A DNA stretch of 52,652 nucleotides, taken from Candidatus Hydrothermus pacificus. Lineage in GTDB: Bacteria; Hydrothermota; Hydrothermia; Hydrothermales; Hydrothermaceae. The position numbers were made by a program, and so were the translations under genes. The notes under the pieces were generated by a model. It made no database searches, was not told the origin of the DNA, and worked only from the letters and a program-made list of their open reading frames with translations. Position 1 is the stretch's first letter. The number at the start of each line of letters is the position of its first letter. Shown here piece after piece: positions 1 to 52,652 of the stretch. The stretch spans positions 1 through 52,652 of the forward strand of contig MTOH01000003.1 of NCBI GenBank assembly GCA_002011615.1, read 5' to 3'.

Positions 1-2
1 CT

Positions 3-302
3 CTATTTTTTAACAGCTTCTTTTATAGCTTCTTCAAGCATCCACCAGCCTTTTTCAGCAAGTCTTGAAGCATCACCAAGAGTTATAAAAGCTTCATCAG
101 GGTCGTGAAAGCCATCGCTGTTCTCTGCTGTCCACCACTCCCATAAAAGATGAGCTTTTGAATGTAAAACCCTTGCAGAATCAATTATCTCCTTTTTCAC
201 TCCCATTTTTTCAGCAAGAGAAATTGCATTTACAAGCCTTGAAAGATGAAATTCTGCATCCCGCATTTTCCCTTTTATATACTCCTGAACACCCTTTATC
301 AC
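3..302 (-). pseudogene. C-terminal fragment of a cytochrome c nitrite reductase (c552/NrfA-like)
   Basis: The 99 residues read as the C-terminal helical domain of the ammonia-forming cytochrome c552 family: a Trp-rich stretch, then AENSDGFHDPDEA (about residues 59-71) and a closing helix. No CxxCH haem site is present, so the catalytic and haem domains of a normal NrfA (about 450-500 residues) are missing. The frame opens directly after the TGA at 318-320 that also ends the neighbouring glycoside hydrolase. The only early start is a GTG at 302 with no Shine-Dalgarno site. I read it as a remnant left by a rearrangement rather than a functional gene. The family call rests on motif memory, so another multihaem cytochrome with the same tail is possible. 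Confidence 0.6.
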
Positions 303-317
303 ATATATGTCCTTATG

Positions 318-334
318 TCAGGGTCTGACCCTGA
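318..334. repeat. Perfect 8+1+8 palindrome at a gene junction, followed by a 10-bp direct repeat
   Basis: TCAGGGTC-t-GACCCTGA is a perfect inverted repeat. It overlaps a tandem duplication of CCCTGAAAAG at 329-348. The TGA stop of the glycoside hydrolase lies inside the left arm. Short GGGTCNGACCC palindromes of this kind often accompany REP/RAYT-type elements in bacterial genomes (general knowledge). No transposase is present beside it here. It marks the join between two truncated genes. Confidence 0.6.
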
Positions 335-1760
335 AAAGCCCTGAAAAGCCCCTATGAACCTCTAAACTTACAGATTGTCCAGGTATAGGAGGCTCAGTTG
401 CACGAATACCTGCTTCTGTAATCCATAATTCCCTGTCCTCCCAACCATACCTGGACATTAAGTTTCTGAAGAAATCAACGGTTTCTTTGAAATAACTATC
501 TGAAAAATCGCGAACACCATTGTAAGGATGTATTGAAACAATATCACCATATTGTGAGCCACCTATCTCAAAGTATTCTTTTAAAAACTCATAAGGAGCA
601 TCATTGTAAATGCATTGCTCATTGTTCTCATAGGTTATACCACCTTCTAATGAACCCACCAAAATCTTTGCTAAAGGGTCATAACTTTTAATTACACTGT
701 CTGCAATCTCACACATCCTCTTGTAAAGCATTACCCTGCCTGTCTCAAAATCCTCCTCATGTGAATTCGCAGGAGGACATGGAAACCAGGTAGGATATGT
801 ATTCTTCCTCGGCAGATGAAAATAACCTATCCATTCAGGCTCGTTCCATATCTCCCAGTATTTAACCTTGCCTCTATAAATTTTTATAAGCGTATCTATA
901 AAAACAGAAAAATAGTTTTCTGGATTTGAAATCTCTTCAAAAAGATTTTTTGGTGGAAAAAATTTGTAATGAAATTCTTCATCACCCGGATTATACACTC
1001 TGTATCCACAATAATCAGCACATTCAATATATTGGGTTGAATCCTGCCAAAATGGCATCGGGGCACTGCTTGCCCAATACGGAGAATAAAATATACATGC
1101 AAGCTCCTCTGCACAAAGAGTATCAAGAACATAATAAAGAATTGTATCTGAAAATGAAAAGTTAAAAGAGTCGATTATAGGATTTAATAAATCCCATTGC
1201 CAGTAATCCCTGCTCATAGGAATATCAGCCCTTTTTGCAAGCTCTATTAAATCAGGATATCTCTCTGGATGAAAACCCCATGTGAAATACATACCTATAC
1301 CAAAATAATCTTCCCTCACCCAGTTTATACCTTCGATCTTCATAACCAAATCTATCCCATCAAGTGGTTGTGGAAGAGCGGGATAAATTAAATTACCATA
1401 AGGATATGAATCAGTGGAGTCTAAATAGCCGTAAAAACTTGCATTACTTATAATTTCTATATAATACCCATGCCCTCTTTCCACAGAAACAGGAGGTGAA
1501 AATACTGCCTTTACAAGATTTTTACCCGCAGGTAAAGGTAAAATTTCTTCCGCAATTATACTCTGATTCTCATCAAGAACCCTTATTTTTATAAAATCAC
1601 TATTCTGGGGAATATGAAAAACAGGCAAAGAAACAGAATAAATAGAATCAGCATTAGGAATAAAGGATTGCAGGAATCTGTTCGAAATTGTAGAATCAGA
1701 AACAAAAATTACATTATAAACTGGTGTATAAAAAATCACAGAACTTAAAAGAAAATTCAT
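318..1760 (-). CDS. Secreted clan GH-A glycoside hydrolase (GH39-like), C-terminus cut off
   Basis: Predicted extracellular retaining glycosidase. Residues 1-145 look like a beta-rich N-terminal region. A TIM-barrel-like domain follows from about 150. The acid/base motif WEIWNEPEW places the catalytic Glu at 307, and LWITEAG places the nucleophile at Glu449, both typical of clan GH-A and closest in feel to GH39. The substrate cannot be read from sequence. The N-terminus is hydrophobic but not a clean signal peptide. The last residues (GFSGLFRVRP) run into the palindrome at 318-334 and stop inside it. Other secreted proteins in this window end in a sorting domain, which is absent here, so the natural protein was probably longer. 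A GAGGGGAAATG context gives a good Shine-Dalgarno site for the start. Confidence 0.7.
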   Translation of the reverse strand: MNFLLSSVIFYTPVYNVIFVSDSTISNRFLQSFIPNADSIYSVSLPVFHIPQNSDFIKIRVLDENQSIIAEEILPLPAGKNLVKAVFSPPVSVERGHGYYIEIISNASFYGYLDSTDSYPYGNLIYPALPQPLDGIDLVMKIEGINWVREDYFGIGMYFTWGFHPERYPDLIELAKRADIPMSRDYWQWDLLNPIIDSFNFSFSDTILYYVLDTLCAEELACIFYSPYWASSAPMPFWQDSTQYIECADYCGYRVYNPGDEEFHYKFFPPKNLFEEISNPENYFSVFIDTLIKIYRGKVKYWEIWNEPEWIGYFHLPRKNTYPTWFPCPPANSHEEDFETGRVMLYKRMCEIADSVIKSYDPLAKILVGSLEGGITYENNEQCIYNDAPYEFLKEYFEIGGSQYGDIVSIHPYNGVRDFSDSYFKETVDFFRNLMSRYGWEDRELWITEAGIRATEPPIPGQSVSLEVHRGFSGLFRVRP

Positions 1761-1768
1761 TTCCCCTC

Positions 1769-3004
1769 CTATTTTACAATATTTATCTTTCTCCTTATCT
1801 TCTTGTTTTCTGTATCAAGGATTAGAAAATAAGTCCCGGGTTTTTTAGCTTCCCAGAATAGTTTTCCTTTAGAAAGAATACCCTTTTTTAAAATCTTTAA
1901 AATCCTACCTGATTTATCTGTTATATAAATTTTTCCGTATACCTCATATGGAAATCCATATAAAATCTCCATACCATCTTTACTTTTTTTAAAATCAAAA
2001 TAACCTCCTTCACTCCCTGACTCCTTAATACCTACATACTCAAATTTGTAAATTCTCCAGGGATAAATAACCGCTCGCGGTCCTTCATAAATATACAAGG
2101 AAGAATCTACAAATAAATCTTGACTATAACCCATAGATGCGTACTGCGCAATTTTAACCGGGCTTGAAGGGTCAGGATTTAAATTCCATGCAGCAGGACC
2201 ACCTGTAAATAACAATGTATCCTTTATCACAACATCATAACTATACCTCGGGGTATCAACTATTAAAGTCTCGCTTTTTAAATTGGAAGGCTCAGAAATG
2301 TCAACTATCCAGAAACCACGCGCAACAGCTACATAAAGATAAGGATAAAAAACGTCCATACCATATGCGGTTAACCATCCCTGACCAGGAATATAAGGAG
2401 TATATAATGTATCTAAAAGCACAGGATTTGAAGGATTACTCACATCAATGGAGTGTATCTGGTCGCCAGCACTTGTAAAAACAACATTGTTATATACACT
2501 CAAAAAATGATAATTAGGATTAAAAGAAGTATAATGGGAGATTACACTCGGAGAAGAAGGGTCTTTTATATCTATTATGTATAACCCATTATCACCAGTG
2601 GTGGCATAACATATTGTATCAATAACTTTCAAATACTCTAAAGCATACGGATTTATAGAACTTACAATTTGAGGATTTAATGGATCCTTTATATTTATTA
2701 CCCACAAACCCTGCTTTGAACCTAAATACGCAAGTGTGTCCTTAATCTCTATACCAAAACACATAGTTGGAAGATAAAGATGATTTATTTCCTGGGGATT
2801 AGCTCTGTCTGTTAAATCAACAAAAAGTATACCCTGTGAACTATCTGACCCAACCGCAGGATATAACGAAAGATATCCAATATCTCCCTTAACATAGGCA
2901 TCGTATATTCCCTTGTCTACAGGATCAAACTCACCCACATAGATTATTGTATCACCTGCATATAAACACACCACCATCCCTATAACCCATATTAATTTTT
3001 TCAT
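1769..3004 (-). CDS. Secreted LVIVD-repeat beta-propeller protein with C-terminal sorting-like domain
   Basis: An N-terminal signal peptide (residues 1-16, MKKLIWVIGMVVCLYA) is followed by at least five LVIVD-type repeats, for example GLWVINIKDPLNP, GLYIIDIKDPSSP and GFWIVDISEPSNL, between about residues 60 and 270. These build a propeller of unknown binding role at the cell surface. The last 75 residues (FDFKKSKDG to KINIVK) form a small beta-sandwich ending in a Lys-rich strand, the pattern of type IX-like sorting domains. The gene has its own promoter (3037-3065) and a strong GGAGGTGGGTT ribosome binding site, and is probably monocistronic. No catalytic motif is seen. Confidence 0.75.
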   Translation of the reverse strand: MKKLIWVIGMVVCLYAGDTIIYVGEFDPVDKGIYDAYVKGDIGYLSLYPAVGSDSSQGILFVDLTDRANPQEINHLYLPTMCFGIEIKDTLAYLGSKQGLWVINIKDPLNPQIVSSINPYALEYLKVIDTICYATTGDNGLYIIDIKDPSSPSVISHYTSFNPNYHFLSVYNNVVFTSAGDQIHSIDVSNPSNPVLLDTLYTPYIPGQGWLTAYGMDVFYPYLYVAVARGFWIVDISEPSNLKSETLIVDTPRYSYDVVIKDTLLFTGGPAAWNLNPDPSSPVKIAQYASMGYSQDLFVDSSLYIYEGPRAVIYPWRIYKFEYVGIKESGSEGGYFDFKKSKDGMEILYGFPYEVYGKIYITDKSGRILKILKKGILSKGKLFWEAKKPGTYFLILDTENKKIRRKINIVK

Positions 3005-3036
3005 AACCCACCTCCAGTTTTAAAAATCATATTTTC

Positions 3037-3065
3037 ATTATATATAAAAAATTTTTATCTGTCAA
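3037..3065 (-). promoter_or_regulatory. Sigma70-type promoter of the LVIVD-repeat gene
   Basis: On the minus strand TTGACA (3065-3060), 17 bases, then TATAAT (3042-3037), both perfect consensus boxes. The ATG follows 32 bases downstream, so the mRNA has a leader of about 25-30 bases with a GGAGG site. This is the ordinary led type, in contrast to the leaderless promoters elsewhere in the window. Confidence 0.8.
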
Positions 3066-3094
3066 GATCAATTTTTATTTGAGCCAGGAGTTCG

Positions 3095-3330
3095 TTACCA
3101 GGGGAATTTAAAGAAATATTTTAAAGGCTCTTTTTTACCTATTCCTGAATGGGGCTTTTTGGTGTTATACCAGAGCATATATTTATCAAGTTTTCAAAAT
3201 TACCCGCGAATTCACTTCCATCTTTATAAAATCTTTTGCACTTAACTCTCTTAAAGGGTAGATGCAGACAAAGGATTAACCTTTATTTCGTTAAATCCAA
3301 AATATTTTTAAAACTTTCACTTTTTTCCAA
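3095..3330 (-). pseudogene. Decayed DDE integrase-core transposase (IS481/IS3-like) remnant
   Basis: This noncoding stretch translates, with frameshifts and stops, into pieces of an rve-type transposase. One frame gives LPFKRVKC and then DGSEFAGNFE, matching the usual PFKI...TDNGSEF segment around the second catalytic Asp. After a shift another frame gives LDKYMLWYNTKKPHSGIG and KEPLKYF, the classic C-terminus of these enzymes. The roughly 80 residues that normally lie between the two blocks are missing, so there is an internal deletion as well as frame loss. It cannot be active. Terminal repeats are not clear; a GGACGGTCC palindrome at 3371-3379 might be one edge. Confidence 0.75.
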
Positions 3331-3397
3331 AAAGTATTTACGTAAAATAGGTGATATGGGCAAAAAATCAGGACGGTCCCGAAATCTTAATTTTACC

Positions 3398-3859
3398 CTA
3401 TTTCTTTGGTCTCCAGTAAAGGATATCGTTTATGTTTCCCTCGGGCTTTTCTTTAAAAACAGGTTCAACAACAAGTCCAAAGTTTACATCTTCTATGTTT
3501 ACTTCTTTTAATCTGTGGATTAAACCGCCCTCAATATTGTCCCATTTTAAAAATACCACTATTTCAGGCTCTTTTAAAAGGTTATCTTCAAGGTCTTTAA
3601 ATAAAAAGGTGAAGGAGTAAACCCTTGGGAGTTCCTTTATCTCAACAAACTCCTTTATTTCCACGAAGCAATCCTCACAGTAAATTCTGGGCGGTATAAA
3701 GAGTCTTTCACATTCAGGACATTTTCCTGCAACAAACTTTTTTTCCATGAGCTTTCTGAAAAACATTTCACCTGCAATTCCATAGGTATATCTGTGCCAG
3801 CCTGTTTTTTCACCTTTCCAGACTCTTATTTTGTCAAATTTTTCTATTTTTTCAAACAT
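3398..3859 (-). CDS. DUF35 OB-fold protein with zinc ribbon, partner of thiolase-like protein
   Basis: 153 residues: an N-terminal helix, a zinc ribbon with Cys47, Cys50, Cys61 and Cys64 (CPEC and CEDC), then an OB-fold domain. DUF35 proteins bind CoA thioesters and form obligate complexes with thiolase-superfamily enzymes, as in the archaeal thiolase/HMG-CoA synthase complex and the Ltp2-ChsH2 steroid side-chain aldolase. This is the last gene of a four-gene operon, three bases after the second DUF35 gene, with two thiolase-like genes upstream. It most likely pairs with one of them to gate or deliver an acyl-CoA. The substrate is unknown. Confidence 0.85.
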   Translation of the reverse strand: MFEKIEKFDKIRVWKGEKTGWHRYTYGIAGEMFFRKLMEKKFVAGKCPECERLFIPPRIYCEDCFVEIKEFVEIKELPRVYSFTFLFKDLEDNLLKEPEIVVFLKWDNIEGGLIHRLKEVNIEDVNFGLVVEPVFKEKPEGNINDILYWRPKK

Positions 3860-3862
3860 TTT

Positions 3863-4393
3863 CTATTCCTCCTTTACAGGAACAAAATATTTTATATCAG
3901 TTATCGCTCCTTCTCTTTCATTGGATGGTTTCCACACTGCCTTAACTTTTGTTCCTATTTTTATCATTGACAGGACCTCTTCAAGATTTTCCCATTCTAT
4001 TTTTTCAGGATGAGCAACAAGGTGTAAAATTCCCATTCCTTCTGAAGCACCTTCTATTTCAATAACTGCCGGAACATTGGGTTTTTCTCTTCTTGAAGCA
4101 TCAGTATTAACATAAGATACAGAAAAGGTGTTTATCCTGCCCTCATCTTTTAAAAGAACCCATTTATCGGTTGGTTTAAAACACAGTTCACAGAACATTC
4201 TTGGTGGAATCACAACCCTTCCGCATTCAGGACAACTTCTTCCATAAAGTTTTCCTTCTTTTAAACCTTCAAAGAACTTTGAGAGTGCAACTCCACAATC
4301 CCACGCATAATGAGCTTTAACATGCCAGTCAGTATAAAGTATATTCTTCTCCTTAAAATCTCTATCTTTCAAAGATTTTCCTTTAAATTCCAT
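3863..4393 (-). CDS. Second DUF35 OB-fold protein with zinc ribbon
   Basis: 176 residues with the same build as its neighbour: helical N-terminus, zinc ribbon at Cys54, Cys57, Cys68 and Cys71 (CPECGRVVIPPRMFCELC), then a C-terminal OB-fold (about 75-176). It lies nine bases after the larger thiolase-like gene. Two divergent DUF35 copies with two divergent thiolase-like proteins suggest two heteromeric pairs or one mixed complex. The two DUF35 proteins are only distantly alike outside the ribbon, so this is not a recent duplication. Confidence 0.85.
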   Translation of the reverse strand: MEFKGKSLKDRDFKEKNILYTDWHVKAHYAWDCGVALSKFFEGLKEGKLYGRSCPECGRVVIPPRMFCELCFKPTDKWVLLKDEGRINTFSVSYVNTDASRREKPNVPAVIEIEGASEGMGILHLVAHPEKIEWENLEEVLSMIKIGTKVKAVWKPSNEREGAITDIKYFVPVKEE

Positions 4394-4402
4394 TTTACCC
4401 TC

Positions 4403-5581
4403 CTATTTTCCCAGTATTACAACAGTTCCAACCTGCATCAGGTCTCCCCATGCCTGTGCAAGCCCTCTTTTAACTTCCCTTTTAGCCTGTCTTTTTCCAG
4501 CGGTTCCCTTAACCTGCCAGAATATTTCAGCAACTTTCATTAAACCTGCAGCAGCAATTGGATTACCAACACCCAGAAGTCCGCCTGAAGGAGAGGACGG
4601 AATACCTGTCTCAGTATCTCTGTCCCAGAAACCTTTTTCAAGGAGCTTTGGTGCCTCTCCTTTATCAGCAAGCAAAAGTCCTTCAAGATGGTGGAGTTCT
4701 TTATAGGCAAAGGGGTCATAGGGTTCAACAACATGAATTTCTTTTCTCGGGTCTTTTATACCAGCCATATCATAAGCCATCCTTGCTGCGTATTCCACAT
4801 ACTTGGGATAGTAAAGGTCTCTGTTTGTCCAGTAGGATGTGTCAAGACACCAGCCTACACCTTCAATCCATATTGGTTTATCAGTAACCTTTTTTGCAAA
4901 ATCTTCTGATGCAAGAACAAGAGCACCCGCACCGTCGCTTACAGTTGAAACCATAAGTCTTGTAACAGGCCAGCACATTATTTCAGAATTAACTATTTCT
5001 TCAACTGTATAGTCACCTGCTATTCCTGCCTGTGTACAGGGATGGTCGAGCCCATTCTTTTTATTCTTCTTTGCAACAAGTGCAATTGTTTCAAGCGGAA
5101 CTTTGTGAACACTCATGTACCTGTTCATTTCAAGGGAAAATATCCAGAGAAGGTTGACACCGAGGGGTCTTTCAGTAAACTGGTCATATATTGCATTGAA
5201 AGTTCCCTGAGGATGGGGCATTGAAGAAGACATTTTTTCCTCAGCTACAACCAGACAGGTTCTGAAGTGCCCTGACGCAATATGATACCATCCGTTAATT
5301 ATTCCGAAAACTCCTGAGCCTCCTCCAACAAAACTTCTCATATAGGGTTTTTTAGAACCTCCTGCTCCATCCGCAAGATATTCACCATTCATATGAACTC
5401 CATCAAAGGCATCAGGTGCAGTAACAAGAACAACGGCATCAATATCATCTATTGTAAGACCCGCTTCATCTAAAGCCATCTTTGCTGCTTCAAAGGCAAG
5501 TTCTTTTGGGGTTTCTTGGGCTCTTCTCATAAACTTTGTCAAGCCTGCCCCTAAAACAGCCACTTTTTGTGGAAAATGCAT
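4403..5581 (-). CDS. Thiolase-superfamily protein lacking the thiolase catalytic residues
   Basis: Thiolase/SCP2-type fold of 392 residues, counted from the ATG at 5581, which has GGAGGG just upstream. The frame stays open to 5650, but that longer start would overlap the upstream gene and has no ribosome site. Against ordinary members the nucleophilic Cys of ACASGG is Gly87 (FVGGGSG), the His of HDAF is Tyr (EPYDPF), and the GHP His is Asn (GVGNPIAAAG). It therefore cannot do normal Claisen/thiolytic chemistry. The closest known precedent is the Cys-less thiolase-fold aldolase Ltp2, which works with a DUF35 partner. Encoded between the second thiolase-like gene and two DUF35 genes. Function inferred: an acyl-CoA aldolase-like or scaffold subunit. 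Confidence 0.8.
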   Translation of the reverse strand: MHFPQKVAVLGAGLTKFMRRAQETPKELAFEAAKMALDEAGLTIDDIDAVVLVTAPDAFDGVHMNGEYLADGAGGSKKPYMRSFVGGGSGVFGIINGWYHIASGHFRTCLVVAEEKMSSSMPHPQGTFNAIYDQFTERPLGVNLLWIFSLEMNRYMSVHKVPLETIALVAKKNKKNGLDHPCTQAGIAGDYTVEEIVNSEIMCWPVTRLMVSTVSDGAGALVLASEDFAKKVTDKPIWIEGVGWCLDTSYWTNRDLYYPKYVEYAARMAYDMAGIKDPRKEIHVVEPYDPFAYKELHHLEGLLLADKGEAPKLLEKGFWDRDTETGIPSSPSGGLLGVGNPIAAAGLMKVAEIFWQVKGTAGKRQAKREVKRGLAQAWGDLMQVGTVVILGK

Positions 5582-5592
5582 TTTACCCTCCT

Positions 5593-6747
5593 TTATTCTC
5601 TGTTTGATAAAATTACCACTCCACCGGACGCGGTGGGTATTCCTCTCCATGAAGCAATAAGAGCGGTTTCAACATCAGGAATCTGTCTTTCGGCTGCAAA
5701 ACCTCTTAACTGCAGAACAGCTTCGTATACTCCTCTTAAAGAACTTGAATCATACATATAACCACATCCTATGTTCCCACCAGAAGGATTTACAGGAAAC
5801 TCACCATCAATGTCAAAATATCCTTCTTCAAGCATCTCTCCACTTTCACCGGGTCTTGCAATTCCGAGAAATTCTATATGCTGGAGTTCTTTATAGGAGA
5901 ATGTATCATCAATTTCTGCAAAATCAATTTCCCTGATGGGATTTCTTATTCCTGCCTCTCTGTAAGCCATATTTGCAGCACCTGTTAAGTAAAGAGAGGA
6001 CACAAGGTCTCGCATCTCTATATTGGGTGTATCCTGGAGCCAGCCAACTCCCTCAACATATACAGGATATGGAGATAACCTCTTTGCAACACTTTCTTTT
6101 GCAAGAACTATTACAAATGCACCATCAGCTTTTCTGGCAATATCAAGCTCTTTTAAGGGAAAGGAAACAGGGTTTGAGGAAAGAACATCCTCAATTGAAA
6201 TTTCTGCAGGATAGGCTGCAATGGGATTCTTTATCGCGGTTGCTCTATTTTTGGCTACAACCAGTCCACAATGATATTCAGTGTTTCCTGTTTCAACAAG
6301 AAATCTCTGCATCTCCAGTCCTGCGAGGAATACAGGATTAAACCCCAGCGGTCTCACTGTTACAGGGTCAAGGGCAAAGGCATCTATATGAGAAGGATAC
6401 AGAATATTTGAAGCCTTTGAATGACCTTCAAGAACAGCTATGTTAAAGAGTCCTGTTTTTATCTGCATTACACATGAAGCAAGAGCTGTTAATCCATCCT
6501 GAGTTATTGTATGAACAGGTTTTAATACCGCACCAAGCTGGTCAGGAACATACTCGTCAAATATTGCTGTTCCTTCGTGATAATCTTCTGAGATAGCGAC
6601 AAAAGTGTCAACATCACGTGGCTCAATACCCGCATCCTCATAGGCACGAACCGCCGCCTCGTAAATCATTTCTCTGAAAGAAACATCAGAGGATACGGGT
6701 CTGAGCTGTGTATAACCCACACCTATTATTGCAACCCTTTCATTCAT
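5593..6747 (-). CDS. Second thiolase-like protein lacking the thiolase catalytic residues
   Basis: 384 residues, thiolase/SCP2-like fold (N-terminal VAIIGVGYTQ; DTFSYKELQHIE near 285; SGGNIGCGY near 330). Simple alignment puts Thr82 where the nucleophilic Cys should be (TITQDGLTAL), Asp in place of the HDAF His (EIDDTF), and Tyr in place of the GHP His. All three catalytic positions differ from active thiolases, and differ from its operon neighbour too. First gene of the four-gene operon, with a strong AAGGAGG site. A 19-bp palindrome sits just upstream of that site. Probably a heteromeric partner of the downstream thiolase-like and DUF35 proteins. Confidence 0.8.
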   Translation of the reverse strand: MNERVAIIGVGYTQLRPVSSDVSFREMIYEAAVRAYEDAGIEPRDVDTFVAISEDYHEGTAIFDEYVPDQLGAVLKPVHTITQDGLTALASCVMQIKTGLFNIAVLEGHSKASNILYPSHIDAFALDPVTVRPLGFNPVFLAGLEMQRFLVETGNTEYHCGLVVAKNRATAIKNPIAAYPAEISIEDVLSSNPVSFPLKELDIARKADGAFVIVLAKESVAKRLSPYPVYVEGVGWLQDTPNIEMRDLVSSLYLTGAANMAYREAGIRNPIREIDFAEIDDTFSYKELQHIEFLGIARPGESGEMLEEGYFDIDGEFPVNPSGGNIGCGYMYDSSSLRGVYEAVLQLRGFAAERQIPDVETALIASWRGIPTASGGVVILSNRE

Positions 6748-6760
6748 AAAAACCTCCTTG

Positions 6761-6779
6761 GTTTCAATTTCATTGAAAC
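6761..6779. promoter_or_regulatory. 19-bp palindrome upstream of the thiolase-like operon (candidate operator)
   Basis: GTTTCAAT-ttc-ATTGAAAC is a perfect 8-bp inverted repeat with a 3-base centre, directly upstream of the Shine-Dalgarno site (6753-6759) of the first thiolase-like gene. Symmetry of this size fits a dimeric repressor such as the TetR or GntR regulators that often control acyl-CoA catabolism. In the mRNA it could also fold as a tight hairpin next to the ribosome site. No cognate regulator gene is adjacent. Confidence 0.5.
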
Positions 6780-6790
6780 ACTTATGGCAT

Positions 6791-6853
6791 ATGGCTTATG
6801 GCTTATAGCGTATGGCACATGGCTCATAGCGTATGGCTTATGGTGTATAACTT
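6791..6853. repeat. Three imperfect 21-bp tandem repeats
   Basis: Units at 6791-6811, 6812-6832 and 6833-6853 follow the pattern ATGGCnnATGGCnnATAGCGT, the third being more diverged. Related half-units (CTTATGGC, ATGGTTA) extend the array to about 6780-6870. Each unit contains two similar boxes about 10-11 bases apart, so boxes recur once per helical turn. The array lies upstream of the thiolase-like operon and next to its palindrome, downstream of the acyl-CoA dehydrogenase gene. Confidence 0.7.
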
Positions 6854-6926
6854 ATGGTTAATGGTTAAAAAACAAACTCCCTTACCATATATGCATGACC
6901 TTTTAGCTTTCATTTTTCACATAGAG

Positions 6927-8093
6927 CTAAAAAATATATTTTTTTAAAAGAACCCTTGCAATAATATATCTCATAATCTCTGCTGTTCCTGCTCCTATGT
7001 CCATTAACTTTGCATCCCTTAAATATCTTTCAACAGGATATTCCTTTGTATAACCGTAGCCCCCAAGAATCTGGATTGCATCAAGGGACGCTTTAACACC
7101 CAGTTCTCCTGCAAGAAGTTTAACCGTAGCGGTTTCTATTCTATTATCTTTTTTAAAATCATAGTTTTTAGCCAGCAAATAAAGATATGTCCTTATTACT
7201 TCAAGATTTGCAGAATCATCTGCAATTTTCTGCTGGATCATTTCAAAATTACCTATCGGAGCTCCAAACTGTTTTCTCTCCCTTGAATGTCCTATCTGCC
7301 ATTCAAGAGCAGAAATTGCGATTCCTGTTGAGATTGCAGCAATTGTTATTCTTTCAACTTCAAAACATTTAACCAGAATATCAAATCCTTTATCCTTCTC
7401 ACCCAGTAAATTCTCCTTAGAACAGGGAGAGTTTTCAAAGAAAAGCCCTGCAGTCGGAGAACCTCTCATTCCAATTTTTTCAAACTTTTTACTCACAGAA
7501 AAACCAGGAGATTTTGTCTCATAAATAAATGCCGAAATCCCTTTCCTTTCCTTTTCAGGAGAGGTTTTTGCATAAAGAATCAAAACATCTGCAATTGAAC
7601 CGTTTGTTATAAAAATTTTGCTTCCACAGATGATAAATCTATCAGTTTTTTCTTTTGCAATGGTTTTAATACTCGCGGTGTCAGAGCCTGCATCCGGCTC
7701 TGTAATTGCAAGACCCCCTATTATTTCTCCGCTTGCGAGTTTCGGAAGATATTTCTTCTTTTGCTTTTCGTTTCCGAACCTCATTATGGGGTGAGCACAT
7801 AAAACAGAGTGGGCAAGTAAAGAAAGAGCCAGAGATGCACTTTCCCTTGATATTTCTTCCAGAACAATGACAGCTGATAAAAGGTCATCACCAAATCCCC
7901 CATATTCCTCAGGAACAAGGATTCCTGTAAAACCGAGTCCTGCCATTTCTTTAAATAAGTTTTCAGGGAATTCATCCTTTTCATCAATTTCAGAAGCAAC
8001 TGGAGCAATTCTCTCCTTAACAAATTTTCTTACAGTTTCCCTCAGGAGTTTGTGTTCTTCAGAAAGAATATCAGAGATTAAATCACCAAACAC
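6927..8093 (-). CDS. Acyl-CoA dehydrogenase (isovaleryl/long-chain-type active site)
   Basis: FAD-dependent acyl-CoA alpha,beta-dehydrogenation. The family landmarks are clear: AITEPDAGSD and the FITNGS segment in the middle domain, RKQFGAPIGNFEMIQQKIAD, and GGYGYTKEYPVERYLRDAK. The usual catalytic Glu of short/medium-chain enzymes (YEGT) is absent (DIGAGTAEI). A Glu occurs instead in FEVERITIA, the position used by isovaleryl-CoA and long-chain dehydrogenases, so a branched or longer substrate is plausible. I place the start at GTG 8093 (388 residues), 6 bases after a perfect -10 box. The frame can be extended to a TTG at 8129, but that codon is the -35 box itself. No electron-transfer flavoprotein gene is nearby. 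It likely feeds the thiolase-like operon downstream. Confidence 0.9.
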   Translation of the reverse strand: MFGDLISDILSEEHKLLRETVRKFVKERIAPVASEIDEKDEFPENLFKEMAGLGFTGILVPEEYGGFGDDLLSAVIVLEEISRESASLALSLLAHSVLCAHPIMRFGNEKQKKKYLPKLASGEIIGGLAITEPDAGSDTASIKTIAKEKTDRFIICGSKIFITNGSIADVLILYAKTSPEKERKGISAFIYETKSPGFSVSKKFEKIGMRGSPTAGLFFENSPCSKENLLGEKDKGFDILVKCFEVERITIAAISTGIAISALEWQIGHSRERKQFGAPIGNFEMIQQKIADDSANLEVIRTYLYLLAKNYDFKKDNRIETATVKLLAGELGVKASLDAIQILGGYGYTKEYPVERYLRDAKLMDIGAGTAEIMRYIIARVLLKKYIF

Positions 8094-8099
8094 ACATAA

Positions 8100-8129
8100 A
8101 TTATATAATTTTGAAAACCTAAAAGTCAA
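8100..8129 (-). promoter_or_regulatory. Leaderless promoter of the acyl-CoA dehydrogenase gene
   Basis: Minus strand TTGACT (8129-8124), 18-base spacer, TATAAT (8105-8100), then six bases to GTG at 8093. A transcript starting the usual 7 bases after the -10 would begin at the start codon. No Shine-Dalgarno site precedes it. A 6+1+6 palindrome (ACACAA-t-TTGTGT, 8147-8159) lies about 18 bases upstream of the -35 and could bind a regulator. Confidence 0.75.
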
Positions 8130-8271
8130 TCAGGATTTTATTTATCACACAATTTGTGTTTATCGCATTTTTTGTGCTGGTCATGTTTGTTGCGTTGACT
8201 GATTCCAGGTTCCGCATTCCAGTCCCAATTCCATGCACTCTTTTACTTCCACCTTAAAACCCTTTTTTCAC

Positions 8272-8301
8272 TTGACAAAAAATTATCTTTTTTTATATAA
8301 T
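8272..8301 (+). promoter_or_regulatory. Sigma70-type promoter of the Gld-like ABC operon
   Basis: TTGACA (8272-8277), 18-base spacer, TATAAT (8296-8301), both perfect. The ATG at 8333 is 31 bases beyond the -10, so the leader is about 25 bases. That leader (mostly T-rich) shows no purine-rich Shine-Dalgarno site. Confidence 0.8.
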
Positions 8302-8332
8302 TAATCTTCTTCATTTTTAACTTTTCTGAAAA

Positions 8333-9262
8333 ATGATTGAAGTAAAAGAGCTTTCAAAATACTTTGGACAGGTAAAGGCGGTTGACAATATTTCATTTAA
8401 TGTTCAAAAGGGAGAAATTCTTGGATTTCTCGGACCAAATGCTGCTGGAAAAACAACTACAATGAGAATTATAACAGGTTTTCTGATACCCACATCAGGA
8501 ACTGCATATATTGAAGGTATCAATGTAATGGAAAAACCCGAGGATGTAAAAAAGAAGATAGGGTATCTCGCCGAGGATAATCCCCTTTATACTGATGTTA
8601 CACCAAAGGAATATCTTCAATTTATAGGTGAAATAAGGGAAATTGATAAAGATGAATTTAAAAATGCCTTTGAAAAGGTAATTTCTGATACAGGTATAGA
8701 AAATGTCCTGAACAGACCCATAGGAGAATTATCAAAGGGATACAGGCAAAGAGTGGGGCTTGCACAGGCACTTCTGCACAATCCTGATATTCTGATACTT
8801 GATGAACCTACAACAGGACTTGACCCCGCACAGATAGTTGAGATAAGAAACCTTATAAAAAAGCTGGGTAAGGAAAAAACCGTTATCCTATCAACCCACA
8901 TATTACCTGAAGTTGAGGCATTGTGTGAAAGAGTCGTGATAATTCATAAAGGTAAAATAGTTGCCGAGGGAAAACCTCATGAACTCGGTGAGAGAACAAA
9001 GGCAAAGGGCAGCGTAAAGTTTCTTGTAAAGGCAAAAAAAGATGAATTTGAAACCAAATTAAAACAAAAAGAGGATATTGATTCTTATTCTCTGAGAGCA
9101 CTGGACGATTTTGTAGAGGGAAAGGTTTTATTTAAGGAAGGTGAAGATGCAAGGGAGAGATTTTTTGATTTCTGTGTTGAAAATAAATGGAAAATTTATG
9201 AACTTTATCCTGAAAAAGCCGGGCTTGAAGAAATTTTCCTGCAACTTGTTACAGAAGAATGA
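8333..9262 (+). CDS. ABC transporter ATPase, GldA-like
   Basis: 309-residue ATPase of an ABC-2 type transporter. Walker A GPNAAGKTT (about 35-43), signature LSKGYRQRVGLAQA (about 130-143), Walker B ILILDEPTTGLDP and the switch His in STHILPE are all intact. A C-terminal extension of about 90 residues follows the NBD, as in GldA/CcmA-type subunits. It is the first gene of a four-gene operon; its stop overlaps the permease start (ATGA). Together with the downstream GldF- and GldG-like genes it should form an inner-membrane complex with an unknown substrate. GldA-GldFG was first described in Bacteroidetes gliding motility but such operons also occur in non-gliders. Confidence 0.9.
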   Translation: MIEVKELSKYFGQVKAVDNISFNVQKGEILGFLGPNAAGKTTTMRIITGFLIPTSGTAYIEGINVMEKPEDVKKKIGYLAEDNPLYTDVTPKEYLQFIGEIREIDKDEFKNAFEKVISDTGIENVLNRPIGELSKGYRQRVGLAQALLHNPDILILDEPTTGLDPAQIVEIRNLIKKLGKEKTVILSTHILPEVEALCERVVIIHKGKIVAEGKPHELGERTKAKGSVKFLVKAKKDEFETKLKQKEDIDSYSLRALDDFVEGKVLFKEGEDARERFFDFCVENKWKIYELYPEKAGLEEIFLQLVTEE

Positions 9263-9969
9263 AAAGAGTTTGGTCAATATATAAAAAGGAGTTAAAAAGT
9301 TATTTTAATTCACCCATAGGTTATATATACATAGTGGTATTTCTGGTTCTCAGCCAGTGGATTTTCCTGAGAAACTTTTTCATATTTCCCCAGACAACCC
9401 TGAGAGACCTTTTTGCTCTTTTTCCGATTTTGCTCGTTCTGTTTATACCCGGTCTAACAATGAGACTGTGGGCAGAGGAGAGAAAGACAAACACGCTTGA
9501 AATTCTTTTTACTCTGCCTGTTAAGGATTATGAGATTCTTCTCGGTAAATTTTTCTCTGCACTCACATTTTTTGCAATTTCAATAATCCTGACACTCCCC
9601 CTACCCATTACCCTTTCATTTATAGGAGACCTGGACTGGGGAGCCACCCTGTCAGGCTACATAGGTGCCCTGTTCCTGGGAGGTGCATACCTTTCACTGG
9701 GTATTTTCCTTTCAAGCTTCACCCAGAACCAGATAGTCGCCTACATACTTTCTGTGACAATCTGCTTTTTCTTCTACATAATAGGTGAAGATGCAATTAT
9801 TGCAAACTTTTCAACTTTCTGGATAAATGTATTCAAATTTTTCTCTCTGAAAACAAGATTTGAAAGCATAACAAGAGGAATACTTGATATAAGAGATATA
9901 ATTTATTACATTTCATTTATGGGATTTTTCCTTTATTTAAACCTCTGGGTGATGGATAGAAGAAGATGA
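9259..9969 (+). CDS. ABC-2 type permease, GldF-like
   Basis: 236 residues with about six membrane helices. The N-terminal KKELKSYFNSPIGYIYIVVFLVLS and the segment LWAEERKTNTLEILFTLPV are hallmarks of the ABC-2 permease subunit paired with GldG-like proteins. It overlaps the ATPase gene by four bases and the GldG-like gene by four bases, so translation is coupled. Acts in the inner membrane as the translocation subunit. The substrate is unknown. Confidence 0.9.
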   Translation: MKRVWSIYKKELKSYFNSPIGYIYIVVFLVLSQWIFLRNFFIFPQTTLRDLFALFPILLVLFIPGLTMRLWAEERKTNTLEILFTLPVKDYEILLGKFFSALTFFAISIILTLPLPITLSFIGDLDWGATLSGYIGALFLGGAYLSLGIFLSSFTQNQIVAYILSVTICFFFYIIGEDAIIANFSTFWINVFKFFSLKTRFESITRGILDIRDIIYYISFMGFFLYLNLWVMDRRR

Positions 9970-11501
9970 AAAGAAAAGATACAGAAATAATCTTATCACT
10001 GGTTTTTATCATGGGAAGCATGATTTTCCTCAACCTTATTCTGAGAAAACTGGTTTTCAGAGTTGACCTCACAGAGGACAGGATATATACTCTCTCCGGT
10101 TCCACAAAGAATGTCCTTTCTAAACTTGATGATATAGTAACCATAAAAGCTTATTTTTCAAAAAAGTTGCCTCCGAATCTGGTTCCTGTAAAAAGACAGG
10201 TGGAGGACATTCTTGAAGAATACAGGATCTATTCAAAAGGAAAATTAAGATTTGAATTTATAGACCCTGCAGAAAACAAAGAAATTGAAACAAAAGTTAC
10301 CAGAATGGGGATTCCAAAGGTTCAGATGAACATATTTGAAAAGGATAAGTTACAGGTCATAGGCGGTTTTTTGGGAATGGGAATTTTCTATAAGGATAAA
10401 AAAGAACTAATCCCTGTAATAGAAACTCCTGAAAACCTTGAATATGAAATAACATCAAGGATTTTAAAACTTACAAAAAGAGAGGAAGTAAAAATAGGGG
10501 TGATGTTCCTGTCAAAGGATAAAAAAGACAATTATACTATTTTCAAAGATGAACTTTCAAAACATTATTCTGTGAGAGAAGTTTCTCCCAACTTCATACC
10601 CGATGATATAAACCTTCTACTGGTTCTGGGCTGGAAAGAACTTGACCCAAAAGCCTTATACAACATTGACCAGCATATAATGAGAGGAAAAAGTTCTATA
10701 TTCCTGATTGACGCCGTAAATGTAAATGATGAATTGAGAGCAAGGGCTTTAAAAGAAAAGGACATGGAATTTTTCAAAGCTTATGGTATTAAAGTAAACA
10801 CCTCGCTGGTTCAGGATGTGTCCCACGAATCAGCACCCTTTGCTCAGGGAGGAATGGCTTTTCTCATACCCTATCCTTACTGGGTAAAGGCTGTAAATAA
10901 ATTCTTAAATAGAGAAAATCCGATTGTAAACAAACTTGAAGATATTGTTTTTCCCTGGCCATCATCCCTTGATACAATTGCGGATGTTTTGAAAAACCAA
11001 AAAGTTGTAATCCTTGTGAAAACAACTCCAAAGGCATGGGAAACAAAGAACTTTTCCAATCTTATGCCAAATCCCTTTTTTAAACCCCCGGAGGAGAGAA
11101 AACAGTTCAACCTTGCGGTATTAATAAGCGGCAGTTTTGAGTCTTATTTTTCTGACAGGGAACTTCCACAGGGAGTTGATACCACAAAATTCATAAAAGC
11201 CTGCGAACAACTAAATCAGGTTGCATTTGTTTCAAACCTGAAATTCATTGACGACAGATTTTTACAGATGTACCCTGAAAACATACTGTTTTTACTGAAC
11301 CTATCTGACGCTCTTGGATTCGGGAGAGAATTAATTGAAATAAGGTCAAGAGGAAAAACAGAAAGACCTTTAAAACAGATTTCAGACTGGCAAAAAGGAT
11401 TGTTTAAATGGGGTAATACCTTTGGGATGGCTCTGATTATAATAATTCTCGGAATCCTGAGATTTACATACAGGCAGAAAAGGAAAATGAGGAGAGAGTA
11501 A
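9966..11501 (+). CDS. GldG-like ABC auxiliary protein
   Basis: 511 residues: an N-terminal membrane helix (about 8-27), then the DLTEDRIYTLSGSTKNVLSKLDD motif that typifies GldG/ABC_transp_aux proteins, a large periplasmic domain, and a C-terminal helix (about 485-503) followed by a basic tail. In this family the periplasmic domain is thought to work with the ABC-2 permease. It is encoded between the permease and the DUF4340 gene in one operon. Confidence 0.88.
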   Translation: MKRKDTEIILSLVFIMGSMIFLNLILRKLVFRVDLTEDRIYTLSGSTKNVLSKLDDIVTIKAYFSKKLPPNLVPVKRQVEDILEEYRIYSKGKLRFEFIDPAENKEIETKVTRMGIPKVQMNIFEKDKLQVIGGFLGMGIFYKDKKELIPVIETPENLEYEITSRILKLTKREEVKIGVMFLSKDKKDNYTIFKDELSKHYSVREVSPNFIPDDINLLLVLGWKELDPKALYNIDQHIMRGKSSIFLIDAVNVNDELRARALKEKDMEFFKAYGIKVNTSLVQDVSHESAPFAQGGMAFLIPYPYWVKAVNKFLNRENPIVNKLEDIVFPWPSSLDTIADVLKNQKVVILVKTTPKAWETKNFSNLMPNPFFKPPEERKQFNLAVLISGSFESYFSDRELPQGVDTTKFIKACEQLNQVAFVSNLKFIDDRFLQMYPENILFLLNLSDALGFGRELIEIRSRGKTERPLKQISDWQKGLFKWGNTFGMALIIIILGILRFTYRQKRKMRRE

Positions 11502-11502
11502 A

Positions 11503-12474
11503 ATGAGATACAATGCAAAATTATGGGGCGGAATTTTTGCAATCTTAGTTGTAATATTCTTTTTTGTGGAATCTCCCTGGTCAAAAAGAGTGCGGACACC
11601 AAAAAGAATCAGTTTTTCTGATTTTAGAATATCAGAGATTGCAAAAATAGACTTAAAATCAAAGGATAAAGAGTTCACACTCACAAAAAGAGGAGACAAA
11701 TGGTTTTTACAAAGGGATACTGTATTCCTGCCCGTTGACTCTGTCAGAATTGAAAGAACTTTAAAGGCTTTTGAAAACATAGAGGGAGAAGTGGTGGGAA
11801 CAAATCCCGATGATTTTGAACTCTATCAGGTAGATGAGGAAAATGGAATCCATGTTACTGCTTATGACAATAAAGGAAACACTCTTGCAGACTTTTTCAT
11901 AGGTAAAATGGGTCCTGACTTCTCGTCAAACTATGTAAGAGAAAATAACAAAAATGAGGTTGTAGTTGTAGAAAAATATCTCAGAGCCAATTTTCCTATG
12001 TACAAAGGAAGCTGGATAAACAAAAAACTAACTAACTTTAAAGGAGAGGATGTTGTTGAATTTCATCATAAGTTCGGTGATGAATTCACAATAATCAAAA
12101 AAGACGGTAAATATTACTACGAGGGAGATACCATAAAACTCGATTCAATAAGAGTAATTCAGTATCTGAGAATGATAGGGAACATAATTGCGATGGACAT
12201 CATTGATACTCTTTCCATTAAAGATGCGGGTCTTGACAAACCACAGGGGATTTTTGAAGTAACTACAAAAGACGGGGGATATCATGCTTTAATTTTCGGA
12301 AATACCCCTGAAGGTGGTATGACATGGTATGTGACAGATAAGAATAAAAAATATGTCTATACTTTAAGTAAAACCTATGTTGAAAATGCTTTGAGAAAAA
12401 CAAAAGATTACTTTATAAAGAAAGAAGAAGAGAAAAAAGCAAAACCAAAGAAAGAAAAATTTAAGAAAAAGTAA
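11503..12474 (+). CDS. DUF4340 periplasmic protein of the Gld-like ABC operon
   Basis: 323 residues with one N-terminal membrane helix (about 5-22) followed by repeated beta-rich modules of the DUF4340 type, for example FTLTKRGDKWFLQRD and a later EFTIIKKDGKYYYEG copy. The C-terminus is a Lys/Glu-rich tail. DUF4340 genes regularly follow GldG-like genes. It starts one base after the previous stop. Likely a periplasmic subunit of the transporter; no enzymatic motif is visible. Confidence 0.85.
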   Translation: MRYNAKLWGGIFAILVVIFFFVESPWSKRVRTPKRISFSDFRISEIAKIDLKSKDKEFTLTKRGDKWFLQRDTVFLPVDSVRIERTLKAFENIEGEVVGTNPDDFELYQVDEENGIHVTAYDNKGNTLADFFIGKMGPDFSSNYVRENNKNEVVVVEKYLRANFPMYKGSWINKKLTNFKGEDVVEFHHKFGDEFTIIKKDGKYYYEGDTIKLDSIRVIQYLRMIGNIIAMDIIDTLSIKDAGLDKPQGIFEVTTKDGGYHALIFGNTPEGGMTWYVTDKNKKYVYTLSKTYVENALRKTKDYFIKKEEEKKAKPKKEKFKKK

Positions 12475-12492
12475 TTTTTTGTATTTTATTCT

Positions 12493-14268
12493 TTACTGAT
12501 TTATCTTTAAAAGTTCCTCTATTTTATCTTTTAATCTCTCACCTGTGCCCTTTAAATATCCTATCTGTTTGAAAACAATTCTTCCCTTTTTATCAACTAT
12601 AAAATGTGTGGGGAATGCGTTTACCTTGAATTCCCTTCCCAGTTCTCTGCCGTTAATTGCCAATTTATACAAAAATTTCTGTTTTTTCAGGAAATTCTGA
12701 ACAGGTTCTTTATCCTCATCTGTTATTGCCAGGAATATAACATCTTTACTCTCTTTAAATTTTTCCACAAGCTCATTTAATTCAGGAATTTCTGCCTTAC
12801 ATGGTCCACACCATGTTGCCCAGAAGTTAAGAACAACAATTTTCCCTTTATTTTCCTCGTATTTGAACTTTGAACCGTCAATAAGAGTAAGTTCAAAATC
12901 TGAAACTTTTTTAAGTTTTGACATTATTTCTTTCTTTATTTTATCAATTTTCTCTTCATAATCTTTTCCAAGAATACTTTTAAGTGTATCCTCATATTCT
13001 GTATGTCCGTAGTAATAAACAAGATAAGAATATGCTTTTACTGCCTTTTCTGTTTTCTTGTTTTTCCATGCTGATTTTGCAAATAGTCCAAGAATACCAG
13101 GGTCTATTTCTTCGAATCTTTTACCCTCAACAATTTTTTTAACATAAAAATATGAAGAGTCAAGCTTATTTGTTCTGAGATAAAAACCTGCTAAAACAGA
13201 GTACAAACCATTTTTCATTTCCTTCAATGCCTCAAGAATATTATTAGTTCTCGGAGGAAAACGACTGAAAGCTGAATGTTTTCTGAATTTAATAGGGTCA
13301 TTAACAATTTCTTTCTCCATTTCAATAAGCATTTTTACTTTATCCCATTCCTTTCTATTAAATAAAATCCTTATAAGACTACCAATCTCTGGAAGCCACA
13401 CGAATCCTTCTTTTTTTCTTTCCTTTATGTATTCAATTGCCTTATGGATTTCAGGAACAGGATAAAAAAATTTTAGGTATGCATAATATCTGAAATCTTT
13501 TATAAAATAATCAATTTTTTTCTCTTTCAAATAGGAAGTAACCTTATCAATTCCCTTATCTTTTAAATAAGTTATATATGCGCTTATTTTATAATTATCT
13601 TCGGGTAAATCTTCAAAATATCTAAAAATTTTATTTGCAAGAACTGTATCCTTTAAAACCCATTTTGCAGTTAGATAGGCTGAATGTAGAAAAGATGGAT
13701 TTTCCTTTTCCTCTTCAAGTTTCTCCTCTATTTCCCTTCTTACTTCTTCAGGAGTTTCTGCACCCTCCTGAATTGCAAAATAAAACTTATTATCCATGAA
13801 ATCATAGTGGTCTTCATAATATTCATTTTCTTTTAACCATAAAGAGGAAAATTTTCTCAAATTTTCAAAAGGAGCATCTTTATTAAAATAGAAAAAGCCG
13901 AGCATTGATAGGGCAAAGGGGGCAGGTTTCTCTTATTTTGTATAGTAAACGATATAATAAGTGGAATCTACCCTCAGGTTTCCATTGCTCTCTTCAAAGG
14001 CAAAAAGTACAAGGGATGTATTTGTATCAAGTGGCCTTATTTCAATCTCTTTTTCTCCTTTTACCTCTTCCACATGGGGAATTATCTTATAGGGGTCACC
14101 TCCGGAAAATTCAGCCCACCAGATGTATCCTTTAAAGCTTTGGGAGAGTTTTAATTTAACTTTCTGTCCCTGAAGAGGTTTCTCGGGCTCAAGTTTTACT
14201 TTGAGTTCTATTTTTTTACACGAGATGATAAAAAGTAAGAATAAAATTGACAAAATTTTTGTTTTCAT
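12493..14268 (-). pseudogene. TlpA-like thioredoxin lipoprotein interrupted by one in-frame stop codon
   Basis: Two open frames, 14268-13933 (111 residues) and 13905-12493 (470 residues), lie in the same reading frame, separated by one TAA (13933-13935) and ten bridging codons (including the TAA) with no good start for the second. The first begins with a lipoprotein signal (LFLLFIISC, Cys17) and a beta-sandwich. The second carries helical TPR-like repeats and a C-terminal thioredoxin domain with WATWCGPCKAEIPE and the cis-Pro AFPTHF. Known relatives have this as one polypeptide: lipoprotein, N-terminal Ig-like domain, helical repeats, TlpA. I therefore read one gene of 592 codons with a nonsense change. 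It would be a membrane-anchored thiol-disulfide reductase. Everything after the stop is still open, which implies a recent mutation, readthrough or sequence error. Confidence 0.8.
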
Positions 14269-14275
14269 ATTTGCA

Positions 14276-14305
14276 ATTATAACATAAAATATTTTTTCGG
14301 TTCAA
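14276..14305 (-). promoter_or_regulatory. Leaderless promoter of the TlpA-like lipoprotein gene
   Basis: Minus strand TTGAAC (14305-14300), 18 bases, TATAAT (14281-14276), then seven bases to ATG at 14268. The expected transcription start coincides with the start codon. Confidence 0.75.
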
Positions 14306-14419
14306 ATTTGTGTTAAAGTATCCTGAAAAACCTTAAATATCCCTTCACATTAGTTCTTTTTCTTATATGGAAAAGTTTAAAATATCTCTGTGAAATTTTA
14401 AATAATAGATTAAAATAAT

Positions 14420-15109
14420 CTATCCTCCTAAAATCTCCCTCATCCTCTTTGCATTTTCCAGCATTGCATGGTTGTTGTTGAAAAATACATAAACTTTTTC
14501 CGGATTTGCTTTTAAAATCTTTTCTGCAACCTCCATAAGTTCATCATCATAATAGTAATGGGAATACCATTCGGTTCTTCCATGCATTCTTAAATAAACT
14601 ATTCCATTTGTATTTATTACTTCTTTTGGGAAATCAGGAGAATCCATTGAAACCCATGTTAAACTTAAAGACTTTGCCCATTCAAAGTTTTGTTTTTTGA
14701 ACCAGGATATATGTCTTGGTTCAAAGGCAAATCTCTTTCCAAGTCCTGTGAATTTAAAAAACTCCTCCACTCTTTCTTTATGTTTATCACCGAAATTGGG
14801 AGGAGTTTGAAAAAGATAAAAATCTATAAATTTATCAAGGGGTTTAAAGAGTCTTTCAAACTTTCTCCAGGTGTTTTTTGCCTTTCCAGAGAATTTAAAA
14901 ACATGGGTTATGAACTTATTGACCTTTATAGCCCATCTTAAATTCCTACCCTTTTCTGTCCATGATTTTACATGTGAGGGAAAAGGAAACCTGTAAAAAG
15001 AGGCATTGAGCTCAACTGCATTTAAACCAGATTCCCTCACAAACCAGTCAAAATTACCACCTTCATTCCATGAGTAATACCACCCAGAGGTTCCGACAAA
15101 GATTTGCAT
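14420..15109 (-). CDS. DUF72 family protein (YecE-like)
   Basis: 229 residues of the DUF72 TIM-barrel family: N-terminal VGTSGWYYSWN, VELNASFYRFP (about 33-43), the central FAFEPRH segment, YLRMHGR, and the C-terminal VYVFFNNNHAM. Members are widespread and conserved, but their biochemical function is not firmly known. Last gene of an envelope operon: its start codon shares a base with the stop of the M23-like gene. A weak 7-bp hairpin (14405-14423) overlaps its stop and could mark the operon end. Confidence 0.88.
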   Translation of the reverse strand: MQIFVGTSGWYYSWNEGGNFDWFVRESGLNAVELNASFYRFPFPSHVKSWTEKGRNLRWAIKVNKFITHVFKFSGKAKNTWRKFERLFKPLDKFIDFYLFQTPPNFGDKHKERVEEFFKFTGLGKRFAFEPRHISWFKKQNFEWAKSLSLTWVSMDSPDFPKEVINTNGIVYLRMHGRTEWYSHYYYDDELMEVAEKILKANPEKVYVFFNNNHAMLENAKRMREILGG

Positions 15110-16371
15110 TAAAATTTTATGAAGAACGCCTTTTTTGTCATTAAAACTTTTCTATCCTTTAATTTTAGAATATAAATCCCTGGCTTTATATTACGAACAG
15201 TATAAACTGTTTGTTTGCCTTCTATACAGGGTGAAATTTTTTTATAAACCCTTCCTGAAACGTCAAGAATTTCAAGAGGATTTTTTGTCTGGAAATTGTA
15301 AGTTATTTTGAATTTATTGATACTCAATCTACCTGTTTTTATCTCAGGGATTTCTGATTCCTCTACTCCGAGATTTTTAATTCTCACAAGCATTGAATCC
15401 CTGTTTAAATTCCCTGCCTCATCTTCCAGTCTAACAACAATCCAGTAATAACCATCAGCAAGATTTGTCGTTTGAAAGGAATAACTCGCATCAGAGGATT
15501 CTACTATGGTATCACCATCTGTATTTGTTACAATAAAATAATAAACTCTTTCACTATAATCTCCTCTTGTATCACAAACATAATCGTCCTTGAATATAAC
15601 ATTCACATTCTGAGTATATTCAAGCCTTCCGCCGAATTTAAAGGATAATTTTTCAGGAATAACAACATTGCCCCCGTTTTCCCTCACATAATAGGAAATT
15701 TTAAACACATTCACCCTTTTCCATACAGGATTGTAAAGGGTATAATCACCGTACTCATCGTATGCTCTGATAATCACATCAACATTTCCAAAAATGCTAT
15801 CAGATGAAAGATAGGTTGAAGTGTTGTTAATGCAAAGGGCAAATTTCTGATTGGTGAGGGCATTCTCAAATTTCGGCTTTACAGTATCATTTAAAGGCTC
15901 TATAATCTTTAAAGGATTTCTTACAAATGCCCAGTCTCCTGTATACCATACAGTGCCCTCATCTTTAATTCTTGCAAAATGCAGGTGGTCAAAACCGGTA
16001 ACAGGCCATATAACAAGATAACCTATTAAATCACCCGGATAAACAGTATCGCCTATATCAGCATGATAGGAATAAGGGTCTATGTGCGCATAAAGCCAGC
16101 CCTCTGTTGAATCAGGTCCCGGGTTATCACCCACTCCCACTCTCCAGTGCCAGTCTCCTGAAATCGTCAGCCATGCTTTCACATAACCAAAGGAGACCGA
16201 GTAAACAGGTATTCCCTGCTGGGGATAACTCATAACATCTATTCCTGGATGTAGATAGGGAGAACCCCCGTAGTTCTGGTATTCACCCCAGTTATTTCCG
16301 AGGGGATGGGATTCATTTTGAGGAGCAAAGGGCCAGCCTGTATTTAATAAAATCACCAAAATTATTTTCAT
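15109..16371 (-). CDS. Secreted M23/LytM-like metallopeptidase domain protein with sorting-like tail
   Basis: 420 residues, short hydrophobic N-terminus. An M23-type fold spans about 15-150: HPGIDV (first zinc ligands, HxxxD), LYAHID and DHLHFA (HxH), so the zinc site looks intact. In this family the reaction is cleavage of peptidoglycan cross-bridges, or binding only. A middle beta-rich region of about 200 residues follows, then a C-terminal sandwich ending GIYILKLKDRKVLMTKKAFF, the sorting-domain pattern also seen in two other secreted proteins here. Its start overlaps the stop of the upstream gene (ATGA). Confidence 0.75.
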   Translation of the reverse strand: MKIILVILLNTGWPFAPQNESHPLGNNWGEYQNYGGSPYLHPGIDVMSYPQQGIPVYSVSFGYVKAWLTISGDWHWRVGVGDNPGPDSTEGWLYAHIDPYSYHADIGDTVYPGDLIGYLVIWPVTGFDHLHFARIKDEGTVWYTGDWAFVRNPLKIIEPLNDTVKPKFENALTNQKFALCINNTSTYLSSDSIFGNVDVIIRAYDEYGDYTLYNPVWKRVNVFKISYYVRENGGNVVIPEKLSFKFGGRLEYTQNVNVIFKDDYVCDTRGDYSERVYYFIVTNTDGDTIVESSDASYSFQTTNLADGYYWIVVRLEDEAGNLNRDSMLVRIKNLGVEESEIPEIKTGRLSINKFKITYNFQTKNPLEILDVSGRVYKKISPCIEGKQTVYTVRNIKPGIYILKLKDRKVLMTKKAFFIKF

Positions 16372-17186
16372 CTTATCTCAAATTCCACAAGTTTTTTATC
16401 TTTTAAAACAAAAAGTTTGTTTCCCTTTTTATATATTTCTGAAATAAAGCCTTCTCCTAAATCATCTTCAAAAACCTGATTTCCTTTTAAATCAAAGACC
16501 TTTATAAAACTTTCCTCTTTATATAAAATTCCTGTATAAACAAATTTCTTTCCCGCATAAAGGGATGTTATAGAGCCTTTAATTTTTATTTTTTTATAAA
16601 AATCCCCTTTTACATCATAAATATAAATTTCGTTTTTTGTAGAATAGGTAACAATGTTTTCTGAAACAGAAATCTTTCTTATGTAAGAAGGGGAAGGTAA
16701 AAACTTTTTAAAAGATTTTCCCTCAATCCATATTTTGCGAGGTGATATTTTTAAAACTCCTTCATTCAGATAATAAAAATCAATCAAACCCTTATAAAAT
16801 TTCTTATAATTCTCAGCCAGAACCAAAACACCATCTTCAACTCTTGCAATAAATTTATCTCCTGAAAAATGCCCTCCTGAAAAGAAGTTTATATTAAAGG
16901 ATTTTAAAAATTTACCGTTTTTATAAAAATTGAGAATGCCCTTTTTGATTCCCGCAATGTATCTTAAATCATCTGAAAAATAAAAACCCGTTTCACCCTT
17001 TGTGTTAACTGAAAAGATTTTTTCATTCTCTTTGAATATATCAAGACTTAAAACAGAAAATTCAAACCCCTTTCCCTGCACCACGGGAGTGTAATAAAAG
17101 GCAGGGTTTTTAAGGGGTATTGCATTTTCGGGGACTTCTGAAATCCTGAGAAGGTTTAAAGAAAAAGAAATTATAAACAAAATCAT
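16368..17186 (-). CDS. Predicted secreted beta-propeller-like protein, function unknown
   Basis: 272 residues starting with a hydrophobic signal-like segment (ILFIISFSLNLL). The rest is a run of short beta strands with repeated patterns such as IYIYDVKGDFYKKIKIKG and IKVFDLKGNQVFEDDL, suggesting propeller blades. I do not recognise the family. It is the first gene of the operon that continues with the M23-like and DUF72 genes and starts from a leaderless promoter whose -35 lies inside the last codons of hemE. Confidence 0.6.
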   Translation of the reverse strand: MILFIISFSLNLLRISEVPENAIPLKNPAFYYTPVVQGKGFEFSVLSLDIFKENEKIFSVNTKGETGFYFSDDLRYIAGIKKGILNFYKNGKFLKSFNINFFSGGHFSGDKFIARVEDGVLVLAENYKKFYKGLIDFYYLNEGVLKISPRKIWIEGKSFKKFLPSPSYIRKISVSENIVTYSTKNEIYIYDVKGDFYKKIKIKGSITSLYAGKKFVYTGILYKEESFIKVFDLKGNQVFEDDLGEGFISEIYKKGNKLFVLKDKKLVEFEIR

Positions 17187-17192
17187 AATTTA

Positions 17193-17222
17193 ATTATATA
17201 AATTTTAAAAATTAAAAATCAA
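17193..17222 (-). promoter_or_regulatory. Leaderless promoter of the propeller/M23/DUF72 operon
   Basis: Minus strand TTGATT (17222-17217), 18 bases, TATAAT (17198-17193), then six bases to ATG at 17186. The -35 overlaps the hemE stop codon, so this operon starts inside the end of its upstream neighbour. Confidence 0.75.
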
Positions 17223-18205
17223 ATTTGCCATGTGTGAACTTCCTGAATGATTTTTTTTAAATTATCAATAGGGGTTCCGGGCAATATTCCGTGTCCGAGA
17301 TTAAATATAAATCCGTTAATTCCTCTCCTTACATCTTTTATTTTATCAAGTTCCTTTTTTATCATATCAAAATTTGAAAACAGAATTGCGGGGTCTAAAT
17401 TTCCCTGAACCGCATGTTCTTTACCGAGAAAATCAATTGCAAAATGAAGCGGAACTCTCCAGTCAACCCCTATTACCTCACAGGAATATCCATTAATTAT
17501 GGTTATAAGATGGGTGCTTGCAACAGAGAAATAAATTCTTATTTTACCCTCAATAGATTTAAAGATTTTCTGTGTGTAAGGGAAAATCATTTTTGAATAG
17601 ACCTCTGTGGATAAAGCACCTGCCCATGAATCAAAGAGCATCAAAGCATCACATCCTGAATCGGCCTGAAATTTCAGAAATTCAGCAATCCCATGAGATA
17701 TTTTTTCCATTAAATCATGCCATTCCAATGATTTTTTATAAATGAACTTTCTTGTTTCAGGGAAATCCCTCTGGAATCTACCTTCAATTAAATAAGACAG
17801 AAGGGTAAAGGGCGCTGATGTGAAACCTATTAAAGGAACATCAAGTTCTTTTTTGAGGATTTCTATCTCCTTTTTTAAAAAATTAAAAGGCATTAATGAA
17901 AAACTTTCTATTTTTTTATCTTTAACAAAAGGACCTTCTCCTTTTCCCCATTCAAAATCAATACCAAATCCCCAGAGAATAACAAGCAGGTCAGAAAAAA
18001 GAATCGCTGCATCAAGGTCAAGATATTTGAAGGGCATAAGGGTTATTTTTGCTGAAAGTTCAGGATTTTTAACAAGTTCCCTCATGGAATACTTTTTCCT
18101 CAATTCAAGATATTCCGGGATATATCTCCCGGCCTGTCTCATAAACCATACAGGGACCCTGTCAGGTTTTTCCCTCAAACACGCTTTTATAAAATCTTTT
18201 TTCAT
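17219..18205 (-). CDS. hemE: Uroporphyrinogen decarboxylase
   Basis: 328 residues; decarboxylates uroporphyrinogen III to coproporphyrinogen III in the cytoplasm. The N-terminal RVPVWFMRQAGRYIPEY substrate-binding motif, FSDLLVILWGFGIDFEWG, the FDSWAG segment and the C-terminal NLGHGILPGTP match the family. No other haem biosynthesis gene is in the window. The start overlaps the stop of a CopD-like membrane protein gene (ATGA), so the two are co-translated. Confidence 0.95.
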   Translation of the reverse strand: MKKDFIKACLREKPDRVPVWFMRQAGRYIPEYLELRKKYSMRELVKNPELSAKITLMPFKYLDLDAAILFSDLLVILWGFGIDFEWGKGEGPFVKDKKIESFSLMPFNFLKKEIEILKKELDVPLIGFTSAPFTLLSYLIEGRFQRDFPETRKFIYKKSLEWHDLMEKISHGIAEFLKFQADSGCDALMLFDSWAGALSTEVYSKMIFPYTQKIFKSIEGKIRIYFSVASTHLITIINGYSCEVIGVDWRVPLHFAIDFLGKEHAVQGNLDPAILFSNFDMIKKELDKIKDVRRGINGFIFNLGHGILPGTPIDNLKKIIQEVHTWQI

Positions 18206-18639
18206 CTAACAAACCTCATTGAAAAATAAATTATAAGAAGTGCAATTAAAAGGTTAAGCCTTGCTACAAGCATTGTGAGTTTAAAATAAAAGGCAGGTGG
18301 ATTTTCTTTTGCAGCTCTGGATGCTATGTAAAAGTCATGAAGAGCCTTTAAAGGTAAAAGAATACCAAAAAGGACTAATTTTATAACCATATCAGTATCA
18401 ACACCACCCCATCGGTATATTAAAAGAAGCGTTCCTGTAAGCACTAATAAAAATACAGAAATCCATGTGCCAACCCTGAAGGTTCTGCCCAGTGCCCTGA
18501 AACCCGGAACAAGCGAAGCACTTTTATAAACATGCCTCATGCTCATCCCAAAAGAGATAAACAAAAGGTTTCCTCCCACCCAGTAAAGGGCAGATAAAAG
18601 ATGAAGGTATATTAAAATCTGTTCAACTGCTTCTGGCAT
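18202..18639 (-). CDS. CopD/HemJ-like four-helix membrane protein
   Basis: 145 residues, four membrane helices. The N-terminal YLHLLSALYWVGGNLLF contains the His and W-x-G pattern shared by CopD-domain proteins and the protoporphyrinogen oxidase HemJ. A second candidate haem ligand occurs in LKALHDFYIA. It is translationally coupled to hemE, which makes a role in haem metabolism or haem-protein electron transfer plausible, but the sequence is not a textbook HemJ. The alternative is a copper-resistance-type CopD domain of unknown role. Confidence 0.65.
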   Translation of the reverse strand: MPEAVEQILIYLHLLSALYWVGGNLLFISFGMSMRHVYKSASLVPGFRALGRTFRVGTWISVFLLVLTGTLLLIYRWGGVDTDMVIKLVLFGILLPLKALHDFYIASRAAKENPPAFYFKLTMLVARLNLLIALLIIYFSMRFVR

Positions 18640-18649
18640 AAAGATTTCA

Positions 18650-18679
18650 ATTATAAAGACTTGTCATAAAAAGTAACAA
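18650..18679 (-). promoter_or_regulatory. Promoter of the CopD-like/hemE operon (very short leader)
   Basis: Minus strand TTGTTA (18679-18674), 18 bases, TATAAT (18655-18650), then ten bases to ATG at 18639. The leader would be only about three or four bases, too short for a Shine-Dalgarno site. Confidence 0.65.
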
Positions 18680-18710
18680 ATTTATCCCTTTAATATTTTT
18701 TCTATCTTAT

Positions 18711-19427
18711 TCAGTCACCTCTTCTCCATAAAACTATTCCGTATATTCCCATTAAAAAACCGAGAAATCCAAAAGCGCCGTAGGAAAGGGATAAACTCTT
18801 AAGGGCAAGAAAGGGAACCAGGATAAATTCAAGGATTCCAAGGACATAGAAAAAGGGAGCAACAAGACCTGATATAAAAAATCCCACACCTGTTGCGTAT
18901 CCCCAGTAAAGGGTGGCAAGATGTCCAACAGTTTTCCATCCAGCAACATAACCGCTTATAACATAGAATATTGCCATACCCGCCATTATAACTCCCCAGA
19001 GAATGCCTATTCTTGAAGCAATGGGGTATTTAACAGAAAGTCTTTTCCTTTTTCTCCCGTAAGCATATCCATAAATTACATTAAATGCAATTATGGAAAG
19101 GATTATCAAAATCAGAATTATAAAAATAAAGGGAAGTTTGAAGACATACACAGAAAGGAAAAACGCAAGTGCAACTATAAACCAGGATATAAAGGAAAGC
19201 AAAAAGCCCGATACATGTATTGTGCAGAGGAAAAATGCAAGGGGAAGGGTCTCAAACCACAAGAGATATCTTTCTGTTATTAAGGTAATCAGGGTATTGA
19301 TTGCAATGTAAAATCCAAAGACAATCATGTATATTGCAAACCCCTTGATTTCTCTTTTACCTCTTTCAGCAAGCATCTTAAGCAAATCCACAACTTCCAT
19401 CACCTCTTTTATTTCTTTTTTCTCCAT
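18711..19427 (-). CDS. Multi-spanning membrane protein of unknown function
   Basis: 238 residues. An N-terminal amphipathic helix (MEKKEIKEVMEVVDLLKMLAERGKR split by charge) precedes about seven membrane helices. I do not recognise the family. It starts one base after the stop of a small winged-helix regulator and shares an operon with a predicted outer-membrane barrel. Regulator plus membrane-protein pairs of this shape often act together in envelope stress or signalling, which is only a suggestion here. Confidence 0.7.
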   Translation of the reverse strand: MEKKEIKEVMEVVDLLKMLAERGKREIKGFAIYMIVFGFYIAINTLITLITERYLLWFETLPLAFFLCTIHVSGFLLSFISWFIVALAFFLSVYVFKLPFIFIILILIILSIIAFNVIYGYAYGRKRKRLSVKYPIASRIGILWGVIMAGMAIFYVISGYVAGWKTVGHLATLYWGYATGVGFFISGLVAPFFYVLGILEFILVPFLALKSLSLSYGAFGFLGFLMGIYGIVLWRRGD

Positions 19428-19428
19428 T

Positions 19429-19725
19429 TTAACTTCCTATGTTTTTTAAAATTTCTTTTAAATTTTCAAGATACCCTGAAAGTTTTTTCCTCCTCTCCTT
19501 TGTCAATTTATAAAAGGTTCTCGGTCTTCTACCAACAAAGGTTTTCCTTACACTTATATATTTTTTCTCTTCAAGGGTTCTTAAATGGGATGCAAGGTTC
19601 CCCTCTGTTGCACCCGTAAATTCTTTAAGACTGTTAAAATCGGATTCTTCATTCTGGAGAAGATAAATTAAAATTGCAAATCGTGTTTTTTCATGAATTA
19701 CAGGGTCAAGGTTTTTAAACTCCAT
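19429..19725 (-). CDS. Winged-helix transcriptional regulator (HTH_34-like)
   Basis: 98 residues forming one winged-helix domain: helix-turn-helix around FNSLKEFTGATEGNLASHLRTLEEKKYI (split, about 30-57), then the wing VRKTFVGRRPRTFYKLT and a C-terminal helix for dimer formation. This matches the small ArsR/MarR-like regulators of the HTH_34 type. No ligand or metal site is seen. Encoded two bases after a barrel protein and directly before a membrane protein. A 16-bp palindrome upstream of the operon (20420-20435) is a possible binding site. Confidence 0.85.
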   Translation of the reverse strand: MEFKNLDPVIHEKTRFAILIYLLQNEESDFNSLKEFTGATEGNLASHLRTLEEKKYISVRKTFVGRRPRTFYKLTKERRKKLSGYLENLKEILKNIGS

Positions 19726-19727
19726 TT

Positions 19728-20378
19728 CTACTCCTCTTCTCTTTTAAATGCACCGAATGTAAAGTTAAAGTTAAAATAAAAACCAGAAGGTGTAAAATCA
19801 GGATGAGAAAGAACCCTGTAGCCACCGTTGAGTTTCCATGAGGAGGAAAAAGAATGAGAATAACCCGCTCTCAGTAAAATCCCAGTGAACTTTTTAACGG
19901 GAATAAATATGTTCAGGGAAGGAGAAACCGTAATACCACTTATGCTGATTTCAGAAATCCTTGCAGGATTTTCAAGCAGAGAATCAAAAGGAATATCACC
20001 GCTTTCTGGTATTAATTTTATGCTTATTCCAGAACCACCGAGCCCCAGAGAAGGAGCAAGAAAAAAGAACTTTGTGTGTAAGACAATATACCCTATATCA
20101 AAAAATCCGCTTCCATATGAAAATTCAAGGGTCAAATCTTCTGAAGATGAACTTGAAGATGCGCCAAATCCTCCTCCGCCTAACAGAAGATTTTCAATAA
20201 CAGCCCATCCTGCTCCACCCCATCCATAAGAGATATCCTTTACCTTAGAAATTTCGTGAGCTTCTAAGGATTTATTCAGTTCGCTTACCCGAGGCATTAT
20301 GCCCCACACTCCAAATCCACCAGTCCCCCCGCTGAGGGAGACTTTTAGAACCAGCACATATATGATTGCACCAATCAT
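19728..20378 (-). CDS. Predicted outer-membrane beta-barrel protein
   Basis: 216 residues with a signal-like N-terminus, Gly/Ser-rich loops (GGGGFGASSSSSSEDLTLEF) and alternating amphipathic strands ending FYFNFNFTFGAFKREEE. The strand pattern and the aromatic penultimate strand fit an outer-membrane barrel, though the last residue is not the usual Phe. No specific family recognised. First gene of the operon with the winged-helix regulator and membrane protein; ribosome site GGAGGTG. Confidence 0.6.
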   Translation of the reverse strand: MIGAIIYVLVLKVSLSGGTGGFGVWGIMPRVSELNKSLEAHEISKVKDISYGWGGAGWAVIENLLLGGGGFGASSSSSSEDLTLEFSYGSGFFDIGYIVLHTKFFFLAPSLGLGGSGISIKLIPESGDIPFDSLLENPARISEISISGITVSPSLNIFIPVKKFTGILLRAGYSHSFSSSWKLNGGYRVLSHPDFTPSGFYFNFNFTFGAFKREEE

Positions 20379-20419
20379 TTTTCACCTCCTGCCCCGACAG
20401 AGTCGTGGCTGTTAATGGT

Positions 20420-20435
20420 AAACAATTTATTGTTT
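20420..20435. promoter_or_regulatory. 16-bp palindrome upstream of the regulator operon
   Basis: AAACAAT-tt-ATTGTTT is a perfect 7-bp inverted repeat about 42 bases before the barrel gene start. On the minus strand it partly overlaps TATAAA (20438-20433), a possible -10. It may be the operator of the winged-helix regulator in the same operon (autoregulation), which is inferred from position only. Confidence 0.4.
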
Positions 20436-20451
20436 ATAATTTTTAAATTTT

Positions 20452-20805
20452 TTATTCCCATTTTCGCACACAATTGCAAAACCCATGATAATTTGCACAT
20501 ACACCTCCCATCATGGATATAAACCCCCAGAAAAGAGGACCACCAACAATATGGGAAAAAACAGGCTTGAAACTGGGCAGAAGATATACGCCCCATGTAA
20601 TCAAAAAAGCTCCCAGTATTATACAGGTATGACCAAAGATAACAAGGGCAGCTCTTCCTCCACGCCATCCTAAATAAACAAGTGATGCCCCGATTAAAAA
20701 AGGGATGAACGAAGAACCAGGATTTTTTGTACTCATAAGTGATATAACCCCCAGAATAAAAAGCACCATACCCGAGATAAAGGCAACCGGTCTTTTTGGT
20801 TTCAT
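20452..20805 (-). CDS. Small membrane protein, function unknown
   Basis: 117 residues with four short hydrophobic segments (about 8-25, 32-48, 53-76, 88-103) and a Cys-containing C-terminus (GGVCANYHGFCNCVRKWE). A good AAGGAGGAAAG site precedes the ATG. It lies 22 bases downstream of the CPBP protease gene and is probably co-transcribed with it. Family not recognised. Confidence 0.65.
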   Translation of the reverse strand: MKPKRPVAFISGMVLFILGVISLMSTKNPGSSFIPFLIGASLVYLGWRGGRAALVIFGHTCIILGAFLITWGVYLLPSFKPVFSHIVGGPLFWGFISMMGGVCANYHGFCNCVRKWE

Positions 20806-20827
20806 ATTCTTTCCTCCTTTTTAAAGT

Positions 20828-21619
20828 TTAAATAAATTTAATGTCAATAAATTTTTTACCCTGTAACAATTTTTCCTTTGTGAGTTTCATTTTTCCCTTT
20901 CTCATATATATTGTTAAAACAACAGTTATAGCAATTGTCACCAGTCTAAAAACATTTGCCACTTTACCTCCCATTACATTTTCACCTGCAGAAAAAACAA
21001 TCCACCATAAATTCATAAATAAATGTATGCCAATCGGAACCCAGAGATTTTTGTCCCACTCTATAAATAACCATGAGAACCAGGCCCCTCCTGTAAAAGT
21101 GATAAAAAATATTATCAATGCACCGGTAATATTCTGACTCTGATAAAAATGCCCTATCGCAAAAAAAATAGAACTTATAGCCACTGCTGGCACAAATCCC
21201 CATCCTGCTTTTCTGTAAAGGTATCCAAATAAAAAACCTCTGAAAAGAATTTCCTCCATAAAAGCAGGAAACAGGGCACCCATTAAGATTTCTCTAAAAG
21301 AAAACACAGGATTTCCAAATAAAACAAAGTACCCTATTAACATTGGTAAAGTTGAGAAAAATGAAAAAGAAATACCTTTTATTAATCTGCAATCTAAACC
21401 AAGTTCTCTCAAAAAGATTTTTATATTAAATCCATGAAATAGAACCATGGCTATAAATACAGGAATTAACCAGGTTATATAGCGAACAAAGTTAAGAATC
21501 AGAGGATTAAAATTTTTAAGAATACTACCGTAAAAAATGAAAATAACTTTATAAGAATACATTGAAACCCCAAAGGCTAAAATGGTAATTATAGAAACTT
21601 TTAAAGAATTAAATTTCAT
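20828..21619 (-). CDS. CPBP family intramembrane metalloprotease
   Basis: 263 residues, about eight membrane helices. The three CPBP (Abi/CAAX protease-like) motifs are present: FMEEILFRGFLFG (EExxxR), SIFFAIGH (FxxxH) and HLFMNL (HxxxN). Members cleave prenylated or membrane peptides, or act in bacteriocin self-immunity; the substrate here is unknown. It has a ribosome site GGGAGG and a promoter at 21692-21721 with a leader of about 65 bases. Confidence 0.9.
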   Translation of the reverse strand: MKFNSLKVSIITILAFGVSMYSYKVIFIFYGSILKNFNPLILNFVRYITWLIPVFIAMVLFHGFNIKIFLRELGLDCRLIKGISFSFFSTLPMLIGYFVLFGNPVFSFREILMGALFPAFMEEILFRGFLFGYLYRKAGWGFVPAVAISSIFFAIGHFYQSQNITGALIIFFITFTGGAWFSWLFIEWDKNLWVPIGIHLFMNLWWIVFSAGENVMGGKVANVFRLVTIAITVVLTIYMRKGKMKLTKEKLLQGKKFIDIKFI

Positions 21620-21691
21620 ATATCCTCCCTTTTAAAGTTTGCAAATACAAGATACAGTTTTATATTTTTCATAATTAACTTTGAAATAAAA

Positions 21692-21721
21692 AGTATAATG
21701 TATTTAAAAGTAATTTGTCAA
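21692..21721 (-). promoter_or_regulatory. Sigma70-type promoter of the CPBP protease gene
   Basis: Minus strand TTGACA (21721-21716), 18 bases, TATACT (21697-21692). It gives a leader of about 65 bases ending in a GGGAGG ribosome site, so it is of the led class. Confidence 0.65.
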
Positions 21722-21833
21722 GTAGAAAGCAAAAAATTGTCCTGCTTTTTTCAATATAAAATTCATCCACCTTCTTGCCTCTTTCCTTTAAATTTCTGTA
21801 AAACCTTGCGGAATTTAAGAACACGGTATTAAT

Positions 21834-21863
21834 TTGATATCACTCTTTTCTTTTCTTTATAAT
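21834..21863 (+). promoter_or_regulatory. Leaderless promoter of the formate dehydrogenase operon
   Basis: TTGATA (21834-21839), 18 bases, TATAAT (21858-21863), then seven bases to ATG at 21871. The transcription start should fall on or next to the A of the start codon. Confidence 0.75.
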
Positions 21864-21870
21864 TTCCCTT

Positions 21871-22473
21871 ATGAATTTTCTTGCAATCTCAATTCTTGCG
21901 GGTTCTCTGTGGGGAGCAGGTGAGGTTTTGATATGGAATCTCCTGAAAATCGCAAATGTGGGAATGAAATCCCCTTTTGTTTTTGCCTACGGGATTTTTA
22001 TTCTCGCAGTTTCAAGAATGCTCTATAACAAAAAGGGGCTTTCGGTTTTAACAGGATTGATTGCAGTTTCCTTTAAATTCCTGCACTCACCGATTTTCCC
22101 ATGCCAGTTTATCGCGGTAATGATAGAAGCCCTTTCCTTTGAAGCAGGATTTTTATTAATACCTTATTTTAAAAGTATTTTAATACCCTTATTTGCAACA
22201 TATTTGAGTTATGCAGGATTTGCTCTGTCAGCAGTTTATATTTTAAGGATTTCAGGATGGGTTAAAAGGGGAATTTCGGGTATAAACCATTATATTTTTG
22301 TAAACGGTTCAATTGCCTTTCTCCTTTCAATCCTTGCCTTTAACCTGGCATTAATTCTTGCAAAAAAACTTTCAGAAAGAGAATTTAAGACACTTGCGTT
22401 TTTTTATAAAAGATACGGAGTTATTTTTTCAATTTTATTTTTTATAACTGCATGGCTTCTGGTAAATATTTAA
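21871..22473 (+). CDS. Membrane protein upstream of formate dehydrogenase genes, function unknown
   Basis: 200 residues, about six membrane helices, with IPCQFIAVMIEALSFE-like polar positions in the middle. The shape resembles S-components of ECF transporters or similar small transport proteins, but I cannot name the family. Its 3' end overlaps the start of the NuoEF-type gene by 22 bases, so it is part of that operon. It may supply a cofactor or substrate for the formate dehydrogenase, which is inferred from context only. Confidence 0.65.
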   Translation: MNFLAISILAGSLWGAGEVLIWNLLKIANVGMKSPFVFAYGIFILAVSRMLYNKKGLSVLTGLIAVSFKFLHSPIFPCQFIAVMIEALSFEAGFLLIPYFKSILIPLFATYLSYAGFALSAVYILRISGWVKRGISGINHYIFVNGSIAFLLSILAFNLALILAKKLSEREFKTLAFFYKRYGVIFSILFFITAWLLVNI

Positions 22474-24149
22474 TAAACAGAATACACAAAGAAAAAGGAT
22501 TTGTATCAAAGAAAAAGGCAGAAAAAATAGCAGGGGAAGAAAAAAAGACCTTTTCCAGCCTCTACGAATTTCTTTCCTTTTATACACTTTTTAAAACAAA
22601 AGAAAAAGCCAAACACACTGTAAGGGTTTGTAAAAATCTTTCCTGTCATGTGGATAATGGAAATAAAATTCTGGAGAAATTAAAGGAGACCCTTGGAGTT
22701 GACCCTAGAGAGAGAACTCCTGATGGTGAATTTGCTCTTGAGGAAACCAGTTGCCTTGGAGCATGTGCCCTATCCCCTGCCTTAATGATAGATGAAATAA
22801 CTTTCGCCAATGTAACACCAGATATGATTCCTCTATTGATCAAAGAGTTTAAAAAACAAAAAATAAAGCCCTTAAAAATACCCATCTCTGCTCCTTATGG
22901 AAAGTTTCTTTTAAGGAATGTTTATGAAATAGACCCCTTTGATATTGAAGAATATATCAAAAAAGGCGGATATCAGGCTCTTAAAAAGGCTCTGGAAAGG
23001 AAAGATTCTTTTATAATAGAGGAAATAAAAAATTCGGGTCTTAGAGGACGGGGAGGAGCAGGATTTCCAACCGGACTTAAATGGGAATTTGTAAAAAAGG
23101 AGAAGGAAAAACCAAAATTTGTGATATGCAATGCAGATGAGGGAGAACCCGGAACCTTTAAGGATAGAATTCTCATTGAAAATGACCCCTATTCAGTGAT
23201 TGAGGGTATGATAATAGCAGGGTTTGCAATCGGAGCAGAAAAAGGTATCATTTATATAAGGGGGGAATATGAGATGGGTTTCAGGATTCTTGAAAATGCG
23301 ATTAACCAGGCGCGGGAAAAGGGTTTTCTCGGTGAAAACATCTCAGGGAGTGATTTTTGCTTTGACATAGAAATTGTAAAGGGAGCAGGAAGTTATGTAT
23401 GCGGTGAGGAAACCGCACTTATTGAATCTGTTGAAGGGAAAAGGGGTGAACCGAGAAAAAAACCGCCCTATCCTTCAAACAAAGGTCTTTATGGAAAACC
23501 AACTCTTATAAACAATGTTGAAACCCTTGCAAATGTTCCTCTTATTTTATTAAAGGGCTCAGAATGGTTTAATAAGAGGGGAACAGTGTTGTTAAGCCTT
23601 TCCTGTGATTTTAACTGGAAGGGGGTATGTGAAATTCCTCTTGGAACATCCCTTGAGTATGTTGTAAATGAAATCGGGAAGGGAATAAAAGACGGAAAAT
23701 TAAAATTTTTGATTTTAGGAGGTGTTTCAGGAAATATCATTCTCCCTCACGATGTAGATGTAAAATTGGACTACGAGGATTTATACGGAATCAACAAATC
23801 TTTGGGTTCAGGTGCAATAATTGCCCTCAATGAAAAAAGATGTTCTGTGGATGTTGCAAAAAACATAATTGAGTTTTTTAGACACGAAAGTTGTGGTAAA
23901 TGTATTCCCTGCATGAGAGGAACCGAGGAATCTGCAAGAATAATAAGGGATATATGGGAAGGAAACGGAATTCAGAGAGATATAGAACTTCTTTTTGAAA
24001 TTGCAGAAACCATGGAACTTTCTTCCTTCTGCCCTCTTGGTCAAACCGCATTAAAGGTGATTAAGGAATTAATTCTGGAATTTAGAGAAGAATGGGATAC
24101 TCATATAAAAGAAAAGGTTTGTCCTCTGGGAGTGTGTGGGAATGAATAA
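22452..24149 (+). CDS. NADH-binding NuoE-NuoF fusion subunit of soluble formate dehydrogenase (or hydrogenase)
   Basis: 565 residues. About 40-140: a NuoE-like thioredoxin-fold [2Fe-2S] domain with CKNLSC and CLGAC supplying four Cys. About 150-480: the NuoF domain with FMN/NADH motifs GRGGAGFPTGLKW and GAGSYVCGEETALIESVEG. About 470-560: the [4Fe-4S] site CGKCIPC...CPLG. Such fusions serve as diaphorase subunits of NAD-dependent formate dehydrogenases and [FeFe]-hydrogenases. The partner encoded next, overlapping by 14 bases, is a formate dehydrogenase catalytic subunit, so formate oxidation with NAD+ (or the reverse) is the likely role. No C-terminal 2x[4Fe-4S] ferredoxin extension of the HydB type is seen. 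Confidence 0.9.
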   Translation: MASGKYLINRIHKEKGFVSKKKAEKIAGEEKKTFSSLYEFLSFYTLFKTKEKAKHTVRVCKNLSCHVDNGNKILEKLKETLGVDPRERTPDGEFALEETSCLGACALSPALMIDEITFANVTPDMIPLLIKEFKKQKIKPLKIPISAPYGKFLLRNVYEIDPFDIEEYIKKGGYQALKKALERKDSFIIEEIKNSGLRGRGGAGFPTGLKWEFVKKEKEKPKFVICNADEGEPGTFKDRILIENDPYSVIEGMIIAGFAIGAEKGIIYIRGEYEMGFRILENAINQAREKGFLGENISGSDFCFDIEIVKGAGSYVCGEETALIESVEGKRGEPRKKPPYPSNKGLYGKPTLINNVETLANVPLILLKGSEWFNKRGTVLLSLSCDFNWKGVCEIPLGTSLEYVVNEIGKGIKDGKLKFLILGGVSGNIILPHDVDVKLDYEDLYGINKSLGSGAIIALNEKRCSVDVAKNIIEFFRHESCGKCIPCMRGTEESARIIRDIWEGNGIQRDIELLFEIAETMELSSFCPLGQTALKVIKELILEFREEWDTHIKEKVCPLGVCGNE

Positions 24150-26898
24150 TAGGGTTAGAATAAAAATTGATGGAAAAGAATACTCATTTCCTCAAGGCAT
24201 CAAAATAATAGATGCGTGCAAAGAAATAGGTATTGAAATACCTGCGCTATGCTATCTGGAAGAAATATCAGAAGAGGGAACATGTGGTTTATGCGTTGTT
24301 GAGGTAAAAGGCTCTAAAACACTTCAAAGGGCTTGTATTACAGAAATTACAGATGGTATGGAAATTATTACGGATTCTGAGAAAATCCATAAAGTCAGGA
24401 AAATGAATCTGGAATTTATTTTATCGATACATCCTGCTGAATGTATCACCTGTGATGCAGATGGCGATTGTCTCCTGCAGGATTTAGCATACAGATACGG
24501 TGTATCAAGAAGTAGATTTATTGAGAGAGAAATTCTTTATAAAAAAACAGGTGTTCTCCAGGAAAATTTAAGGACAGGATACAAGTATACCGAGGCATGG
24601 GACACAAATCCTTTTATAAAGTTTTACCCTGATAAATGCATCCTGTGCAGAAGATGTGTAAATGCCTGCAAAAATCAGGCAATTATTGATGTTATAGGAA
24701 TTGTAAATAGAGGATATAAAACAAAAATAACAACACCCTTTGAAATCCCTCTTGAAAAAACAAAATGTCAGTTCTGCGGAGCATGCATACAGGCGTGTCC
24801 AACAGGAGCCTTAATTGAAAAACCAAGAATAGGAAAAGGTAAAGTTTTTCATCTTAAAAAAACAGAAACAGTTTGTGCTTACTGTGGAGTTGGCTGTGAA
24901 CTTGTGCTTTATACTGATTCAAAAAACAGAATAGTTCGGGCAAAGGGTAAAGAAGACTCACCTGTCAATAAAGGAAAACTCTGCGTAAAGGGAAGATATG
25001 GATTTGAATATGTAAACAGTCCTGAAAGACTTACAAAACCTTTAATAAAAGAAAACGGTAAATTCAGGGAAGCCGAATGGGAGGAAGCCCTTGATTATGT
25101 AGCTAAAAGGCTTAAGGAAATAAAGGAAAAATACGGGTCTGATTCCATAGGATTGCTCGGCTCTTCAAGATGCACAAACGAAGATAACTATGTCTTACAG
25201 AAGTTTGCAAGAGCGGTAATTGGAACAAACAATGTTGACAACTGCGCAAGATTATGCCATGCTTCAACCGTAACAGGTCTTGGTAAGGCACTCGGAGCAG
25301 GTGCTGCAACCAACTATATTGAAGATATAAAAAACATAGATGTTATGTTTGTCATAGGTTCCAACATGACAGAAACCCACCCTGTAATCTCACAGTTTGT
25401 TAAAGAACACAAAAAAAAGACAGGTGCAAAGCTCGTTGTATGTGACCCCAGAAAAATAGACCTTGCCGAATACGCTGATATATACATTCAGCATTACCCG
25501 GGAACTGATGTCGCTCTTTTAAATGGCATAATGAAGGTTATAATAGATAAAGGATTAATAAACAAAAAATTCATAGAAGAAAATACAGAGGGTTTTGAAG
25601 AATTTTTAAAAGTTGTTTCAAAATACGACCTTGATAAGGTTTCAAAAATCACAGGTGTTCCAGCTGATTTAATAGAAAAAGCGGCAATAATCTACGGAAG
25701 TGCAAAAAGAGCAACTATTTTTTACACGATGGGGATAACCCAGCATACAACAGGAACCGACAATGTTTTGAGTATAGCAAATCTTGCCTTAATCACAGGA
25801 CATCTTGGCAGTGAAGGTAACGGCATAATGCCTCTAAGAGGACAGGCAAATGTTCAGGGTGCGTGTGACCTTGGATGTCTCCCCGATGTATTTCCCGGTT
25901 ATCAAAAAGTTACTGATGAGGAAGTAAGAAGAAAGTTTGAAAAGGCTTGGGGTGTTAAACTTTCTGGTAAGGTTGGATATGCTGTATCAGAGTTTGCTGA
26001 CCTTATTTTTGAAGGCAAGTTAAAAGCAGTTTATTCAATGGGAGAAAACCCGGTGATGACAGACCCTGATGTAAACAGAGTGAGAAAGGCTTTTGAGAAA
26101 CTGGAATTTTTTGTAACCCAGGAAATATTCCTGTCAGAGAGTGCAGAACTTGCTCATGTGGTTTTACCTGCTGCTGCAGCCTATGAAAAGGATGGAACAT
26201 TCACAAATACAGAAAGAAGAGTTCAGATTTTAAGACCTGCAAAACAAAAACCGAAAGGCACAAAATATGACTGGGAAATAGTTTGTGAAGTGGCAAAGAG
26301 AATGGGATATGAAATGAACTATAAAAATACTGAAGAAATAATGGATGAAATAGCAAGTTTAACACCTTCATATGCAGGCATAAGTCATAAAAGACTTGAA
26401 AAAGAAGGAATTATGTGGCCCTGCCCTTCCTATGACCATCCCGGGACTAAAATACTTCATAAAGATGGCAAAGTAAAAAGACCGAATAAAAAAGCACTGA
26501 TATCACCTGTTGAATATATTCCTCCAGAAGAATTGCCCGATGAAGAATATCCCTTTATTCTGACAACAGGAAGAATACTCTTTCATTATCACACAAGGAA
26601 TGAAACAAGAAGGGTGAAGGCTCTTGAAACCTTTGTTCCGAGAAACTATGTTGAGATAAACCCAGAAGATGCAGAAAGGATTGGAATAAAACATGGAGAA
26701 ATCGTGCGAGTCTCAAGCAGAAGGGGCAGTGTGGAAATACATGCAAAAATATCAGATAGACCAAAAAAGGGAGTGGTTTTTATCAGCTTTCATTTTAAAG
26801 ATGCGAACGCAAACATTCTAACAAATCCTGTTTTGGATCCGGTTGCAAAAATTCCTGAATACAAAGTTTGTGCAGTAAAAATCGAAAAGATAAGTTAA
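24136..26898 (+). CDS. fdhA: Formate dehydrogenase catalytic subunit (molybdopterin, Cys-type)
   Basis: 920 residues. A [2Fe-2S] ferredoxin domain with the IPALCYLEE and EGTCGLCVVE Cys sites (1-80), a NuoG-type His/Cys [4Fe-4S] site HPAECITCDADGDC (about 95-108), two [4Fe-4S] clusters (CILCRRCVNACK, CQFCGACIQACP), the [4Fe-4S] of the catalytic core (CAYCGVGCE, KLCVKG), then the bis-MGD domain. Metal ligand Cys374 sits in NVDNCARLCH, the position held by selenocysteine in E. coli FdhF; here the codon is TGC. The C-terminal molydopterin-dinucleotide domain (LTTGRILFHYHTRNETRR) is complete. Forms a compact complex with the NuoE-NuoF fusion. FdhD and Mo-cofactor genes are not in the window. Confidence 0.93.
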   Translation: MGMNNRVRIKIDGKEYSFPQGIKIIDACKEIGIEIPALCYLEEISEEGTCGLCVVEVKGSKTLQRACITEITDGMEIITDSEKIHKVRKMNLEFILSIHPAECITCDADGDCLLQDLAYRYGVSRSRFIEREILYKKTGVLQENLRTGYKYTEAWDTNPFIKFYPDKCILCRRCVNACKNQAIIDVIGIVNRGYKTKITTPFEIPLEKTKCQFCGACIQACPTGALIEKPRIGKGKVFHLKKTETVCAYCGVGCELVLYTDSKNRIVRAKGKEDSPVNKGKLCVKGRYGFEYVNSPERLTKPLIKENGKFREAEWEEALDYVAKRLKEIKEKYGSDSIGLLGSSRCTNEDNYVLQKFARAVIGTNNVDNCARLCHASTVTGLGKALGAGAATNYIEDIKNIDVMFVIGSNMTETHPVISQFVKEHKKKTGAKLVVCDPRKIDLAEYADIYIQHYPGTDVALLNGIMKVIIDKGLINKKFIEENTEGFEEFLKVVSKYDLDKVSKITGVPADLIEKAAIIYGSAKRATIFYTMGITQHTTGTDNVLSIANLALITGHLGSEGNGIMPLRGQANVQGACDLGCLPDVFPGYQKVTDEEVRRKFEKAWGVKLSGKVGYAVSEFADLIFEGKLKAVYSMGENPVMTDPDVNRVRKAFEKLEFFVTQEIFLSESAELAHVVLPAAAAYEKDGTFTNTERRVQILRPAKQKPKGTKYDWEIVCEVAKRMGYEMNYKNTEEIMDEIASLTPSYAGISHKRLEKEGIMWPCPSYDHPGTKILHKDGKVKRPNKKALISPVEYIPPEELPDEEYPFILTTGRILFHYHTRNETRRVKALETFVPRNYVEINPEDAERIGIKHGEIVRVSSRRGSVEIHAKISDRPKKGVVFISFHFKDANANILTNPVLDPVAKIPEYKVCAVKIEKIS

Positions 26899-26901
26899 TT
26901 G

Positions 26902-27375
26902 ATGAAGAAAAGCATCGGTGAGGTTTTAAAAGAAATTCTTGAAGGCGAAAAAATAATGGTTCTTGCCACCTCCTTCAAAGACATACCATGGGCAACACCC
27001 GTAATCTATGCATGGGACGGAGATAAAAAATTTTATTTTCTCTCGAGAAAATCCACAAGACATGCTCAAAACATTTTAAAAAATGAGAATATGTCAGCCA
27101 GCATATACCCCAAAGAGTTAAGACCCTTAAGGGGAATTCAGATGGAAGGAAAGGTTAAAGTTTTAAAGGGTAAAGAAAATTTAAAGGCTCTTAAAATTTA
27201 TACCAAGAGATTTCCAGGAGTCAGAGAGAGGTTACCCTATTTAAAGGAACTTTTAAAAAAAAGAAAGGAGTTTTCCTTTTTTGAATTTGAAGTAAAAAAA
27301 ATATATCTTTTAAGCGAAGAACACTTTGGATGGGGAAAAAGAGTTGATGTTACAGATATTCTGGCAACTCTATAA
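26902..27375 (+). CDS. FMN-binding pyridoxamine-5'-phosphate oxidase-like protein
   Basis: 157 residues of the split-barrel flavin family: KIMVLATSFKDIPWATPVIYAWD, then FYFLSRKSTRHAQNI, typical of PNPOx-like proteins. The start is ATG 26902; a TTG at 26899 directly before it is unlikely to be used. It lies three bases after the formate dehydrogenase gene, so it is probably co-transcribed. Likely binds FMN or F420-type flavin; substrate unknown. Confidence 0.8.
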   Translation: MKKSIGEVLKEILEGEKIMVLATSFKDIPWATPVIYAWDGDKKFYFLSRKSTRHAQNILKNENMSASIYPKELRPLRGIQMEGKVKVLKGKENLKALKIYTKRFPGVRERLPYLKELLKKRKEFSFFEFEVKKIYLLSEEHFGWGKRVDVTDILATL

Positions 27376-27400
27376 GGCTCCACAACACAAAGGCAATAGA

Positions 27401-28072
27401 TTATTTATTTAGAATTGTATCTAAATTTTCTGGTTTAAATTCGATTTCAAAAACTCTTTCAAAGGATTTCTTCAAATTATTTTTAACCTCATCAAAATCA
27501 ATATCCTTTCCCAGAATTTGTTTCAATGATGTTACTCCCTTGTTTAAACCGCAGGGGAATATGTAATCAAAGTATTTTAAATCAGTATTAACATTGAGAG
27601 CAAATCCATGAAAGGAAACCCATCTTTTAACAGCTATACCAAGAGCACATATTTTCTCATCATTTACCCACACGCCTATCATATTCTCATTCTTACGACC
27701 ATCTATTCCGTATTCTTTGAGCATAAAAATGATTGCATCTTCTATCTTGTCCACAAAATTTTTTATTCCTGCAAGCCTTTTCTTTATGTTGAATATCAAA
27801 TATCCCACTATCTGTCCTGGACCATGATATGTAACATCACCTCCCCTTTCAATTCTGTGAACAGGAATTCCCTTTTGTTTTAAAAACTCAACATTCACCT
27901 TGAAATTTTGTTCTTTTCCACCTTTACCCAGAGTATAAACATGAGGGTGTTGAACAAATATAAAGGTATCCTCTATCCTGCCTTCTACTCTCTTCTGATG
28001 CAAAAGCTTCTGTATTTCCCATGCTTTTTTATAATCACACAGACCAAGTTCTATAAGGTTTACCGTCTTCAA
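27401..28072 (-). CDS. lipB: Lipoyl(octanoyl) transferase
   Basis: 223 residues; transfers octanoate from octanoyl-ACP to lipoyl domains of 2-oxoacid dehydrogenases or GcvH. The signature RGGDVTYHGPGQIVGY is intact (about 78-93), and the catalytic Cys lies in FPCGLNKGVTSL. It is the last gene of a long minus-strand operon, two bases after waaA, and faces the formate dehydrogenase operon tail-to-tail. No LipA or lipoyl-dependent complex is encoded in the window. Confidence 0.95.
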   Translation of the reverse strand: MKTVNLIELGLCDYKKAWEIQKLLHQKRVEGRIEDTFIFVQHPHVYTLGKGGKEQNFKVNVEFLKQKGIPVHRIERGGDVTYHGPGQIVGYLIFNIKKRLAGIKNFVDKIEDAIIFMLKEYGIDGRKNENMIGVWVNDEKICALGIAVKRWVSFHGFALNVNTDLKYFDYIFPCGLNKGVTSLKQILGKDIDFDEVKNNLKKSFERVFEIEFKPENLDTILNK

Positions 28073-28074
28073 TG

Positions 28075-29232
28075 TTAAACCATTTCTTTGATTTTATTAT
28101 ATATTATTTCAGAAGCCCCTTTTAAAGATTCAATCGTTTTACCTGCATTCCTGCCCGTATTTTCCCTTGTAACGTCATCTTCGATTAATTTTTCTAAAGT
28201 ATTGAAAAGTTCCTCACCTTCAACCTTAACTCCACCTCTTTTTTTTATGAGTTTATTTGCCACTTCCTCCACATTATGAACACTGTTTCCAAACACAACA
28301 GGAACTCCCAGAGAAGCAGGCTCTGCAAGGTTATGTCCTCCGTGATTTCCGAAAGTTCCACCAACAATTGCAACATCAGTTATCTTCCAGACTCTTATGA
28401 GCTCACCAAGTGTGTCAAGAATAAATACCCTTTTGGAAGGAACCTTCTTCTCACTTCTTTTTTCATATTCAATACCTCTGTCTTTTAGTTTTGATTCAAT
28501 AAAGCCTGTATTTATAAGATGTCTTGGTGCAATTATGACCTTTAAATTTTTATTTTTATTTAAAATTTTTTCTATAACATCTATAAAAATATTTACCTCA
28601 TCCCTTCTTACACTCCCAAAGGTTACTATAAAATCTTTTTTTTCAAAAAGAGGTTCTACATCTTTTTCTATTGAATCGTATTTCAAGTTTTTTAAAGTTG
28701 CAATTCTATGTTCAGGAATACCAAGCATTTTATAAAACTTTTCGTATTTTTTGTCCTGCAAAAATGCAAACTCAAATGCTCCTATGTATTTCTTGATATC
28801 TTTAAAAATATTGTTATAAAAATAAAAACTCTGTTTTGAAATTTTACCATTTACTAAAAAAAGTTTTTTCTTTCTCTTAAAAGCTATTTCAAGGAGGTTA
28901 GGCCAGAATTCACTCTCTGCAAGAACCACAAACTTTGCATTTCTCAAGACCTTTTCAATCTCACATTGTTTATCCCATGGAAAATAATATATCAGTGTTT
29001 TCCTCTTGAAAAATTCCTCTGCTCTTTTTTTGCCCGGCTTTGTAAATACTGTTACAACACATGGATAATCCTGTGAAAATTTTTTAACAAGGGGCTTTAA
29101 ACTCATTACTTCACCCATTGAAGAAGCATGAAAATAAGCATAATTTTCAAATGGTATCTCTTTTATTTCTCTTTCCGCAGGTAGAGGAAGAGTAAAAATT
29201 AATGATTTGTATAAAAATTTTATTATTCCCAT
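28075..29232 (-). CDS. waaA: 3-deoxy-D-manno-octulosonic acid (Kdo) transferase
   Basis: 385 residues; GT30 glycosyltransferase that adds Kdo to the lipid A precursor at the inner membrane. Family motifs are visible: FHASSMGEVMSLKPL near 35, VLAESEFWPNLL with its acidic residues, RHLINTGFIE, and AIVGGTFGNHGGHNLAEPAS near 300. The N-terminal hydrophobic helix anchors it. Its start overlaps the guaA stop by ten bases. The gene is direct evidence that the organism makes an LPS-type outer membrane. Confidence 0.93.
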   Translation of the reverse strand: MGIIKFLYKSLIFTLPLPAEREIKEIPFENYAYFHASSMGEVMSLKPLVKKFSQDYPCVVTVFTKPGKKRAEEFFKRKTLIYYFPWDKQCEIEKVLRNAKFVVLAESEFWPNLLEIAFKRKKKLFLVNGKISKQSFYFYNNIFKDIKKYIGAFEFAFLQDKKYEKFYKMLGIPEHRIATLKNLKYDSIEKDVEPLFEKKDFIVTFGSVRRDEVNIFIDVIEKILNKNKNLKVIIAPRHLINTGFIESKLKDRGIEYEKRSEKKVPSKRVFILDTLGELIRVWKITDVAIVGGTFGNHGGHNLAEPASLGVPVVFGNSVHNVEEVANKLIKKRGGVKVEGEELFNTLEKLIEDDVTRENTGRNAGKTIESLKGASEIIYNKIKEMV

Positions 29233-30776
29233 TCTATGGTTGCAGGTGGTTTTGATGTTATATCATAAACAACTCTATTTATACCCTTTATTTCACCCAC
29301 TATTCTTCTTGCAATCTTATCAAGAACAGAATATCGGATTTTTGCCCAGTCAGCGGTCATTGCATCAACAGATTCAACAATCCTCAGAGCAATTACATTT
29401 TCATAAGTCCGTTCATCACCCATAACACCAACTGATTTCACAGGCAAGAATACACAGAATGCCTGCCATAATTTCGAATAAAGCCCCTCTTTCTTTATTT
29501 CTTCCTCTAAAATCGCATCTGCTTCCTGAAGGATTTTAACTTTTCTTCTATCTATTTCACCGATAATTCTTACAGCGAGTCCCGGTCCTGGAAAAGGATG
29601 TTTTTCAATTATTTCATTGGGTAATCCGAGTTTTCTACCTATTTCTCTAACCTCATCCTTAAAAAGTTCTTTAAAGGGTTCTACAAGAATATAAGGGTGT
29701 TTTGAAGGCAAACCTCCGACATTGTGATGGGTTTTTATTGTTGATGAAGGTCCTACAAAGGGCCGTGATTCGATAACATCGGGATACAGGGTTCCCTGAG
29801 CAAGATAGGCAATCTTGTGTTTCGGTTTTTTTATCTTCATTATTTTAAGGGTTTCTTTTATAAAGATATCAATAAAAAGTTTTCCTATTATTTTCCTTTT
29901 TCTTTCAGGGTGAGTTATTCCTTTCAAACTTTTAAAAAACTCTTTTTCAGCCCTGACAATTCTCAAATTTCTGAAGCTTTTAAACAGTTTTCTAACTCTT
30001 TCTTCCTCACCTTTCCTTAAAAGCCCGGTGTTTACAAAGATTGGAAAAAGATTATTTTTAAAAACAGGCTTTAAAAGGAAAGCAAGCACTGAAGAATCAA
30101 CACCTCCTGAAAGGGCAAGAAAGCAGGATTTATCCGTGTATTTTGATTTTAATTCCTCTCTGGTTATATTTATAAAATCTTTTAAATACCAGTTCTTTTT
30201 TGCTCTGCATACTTTGAAAACAAAGTTCTTTAAAATACTTTTACCAAAATCGGTATGAACAACCTCTGGATGGAACTGAACCCCATATATTTTTCTTCTT
30301 TTGTTCTCTATACTGGCATAAAAACAGGAAGGGGTTTCTCCTGTTTTTAAAAAACCCTCAGGTATTGAGGAAACAGAGTCTCCGTGACTCATCCATACTC
30401 TAAAAACTCTTTTATTTATTCCTTCGAAAAGAACACTTTTTCTCCTTATCTTAAATTCCGCAAAACCATATTCTCTTTCCTTTGCGGGCTTTACCCTGCC
30501 TTTTAGAATATAGGAAATCAACTGCAAACCATAACATACACCAAGAATTGGTTTTTTAACTTCAAAAAGGTCTTTTGTCACGCCTGGCGAATCCTTCTTA
30601 TAAACAGATTTTGGACCACCTGATAAGATTATTCCTTTAACATCGTTATTTTTTATTTTTTCAAGGTAATTTTCATAGGGAGAAATTATTTCAGAATAAA
30701 CGTTCATCTCCCTTATTCTTCTTGCAATAAGCTGGGTATACTGGGAGCCAAAATCTATTATAACTATTTTATCCAT
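29223..30776 (-). CDS. guaA: GMP synthase (glutamine-hydrolysing)
   Basis: 517 residues; converts XMP to GMP. An N-terminal class I amidotransferase with the nucleophile in LGVCYGLQLI and FHPEVVH, a PP-loop ATPase domain with LSGGVDSSVLAF (about 220-231), and the C-terminal dimer domain ending DITSKPPATIEWE. All expected parts are intact. It overlaps mnmA by 13 bases and waaA by 10 bases. Confidence 0.97.
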   Translation of the reverse strand: MDKIVIIDFGSQYTQLIARRIREMNVYSEIISPYENYLEKIKNNDVKGIILSGGPKSVYKKDSPGVTKDLFEVKKPILGVCYGLQLISYILKGRVKPAKEREYGFAEFKIRRKSVLFEGINKRVFRVWMSHGDSVSSIPEGFLKTGETPSCFYASIENKRRKIYGVQFHPEVVHTDFGKSILKNFVFKVCRAKKNWYLKDFINITREELKSKYTDKSCFLALSGGVDSSVLAFLLKPVFKNNLFPIFVNTGLLRKGEEERVRKLFKSFRNLRIVRAEKEFFKSLKGITHPERKRKIIGKLFIDIFIKETLKIMKIKKPKHKIAYLAQGTLYPDVIESRPFVGPSSTIKTHHNVGGLPSKHPYILVEPFKELFKDEVREIGRKLGLPNEIIEKHPFPGPGLAVRIIGEIDRRKVKILQEADAILEEEIKKEGLYSKLWQAFCVFLPVKSVGVMGDERTYENVIALRIVESVDAMTADWAKIRYSVLDKIARRIVGEIKGINRVVYDITSKPPATIEWE

Positions 30777-31783
30777 CCGCCTCCTAAAAGAATATCATCT
30801 TTATAAAAAGCTGCAACCTGACCCGGCGTCGGTGCGAATTGAGGAGTTTCAAAAACAATTTTTGCATCTTCTCCTTTAACAAAAACCTTAGATTTTGCAG
30901 GAACATGGAGCTGTCTTATCTTAACATAAGCGGTAAATTCTTTTTCAGGTTCTAAATGCCAGTTAATTTTTTGAACATATATTTCCTTTTTATAAACCTT
31001 CTCTCTATTACCCACAACAACCAGGTTCTTCTCGGGTATCAATTTCTTTACATAAAGTCTTTTTTTCCCAGAAACACCCAGTTTTTTTCTCTGACCTATG
31101 GTAAAGTTAAAAAACCCTTCATGCTTTCCCTGAATATTGTTTTTTTCATCAACTATGTATCCCTCTTTTTTACCTATAAATGCTCTCAGGAATTCTCTAT
31201 AATTCCCGTTAACAAAGCACAGATCCTGAGAATCCGGACGATATGCGGAAATGAGCCCTTCTTTATCTGCTATCTCTCTTATTTTTTCTTTTCTAAATTC
31301 ACCCAGAGGGAATATAATTTTACCTATTTTTTCCTTTTCAACAAGAGAAAGAAAATAGGACTGGTCTCTTTTTTTATCTCTCGCAACTTTTATGAAGTTC
31401 TCCTGTTTTCCTGCGTAATGTCCTGTCGCAACATATTCACAACCAAGTTCCTTTGCTTTCTCAAAAAGGATACCAAATTTAAAAAGCCTGTTACAGAGAG
31501 CACATGGGTTGGGGGTTTTGCCCTTTGAATAGCTTTCAACAAAATAATTCACTATCTTATTTTTAAACTCTTTTCTTACATCGTATGTATAGTGGGGAAA
31601 TTTCAGTTTAAAAGCGACCCTTCTTGCAAAATTTATTGCTTCCAGACTGCAACAGGACCTGGGATTTTTAATGTCCTCCCACATCAAAAGGGTAGCACCT
31701 ATAACCTCATATCCTGCTTTTTTAAGCAGAAAGGCGCTTACAGATGAATCAACTCCACCTGAAAGACCTACTAAAACTCTCAC
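30764..31783 (-). CDS. mnmA: tRNA-specific 2-thiouridylase
   Basis: 339 residues; makes 2-thiouridine at position 34 of Lys, Glu and Gln tRNAs. PP-loop LSGGVDSSVSAFLLKKAGY at the N-terminus, catalytic Cys in NPCALCN (about 93-99), second Cys in DSQDLCFV (about 190), and the C-terminal barrel with FAPTPGQVAAFY. It shares an operon with the cysteine desulfurase SufS, a plausible sulfur source. The start overlaps the DUF1571 gene stop by four bases. Confidence 0.96.
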   Translation of the reverse strand: MRVLVGLSGGVDSSVSAFLLKKAGYEVIGATLLMWEDIKNPRSCCSLEAINFARRVAFKLKFPHYTYDVRKEFKNKIVNYFVESYSKGKTPNPCALCNRLFKFGILFEKAKELGCEYVATGHYAGKQENFIKVARDKKRDQSYFLSLVEKEKIGKIIFPLGEFRKEKIREIADKEGLISAYRPDSQDLCFVNGNYREFLRAFIGKKEGYIVDEKNNIQGKHEGFFNFTIGQRKKLGVSGKKRLYVKKLIPEKNLVVVGNREKVYKKEIYVQKINWHLEPEKEFTAYVKIRQLHVPAKSKVFVKGEDAKIVFETPQFAPTPGQVAAFYKDDILLGGGWIK

Positions 31784-32418
31784 AACTTAAATCTTTCCTC
31801 CTTTATTGAAACATTTATGTCCACTTTAAAAAATCTCGAATAAAGAACATATTCTCCATTCTCATTCCATTGTTCACATTTATAAGGTATAAAGTCATTC
31901 CTTATCCAGAAAACTTCTCTTGCACATCCAAAAAATTCTCCAGGCTCTTTAACTTCAAATTCTATTTTCCAGCCTTCAAAACCTTCCTCTTTAAATTTAC
32001 CTATAAGTTTTACAGGATAACCTTTTTCATAATATTCAAAAATTCTTCTATATATCTCACCTATACCTGCATGATAAACCCTGTAACCTCTTAAAGATAC
32101 AACCTTTTTATCATCGGGTTTTAATGTCAGAACTATTCCTCTTAAAAGTCCTCCTTTTCTACCTCTGACAATGTCCTTTTCGGGATTATACATAACCTCA
32201 CTCCCCCTGTCCTTACCCTTTAATACCTTCAGCCTTATCCATAGAGGTTTTTTAAATTCAACAAAATAGGTTCTTTTATCCTCTTCTTTTCCCTTTTTCT
32301 GATAACTCTCATAGGTGCATGTATAGGTTTCTATTGCATCCCATTTTATTTTACATTTTTCAATAATTGAATCAATTGAAAACTGTGTAAAAATAAAAAT
32401 ACTCATTAAAACTTCCAT
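31780..32418 (-). CDS. DUF1571/LolA-like exported protein
   Basis: 212 residues. The N-terminus (MEVLMSIFIFTQFS) is a short hydrophobic export-like segment. The body fits DUF1571, a half-barrel related to LolA: YTCTYESYQKKGKEEDKR, then FKKPLWIRLKVLKGKDRGSE split over two strands, EVMYNP, and later VFWIRNDFIPYKCEQW. LolA-type folds bind acyl chains of lipoproteins; the precise role here is unknown. A strong AAGGAGG site precedes it. Confidence 0.75.
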   Translation of the reverse strand: MEVLMSIFIFTQFSIDSIIEKCKIKWDAIETYTCTYESYQKKGKEEDKRTYFVEFKKPLWIRLKVLKGKDRGSEVMYNPEKDIVRGRKGGLLRGIVLTLKPDDKKVVSLRGYRVYHAGIGEIYRRIFEYYEKGYPVKLIGKFKEEGFEGWKIEFEVKEPGEFFGCAREVFWIRNDFIPYKCEQWNENGEYVLYSRFFKVDINVSIKEERFKL

Positions 32419-32444
32419 AAATTATCCTCCTTTTTTAATCTAAA

Positions 32445-34574
32445 TTATAAAAAGTTATAGGGATTTATTTCAACCCTGAAAGGATATTTTTTGTCCAATT
32501 TACTTATATTTTCAAAAACCCTTCCAAGTTTTTCTCTTTTTTTAGATTTTATAAGAAGTCTTACTCTATAAAGATTTCTTATTTTTTCAATCGGTGCAAA
32601 AGAAGGGCCCAGAATCTCAAGGTCTTCATCCACAATTTCTCTTATTTCTTCTCCCTGCTCCATTGCTTTTTTTCTTTTTCTGTTTCTGGTTTCTACAAGC
32701 ATGAGATGCGAAAAAGGAGGATAGGAAAGCATTTCCCTTTCTTTTAATTCCTCCTCATAAAATTTATCCATATTGCCCTCTTTAATATGTCTTATCACAG
32801 GATTTTCAGGATTCATGGTTTGAATTATAACCTTTCCCCCTTTTCTGGCTCTTCCTATAACCTGATTGAGCATTATAAATGTCCTCTCTCTTGCTCTGAA
32901 ATCAGGTAAATTAAGGGTCAAATCTGCATAGAGTATCCCTATGAGTGAAACTTCTGGAAAATCAAAACCCTTTATTATCATCTGGGTTCCGAGAAGCACA
33001 TCCGCTTCTCTGTTTTTCAATCTTCTGAATATCTCAAAGACTCTCTTTCTCTGTCTTGTCGTGTCAAGGTCCATTCTTATTATTCTGAAATCAGGAAAAA
33101 TATCTTTTAATCCTTCCTCTATTTTTTCGGTTCCATAGCCAGAATATTTAACATCTGTTCCTCCGCATAAAGGACAGAAATCAGGTGACTTTAATTCATC
33201 TCCGCAAAAATGACATACAAGTTTTCGCCTTTTTTTATGATAAACATAAGGGATACTGCAATTTTTGCACTCAAAAATATATCCACAGTCCATACATTGC
33301 ATAAAATGAGCAAAACCTCTTCTGTTTAAAAACAATATAACCTGTTTTCTGTTTTTAACTGTTCGTTCAATCTCCTCTATAATCTTTGCAGAAAGGAAAA
33401 AGGGGAATCTTTCTTCTCTCATATCAAGAATTTCAACTTTAGGGAAATAATAACCTCTCACCCTTTCTTTAATGGGATAAAGTTTATACTCACTCTTTTT
33501 CGCAAAGTAGTATGTTTCTGATTGAGGTGTTGCTGTTCCTAAAATTAAGGGTATATTTTCTATTTCAGCCCTTATCTTTGCAATCTCTTTTGCATGGTAA
33601 TAGGGAAATCTTTCATCTTCCTTATAGGAATTTTCCTGTTCTTCATCAATTACAATGATTCCGGTATTTTTTAAAGGAGCGAATACTGCTGAACGTGGCC
33701 CCATAACAATACAGGGTTTTCCTGAAAGCACACTTTTAAAAGAATAAAGCCTTTCTGCCCTTGAAAGAGCTGAGCCCCAGAGTATTATACAATCTTCTTT
33801 GAAATATTTTTTAAAAATAAAATAAATCTGAGGCACAAGGGATATTTCAGGAATCAGCAAAATAACAGACTTCCCCTTCTCCAGGACCTTTTCTACAAGT
33901 TTGAGATACAAAAATGTCTTACCACTACCTGTTACCCCGTGAATTAAATGAACCTTGAATTCAGAAATTTTCTCAAGTATTTCACGATATATTTTTTCCT
34001 GTTCTGGCGTAAATCTCTCGGGAATCTCTATCTTTTCAAAAGGCTCAATAATAAATTTTTTAAGGGAAGGTTTTTTCAACAGGTAATGAGTAATTCCTAT
34101 GATATCCTTTTTTAGAAGTTTTTTAATATAATAATCAGAAGAAAAACCTGTTTTTTGTCTCACTGTTCTGGAAAGTAAAGGGTTTTTCGCATTTTTTAGG
34201 ATTTCTATCACCTTCTGTTCTTTTTCATTTTCAGTTTGATACTCCTTATGTTTTAAAAAATATCTTCTTTTAACTTCACCAAGAGGAGGCAAAAAGAATT
34301 TTAGAATCTTAGAAATATGGGTAAAGTAATAATCTGCAACTTTCCCTGCCAATTCCATGATATTTTCAGGTAAAAAGAAATCCGTTTTATTCTCTATTTT
34401 TTTGATTTTTCCTTCATAGTCTTTTTTATTGCTTATTTTCCAAACAATACCGAATTTTTTCCTGTCTCTCAACGGAACAAGGATAATATCTCCTTTTTTT
34501 AAGGAAAAATTTTCAGGAATCTGATAAGTATATTCTCCTTTAATATCAGAAAACAGAACTTTTGCGTATCTCAT
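32445..34574 (-). CDS. priA: Primosomal replication protein N' (PriA helicase)
   Basis: 709 residues; superfamily 2 helicase that restarts stalled forks. N-terminal 3' DNA-binding domain, Walker A GVTGSGKTFLYLKL (about 213), Walker B IDEEQENSYK, the paired zinc sites CMDCGYIFECKNC and CHFCGDELKSPDFCPLC (about 435-475), and motif VI region VIGRARKGG. The Walker B box is DEEQ rather than the usual DEEH. All other motifs look normal. It lies 11 bases downstream of the MBL-fold gene. Confidence 0.96.
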   Translation of the reverse strand: MRYAKVLFSDIKGEYTYQIPENFSLKKGDIILVPLRDRKKFGIVWKISNKKDYEGKIKKIENKTDFFLPENIMELAGKVADYYFTHISKILKFFLPPLGEVKRRYFLKHKEYQTENEKEQKVIEILKNAKNPLLSRTVRQKTGFSSDYYIKKLLKKDIIGITHYLLKKPSLKKFIIEPFEKIEIPERFTPEQEKIYREILEKISEFKVHLIHGVTGSGKTFLYLKLVEKVLEKGKSVILLIPEISLVPQIYFIFKKYFKEDCIILWGSALSRAERLYSFKSVLSGKPCIVMGPRSAVFAPLKNTGIIVIDEEQENSYKEDERFPYYHAKEIAKIRAEIENIPLILGTATPQSETYYFAKKSEYKLYPIKERVRGYYFPKVEILDMREERFPFFLSAKIIEEIERTVKNRKQVILFLNRRGFAHFMQCMDCGYIFECKNCSIPYVYHKKRRKLVCHFCGDELKSPDFCPLCGGTDVKYSGYGTEKIEEGLKDIFPDFRIIRMDLDTTRQRKRVFEIFRRLKNREADVLLGTQMIIKGFDFPEVSLIGILYADLTLNLPDFRARERTFIMLNQVIGRARKGGKVIIQTMNPENPVIRHIKEGNMDKFYEEELKEREMLSYPPFSHLMLVETRNRKRKKAMEQGEEIREIVDEDLEILGPSFAPIEKIRNLYRVRLLIKSKKREKLGRVFENISKLDKKYPFRVEINPYNFL

Positions 34575-34585
34575 AGACCTTCTTA

Positions 34586-35263
34586 TTATAAAGGAGATTT
34601 AGCAAACTTATAAAGTTCTTTTTTTGTAAAGGGAAGTCCATGCCCCGGGAAATATATTTCCACATCAAGGTTTTTTAGAAAGTCTATTGATTTGAATATT
34701 TCCTCTCTCTTATGTAAAAACATTGAGAGTCTTGGTCTTCTTATAAAGGGATTTGGTCCCAAAAGGGTATCCCCTGTAAAAGCCCATTTTTCTATTTTGA
34801 ATGTCAAAGAGCCAGGGGTATGACCCGGCGTCGGAAAAATCTCAATACTTTTATTCTCAATATCTATGCTATCATATTCTAAAATTTCTATATCGGGTTT
34901 GAATTTCTCTATAGTTTCAAATTTTGAAAAAAAATTCAAAAAATTGTATAAAACTATGGAGTAAAGAGTTCCTTTGGGTCGAGGAACATCAATGTAACCT
35001 TTCCTGACCCATCGAGCTTCTCTTTTACCAATTAAAACTCTGGGAGAGAAAATGTTTTTTAAGAATCTAACATTTCCTATGTGATCCCAGTGAGAATGGG
35101 TTATAAGAATATACTCAAGGTTTTTATTGTTTAAATTCCATTTCAGAAAGTTTAGCACTTTTGTCTTTGAACGGGGGTCCCCTGTATCAATAAGAATTGC
35201 GTGTTGTTTTAAGATAACAAGGTAAAGGTTTGCGGAGGGCAGAAGTTTTTTGAAAACTCTCAT
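34586..35263 (-). CDS. Metallo-beta-lactamase-fold hydrolase
   Basis: 225 residues. The dinuclear zinc motif THSHWDHIG (about 55-63), the ligands in PTPGHTPGSL and FTGDTLLG, and the final PGHG are all present. This is the glyoxalase II-like general hydrolase branch; the physiological substrate cannot be told. Its start overlaps the sufS stop by four bases (ATGA-type), so it is made together with the cysteine desulfurase, but a sulfur-related role is only suggested by context. Confidence 0.88.
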   Translation of the reverse strand: MRVFKKLLPSANLYLVILKQHAILIDTGDPRSKTKVLNFLKWNLNNKNLEYILITHSHWDHIGNVRFLKNIFSPRVLIGKREARWVRKGYIDVPRPKGTLYSIVLYNFLNFFSKFETIEKFKPDIEILEYDSIDIENKSIEIFPTPGHTPGSLTFKIEKWAFTGDTLLGPNPFIRRPRLSMFLHKREEIFKSIDFLKNLDVEIYFPGHGLPFTKKELYKFAKSPL

Positions 35264-36471
35264 TTAAGATAAGAGATTATTTTTTTTAAAATTTCTATGA
35301 ATCTCTCTATTTCCTCCTCTGTATTGTAAATATAAAAGCTAACCCTAACACTTCCTTCTATTCCGAGAAAATTTAAAAGGGGATGAACACAGTGCCTGCC
35401 ACTTCTCGCACACACTCCCTCTGAATCGAGCATACCCGCAATATCATGAAAATCCGCATCCTTAACATTAAAAGAAATAACACCAACCCTTTTTTCAGGT
35501 GCGGGTCCGTAAAGTTCAACCTCTTCTATCTCTTTCATTTTCTCAAGGCAAACAGATGTCAATTTTTTCTCATGTTCAAAAATATCTTCCATACCCAGAT
35601 TTTTCAAATACTCGGCAGCCTCTCCAAGAGCAATTCCACCCGCAATATCTGGAGTTCCTGCTTCAAACTTCCAGGGAATTTCAGCCCATTTTGAATCTTC
35701 CACTGTAACATCCTCAATCATTCCTCCACCCATTATAAAAGGCTCTATACTTTCAAGGAGCTCTTTTCTACCGTATAAAAAACCCGTTCCGGTAGGACCC
35801 AGCATCTTATGTCCCGATGCTGCAAGAAAATCACAACCCAAATCTTTAACATCAACCGGAATGTGAGGGACAGCCTGTGCAGCATCAACAACCGTGATTG
35901 AGCCCTTTTCCTTTGCAACTTTTATTATCTCTTTGACAGGGTTTATCGTTCCCATAAAATTTGAAGCAAGAGAAAGTGCAACTATCTTTGTTTTCTCAGT
36001 TATAATTCTCTCATCAAATTCAAGTTCGCAGGTACTTTTATTTACAGGAATTAATTTTAAATTTGCTTTTCTTAACTCTGCCATTTTCTGCCATGGTATG
36101 AAGTTTGAATGATGCTCCATTATTGTGGTAACAATTTCATCCCCTTCCTTTATATTGTAAAGGCCATAGGCATAGGCAACAAGGTTTATCGCCTCTGTTG
36201 TATTTTTTGTAAAAACTATTTCTCTTCCTTCCGCATTTATAAGTTCTGCAACCTTATAATGTGCCTTTTCGTATCTCCTGGAAGCTTCAAAAGAAAGTGA
36301 ATAAACACCCCTGTGTATGTTTGAATTGTAATTCTCATAAAATTCCTTTAAGGTATCAATTACAACTTCTGGTCTTTGAGAGGTCGCAGCAGAGTCAAGG
36401 TATATTAAACTGGGACTGTTTTTAAAAATGGGGAAATCCTCTCTTATTTTTATCGCATCAATCATCTTCAC
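35260..36471 (-). CDS. sufS: Cysteine desulfurase, SufS type
   Basis: 403 residues; PLP enzyme producing persulfide sulfur from cysteine. LDSAATSQRP near the N-terminus, the PLP Lys in ASGHKMLGPTGTGFLYG (about 225) and the catalytic Cys region ARSGRHCVHPLL (about 360) identify group II (SufS/CsdA) enzymes. No SufB, C, D, E or U is adjacent. The same operon carries mnmA, and thiI is divergent, so tRNA thiolation is a likely use. Ribosome site AGGAGGTG. Confidence 0.95.
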   Translation of the reverse strand: MKMIDAIKIREDFPIFKNSPSLIYLDSAATSQRPEVVIDTLKEFYENYNSNIHRGVYSLSFEASRRYEKAHYKVAELINAEGREIVFTKNTTEAINLVAYAYGLYNIKEGDEIVTTIMEHHSNFIPWQKMAELRKANLKLIPVNKSTCELEFDERIITEKTKIVALSLASNFMGTINPVKEIIKVAKEKGSITVVDAAQAVPHIPVDVKDLGCDFLAASGHKMLGPTGTGFLYGRKELLESIEPFIMGGGMIEDVTVEDSKWAEIPWKFEAGTPDIAGGIALGEAAEYLKNLGMEDIFEHEKKLTSVCLEKMKEIEEVELYGPAPEKRVGVISFNVKDADFHDIAGMLDSEGVCARSGRHCVHPLLNFLGIEGSVRVSFYIYNTEEEIERFIEILKKIISYLK

Positions 36472-36474
36472 CTC

Positions 36475-37503
36475 CTACATTTTTACAAGATTTTTAACAA
36501 TTTCTTCTGGAGAAAAAACCTTGTCAACTATTTTCTCTTTTATTGCGTTCTTTGGCATCCCAAAAATCAAACAGGTCTCCTTACTCTGTGTCCATATAAG
36601 ACCGCCTTTGTTTTTTATCTTTTTTGCACCTTCGACTCCGTCTTTACCCATTCCGGTAAGTATTATCCCAAGAGACCTTTCACCATAAACTTCTGCCATT
36701 GATTCAAAAAGATAATCTGCAGATGGTTTAACACCATTCTTTGGTAGCAGGTCTCTGTGAACTATGTAAATATCTCTACCTTTTTTCTTCAAGGCCATGT
36801 GGGTCCCACCTTTTGCAATATAATAAGTATTCTTCTCCACCTTTTCTCCATGCTCTGTTTCTCTAACATCCTTACCTGTGATTTCACTCAACCTCTTTGC
36901 AAATTTCTTTGTAAACACCACAGGCATGTGTTGAACAACAAATACAGGAATATTTAAGTCTCCGGGCAGGTTTCTGAACAGATATTCAACCACTGTGGTG
37001 CCACCGGTCGAAGAGGCAATACCCACTGCATCAATGGAAGCAGGGGTTCCTGAAAGAGGTCTTTTTAAATCTTCATATTCTTTTACAATATTTTTAAGTT
37101 TTGCACCTTTACTTGCTTTTATTTTTCCTATAAGCTCATCTCTAACTTTTATGATGTCAAGAGATAATTCTCCTGAAGGTTTTGGAACAAAGTCAAAAGC
37201 TCCTCTTGAAAGGGCCTCTAAGGTAACTTCTGCACCCTCTTTTGTATAAGCGGAAACCATTATACAGGGTATTGGTCTCTTTTTCATTATCCTTTCCAGA
37301 ACCTCTATCCCATTCAGTCCAGGCATCTCATAATCAAGAGTTATAACATCCGGATCCAGATTTTCAAGAAGTTTCAGTGCCTCTTTACCATCCTTTGCCA
37401 TACCCACAACCTTTATGTCAGGGTCTTCTTCAAGTATTTCTTTTAGAAATTTCCTCATTAAAAATGAATCTTCGACAATTAAAACTCTAACTTTTCTGCT
37501 CAT
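36475..37503 (-). CDS. cheB: Chemotaxis response regulator methylesterase CheB, without other chemotaxis genes
   Basis: Protein-glutamate methylesterase/deamidase for chemoreceptors. Receiver domain at the N-terminus (VEDSFLMRK; phospho-acceptor Asp57 in TLDYEMPG) and a C-terminal methylesterase domain with Ser in IASSTGGTT, His in VQHMP and Asp in GMGKDGVEG, all intact. The start is ATG 37503 with AAGG upstream (342 residues); the frame is open to 37530 but that would overlap the next gene. There is no CheA, CheW, CheR, CheY or receptor gene in the window. It lies between a BatA-like gene and sufS in a housekeeping operon. Confidence 0.9.
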   Translation of the reverse strand: MSRKVRVLIVEDSFLMRKFLKEILEEDPDIKVVGMAKDGKEALKLLENLDPDVITLDYEMPGLNGIEVLERIMKKRPIPCIMVSAYTKEGAEVTLEALSRGAFDFVPKPSGELSLDIIKVRDELIGKIKASKGAKLKNIVKEYEDLKRPLSGTPASIDAVGIASSTGGTTVVEYLFRNLPGDLNIPVFVVQHMPVVFTKKFAKRLSEITGKDVRETEHGEKVEKNTYYIAKGGTHMALKKKGRDIYIVHRDLLPKNGVKPSADYLFESMAEVYGERSLGIILTGMGKDGVEGAKKIKNKGGLIWTQSKETCLIFGMPKNAIKEKIVDKVFSPEEIVKNLVKM

Positions 37504-37516
37504 TTTGAACCTTAAA

Positions 37517-39094
37517 TTATAACAAAACAATAAGGAAAATTTCTATTAAAATAAAGAATAGAGCCAGGAAAAAAGAAAATCCTTTAATTGAGACAGGCAT
37601 AAATTTCCCCAGCTCGTTCCATCTGTGGACCTCAGCATTAGGCAGCACATCTTTTATCTCCTGAAGAGTTACCTTTTTAATGGGGATTTCTTTTTTTGAA
37701 AAATTGAGGTCAATATATAATTCTTCTGCATTCCTTATGATATAACTTCCATAAGGTAATCCATTAAAATTTATCTTTCCCTGACCTGTCCTGTCCTTTT
37801 TCAAAAAATTACCTTCAGAATCGTAAATCCTGTAATCTCTGCTATCAAAATAAACAAAAGTATCCCTGGTAACATTTATAACTTCTGGAGTTTTAATCTT
37901 TAAGTTCTTTATTCCCTGTTTTAAAATATGTAGAAAGGAAGGCGAATAAACAATCTGGGTGTATTCAGGCTCGGGTAAAAATCCAAAAACCAGCGTGTTC
38001 TTATAAAGGGAAGCATAGGTAATTCCTTCCTGCTCAAAAATTGGCTTTCCTTCATTTATATCAAATATTTCTGAAAAATAAATAATTTCATTTTTTATCC
38101 TGATATTAACACTTTCTTTAAGAGAAGTTTCCATGAGTTCATTTTCTCTGTCAATAAATAAAACACATGGTTTATTGGAATTTATAAATTCATTCAAAAT
38201 TTTTAAATTCTCTCTGTTGTGAGGAATACCATAAAATATATAAATTGAAGAATCTACAATTTCTCCAATTTTTTTATAACCCATATTTGTTAAAAGCTTT
38301 TCAAGATAATCAGAAGGATTACCAAAAACTTTATAATATTTTTTTATTAAAGGTCTGGATATAAAGTAAAGATTATCCTCTGGTAAAGAATCATAAGGTA
38401 AAATCTGGACTTTCAATAACCTGAAATTATCCACCTTAATAGGAACACTTAAGTCGGTTATGCCTTTTTTCAACTTAACATTAAAGGAAAAGGGATTGCC
38501 ATCTGCTATCACCTTGAGAACAGCATCCGGAATATCTCTATAGGAATATACGCTGACATCAATTTTACCATCTTTCAGGACAGCCTTCCATATTCCAATA
38601 TCCTGCTCTTTATAATCCGGTAAGAATATGAAAAATCTGGCTGTATTCACTCTTATATTCTCAAAGAAATCCTCATCTCCATCAGTTATGACAAATATGG
38701 TGCCTTTTTTGTCTTCTGTTATAAGAGATTTCTCCTTCAACAGGTTTTCTCTGCCAAAAGTGTTTGATATTCTCTTTTCCATATCTCTAAATTTATTTCT
38801 GTATAGAAGTGTGCTTTCTGAAGAATCAAAGACTATAAAATCAGGGAAAGGTCCTTTTTTAAAAAAGGGGGAAGATAAAGATATCAATAAAAAGAATAAA
38901 AACAATGTTCTTGAAATCAACAGCAAGAGCTCTTTTATTTTTTTTCTTTTTCGCATTTCATCTTCTTTTTCCGGTATAAATCCAAGCCAAGGAAATAGAT
39001 AAACTTTGATAAATTTTATAAAGAAAAGGTGTAATAACAGAGGTAGAAAAATAAGGGGTAGCAAATATAGAAATAAAACATTTTTAAATAGCAT
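37517..39094 (-). CDS. BatA-domain membrane protein
   Basis: 525 residues. The N-terminal region with two helices (about 8-28 and 55-75) and the PWLGFIP to KIKELLLLISRTL segment is the BatA/aerotolerance N-terminal domain. A long periplasmic part follows with a degenerate vWA-like piece (DFIVFDSSESTLL), and a last membrane helix at the C-terminus. Such proteins typically follow DUF58 genes in MoxR-DUF58-BatA clusters; here no MoxR ATPase is adjacent. Overlaps the DUF58 gene by 11 bases. Role inferred: envelope stress or complex assembly. Confidence 0.8.
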   Translation of the reverse strand: MLFKNVLFLYLLPLIFLPLLLHLFFIKFIKVYLFPWLGFIPEKEDEMRKRKKIKELLLLISRTLFLFFLLISLSSPFFKKGPFPDFIVFDSSESTLLYRNKFRDMEKRISNTFGRENLLKEKSLITEDKKGTIFVITDGDEDFFENIRVNTARFFIFLPDYKEQDIGIWKAVLKDGKIDVSVYSYRDIPDAVLKVIADGNPFSFNVKLKKGITDLSVPIKVDNFRLLKVQILPYDSLPEDNLYFISRPLIKKYYKVFGNPSDYLEKLLTNMGYKKIGEIVDSSIYIFYGIPHNRENLKILNEFINSNKPCVLFIDRENELMETSLKESVNIRIKNEIIYFSEIFDINEGKPIFEQEGITYASLYKNTLVFGFLPEPEYTQIVYSPSFLHILKQGIKNLKIKTPEVINVTRDTFVYFDSRDYRIYDSEGNFLKKDRTGQGKINFNGLPYGSYIIRNAEELYIDLNFSKKEIPIKKVTLQEIKDVLPNAEVHRWNELGKFMPVSIKGFSFFLALFFILIEIFLIVLL

Positions 39095-39962
39095 ATCTTC
39101 TGTATTTATATAAAAAGTTCAGGAAAACCTTTTCTATATTCTGGTCTGTTAGAACACGGGTATAGAAAATTTTTGATTTAAGGAGTTCATTTTCAAAAAA
39201 GTTTATATTTCTCAGGAATTCTCTTTTTAAATAATTTACCTCACTTCTCTCTGACACACGATATTCCTGTTTGTACTCCATATCCTTAAGGGTCACAGGA
39301 CCTCTCCATTTAAGGGTTATCTCCTCTTTTGAAAGAATATGAAAAACGAGGACCAGATGTTTCTTGGCCTTAAAATACCTGATTGATTTCAAGAATTCTT
39401 CGGGTTTTTTTAAAAAATCAGAAATAATTATAACCACCCCTTTTCGCTTTATTTTTTCAGAAAGCCCTCTAAATATCCTTACAGGTTCTGTTTTGCCATA
39501 AGGCTTTAGTTCAACAAGGGTTCTGAACATAATGGAAATATGTTTTTTTGTTGCTCTTGGGGGTAAAATTTTTTCTATTTTTTCAGAAAAAACATATAAG
39601 CCCGGTGCGTCTCTTTGCATAAAGGAAAGATAAGAAAATATAGCGCATATTTCACTGGCAGTATCAATTTTTTTTACAGGTTCTCCATAATCCATTGAAT
39701 TAGATGCATCAAGGAGTATATAAACCTTGGTATTTGTTTCCTCCTGAAATTTTTTAACAAAAATCCTCTCCCTTCTTGCAGTTAATTTCCAGTCAATGTA
39801 TTTTATTTCATCAAAGGGGTGATATTCTCTGTGTTCTTTAAATTCAGAGGAATAACCATGATAGGGAGAAGGGTGAAGCCCCAGCAAAAAACCTTCAACC
39901 ACATTCTTTGCTCTGAATTCAAGTCTTTTTAATTTCTGTATTATACTCTCATCTATTCTCAC
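39084..39962 (-). CDS. DUF58 protein (vWA-like)
   Basis: 292 residues. The DUF58 core FKEHREYHPFDEIKYIDWK (about 42-60) is followed by a vWA-like metal site ILLDASNSMDYG (about 82-93; the MIDAS DxSxS is DASNS) and VIIISDFL. These proteins usually work with MoxR AAA+ ATPases as chaperone-like modules. It overlaps the proline dehydrogenase stop by one base and the BatA-like gene by 11 bases. Confidence 0.92.
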   Translation of the reverse strand: MRIDESIIQKLKRLEFRAKNVVEGFLLGLHPSPYHGYSSEFKEHREYHPFDEIKYIDWKLTARRERIFVKKFQEETNTKVYILLDASNSMDYGEPVKKIDTASEICAIFSYLSFMQRDAPGLYVFSEKIEKILPPRATKKHISIMFRTLVELKPYGKTEPVRIFRGLSEKIKRKGVVIIISDFLKKPEEFLKSIRYFKAKKHLVLVFHILSKEEITLKWRGPVTLKDMEYKQEYRVSERSEVNYLKREFLRNINFFENELLKSKIFYTRVLTDQNIEKVFLNFLYKYRRYAI

Positions 39963-40885
39963 TATTTTTTAAATATATTTTTAATTATAAAGAAAAGATT
40001 TGCAGGTCTCTCACCCAATCTTCTCATAAAGTATGGATACCACTCTTTCCCGTAAGGAACATAGACCCTCACCCTGTATCCTTCCCGGACAAGTTCCTTC
40101 TGAAGCTCATACCTTATTCCATAAAGCATCTGGAACTCAAACCTATCCTCTGGTATTTTGTTTTTCTTAACATAATCAATTGTCCAGGTTATAATCTTCT
40201 CATCATGGGTTGCAATCGCGGGATAAATCCTGTCAGTATTTTCAAAGGAAATCCTTATAAGCTTCTTGAAATTTTCATCCACATCTTTTTTCCTGGGGAA
40301 TGCCACTTCTTTTGGTTCTTTATAAGCACCTTTGCAGAGTCTCACATTTAAAAACCCGTTATTTGAAAGATTCAATATGTCTTTTTCGGCTCTGTAAAGA
40401 TATGCCTGAAAAACTATTCCGACATTTTCAGGAAATTCTTTTCTCAACCTGTTGTATACATTTATCGTCCTGTCAGTATATTCAGAACTTTCCATATCCA
40501 CTCTTACAAAGTTTTTAAAATCCTTTGCCCTTTTCACAATTCTTTTCACATTTTCATAGCAAAATTCATCACCTATATCAAGTCCCATCTGAGTTAATTT
40601 AAGAGAAATACTGGAATTTATCTTTTCTTTATCAATTCTTTCAAGAATTTCTATGTATGCATCAGCAGACTTTTTTGCTTCCTCTTCATTCCCAACATTT
40701 TCTCCGAGATGGTCAAGAGTCACCATTATATTTTCCTGATTCAACCTTTTAACCGCATTGACCGCATCATCCAGGGTTTCACCGGATATAAATCTATCAA
40801 CAAGTCTTTTAGAGGGGGGGAACCCTTCAATTATTTTTTTTACACCATTTTTTCTGGAAAGAAAAATAAAAAAACTTCTCATCAT
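39962..40885 (-). CDS. Proline dehydrogenase
   Basis: 307 residues; FAD enzyme oxidising proline to pyrroline-5-carboxylate. Visible family positions: VTLDHLGENV, SSISLKLTQMGLDIG, FVRVDMESSEYTDRT, VFQAYLYRAEKDI, VRLCKGAYKEP, ATHDEKII, FEFQMLYGIR and the final VRVYVPYGKEWYPYFMRRLGERP stretch. It is the stand-alone short form; no P5C dehydrogenase is near. It is the first gene of the twelve-gene minus-strand run and starts from a leaderless promoter. Two ATG codons are adjacent (40885 and 40882); the first fits the promoter spacing. Confidence 0.93.
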   Translation of the reverse strand: MMRSFFIFLSRKNGVKKIIEGFPPSKRLVDRFISGETLDDAVNAVKRLNQENIMVTLDHLGENVGNEEEAKKSADAYIEILERIDKEKINSSISLKLTQMGLDIGDEFCYENVKRIVKRAKDFKNFVRVDMESSEYTDRTINVYNRLRKEFPENVGIVFQAYLYRAEKDILNLSNNGFLNVRLCKGAYKEPKEVAFPRKKDVDENFKKLIRISFENTDRIYPAIATHDEKIITWTIDYVKKNKIPEDRFEFQMLYGIRYELQKELVREGYRVRVYVPYGKEWYPYFMRRLGERPANLFFIIKNIFKK

Positions 40886-40891
40886 AATTTA

Positions 40892-40921
40892 ATTATAAAT
40901 TTTGTGAAAGTAGAAAAGCAA
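40892..40921 (-). promoter_or_regulatory. Leaderless promoter of the twelve-gene operon
   Basis: Minus strand TTGCTT (40921-40916), 18 bases, TATAAT (40897-40892), then six bases to ATG at 40885. Divergent to the promoter at 40940-40969; the two -35 boxes are 18 bases apart, so RNA polymerase binding at one could affect the other. Confidence 0.72.
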
Positions 40922-40939
40922 GTATAAACATCATTAGCC

Positions 40940-40969
40940 TTGAACTCGGAGGTTTTTTGATTTTATAAT
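40940..40969 (+). promoter_or_regulatory. Leaderless promoter of the GTPase/thiI operon
   Basis: TTGAAC (40940-40945), 18 bases, TATAAT (40964-40969), then six bases to ATG at 40976. The same layout as its divergent partner on the other strand. Confidence 0.75.
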
Positions 40970-40975
40970 TTATAT

Positions 40976-41968
40976 ATGCCTGCGAATCTACCACCTCAGT
41001 ATCATGCTGCCTATCAGAAATACAGAGAGGCAAAAACAATAGAGGAAAAACTCTCTGCTTTAAAAGAAATGTGGGCGGTTATGCCAAAGCATAAAGGAAC
41101 CGACAAACTTCAGGCTGAAATAAAAAGAAAAATGGCTCAGTTAAAAGAGGAACTTGAGATTCAAAAGAAAAAAAGAAAGGGGACAGGATTTGCTTTTCCG
41201 GAAAAAGAAGGAGCAGGACAGGCTACACTCGTCGGTCCACCGAATTCAGGGAAATCAAGCCTTTTGAAATCTTTAACAAATGCAAATCCTCAGATTGCAG
41301 ACTATCCTTTTACAACGCAGATGCCAAAAGTGGGGATGATGCCTTATGAGGATATACAGATTCAGATAATTGATTTACCCCCTTTCACAGGTGATGAGGT
41401 TTTATGGTGGCAGAGAGAAATTGTTAGAATGGGAGACCTTGTTCTTTTTCTTCTGGATTTATCATCAGACAACCTGCTAGAAGATTTTGAGAATATAAAG
41501 AATTATTTTGAAGGTAAAAATATTTTTCTTGTGGGGAAGGATGAAAAAAAGGAAGAGGAATTTGCAGGTCCTGCAAGAAAGAAAACGGTTGTGATTGGAA
41601 ACAAAGCAGATGAGAAAAATGCAATGAAAAGATTTGAAATCTTAAAGGAATTTTTAAAGGAAAAATTTGATTTGATAGAGATTTCCTGTAAGAATAACAC
41701 AAACCTTGAACCGTTAAAAGAGTTAATATTCAAAAATCTTGAAATTATAAGGGTGTATACAAAAGAACCTGGAAAACCGCCTGATTTAAAAGACCCTTTA
41801 ATTTTACCCTCAGGTTCTCGAGTAATAGAAGCTGGTGAAAAACTTCACAAAGATTTTGCAAAAAATTTGAAGTATGCGAGAATATGGGGCTCTGTAAGAT
41901 TTGAGGGACAGAGAGTCCCAAGAGACTATGTTCTGAAAGATAAAGATATAGTGGAGTTTCATATATGA
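40976..41968 (+). CDS. Obg/DRG-like GTPase with TGS domain
   Basis: 330 residues. A helical N-terminus (1-75), then a G domain: G1 GPPNSGKSS (about 86-94), G2 region DYPFTTQMP, G3 as DLPPF (usual DxPG altered), G4 GNKADEKN (about 205). A C-terminal TGS domain (about 255-330) ends in the typical DYVLKDKDIVEFHI. The closest group is the DRG/Obg-HflX superclass, the DRG-like branch more common in Archaea and some bacteria. Members act on ribosomes or RNA. Overlaps thiI by four bases, suggesting a tRNA/ribosome context. Confidence 0.88.
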   Translation: MPANLPPQYHAAYQKYREAKTIEEKLSALKEMWAVMPKHKGTDKLQAEIKRKMAQLKEELEIQKKKRKGTGFAFPEKEGAGQATLVGPPNSGKSSLLKSLTNANPQIADYPFTTQMPKVGMMPYEDIQIQIIDLPPFTGDEVLWWQREIVRMGDLVLFLLDLSSDNLLEDFENIKNYFEGKNIFLVGKDEKKEEEFAGPARKKTVVIGNKADEKNAMKRFEILKEFLKEKFDLIEISCKNNTNLEPLKELIFKNLEIIRVYTKEPGKPPDLKDPLILPSGSRVIEAGEKLHKDFAKNLKYARIWGSVRFEGQRVPRDYVLKDKDIVEFHI

Positions 41969-43398
41969 AAACATATCTTTTAAGACTTGGAGAAATTACA
42001 ACCAAAGGTAAAAAGACAAGATTAAATTTCCTGAGGATACTCCTCGACAATTTAAAAGATGCTCTTGAAAGAGAAAATATAAAATATGAAAACCTTCATC
42101 ATGAATGGTCAAGGATATTTTTTGATTCGGATGATAAAAGGTGTAATGATGTTTTAAAAAGAGTATTTGGAATAGTTTCTTTTTCTGAATGTGAAAGGGT
42201 TGATTTTGATTCCTTAGAGAACCTGCTTGAGAAAGCAAAAAAAGTTTTTGGTTCCCATGTTAAAGACAAAAAATTTGCTGTAAGAGCAAGAGTAAGTTCA
42301 AATGATTTGAGTTCCAGAAAAATTGAAAAGGAACTGGGTTCTCTGCTCTATGATTTATCAAAAGGTGTTGACCTTGAAAATCCTGAAATCACATGTTATG
42401 TTGAAATCAGAAATAATAATGCTTATTTTTTCACAGAAATTATAAAAGGAGCGGGGGGACTTCCTCTTGGAAGTGAAGAAAAGGCAATCTCACTTATATC
42501 AGGGGGATACGACTCTGCTGTTGCTTCCTGGTTTATGATGAGGAAAGGGGTGCATGTCGATTTCCTGTTCTTCAATCTGGGTGGGTTTAGCCATTTAAAA
42601 GCATCCTTTGATGTTGCAAAAACTCTCTGGAAAAAATGGGGATATGGAATAAAACAGAGGTTTTTTATGGTTGATTTAAGACCTCTTGTCATAGAATTGA
42701 AGAACAAAACTTCTGAAAGGTACTGGAATGTCCTTTTAAAAAGATTTATGTTCAAAATTGCAGAAAGAATTGTAAGCAAACAAAATCATGAAGGTTTTAT
42801 AACGGGCTCTTCTGTTGGACAGGTCTCCTCTCAGACTTTGAGAAATCTATCAATCTCACAGCAGGGAATCTCGGTGAGTGTTTTTCATCCCCTTTTAGGC
42901 CTTGATAAAATGGAAATTGTTGAACTTTCAAAAAAAATAGAAACCTACGGGATATCAGAAAAGGTAAAAGAATACTGCATGCTGGTTCCTGAAAAACCTG
43001 TTACAAAAGCCAGACTGGAAGAAATTGAACAGGAGGAAAAGAAAATCCCTTCAGGATTGATAGAATATGTTCTATCTTATATTACAGAGTTTGAACTTGA
43101 GAAAGATATAGACGATTTTATAATAGAGACAGATCAGATAAAAGATGCAGATATTTTAATAGATATAAGGGAAGAAAGAGAAGAAAAAATAAAAGATGCA
43201 ATTGAAATGGACTTTTTTGATTTATTTACAGAAATGGATAATTTGAATAAGGATAAATTTTACCTTATAATATGTGAGTTTGGTTTGAGGTCACAGGAAA
43301 TTGCAAGGAAAATGAAAGAGCTCGGTTTGAATGCAAAGAGTTTTTCAGGAGGATTTGAGAATTTAAAGAAAATTTATCCAGAAATTATAAAAAAATAA
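41965..43398 (+). CDS. thiI: tRNA 4-thiouridine synthetase with C-terminal rhodanese domain
   Basis: 477 residues; adenylates and thiolates U8 of tRNA. N-terminal ferredoxin-like and THUMP domains (MKTYLLRLGEITTKGK...), a PP-loop SGGYDSAVASWFMMRKG (about 178), and a C-terminal rhodanese domain with Cys437 in ICEFGLRSQ, the sulfur carrier site known from E. coli ThiI. Sulfur would come from a cysteine desulfurase; sufS lies about 5.5 kb away on the other strand. It may also supply sulfur for thiamine. Coupled to the upstream GTPase gene. Confidence 0.94.
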   Translation: MKTYLLRLGEITTKGKKTRLNFLRILLDNLKDALERENIKYENLHHEWSRIFFDSDDKRCNDVLKRVFGIVSFSECERVDFDSLENLLEKAKKVFGSHVKDKKFAVRARVSSNDLSSRKIEKELGSLLYDLSKGVDLENPEITCYVEIRNNNAYFFTEIIKGAGGLPLGSEEKAISLISGGYDSAVASWFMMRKGVHVDFLFFNLGGFSHLKASFDVAKTLWKKWGYGIKQRFFMVDLRPLVIELKNKTSERYWNVLLKRFMFKIAERIVSKQNHEGFITGSSVGQVSSQTLRNLSISQQGISVSVFHPLLGLDKMEIVELSKKIETYGISEKVKEYCMLVPEKPVTKARLEEIEQEEKKIPSGLIEYVLSYITEFELEKDIDDFIIETDQIKDADILIDIREEREEKIKDAIEMDFFDLFTEMDNLNKDKFYLIICEFGLRSQEIARKMKELGLNAKSFSGGFENLKKIYPEIIKK

Positions 43399-43415
43399 GA
43401 TGGGGGTGATGTTTA

Positions 43416-45323
43416 ATGAAATTATTAAAAACAATAATGGTAGTATCTATTTTATCCACAGGTTATGCATATATAAGGGACAGTGTGGGTGTTCCTATGA
43501 GAGATGGTATTCATCTTGGAACAGATATATATTACCCTGTAACTTCACTTCCTCCATGGCCCACACTTCTGCAGAGGACACCTTATGATAGAGGGTGGGA
43601 CAGCCTTTATATTTTTCTTATTACTGATGTCTTCGGATATGTCCTTGCTGTCCAGAATGTAAGGGGATACGGAGATTCTGAAGGTGAGCCGATGGTATTT
43701 TTGAGTGATGGATGGGGAGAATTGCAGGATGGATATGATGCAATAGAATGGATTGCAGATAGATTATGGTCAGATGGTAAAATCGGTATGATAGGTGTAT
43801 CTGCACATGGAATGACCCAGTATTATGCAGCAGGAGCCCAACCACCACATCTTGTATGCTGTGCTCCAACAGTTGCAGCACCTTCCCTTTATCATCAATG
43901 TGCTTTCAACGGTGGAGAATTTAGAAAAGCACTTGTTGAAACATGGCTTCAGGGTGTTGGGACTCCCTGGTTGATTGATACTGTATGTAACCATCCAAAT
44001 TATGACTCAATATGGTCTGTTGTTAATTTAAGAGAAAAATATGATGTTGCAAATTATCCAATGTTTCACATATCCGGATGGTTTGACCTCTATACTGATG
44101 GACAGCTCGAAGCATTTTCAGAGCTTCAAAGTCGATTTCATAACCAGAAACTATTTATGGGACCGTGGGGACATTATGCTTTTGGAGCAAGAGAACAGGG
44201 AGACCTTGTATTTCCTCCCAATGCTGAATTAAATGAACTTGACATGATGAATATGCTTCTTGAATGGTATGACTACTGGATGAAAAATGGTGGTGGACCT
44301 GTCCCTCCTCCAAAAGTAAAATTTTATCTGATGGGGGATTGTGACACCCAGGATACAACATACTGGAATCACTGGGTCACAGCTGACACATGGCCTTTAC
44401 CCGATGTTAATCACAAGTCATTCTATTTGAGGGAAAATGGTCTTCTTGATACCTTCCCTCCTTTAACCGATGAAATAGACACCTTTATATATGACCCTGC
44501 CAATCCATGCACCACTTATGGTGGAAGAGAATATATAGGACTTGACCATGGGTATGGCCCTATTGACCAGAGACCGATTGAGAACAGGTCCGATGTATTA
44601 ATTTACTCAACTCCACCACTTCCCTCACCTCTAACTGTTACAGGAAAGTTAACCATGGTACTGTATGCAGCCTCTGATAGATATGATACAGACTGGACAG
44701 TAAGAGTTACAGATGTTTATCCTGATGGAAGGTCAATTCTTGTAACAGACCATATCTTAATGGCAAGACACAGACACGGATTTGACAGGGAAGATTCTCT
44801 TATCCCTGATGTCCCTGATACATTCATAATTGATTTATGGAGCACTGCCTATGTTTTTAATGCGGGTCACAGGTTACGTGTGATACTTTCATCCTCAAAT
44901 TATCCGAGATTTGAAAAAAATCCAAACACAGGAAATCCCTTTAAAAGAGATGATTCAGTATTTGTTGTTGCAACCCAGAAAATATACAGAACAACAACAA
45001 TGCCTTCGCATATTATCATACCTGTCCTGCCTTCACCCGTTTATGTGAAAGAAAAAAATCTCAGAAACTGTATAAAGACAAAAATTGAAATATGTTCACC
45101 ATCTATTTTGATTAGCTCCCGGGTCAGATTATATACTGACACTGAAGGAAAACAGAAAATATTCTTTCACATCTATGACCCTACGGGTAGAAAAAGTCAA
45201 TCTTTTACTGTAAAAGTTAAAAAGGGCTATAACTACATCAAATTAAATGAAATCAGAAGTGGAACCTATTTTATAAGATTGAATAAACAGAGAAAAGGTA
45301 AAAAAATAATCATTCTGAAATAG
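43416..45323 (+). CDS. Secreted CocE/NonD-family alpha/beta hydrolase (X-Pro peptidase-like) with sorting-like tail
   Basis: 635 residues. Signal peptide (about 1-18), then an X-Pro dipeptidyl-peptidase S15/CocE alpha/beta-hydrolase domain: VPMRDGIHLGTDIYYP, LLQRTPYDR, VQNVRGYGDSEG, and the nucleophile elbow GVSAHG (Ser about 126; usual GxSYxG). The jelly-roll X-Pro C-terminal domain (YAASDRYDTDWTVRVTDVYPDG) follows. The last 80 residues form a sorting-like sandwich ending RKGKKIIILK. Likely an exported peptidase or ester hydrolase. Ribosome site GGGGTGATG-type, 17 bases after thiI. The PorV-like gene follows 47 bases later. Confidence 0.85.
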   Translation: MKLLKTIMVVSILSTGYAYIRDSVGVPMRDGIHLGTDIYYPVTSLPPWPTLLQRTPYDRGWDSLYIFLITDVFGYVLAVQNVRGYGDSEGEPMVFLSDGWGELQDGYDAIEWIADRLWSDGKIGMIGVSAHGMTQYYAAGAQPPHLVCCAPTVAAPSLYHQCAFNGGEFRKALVETWLQGVGTPWLIDTVCNHPNYDSIWSVVNLREKYDVANYPMFHISGWFDLYTDGQLEAFSELQSRFHNQKLFMGPWGHYAFGAREQGDLVFPPNAELNELDMMNMLLEWYDYWMKNGGGPVPPPKVKFYLMGDCDTQDTTYWNHWVTADTWPLPDVNHKSFYLRENGLLDTFPPLTDEIDTFIYDPANPCTTYGGREYIGLDHGYGPIDQRPIENRSDVLIYSTPPLPSPLTVTGKLTMVLYAASDRYDTDWTVRVTDVYPDGRSILVTDHILMARHRHGFDREDSLIPDVPDTFIIDLWSTAYVFNAGHRLRVILSSSNYPRFEKNPNTGNPFKRDDSVFVVATQKIYRTTTMPSHIIIPVLPSPVYVKEKNLRNCIKTKIEICSPSILISSRVRLYTDTEGKQKIFFHIYDPTGRKSQSFTVKVKKGYNYIKLNEIRSGTYFIRLNKQRKGKKIIILK

Positions 45324-45370
45324 CATTTTTTTTGACTTGCCCACTGGATTTATATTAATATAAATATCTT

Positions 45371-46297
45371 ATGAGAAAAATTTTAATAATAGGGGTTAGC
45401 ATATTTTGTATATTTGCTGATGCAGGTAAGTATGGAAGTGAGAGATTTGAGTTTGGGTACAGTGCAAGGGTTCAGGCAATGGGTTCTGCATTTTCAGCGG
45501 GTGAAAAAGACTTAACAGGTGTTTTCCTGAATCCCGCGGTATTATCTTCAATAAATTCTCTGAAAGCTGAAGGCTCCTATTCAATTTATTATGGGAACCT
45601 TTTCTCATCGGGTTCTGTGAATCTGTGCATACCTCAGGAAAATTATAATATTGGTCTCTCGGTATTTTTTCTCCAGGTTCCTGATATTCCTCATACGGAA
45701 GTAACAGACCCTGATTCTGTAAACAACTTTGACGATATAATACTCAGGGGATACTTCTCTTCTTACACCTATATATTTAATTTATCATTTTCAAAAAGTG
45801 CAGGAAATTTTACACTCGGAGCAAATATGAAAATGGTATACGAAGATATACTTGATGAAAATGGTAAGGGAATCGGCTTTGACATAGGTTTGATAAAAAC
45901 ATTAAATCAAAGGACAAGAATAGGACTTTCCCTGCAGAATGCCTTCGGAACTTACATGATATGGACAACAGGAAGAAAAGAGGCTTTTAATCCATTCTTG
46001 AACATAGGAATTTCCCTTTCACCTGTGAAGAATCTCAACACCAATTTTGATGTATCAATTAAAACCGAAAATATAAGAAGTTCTTCGTTTTTTTCACTAT
46101 CCTTCCTGTCTATTCACCCCAGAATAGGATTTGAATGGAACTTATTTAAATCCTTAAATTTAAGAGGAGGGATGGAGGAATCTCTGCCCACTCTGGGGCT
46201 GGGATTTAATTTTAAAAATTTTGAAATCAACTATGCCTTAAGGTATTCCCTTGACCTGGGAGACTCTCATATAATTACCCTATCCTATAGCAAATGA
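45371..46297 (+). CDS. PorV/UPF0164-like outer-membrane barrel protein
   Basis: 308 residues, signal peptide of about 18, then the typical start of the PorV/PorQ (UPF0164) barrel family: FGYSARVQAMGSAFSAGEKD (about 28-48), GVFLNPAVLSS, followed by alternating barrel strands. PorV is the outer-membrane shuttle that binds C-terminal sorting domains in the type IX system. It sits directly after a secreted hydrolase with such a tail. Probable promoter is weak (TATAAA at 45359-45364, six bases before ATG; poor -35). Its stop overlaps the next gene's start. Confidence 0.78.
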   Translation: MRKILIIGVSIFCIFADAGKYGSERFEFGYSARVQAMGSAFSAGEKDLTGVFLNPAVLSSINSLKAEGSYSIYYGNLFSSGSVNLCIPQENYNIGLSVFFLQVPDIPHTEVTDPDSVNNFDDIILRGYFSSYTYIFNLSFSKSAGNFTLGANMKMVYEDILDENGKGIGFDIGLIKTLNQRTRIGLSLQNAFGTYMIWTTGRKEAFNPFLNIGISLSPVKNLNTNFDVSIKTENIRSSSFFSLSFLSIHPRIGFEWNLFKSLNLRGGMEESLPTLGLGFNFKNFEINYALRYSLDLGDSHIITLSYSK

Positions 46298-46851
46298 TGT
46301 TTTTTCTATCAAGAAAGCTAATCCATCTTTTATCTTCATTGATACCTTTAAGCTATATAGTGCTTAACAAAAGAGTTATTCTAACAGCAGTTTTATTAAT
46401 TCTAATCGTTTCTATACTTGTAGAGATAATGAGATTCAAATCCAGTAATTTTAAACGAATATTTAATAGGGTTTTTGGAGAAATGTTAAAGAAAGAAGAA
46501 AAAAACAGAATCACAGGAGCAACATGGGTTATGCTATCAAATTTTTTATGCATTGCTCTCTTTAAAAAAGAAATCGCAATCATGGCACTGCTTTTTATGA
46601 GTGTGTCCGATAGCATAGCATCTATGATAGGGAAATTTATTGGTAAATATAAAATATTTGATAAAACTCTTGAAGGTAGTATATGTTTCCTTATCTCATC
46701 TTTTTTTATAACTATGTTTTTTAACCTGAGCTTTTCCTTAAAAATATTCGCAAGTTTTCTGGGAACCTTAGTTGAGATAACACCTTTGCCACTTGACGAC
46801 AATCTTTTAGTCCCCCTTGTAACCGGGGGAATACTGGAAATTTTAACATAA
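46294..46851 (+). CDS. CTP-dependent lipid/polyprenol kinase-like membrane protein (DGK1/VTE5/SEC59 family)
   Basis: 185 residues, about six membrane helices. Motifs typical of the CTP-dependent dolichol/phytol/diacylglycerol kinase family are present: RKLIHLLSS at the N-terminus, FGEMLKKEEKNRITGATWV, SVSDSIASMIGKFIGK (about 105-120), KTLEGS, and the C-terminal PLPLDDNLLVPLVTGG. Substrate could be a prenol, phytol-like alcohol or diacylglycerol. In an operon with dxr (isoprenoid synthesis), a polyprenol is attractive, but this is inference. Confidence 0.85.
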   Translation: MMFFLSRKLIHLLSSLIPLSYIVLNKRVILTAVLLILIVSILVEIMRFKSSNFKRIFNRVFGEMLKKEEKNRITGATWVMLSNFLCIALFKKEIAIMALLFMSVSDSIASMIGKFIGKYKIFDKTLEGSICFLISSFFITMFFNLSFSLKIFASFLGTLVEITPLPLDDNLLVPLVTGGILEILT

Positions 46852-46864
46852 AAGGAGGTATATG

Positions 46865-48043
46865 ATGATAAAAACAATGATGATTCTTCTTTTCCTGCAG
46901 AATCCACAGAGTCTTATACAGGATGCAAGAAACCTTGTAAAAGAAGGGAAATACGAAATTGCCCGTGAAATGTATGAAAAAGCTCTGAACACAGAAAAAC
47001 TTCACCCACTGGAAGAATACAGGACCATAATGGAACTTGTGGACATCGAAATAGAACATCTGGATATGTACGACGATGCACTCAAAAATCTGCTTTATGC
47101 AAAAAGCCTTTTCAGCAAAAATGCCCATTTTCAGGCAGAAGTGTTTTACAGGCTGGGCATTCTTTATGAGAAAATGGGAGATTATAAAAAGGCAGCAGAG
47201 TTTTACCAGACGGTTGTAACAAAATACAGAAAGAGTAAGTACTGGCAGGATGCCTTTGATGCAGTTGAAAGGGTTTTCAGAAAAAATGTGCCTGAATACG
47301 TGGGAAAAGTGGGAAGCATATATATAACAGTTCCTGAATTTGAAAAAATACTGGAAAATGTTCCTGCCTTTGCAAAACCCAGGACCAATAAAGATAAAGT
47401 AGAGTTTGTTGATAGAATCCTTGAAAGAAAGATGCTTGCACTGGAAGCAAAAGAAAGAAAAATGTATCTTAAAAGTTCCTATTTGGAAAAGCTCTATGAT
47501 GTAAAAGAAAATCTCCTGATAAATGTATTGTCCGAAGAGATAACAAATCAGGTAGAGGTAACGACGGAAGAGATCAATATTTATTATCAGGAGCATCTTG
47601 ATGAATATAGAATTCCCGAGAAATTCAAATTTGCAAGGATAGAAGTTAAAGACAAAAAACTGGCAGATGAAATTCTTTTAAAACTGAAAAAAGGAGAACC
47701 CGCTGAATCCCTTGCCTTCAAATACTCAACTGCGCCTGATGCAAAAAAGGGTGGGATTGTAGAAGCTTATACAAAGGGGAGTTTTCCTCAGGAATACTAT
47801 GAATATCTCGTGAACATGAAACCCGGTGAAGTAAAGGGTCCTATTTTTATAAAATCCAGAAAAATTTACGGAATTATAAAATTTATAGAAAAAATACCCG
47901 AAAAAATAAGACCCCTTGAAGAGGTTGAAAACATTATAAAAAACAGACTTTCAACCATCAAAAAAAGGGAAACCTGGCAGAATTTCATAAAGAGGTTAAA
48001 AGAAAAATATAATCCTGAAAATTATCTAAAAAAAGAGAAATGA
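46865..48043 (+). CDS. Periplasmic PpiC-type peptidyl-prolyl isomerase with N-terminal TPR repeats
   Basis: 392 residues. Signal-like N-terminus (MIKTMMILLFLQ), a TPR-like region (about 20-140, AREMYEKALNTEKLHP, AAEFYQTVV), a SurA/PrsA-like helical region, then a parvulin domain (about 255-350: FKFARIEV, AFKYSTAPDAKKGG, MKPGEVKGPI). Probable chaperone for outer-membrane or secreted proteins. AAAGGAGG precedes two ATGs; the second (46865) has the better six-base spacing, the first (46862) would add one Met. TPR plus parvulin is an uncommon fusion. Confidence 0.82.
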   Translation: MIKTMMILLFLQNPQSLIQDARNLVKEGKYEIAREMYEKALNTEKLHPLEEYRTIMELVDIEIEHLDMYDDALKNLLYAKSLFSKNAHFQAEVFYRLGILYEKMGDYKKAAEFYQTVVTKYRKSKYWQDAFDAVERVFRKNVPEYVGKVGSIYITVPEFEKILENVPAFAKPRTNKDKVEFVDRILERKMLALEAKERKMYLKSSYLEKLYDVKENLLINVLSEEITNQVEVTTEEINIYYQEHLDEYRIPEKFKFARIEVKDKKLADEILLKLKKGEPAESLAFKYSTAPDAKKGGIVEAYTKGSFPQEYYEYLVNMKPGEVKGPIFIKSRKIYGIIKFIEKIPEKIRPLEEVENIIKNRLSTIKKRETWQNFIKRLKEKYNPENYLKKEK

Positions 48044-49191
48044 TAGAGAAGTTTATCGAAGGCATAGAAAGCTGTGTTACTCCGGAAGACCTTGAACAAA
48101 AACTAAAAACTAAAAAGGTTTTAAAAGTAAAATATGGAGCAGACCCTTCCAGACCTGACCTCCATCTTGGTCATTATGTATGTCTTAAAAAGCTTAAAGA
48201 TTTTCAGGAACTGGGACACAGGATTATATTTATAATAGGAGACTTTACTGCAATAATAGGTGACCCTTCAGGCAGGAACAAGACAAGACCACGACTTACA
48301 GAGGAGGAAGTAAAAGAAAATTCAAAAACTTACATGGACCAGGTATTTAAGGTTCTTGACCCGGATAAAACCGAAGTCGTCTTTAACAGCCAATGGCTTT
48401 CCAGACTCTCTTCAAAGGATGTGATAGAACTTTCAGCCAGATACACAGTTGCAAGAATGCTGGAAAGAGATGATTTCAGGGCGAGATTTAATTCTCAAAT
48501 TCCGATATCAGTCCATGAGTTTCTATACCCTCTTTTTCAGGCTTATGATTCTGTGTATCTTGAAATAGATGTAGAAATTGGCGGTTCTGATCAACACTTT
48601 AACTTTGCGTTAACCAGAGAGGTTCAGAGGAATTTCGGCCAGGAACCTCAGGTCTTCATAACAATGCCTCTTATTGAAGGCATAGATGGAAAATTAAAAA
48701 TGTCAAAATCCTATGATAACGCAATAGGACTGACAGAGAGTGCTGATGAAATGTTCGGCAAAATAATGTCCATACCCGATGAACTAATACAAAAATACTA
48801 CAGGGTTGTGCTAAGGAAGTGGGATGAAAAACTTGAAAAATTTATAGAAGAAAATCCCAGAGACGCAAAAGAAAAACTTGCAATGGAAATTACTCAGATA
48901 TTTCACGGCTCTGAATCTGCCAGAAGTGCAAGGGATAAATTCATAAAAATTTTCAGGGAAAAAACAGTGCCCGATGATGTCCCGGTATATAAAACTGTAT
49001 CGGGTAAACCTCTTGTTGAAATTATGGTTGAAGCAAAACTTGTTTCATCAAAATCAGAGGCAAGGCGATTGATAGCACAATCAGCTGTAAAGTTTGAAAA
49101 AGAAACTGTGAAGGATATAAATTATATAATTTCGAGAAAAGGCATTTTGAAAGTTGGAAAGAGAAAGTTTTTGAGGATAGAACCGGGATGA
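48040..49191 (+). CDS. tyrS: Tyrosyl-tRNA synthetase
   Basis: 383 residues; class I aminoacyl-tRNA synthetase of the TyrZ-like bacterial branch. HIGH motif as DLHLGH (about 39-44), KMSKS as LKMSKSYD (about 225), tyrosine-binding region EIGGSDQHFNF, and a C-terminal S4 RNA-binding domain (KLVSSKSEARRLIAQSAVKF). Overlaps the PpiC gene and dxr by four bases each. Confidence 0.96.
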   Translation: MIEKFIEGIESCVTPEDLEQKLKTKKVLKVKYGADPSRPDLHLGHYVCLKKLKDFQELGHRIIFIIGDFTAIIGDPSGRNKTRPRLTEEEVKENSKTYMDQVFKVLDPDKTEVVFNSQWLSRLSSKDVIELSARYTVARMLERDDFRARFNSQIPISVHEFLYPLFQAYDSVYLEIDVEIGGSDQHFNFALTREVQRNFGQEPQVFITMPLIEGIDGKLKMSKSYDNAIGLTESADEMFGKIMSIPDELIQKYYRVVLRKWDEKLEKFIEENPRDAKEKLAMEITQIFHGSESARSARDKFIKIFREKTVPDDVPVYKTVSGKPLVEIMVEAKLVSSKSEARRLIAQSAVKFEKETVKDINYIISRKGILKVGKRKFLRIEPG

Positions 49192-50282
49192 AATTATTTC
49201 TCTTTGGGGCAACAGGATGGATAGGGAAACAAGTCCTTGAAGTCTTAGGAAAAATTGCTTCTGAATATCAGGTCTTTGCTCTGACCGCAAACAGAAAAGA
49301 GGACAGACTTCTTAAAATTTTAAAGAAATGGAAAGCAAAATACGGTGTTGTTACAGGGAAAAAAACAGGTAAATACAGAGAGTTATTCTATGGAACAGAA
49401 AAAATACCGGATTTAATTGAGGAATCCGATGTTATATTGTTTGCCTGTGCAGGGACATCTCTTGCAAGATATCTGTTTTACGCTCTTGAGAAAAATAAAA
49501 AAATCCTCTTATCAAACAAAGAAATTATTGTCTCTTTCGGAGAAATAATGTCTCAAAAATACATAAAAAAAATCCTGCCCATTGATTCAGAACATTCATC
49601 TCTTTTTCAGCTCCTGAAAAAATTCAAATTTTCTGAGATAAAAAAGGTGGCAATAACCGCTTCAGGAGGACCTTTTTTTAGAAGGAAAAGTTTAAAAAGA
49701 ATAACCATAAAACAAGCTCTAAAACACCCTGTATGGAGAATGGGCAAAAAAATAACAATTGACTCTGCAACAATGATGAACAAAAGCTTAGAAATAATTG
49801 AGGCTCACTACCTTTTTAAAATACCTCCTTCTAAAATAGATGTTATAGTCCATCCTCAGAGCATTGTGCACTCCCTTGTTTTCACCAATGATGACACTGT
49901 ATTTGCCAATATGTTTTATCCTGATATGAAATATCCGATACTCTATGCGCTGGGATTTCCAGAGAGAAAACCAAACAACTTCAGGAAAATAGATTTTGAA
50001 AATTTGAAAATGAATTTCTATACTCTAAATAGAAAGGAGAACAAGGCAATAGATATGGGTTATTTTTCTATTGAAAATAAAAAAGGATATCCGGCAGTTT
50101 TAAACTTTGCAAATGAAGAAGCAGTAAAGTTTTTTTTGAAAGGTAAAATAAAATTTAATCAGATAATCCCACTGGTTGAAAAGACAATAAACAGTTACAA
50201 ACCATTTAAGGTAAAAACCCTTGATGATATATATGGAATTGAAAAATGGACAAGAAATAAAATCAGGGAATTTGTAAAATGA
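49188..50282 (+). CDS. dxr: 1-deoxy-D-xylulose 5-phosphate reductoisomerase
   Basis: 364 residues; NADPH-dependent step to MEP in isoprenoid synthesis. NADPH site FGATGWIGKQVLEVL (usual GSTGSIG), LLSNKEIIV, metal site PIDSEHSSLFQLL (Asp/Glu ligands), SGGPF, HPVWRMGKKITIDSATMMNKSLEIIEA split by family motifs, and VHPQSIVHSLV. Slightly shorter than most homologues (about 380-400). Coupled to tyrS and rseP by four-base overlaps. Confidence 0.95.
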   Translation: MKLFLFGATGWIGKQVLEVLGKIASEYQVFALTANRKEDRLLKILKKWKAKYGVVTGKKTGKYRELFYGTEKIPDLIEESDVILFACAGTSLARYLFYALEKNKKILLSNKEIIVSFGEIMSQKYIKKILPIDSEHSSLFQLLKKFKFSEIKKVAITASGGPFFRRKSLKRITIKQALKHPVWRMGKKITIDSATMMNKSLEIIEAHYLFKIPPSKIDVIVHPQSIVHSLVFTNDDTVFANMFYPDMKYPILYALGFPERKPNNFRKIDFENLKMNFYTLNRKENKAIDMGYFSIENKKGYPAVLNFANEEAVKFFLKGKIKFNQIIPLVEKTINSYKPFKVKTLDDIYGIEKWTRNKIREFVK

Positions 50283-51556
50283 CAATTTTAGTCGCGATAA
50301 TTGTATTTGGATTACTCATAATTGTTCATGAATTTGGACATTTTATAATTGCCAAATTTAAGGGATGCAGAGTTCTTGCTTTCAGTATAGGTTTTGGTCC
50401 AAAACTTATAAAAAAGCGTTTTGGAGAAACCGAGTTCAGCCTCTCCCTTATCCCTTTTGGAGGATATGTTAAGTTATTTGGAGAAAATGAAGAGGATAGG
50501 GAGAAAAAAGACAGCTTCTTTATGAAACCCTATTCAACAAAGGTTCTGGTAATCATCGGAGGGGCACTTTTTAACTTTATCTTCGCATGGTGCCTCTATA
50601 CTATCTTTTATACATTTATAGGAACAAAGAGTATAAAAACCAATCTAATTGCACCACCTCCTGAGAACTCCCCTGCACAAAAAGCAGGAATAAAAGAGGG
50701 AGATAGAATAATTTCCTGTAATGGTAAGGAATTTGAATCATGGGAAAAATTTCTGGCACAGATTCAGAAAGGGGAAAAATTAAAAATCTCGATTGAAAGG
50801 CAAAAGGATACCCTTTTATTTGAAATAACTCCCTTTTTTGATGAAAAAAAGGGGATTTATGAAACAGGTCTTTATCCATTGATACCTCCTGTAGCAGGGG
50901 AAATTGTCAAAAACTCTCCTGCTTTTAACGCAGGTATAATGGAAGGTGACACATTTCTGAGTATAAATGGAGAAAAAATTATAAAATGGGACGATATGGT
51001 AAGCATTGTGGAAACTCTGGCCGGTAAAAAGGTCGTTCTTGAAGTAAAAAGGGAGAACAAGATAATCAACATAGAGGCTGTCCCTGAAATTCATAAAATA
51101 GAAAATAAAGAGGTGGGCAAACTGGGAATATATCCTCCATTTAAAGTTGAAAAACATTCTTTTTTCGGATCCATGCTGCTTGCTCTTTTAAAAATATGGG
51201 ATATAATTTACAGAACATTCCTTGTAATAGGGGGACTTTTTATAAGAAAATATCCTCTTTCCAGTCTCGGGGGTCCAATCCTGATAGGCAAAATGATAGG
51301 GGAAAGTGCCAGAATAGGGCTTGATGCTCTTATCTCTTTTGTCGCATTTATATCAACCGAACTTGCGATTATAAACTTATTACCAATTCCCGCTCTTGAT
51401 GGAGGACAGCTAACAATTTTTACAATTGAAAAAGTAATAAGAAGAAGGCTTTCAAAAAGCGTTCAGATGATAATCCAGGCAATAGGATTTGGAATAATAA
51501 TCGCAATAGCAATATTTGTAACTTTTCTGGATATAAAAAGGATTTTTATAAAATGA
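50279..51556 (+). CDS. rseP: Site-2 protease RseP (M50 intramembrane zinc protease)
   Basis: 425 residues. HEFGH in the first membrane helix (about 18-22) provides the zinc ligands, the third ligand lies in LLPIPALDGGQL (about 375-386). Two PDZ domains (about 115-190 and 200-275; SPAQKAGIKEGDRI and SPAFNAGIMEGDTF) sit in the periplasm. The usual substrate is an anti-sigma factor or signal-peptide remnant. The dxr-rseP order is common in bacteria. Next gene starts four bases before its stop. Confidence 0.95.
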   Translation: MTILVAIIVFGLLIIVHEFGHFIIAKFKGCRVLAFSIGFGPKLIKKRFGETEFSLSLIPFGGYVKLFGENEEDREKKDSFFMKPYSTKVLVIIGGALFNFIFAWCLYTIFYTFIGTKSIKTNLIAPPPENSPAQKAGIKEGDRIISCNGKEFESWEKFLAQIQKGEKLKISIERQKDTLLFEITPFFDEKKGIYETGLYPLIPPVAGEIVKNSPAFNAGIMEGDTFLSINGEKIIKWDDMVSIVETLAGKKVVLEVKRENKIINIEAVPEIHKIENKEVGKLGIYPPFKVEKHSFFGSMLLALLKIWDIIYRTFLVIGGLFIRKYPLSSLGGPILIGKMIGESARIGLDALISFVAFISTELAIINLLPIPALDGGQLTIFTIEKVIRRRLSKSVQMIIQAIGFGIIIAIAIFVTFLDIKRIFIK

Positions 51557-52614
51557 AAGGCTTGATTCTTTCAGGTGGTAAAGGCACCAGGCTAAGACCC
51601 ATTACCCATACCTCTGCCAAGCAGTTAATACCTGTTGCAAATAAACCCATTTTATTCTACAGCCTTGAAGCAATGCAGGAAGCAGGTATTAAAGAAGTGG
51701 GTATAGTTGTCGGAGACACATGGAAAGAGATAAAGGAAAGCGTAGGTGATGGTAACAAATGGAACCTGAATATAACTTATATACATCAGGAAGCTCCTCT
51801 GGGTCTTGCTCATGCTGTGATGATTTCTCAAGATTTTCTGGGAAAAGAGCCTTTTGTAATGTATTTAGGGGATAATATTCTTAAAGAAGGTATAAAGAGA
51901 TTTGTCAATGAATTTGAAAGAGACCTACCTGATGCCCAGATATTTGTTGCAGAAGTGACTAACCCTCAGGATTTCGGGGTTGTGGTTATCAAGGATAACA
52001 GAATAACAAAATTAATTGAGAAACCCAAAAAACCACCTTCTAATCTTGCTCTTGTAGGGGTATATATATTTACCAGTCAGATATTTGAGGCGGTTAAAAA
52101 CTTAAAACCGTCATGGAGAGGAGAATATGAAATAACAGATGCTATAAACTGGCTCCTGAACAAAAAATATAAAGTTAATCATTTAAGGGTGAAAGGCTGG
52201 TGGAAAGATACAGGAAGACCCGAAGACCTTTTAGAAGCAAACAGAATCCTGCTTGAGGACATTACAAGGGAAATAAAAGGCAAAGTTGTGAACTCCAGTA
52301 TAAAGGGAAGAGTTATTATAGAGGAAAATTCAACTATTGAAAACTCTCATATAAGAGGACCTGTTGTAATAGGTAAAAATTGTATTATAAAAGAAAGTTA
52401 TATAGGCCCTTTTACGTCAATAAATAATAAATGCGAGGTGATAAAGACAGAATTAGAAGATTGCATAATAATGGAAGGGAGCAGGATATTGGATATTAAT
52501 GGAAGAATAGAAGAAAGTATAATAGGCAAAGAAGTTTTAATCAAAAGAAACGATTCTAAAAGAACAGTTAAAAAATTTGTGCTCGGTGACCACTCAATAA
52601 TAAATCTTGATTGA
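51553..52614 (+). CDS. Sugar-1-phosphate thymidylyltransferase, long (LbH) form
   Basis: 353 residues; makes dTDP-glucose or a related sugar nucleotide for polysaccharides. Nucleotidyltransferase domain with SGGKGTRLRPITHTSAKQL (about 6-24), LGDNIL (about 98), VEVTNPQDFGVV region and EKPKKPPSNLALVGVY. Residues about 235-353 form a left-handed beta-helix (repeated I-x-x-S hexapeptides, e.g. VVIGKNCIIKESYIG), the long RmlA variant typical of Archaea and some bacteria. Last gene in the window; only 38 bases follow. Confidence 0.92.
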   Translation: MKGLILSGGKGTRLRPITHTSAKQLIPVANKPILFYSLEAMQEAGIKEVGIVVGDTWKEIKESVGDGNKWNLNITYIHQEAPLGLAHAVMISQDFLGKEPFVMYLGDNILKEGIKRFVNEFERDLPDAQIFVAEVTNPQDFGVVVIKDNRITKLIEKPKKPPSNLALVGVYIFTSQIFEAVKNLKPSWRGEYEITDAINWLLNKKYKVNHLRVKGWWKDTGRPEDLLEANRILLEDITREIKGKVVNSSIKGRVIIEENSTIENSHIRGPVVIGKNCIIKESYIGPFTSINNKCEVIKTELEDCIIMEGSRILDINGRIEESIIGKEVLIKRNDSKRTVKKFVLGDHSIINLD

Positions 52615-52652
52615 AAAATAAATCCTGAAAATTTTCCCTATATAAAACACGG

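Follow-up and report, generated by a model that had tools for sequence, protein, structure and literature searches.

The window analysed here, the whole 52,652-nucleotide stretch, carries on its minus strand a single 592-codon frame, closed by a stop and interrupted once. Read from 14268 down to 12493, it begins with an ATG, continues for 111 residues to a TAA at 13933-13935, resumes in the same frame for 479 codons and ends with a stop at 12495-12493. The earliest in-frame ATG 3' of the TAA, at 13905, would give a product of 470 aa; the nine codons between the two read EKPAPFALS. A signal peptide opens the first part, and a cysteine stands in a lipobox-like position (FIISC). The features of the locus are as follows.

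13933..14268, minus strand: first part, 111-residue lipoprotein signal peptide and beta domain, ending at the internal TAA (frame reading; strands 24-108 in a model of moderate confidence)
13933..13935, minus strand: internal TAA stop codon (frame reading; a residue stands in this column in 13 of the 14 relatives' rows that reach it)
12493..13932, minus strand: remainder of the frame, 479 codons and the true terminator (frame reading)
12493..13905, minus strand: 470-residue ORF opened by the earliest ATG past the stop (in the ortholog of genome G004 the Met lies inside the protein, in ALSMLGFF)
12547..12912, minus strand: thioredoxin-like (AhpC-TSA/Redoxin) domain with WCGPC (Pfam; residues 332-453 of the 470-residue part)
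14276..14305, minus strand: promoter-like TTGAAC-18-TATAAT, just upstream of the first ATG (promoter scan; total sites not above shuffles)

An earlier note on this DNA had described parts of 111 and 470 residues in one frame, separated by that single TAA, with EKPAPFALS as a linker and the rest of the gene undamaged. Frame reading bears this out: the parts and the stop are as described, the bridging codons read as given, relatives align straight across the stop, and the frame is otherwise without interruption. A row of genes at 8333-12474 (ABC ATPase, ABC-2 permease, ABC_transp_aux and DUF4340) resembles a Gld-type ABC operon; it lies on the opposite strand and ends 18 bases from the broken gene.

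The last ~120 residues form an AhpC-TSA/Redoxin domain with WCGPC (Pfam E 1.8e-22; AhpC-TSA 80 bits against a cut-off of 26). The 111-residue part gave no Pfam match, and the large N-terminal beta and helical parts gave none above cut-off. ResA/TlpA-like proteins reduce disulfides outside the cytoplasm; the gene resembles the ResA/TlpA/DsbE group in its C-terminal thioredoxin-like domain with WCGPC, exported by a predicted lipoprotein signal, and differs from it in adding the large N-terminal parts and in scoring below the cut-offs. The family models used were NCBIfam NF002854, TIGR00385 and NF047696; the C-terminal domain matches the group under every curated cut-off (for ResA, 90.8 against 170), so that no membership of a named subfamily is claimed, and the label 'TlpA-type' used in the earlier note holds loosely, for the group match, and not as a family assignment. 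An AlphaFold model of the whole frame (three-sequence input) was used for coarse domain layout only, because its mean pLDDT is 68. In it a signal helix is followed by a beta domain, with strands between 24 and 108, and then, from 117, by a long helical stretch, and the thioredoxin-like part comes last, at the C-terminus; the internal stop falls at the beta/helical boundary, the last strand ending at 108 and the first helix starting at 117.

One perspective takes the two parts at face value, as separate genes, one for a lipoprotein of 111 aa and one for a protein of 470 aa that reinitiation would start at 13905. The stop does lie almost exactly at the modelled beta/helical boundary, and the first part might fold alone. 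The second part, however, would start without a signal peptide and has neither a recognisable ribosome site nor a promoter-like site. In agreement with the earlier note, the sequence ahead of 13905 contains no evident purine run of Shine-Dalgarno type, and the promoter scan placed no promoter-like site on the minus strand between 14225 and 13905; the scan weighs little, because its total of 10 sites was no higher than in shuffles (mean 7.9).

The relatives speak against two genes more directly. The best ortholog, in a genome of the same order and another family (G004), is a continuous frame of 601 aa that aligns end to end at 50% identity (E 3.9e-187); at the junction it has sense codons and the same linker, with no stop, and the Met at 13905 corresponds to an internal residue. 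Outside the order, 18 loci were examined: in 17 the frame runs unbroken over the match for 539-645 codons, and the remaining one (L012) is truncated where its contig ends. The column of the stop is occupied by a residue in 13 of the 14 other rows that reach it (Glu in six) and by a gap in one. The genomes searched included none of the same species, genus or family, the nearest being of the same order. A contig scan with the single protein as query gave no match, and with the alignment it matched for the most part thioredoxin domains from other phyla. G000, the genome of the window, has no second copy of the first part that could compensate; the matches listed there for the second part are short thioredoxin frames of 174, 155 and 130 codons. 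The earlier note had pointed to sister genomes as the place where two genes with a proper second start might be seen. No relative is laid out in that way, and the intact ones are single genes; the two-gene reading was rejected on these grounds and seems to us extremely improbable. To judge from the frames compared, 12493-14268 is one gene, not two.

The state of this gene within its order was surveyed in five genomes (G000 to G004) with the G004 protein as query, and by direct reading. The copy in G000 has its single TAA, and that in G004 is intact. G002 has two copies: one (C1:160100-161850) is split into two pieces that lie in different frames, the shift falling where nine A follow one another; the other (C1:424106-425653; L034:1610-3184) is interrupted by numerous stops and shifts of frame and lacks a clear signal peptide. 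The frame change of the first copy lies in L005 around 2781-2815 (G002:C1 near 161392), and slippage on the poly-A run could in principle bring the frame back. G003 keeps a remnant (C16:14271-15107) that consists only of pieces separated by large gaps. No copy of full length is present in G001, whose matches amount to a thioredoxin frame of 163 codons and a second, short thioredoxin stretch that matches less well. Four of the five full or partial copies in the order are thus broken and one genome is without the gene, against 17 of 18 unbroken outside it. As far as these copies tell, members of this order can dispense with the gene and are losing it repeatedly.

How old the stop might be was approached through the frame behind it. 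With random substitution, simulation placed the next stop after a median of 11 substitutions, and in 95% of cases after no more than 44-47, a divergence of about 3%. Behind the stop, the amino-acid changes seen in G000 alone and in G004 alone numbered 41 and 29 (outgroup G014), 42 and 37, 37 and 32, 38 and 39, and 39 and 37 with five class-level outgroups, and 47 and 66, and 6 and 3, against two G002 pieces; by these relative-rate counts G000 has no clear excess over G004. Consensus residues after the stop were kept in G000 and G004 at 67 versus 76 of 119 and at 49 versus 58 of 70 of the mid-conserved columns (agreement among at least 7, or at least 9, of 12 relatives), and at 37 versus 36 of 40 with the strictest cut. 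The lower retention in G000 and the 41 versus 29 with G014 could reflect some earlier relaxation, or simply differences between lineages. The absence of clear decay behind the stop implies that the stop is either young or not real, and the data fit both alike.

A second perspective therefore supposes that the stop is not real: the assembly has a wrong base here, either from a consensus error or from a strain variant in the minority, and the real gene is whole. The frame shows no other damage, and the missing decay is as compatible with an error as with a young mutation. The frequency of such stops was surveyed by tblastn among sampled stretches of three genomes (G000, 789,465 b; G004, 1,250,397 b; G002, 409,411 b), and the flagged matches were sorted by eye. 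In G000, 254 genes were testable and six were flagged, with one clear single stop, that of this gene, and one clear frameshift. The latter, at L127:5173-5567 (G000:C6), looks true: the halves of a short gene, which we take to be PIN-like (VapC-type), match one G004 protein in two frames. Set aside as interrupted genes in G000 were L041 (two different kinase domains), L045 (two neighbouring genes, fused in G004), L115 (apparently an antisense frame) and L127:4958 (stop ahead of the likely start). At L045:14674-15925 two neighbour genes overlap, presumably kinase-like and acyltransferase-like parts, and G004 has one fused frame at L063:5879-7144. In G002, four of 185 tested genes were flagged, this gene among them.

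G004 is different: 11 of 298 tested genes were flagged, and eight were judged clear single stops, with no two-frame matches. Seven are TAA (L061:10984, L081:17768, L108:7224, L147:11076, L072:16016, L091:10069 and L141:2645) and one is TGA (L105:17237); dropped were L141:4005 and L068:10269, which lie near the N-terminus, and L080, an antisense frame of repeat-like sequence. From their sequences we take the interrupted genes to include cysS, hutI, and those for a ParA, a nitrilase and a methyltransferase. The stop in cysS is found in G004 alone among 56 matched genomes (60 searched). About 49% of new stops from a random single substitution in G004 are expected to be TAA, so that seven TAA in eight is suggestive but weak. 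The G004 stops are probably base errors or strain mixing, though they are all substitutions and rich in TAA.

Errors or strain mixing of this kind thus seem to occur in such assemblies, and it is because G004 looks like one of them that an error at 13933-13935 is kept as the alternative. It is nevertheless rather unlikely. The rate in the window's own genome is low (one clear single stop per 254 tested genes), and a chance error would need to strike the very gene that three of the four sister genomes carry in broken form or lack.

A third perspective makes the stop leaky or programmed: some ribosomes would pass the TAA, and the full lipoprotein would be made at a low level. The frame after the stop has no clear decay, and G004 genes also hold internal TAAs. 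Belinky et al. 2021 (PMC7918605) describe single in-frame stops in otherwise good bacterial genes and report in-frame stops under purifying selection across bacteria; the present gene is like theirs in the single stop in an otherwise good frame. The filter against errors described there was that the stop be common to two or more genomes; theirs are kept at the same place in at least two genomes, whereas the present one is found in one genome only, and no aligned relative shares it. The codons around the internal TAAs have no visible common pattern, and the next base varies. A stop without shared position or context, and for which no suppressor tRNA was found, makes programmed readthrough a poor third, and we consider it very unlikely.

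The search for such a tRNA was as follows. A UUA anticodon is absent from the 14 tRNAs that ARAGORN reported in the G000 sample and from the 30 in G004 (46 tRNA matches in the whole of G000). A pattern search for TTTA with a standard T loop gave 11 and 43 matches, one each in a tRNA gene and neither of them UUA: one is Lys-UUU by position, the other Leu-UAG by its stem. As the pattern demands a standard T loop, an odd tRNA could be missed by it. TAA is moreover the commonest terminator among genes of 200 aa or more in the sampled stretches (252 of 517 in G000, 400 of 782 in G004, 150 of 265 in G002). Recoding of TAA was rejected on terminator usage, the lack of a matching tRNA and the lack of a stop common to relatives. 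A more elaborate version, in which internal TAAs are tolerated or used by members of this WOR-3 order (cysS and the ParA-like gene of G004, and this gene), some context or factor causing an amino acid to be inserted there while most TAAs end genes, is hardly credible to us.

The likely account is the ordinary one, a recent nonsense change in a single lipoprotein-thioredoxin gene, which makes an early pseudogene. The earlier note had offered a recent nonsense change, programmed readthrough and a sequencing or assembly error side by side; the first ranks best, because three sister genomes carry damaged copies or none, and the error second. That the gene is under loss within the order likewise favours a real mutation over a random error, and we infer that the stop arose by mutation. 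The phenomenon is of a known kind: as in other bacterial pseudogenes with a single nonsense change, there is one in-frame stop, the remaining frame is intact, the gene is continuous in relatives, and sister copies are further decayed.

By this account of a recent nonsense change, the ancestral gene would have encoded a secreted lipoprotein built of a beta domain, a repeat-like helical middle and a thioredoxin domain like that of ResA/TlpA, and the change would have placed a TAA where the beta domain meets the helices. Ribosomes would halt there; the cell product would be at most a 111-residue lipoprotein without a redox domain, and the thioredoxin part would be lost or, with a restart at 13905, untethered in the cytoplasm. 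The part after the stop may still look intact because the event is young. An envelope thiol-disulfide function would be lost, one that the order can apparently manage without.

The significance is small: one gene probably lost through one base, in the ordinary course of gene decay. For annotation, the locus is best marked as one interrupted gene rather than as two proteins. Within the order, the copies would then form a small, clean series that follows how one redox lipoprotein of the envelope is lost in an uncultured group: intact, with one stop, with one frameshift, decayed, reduced to a remnant, and absent.
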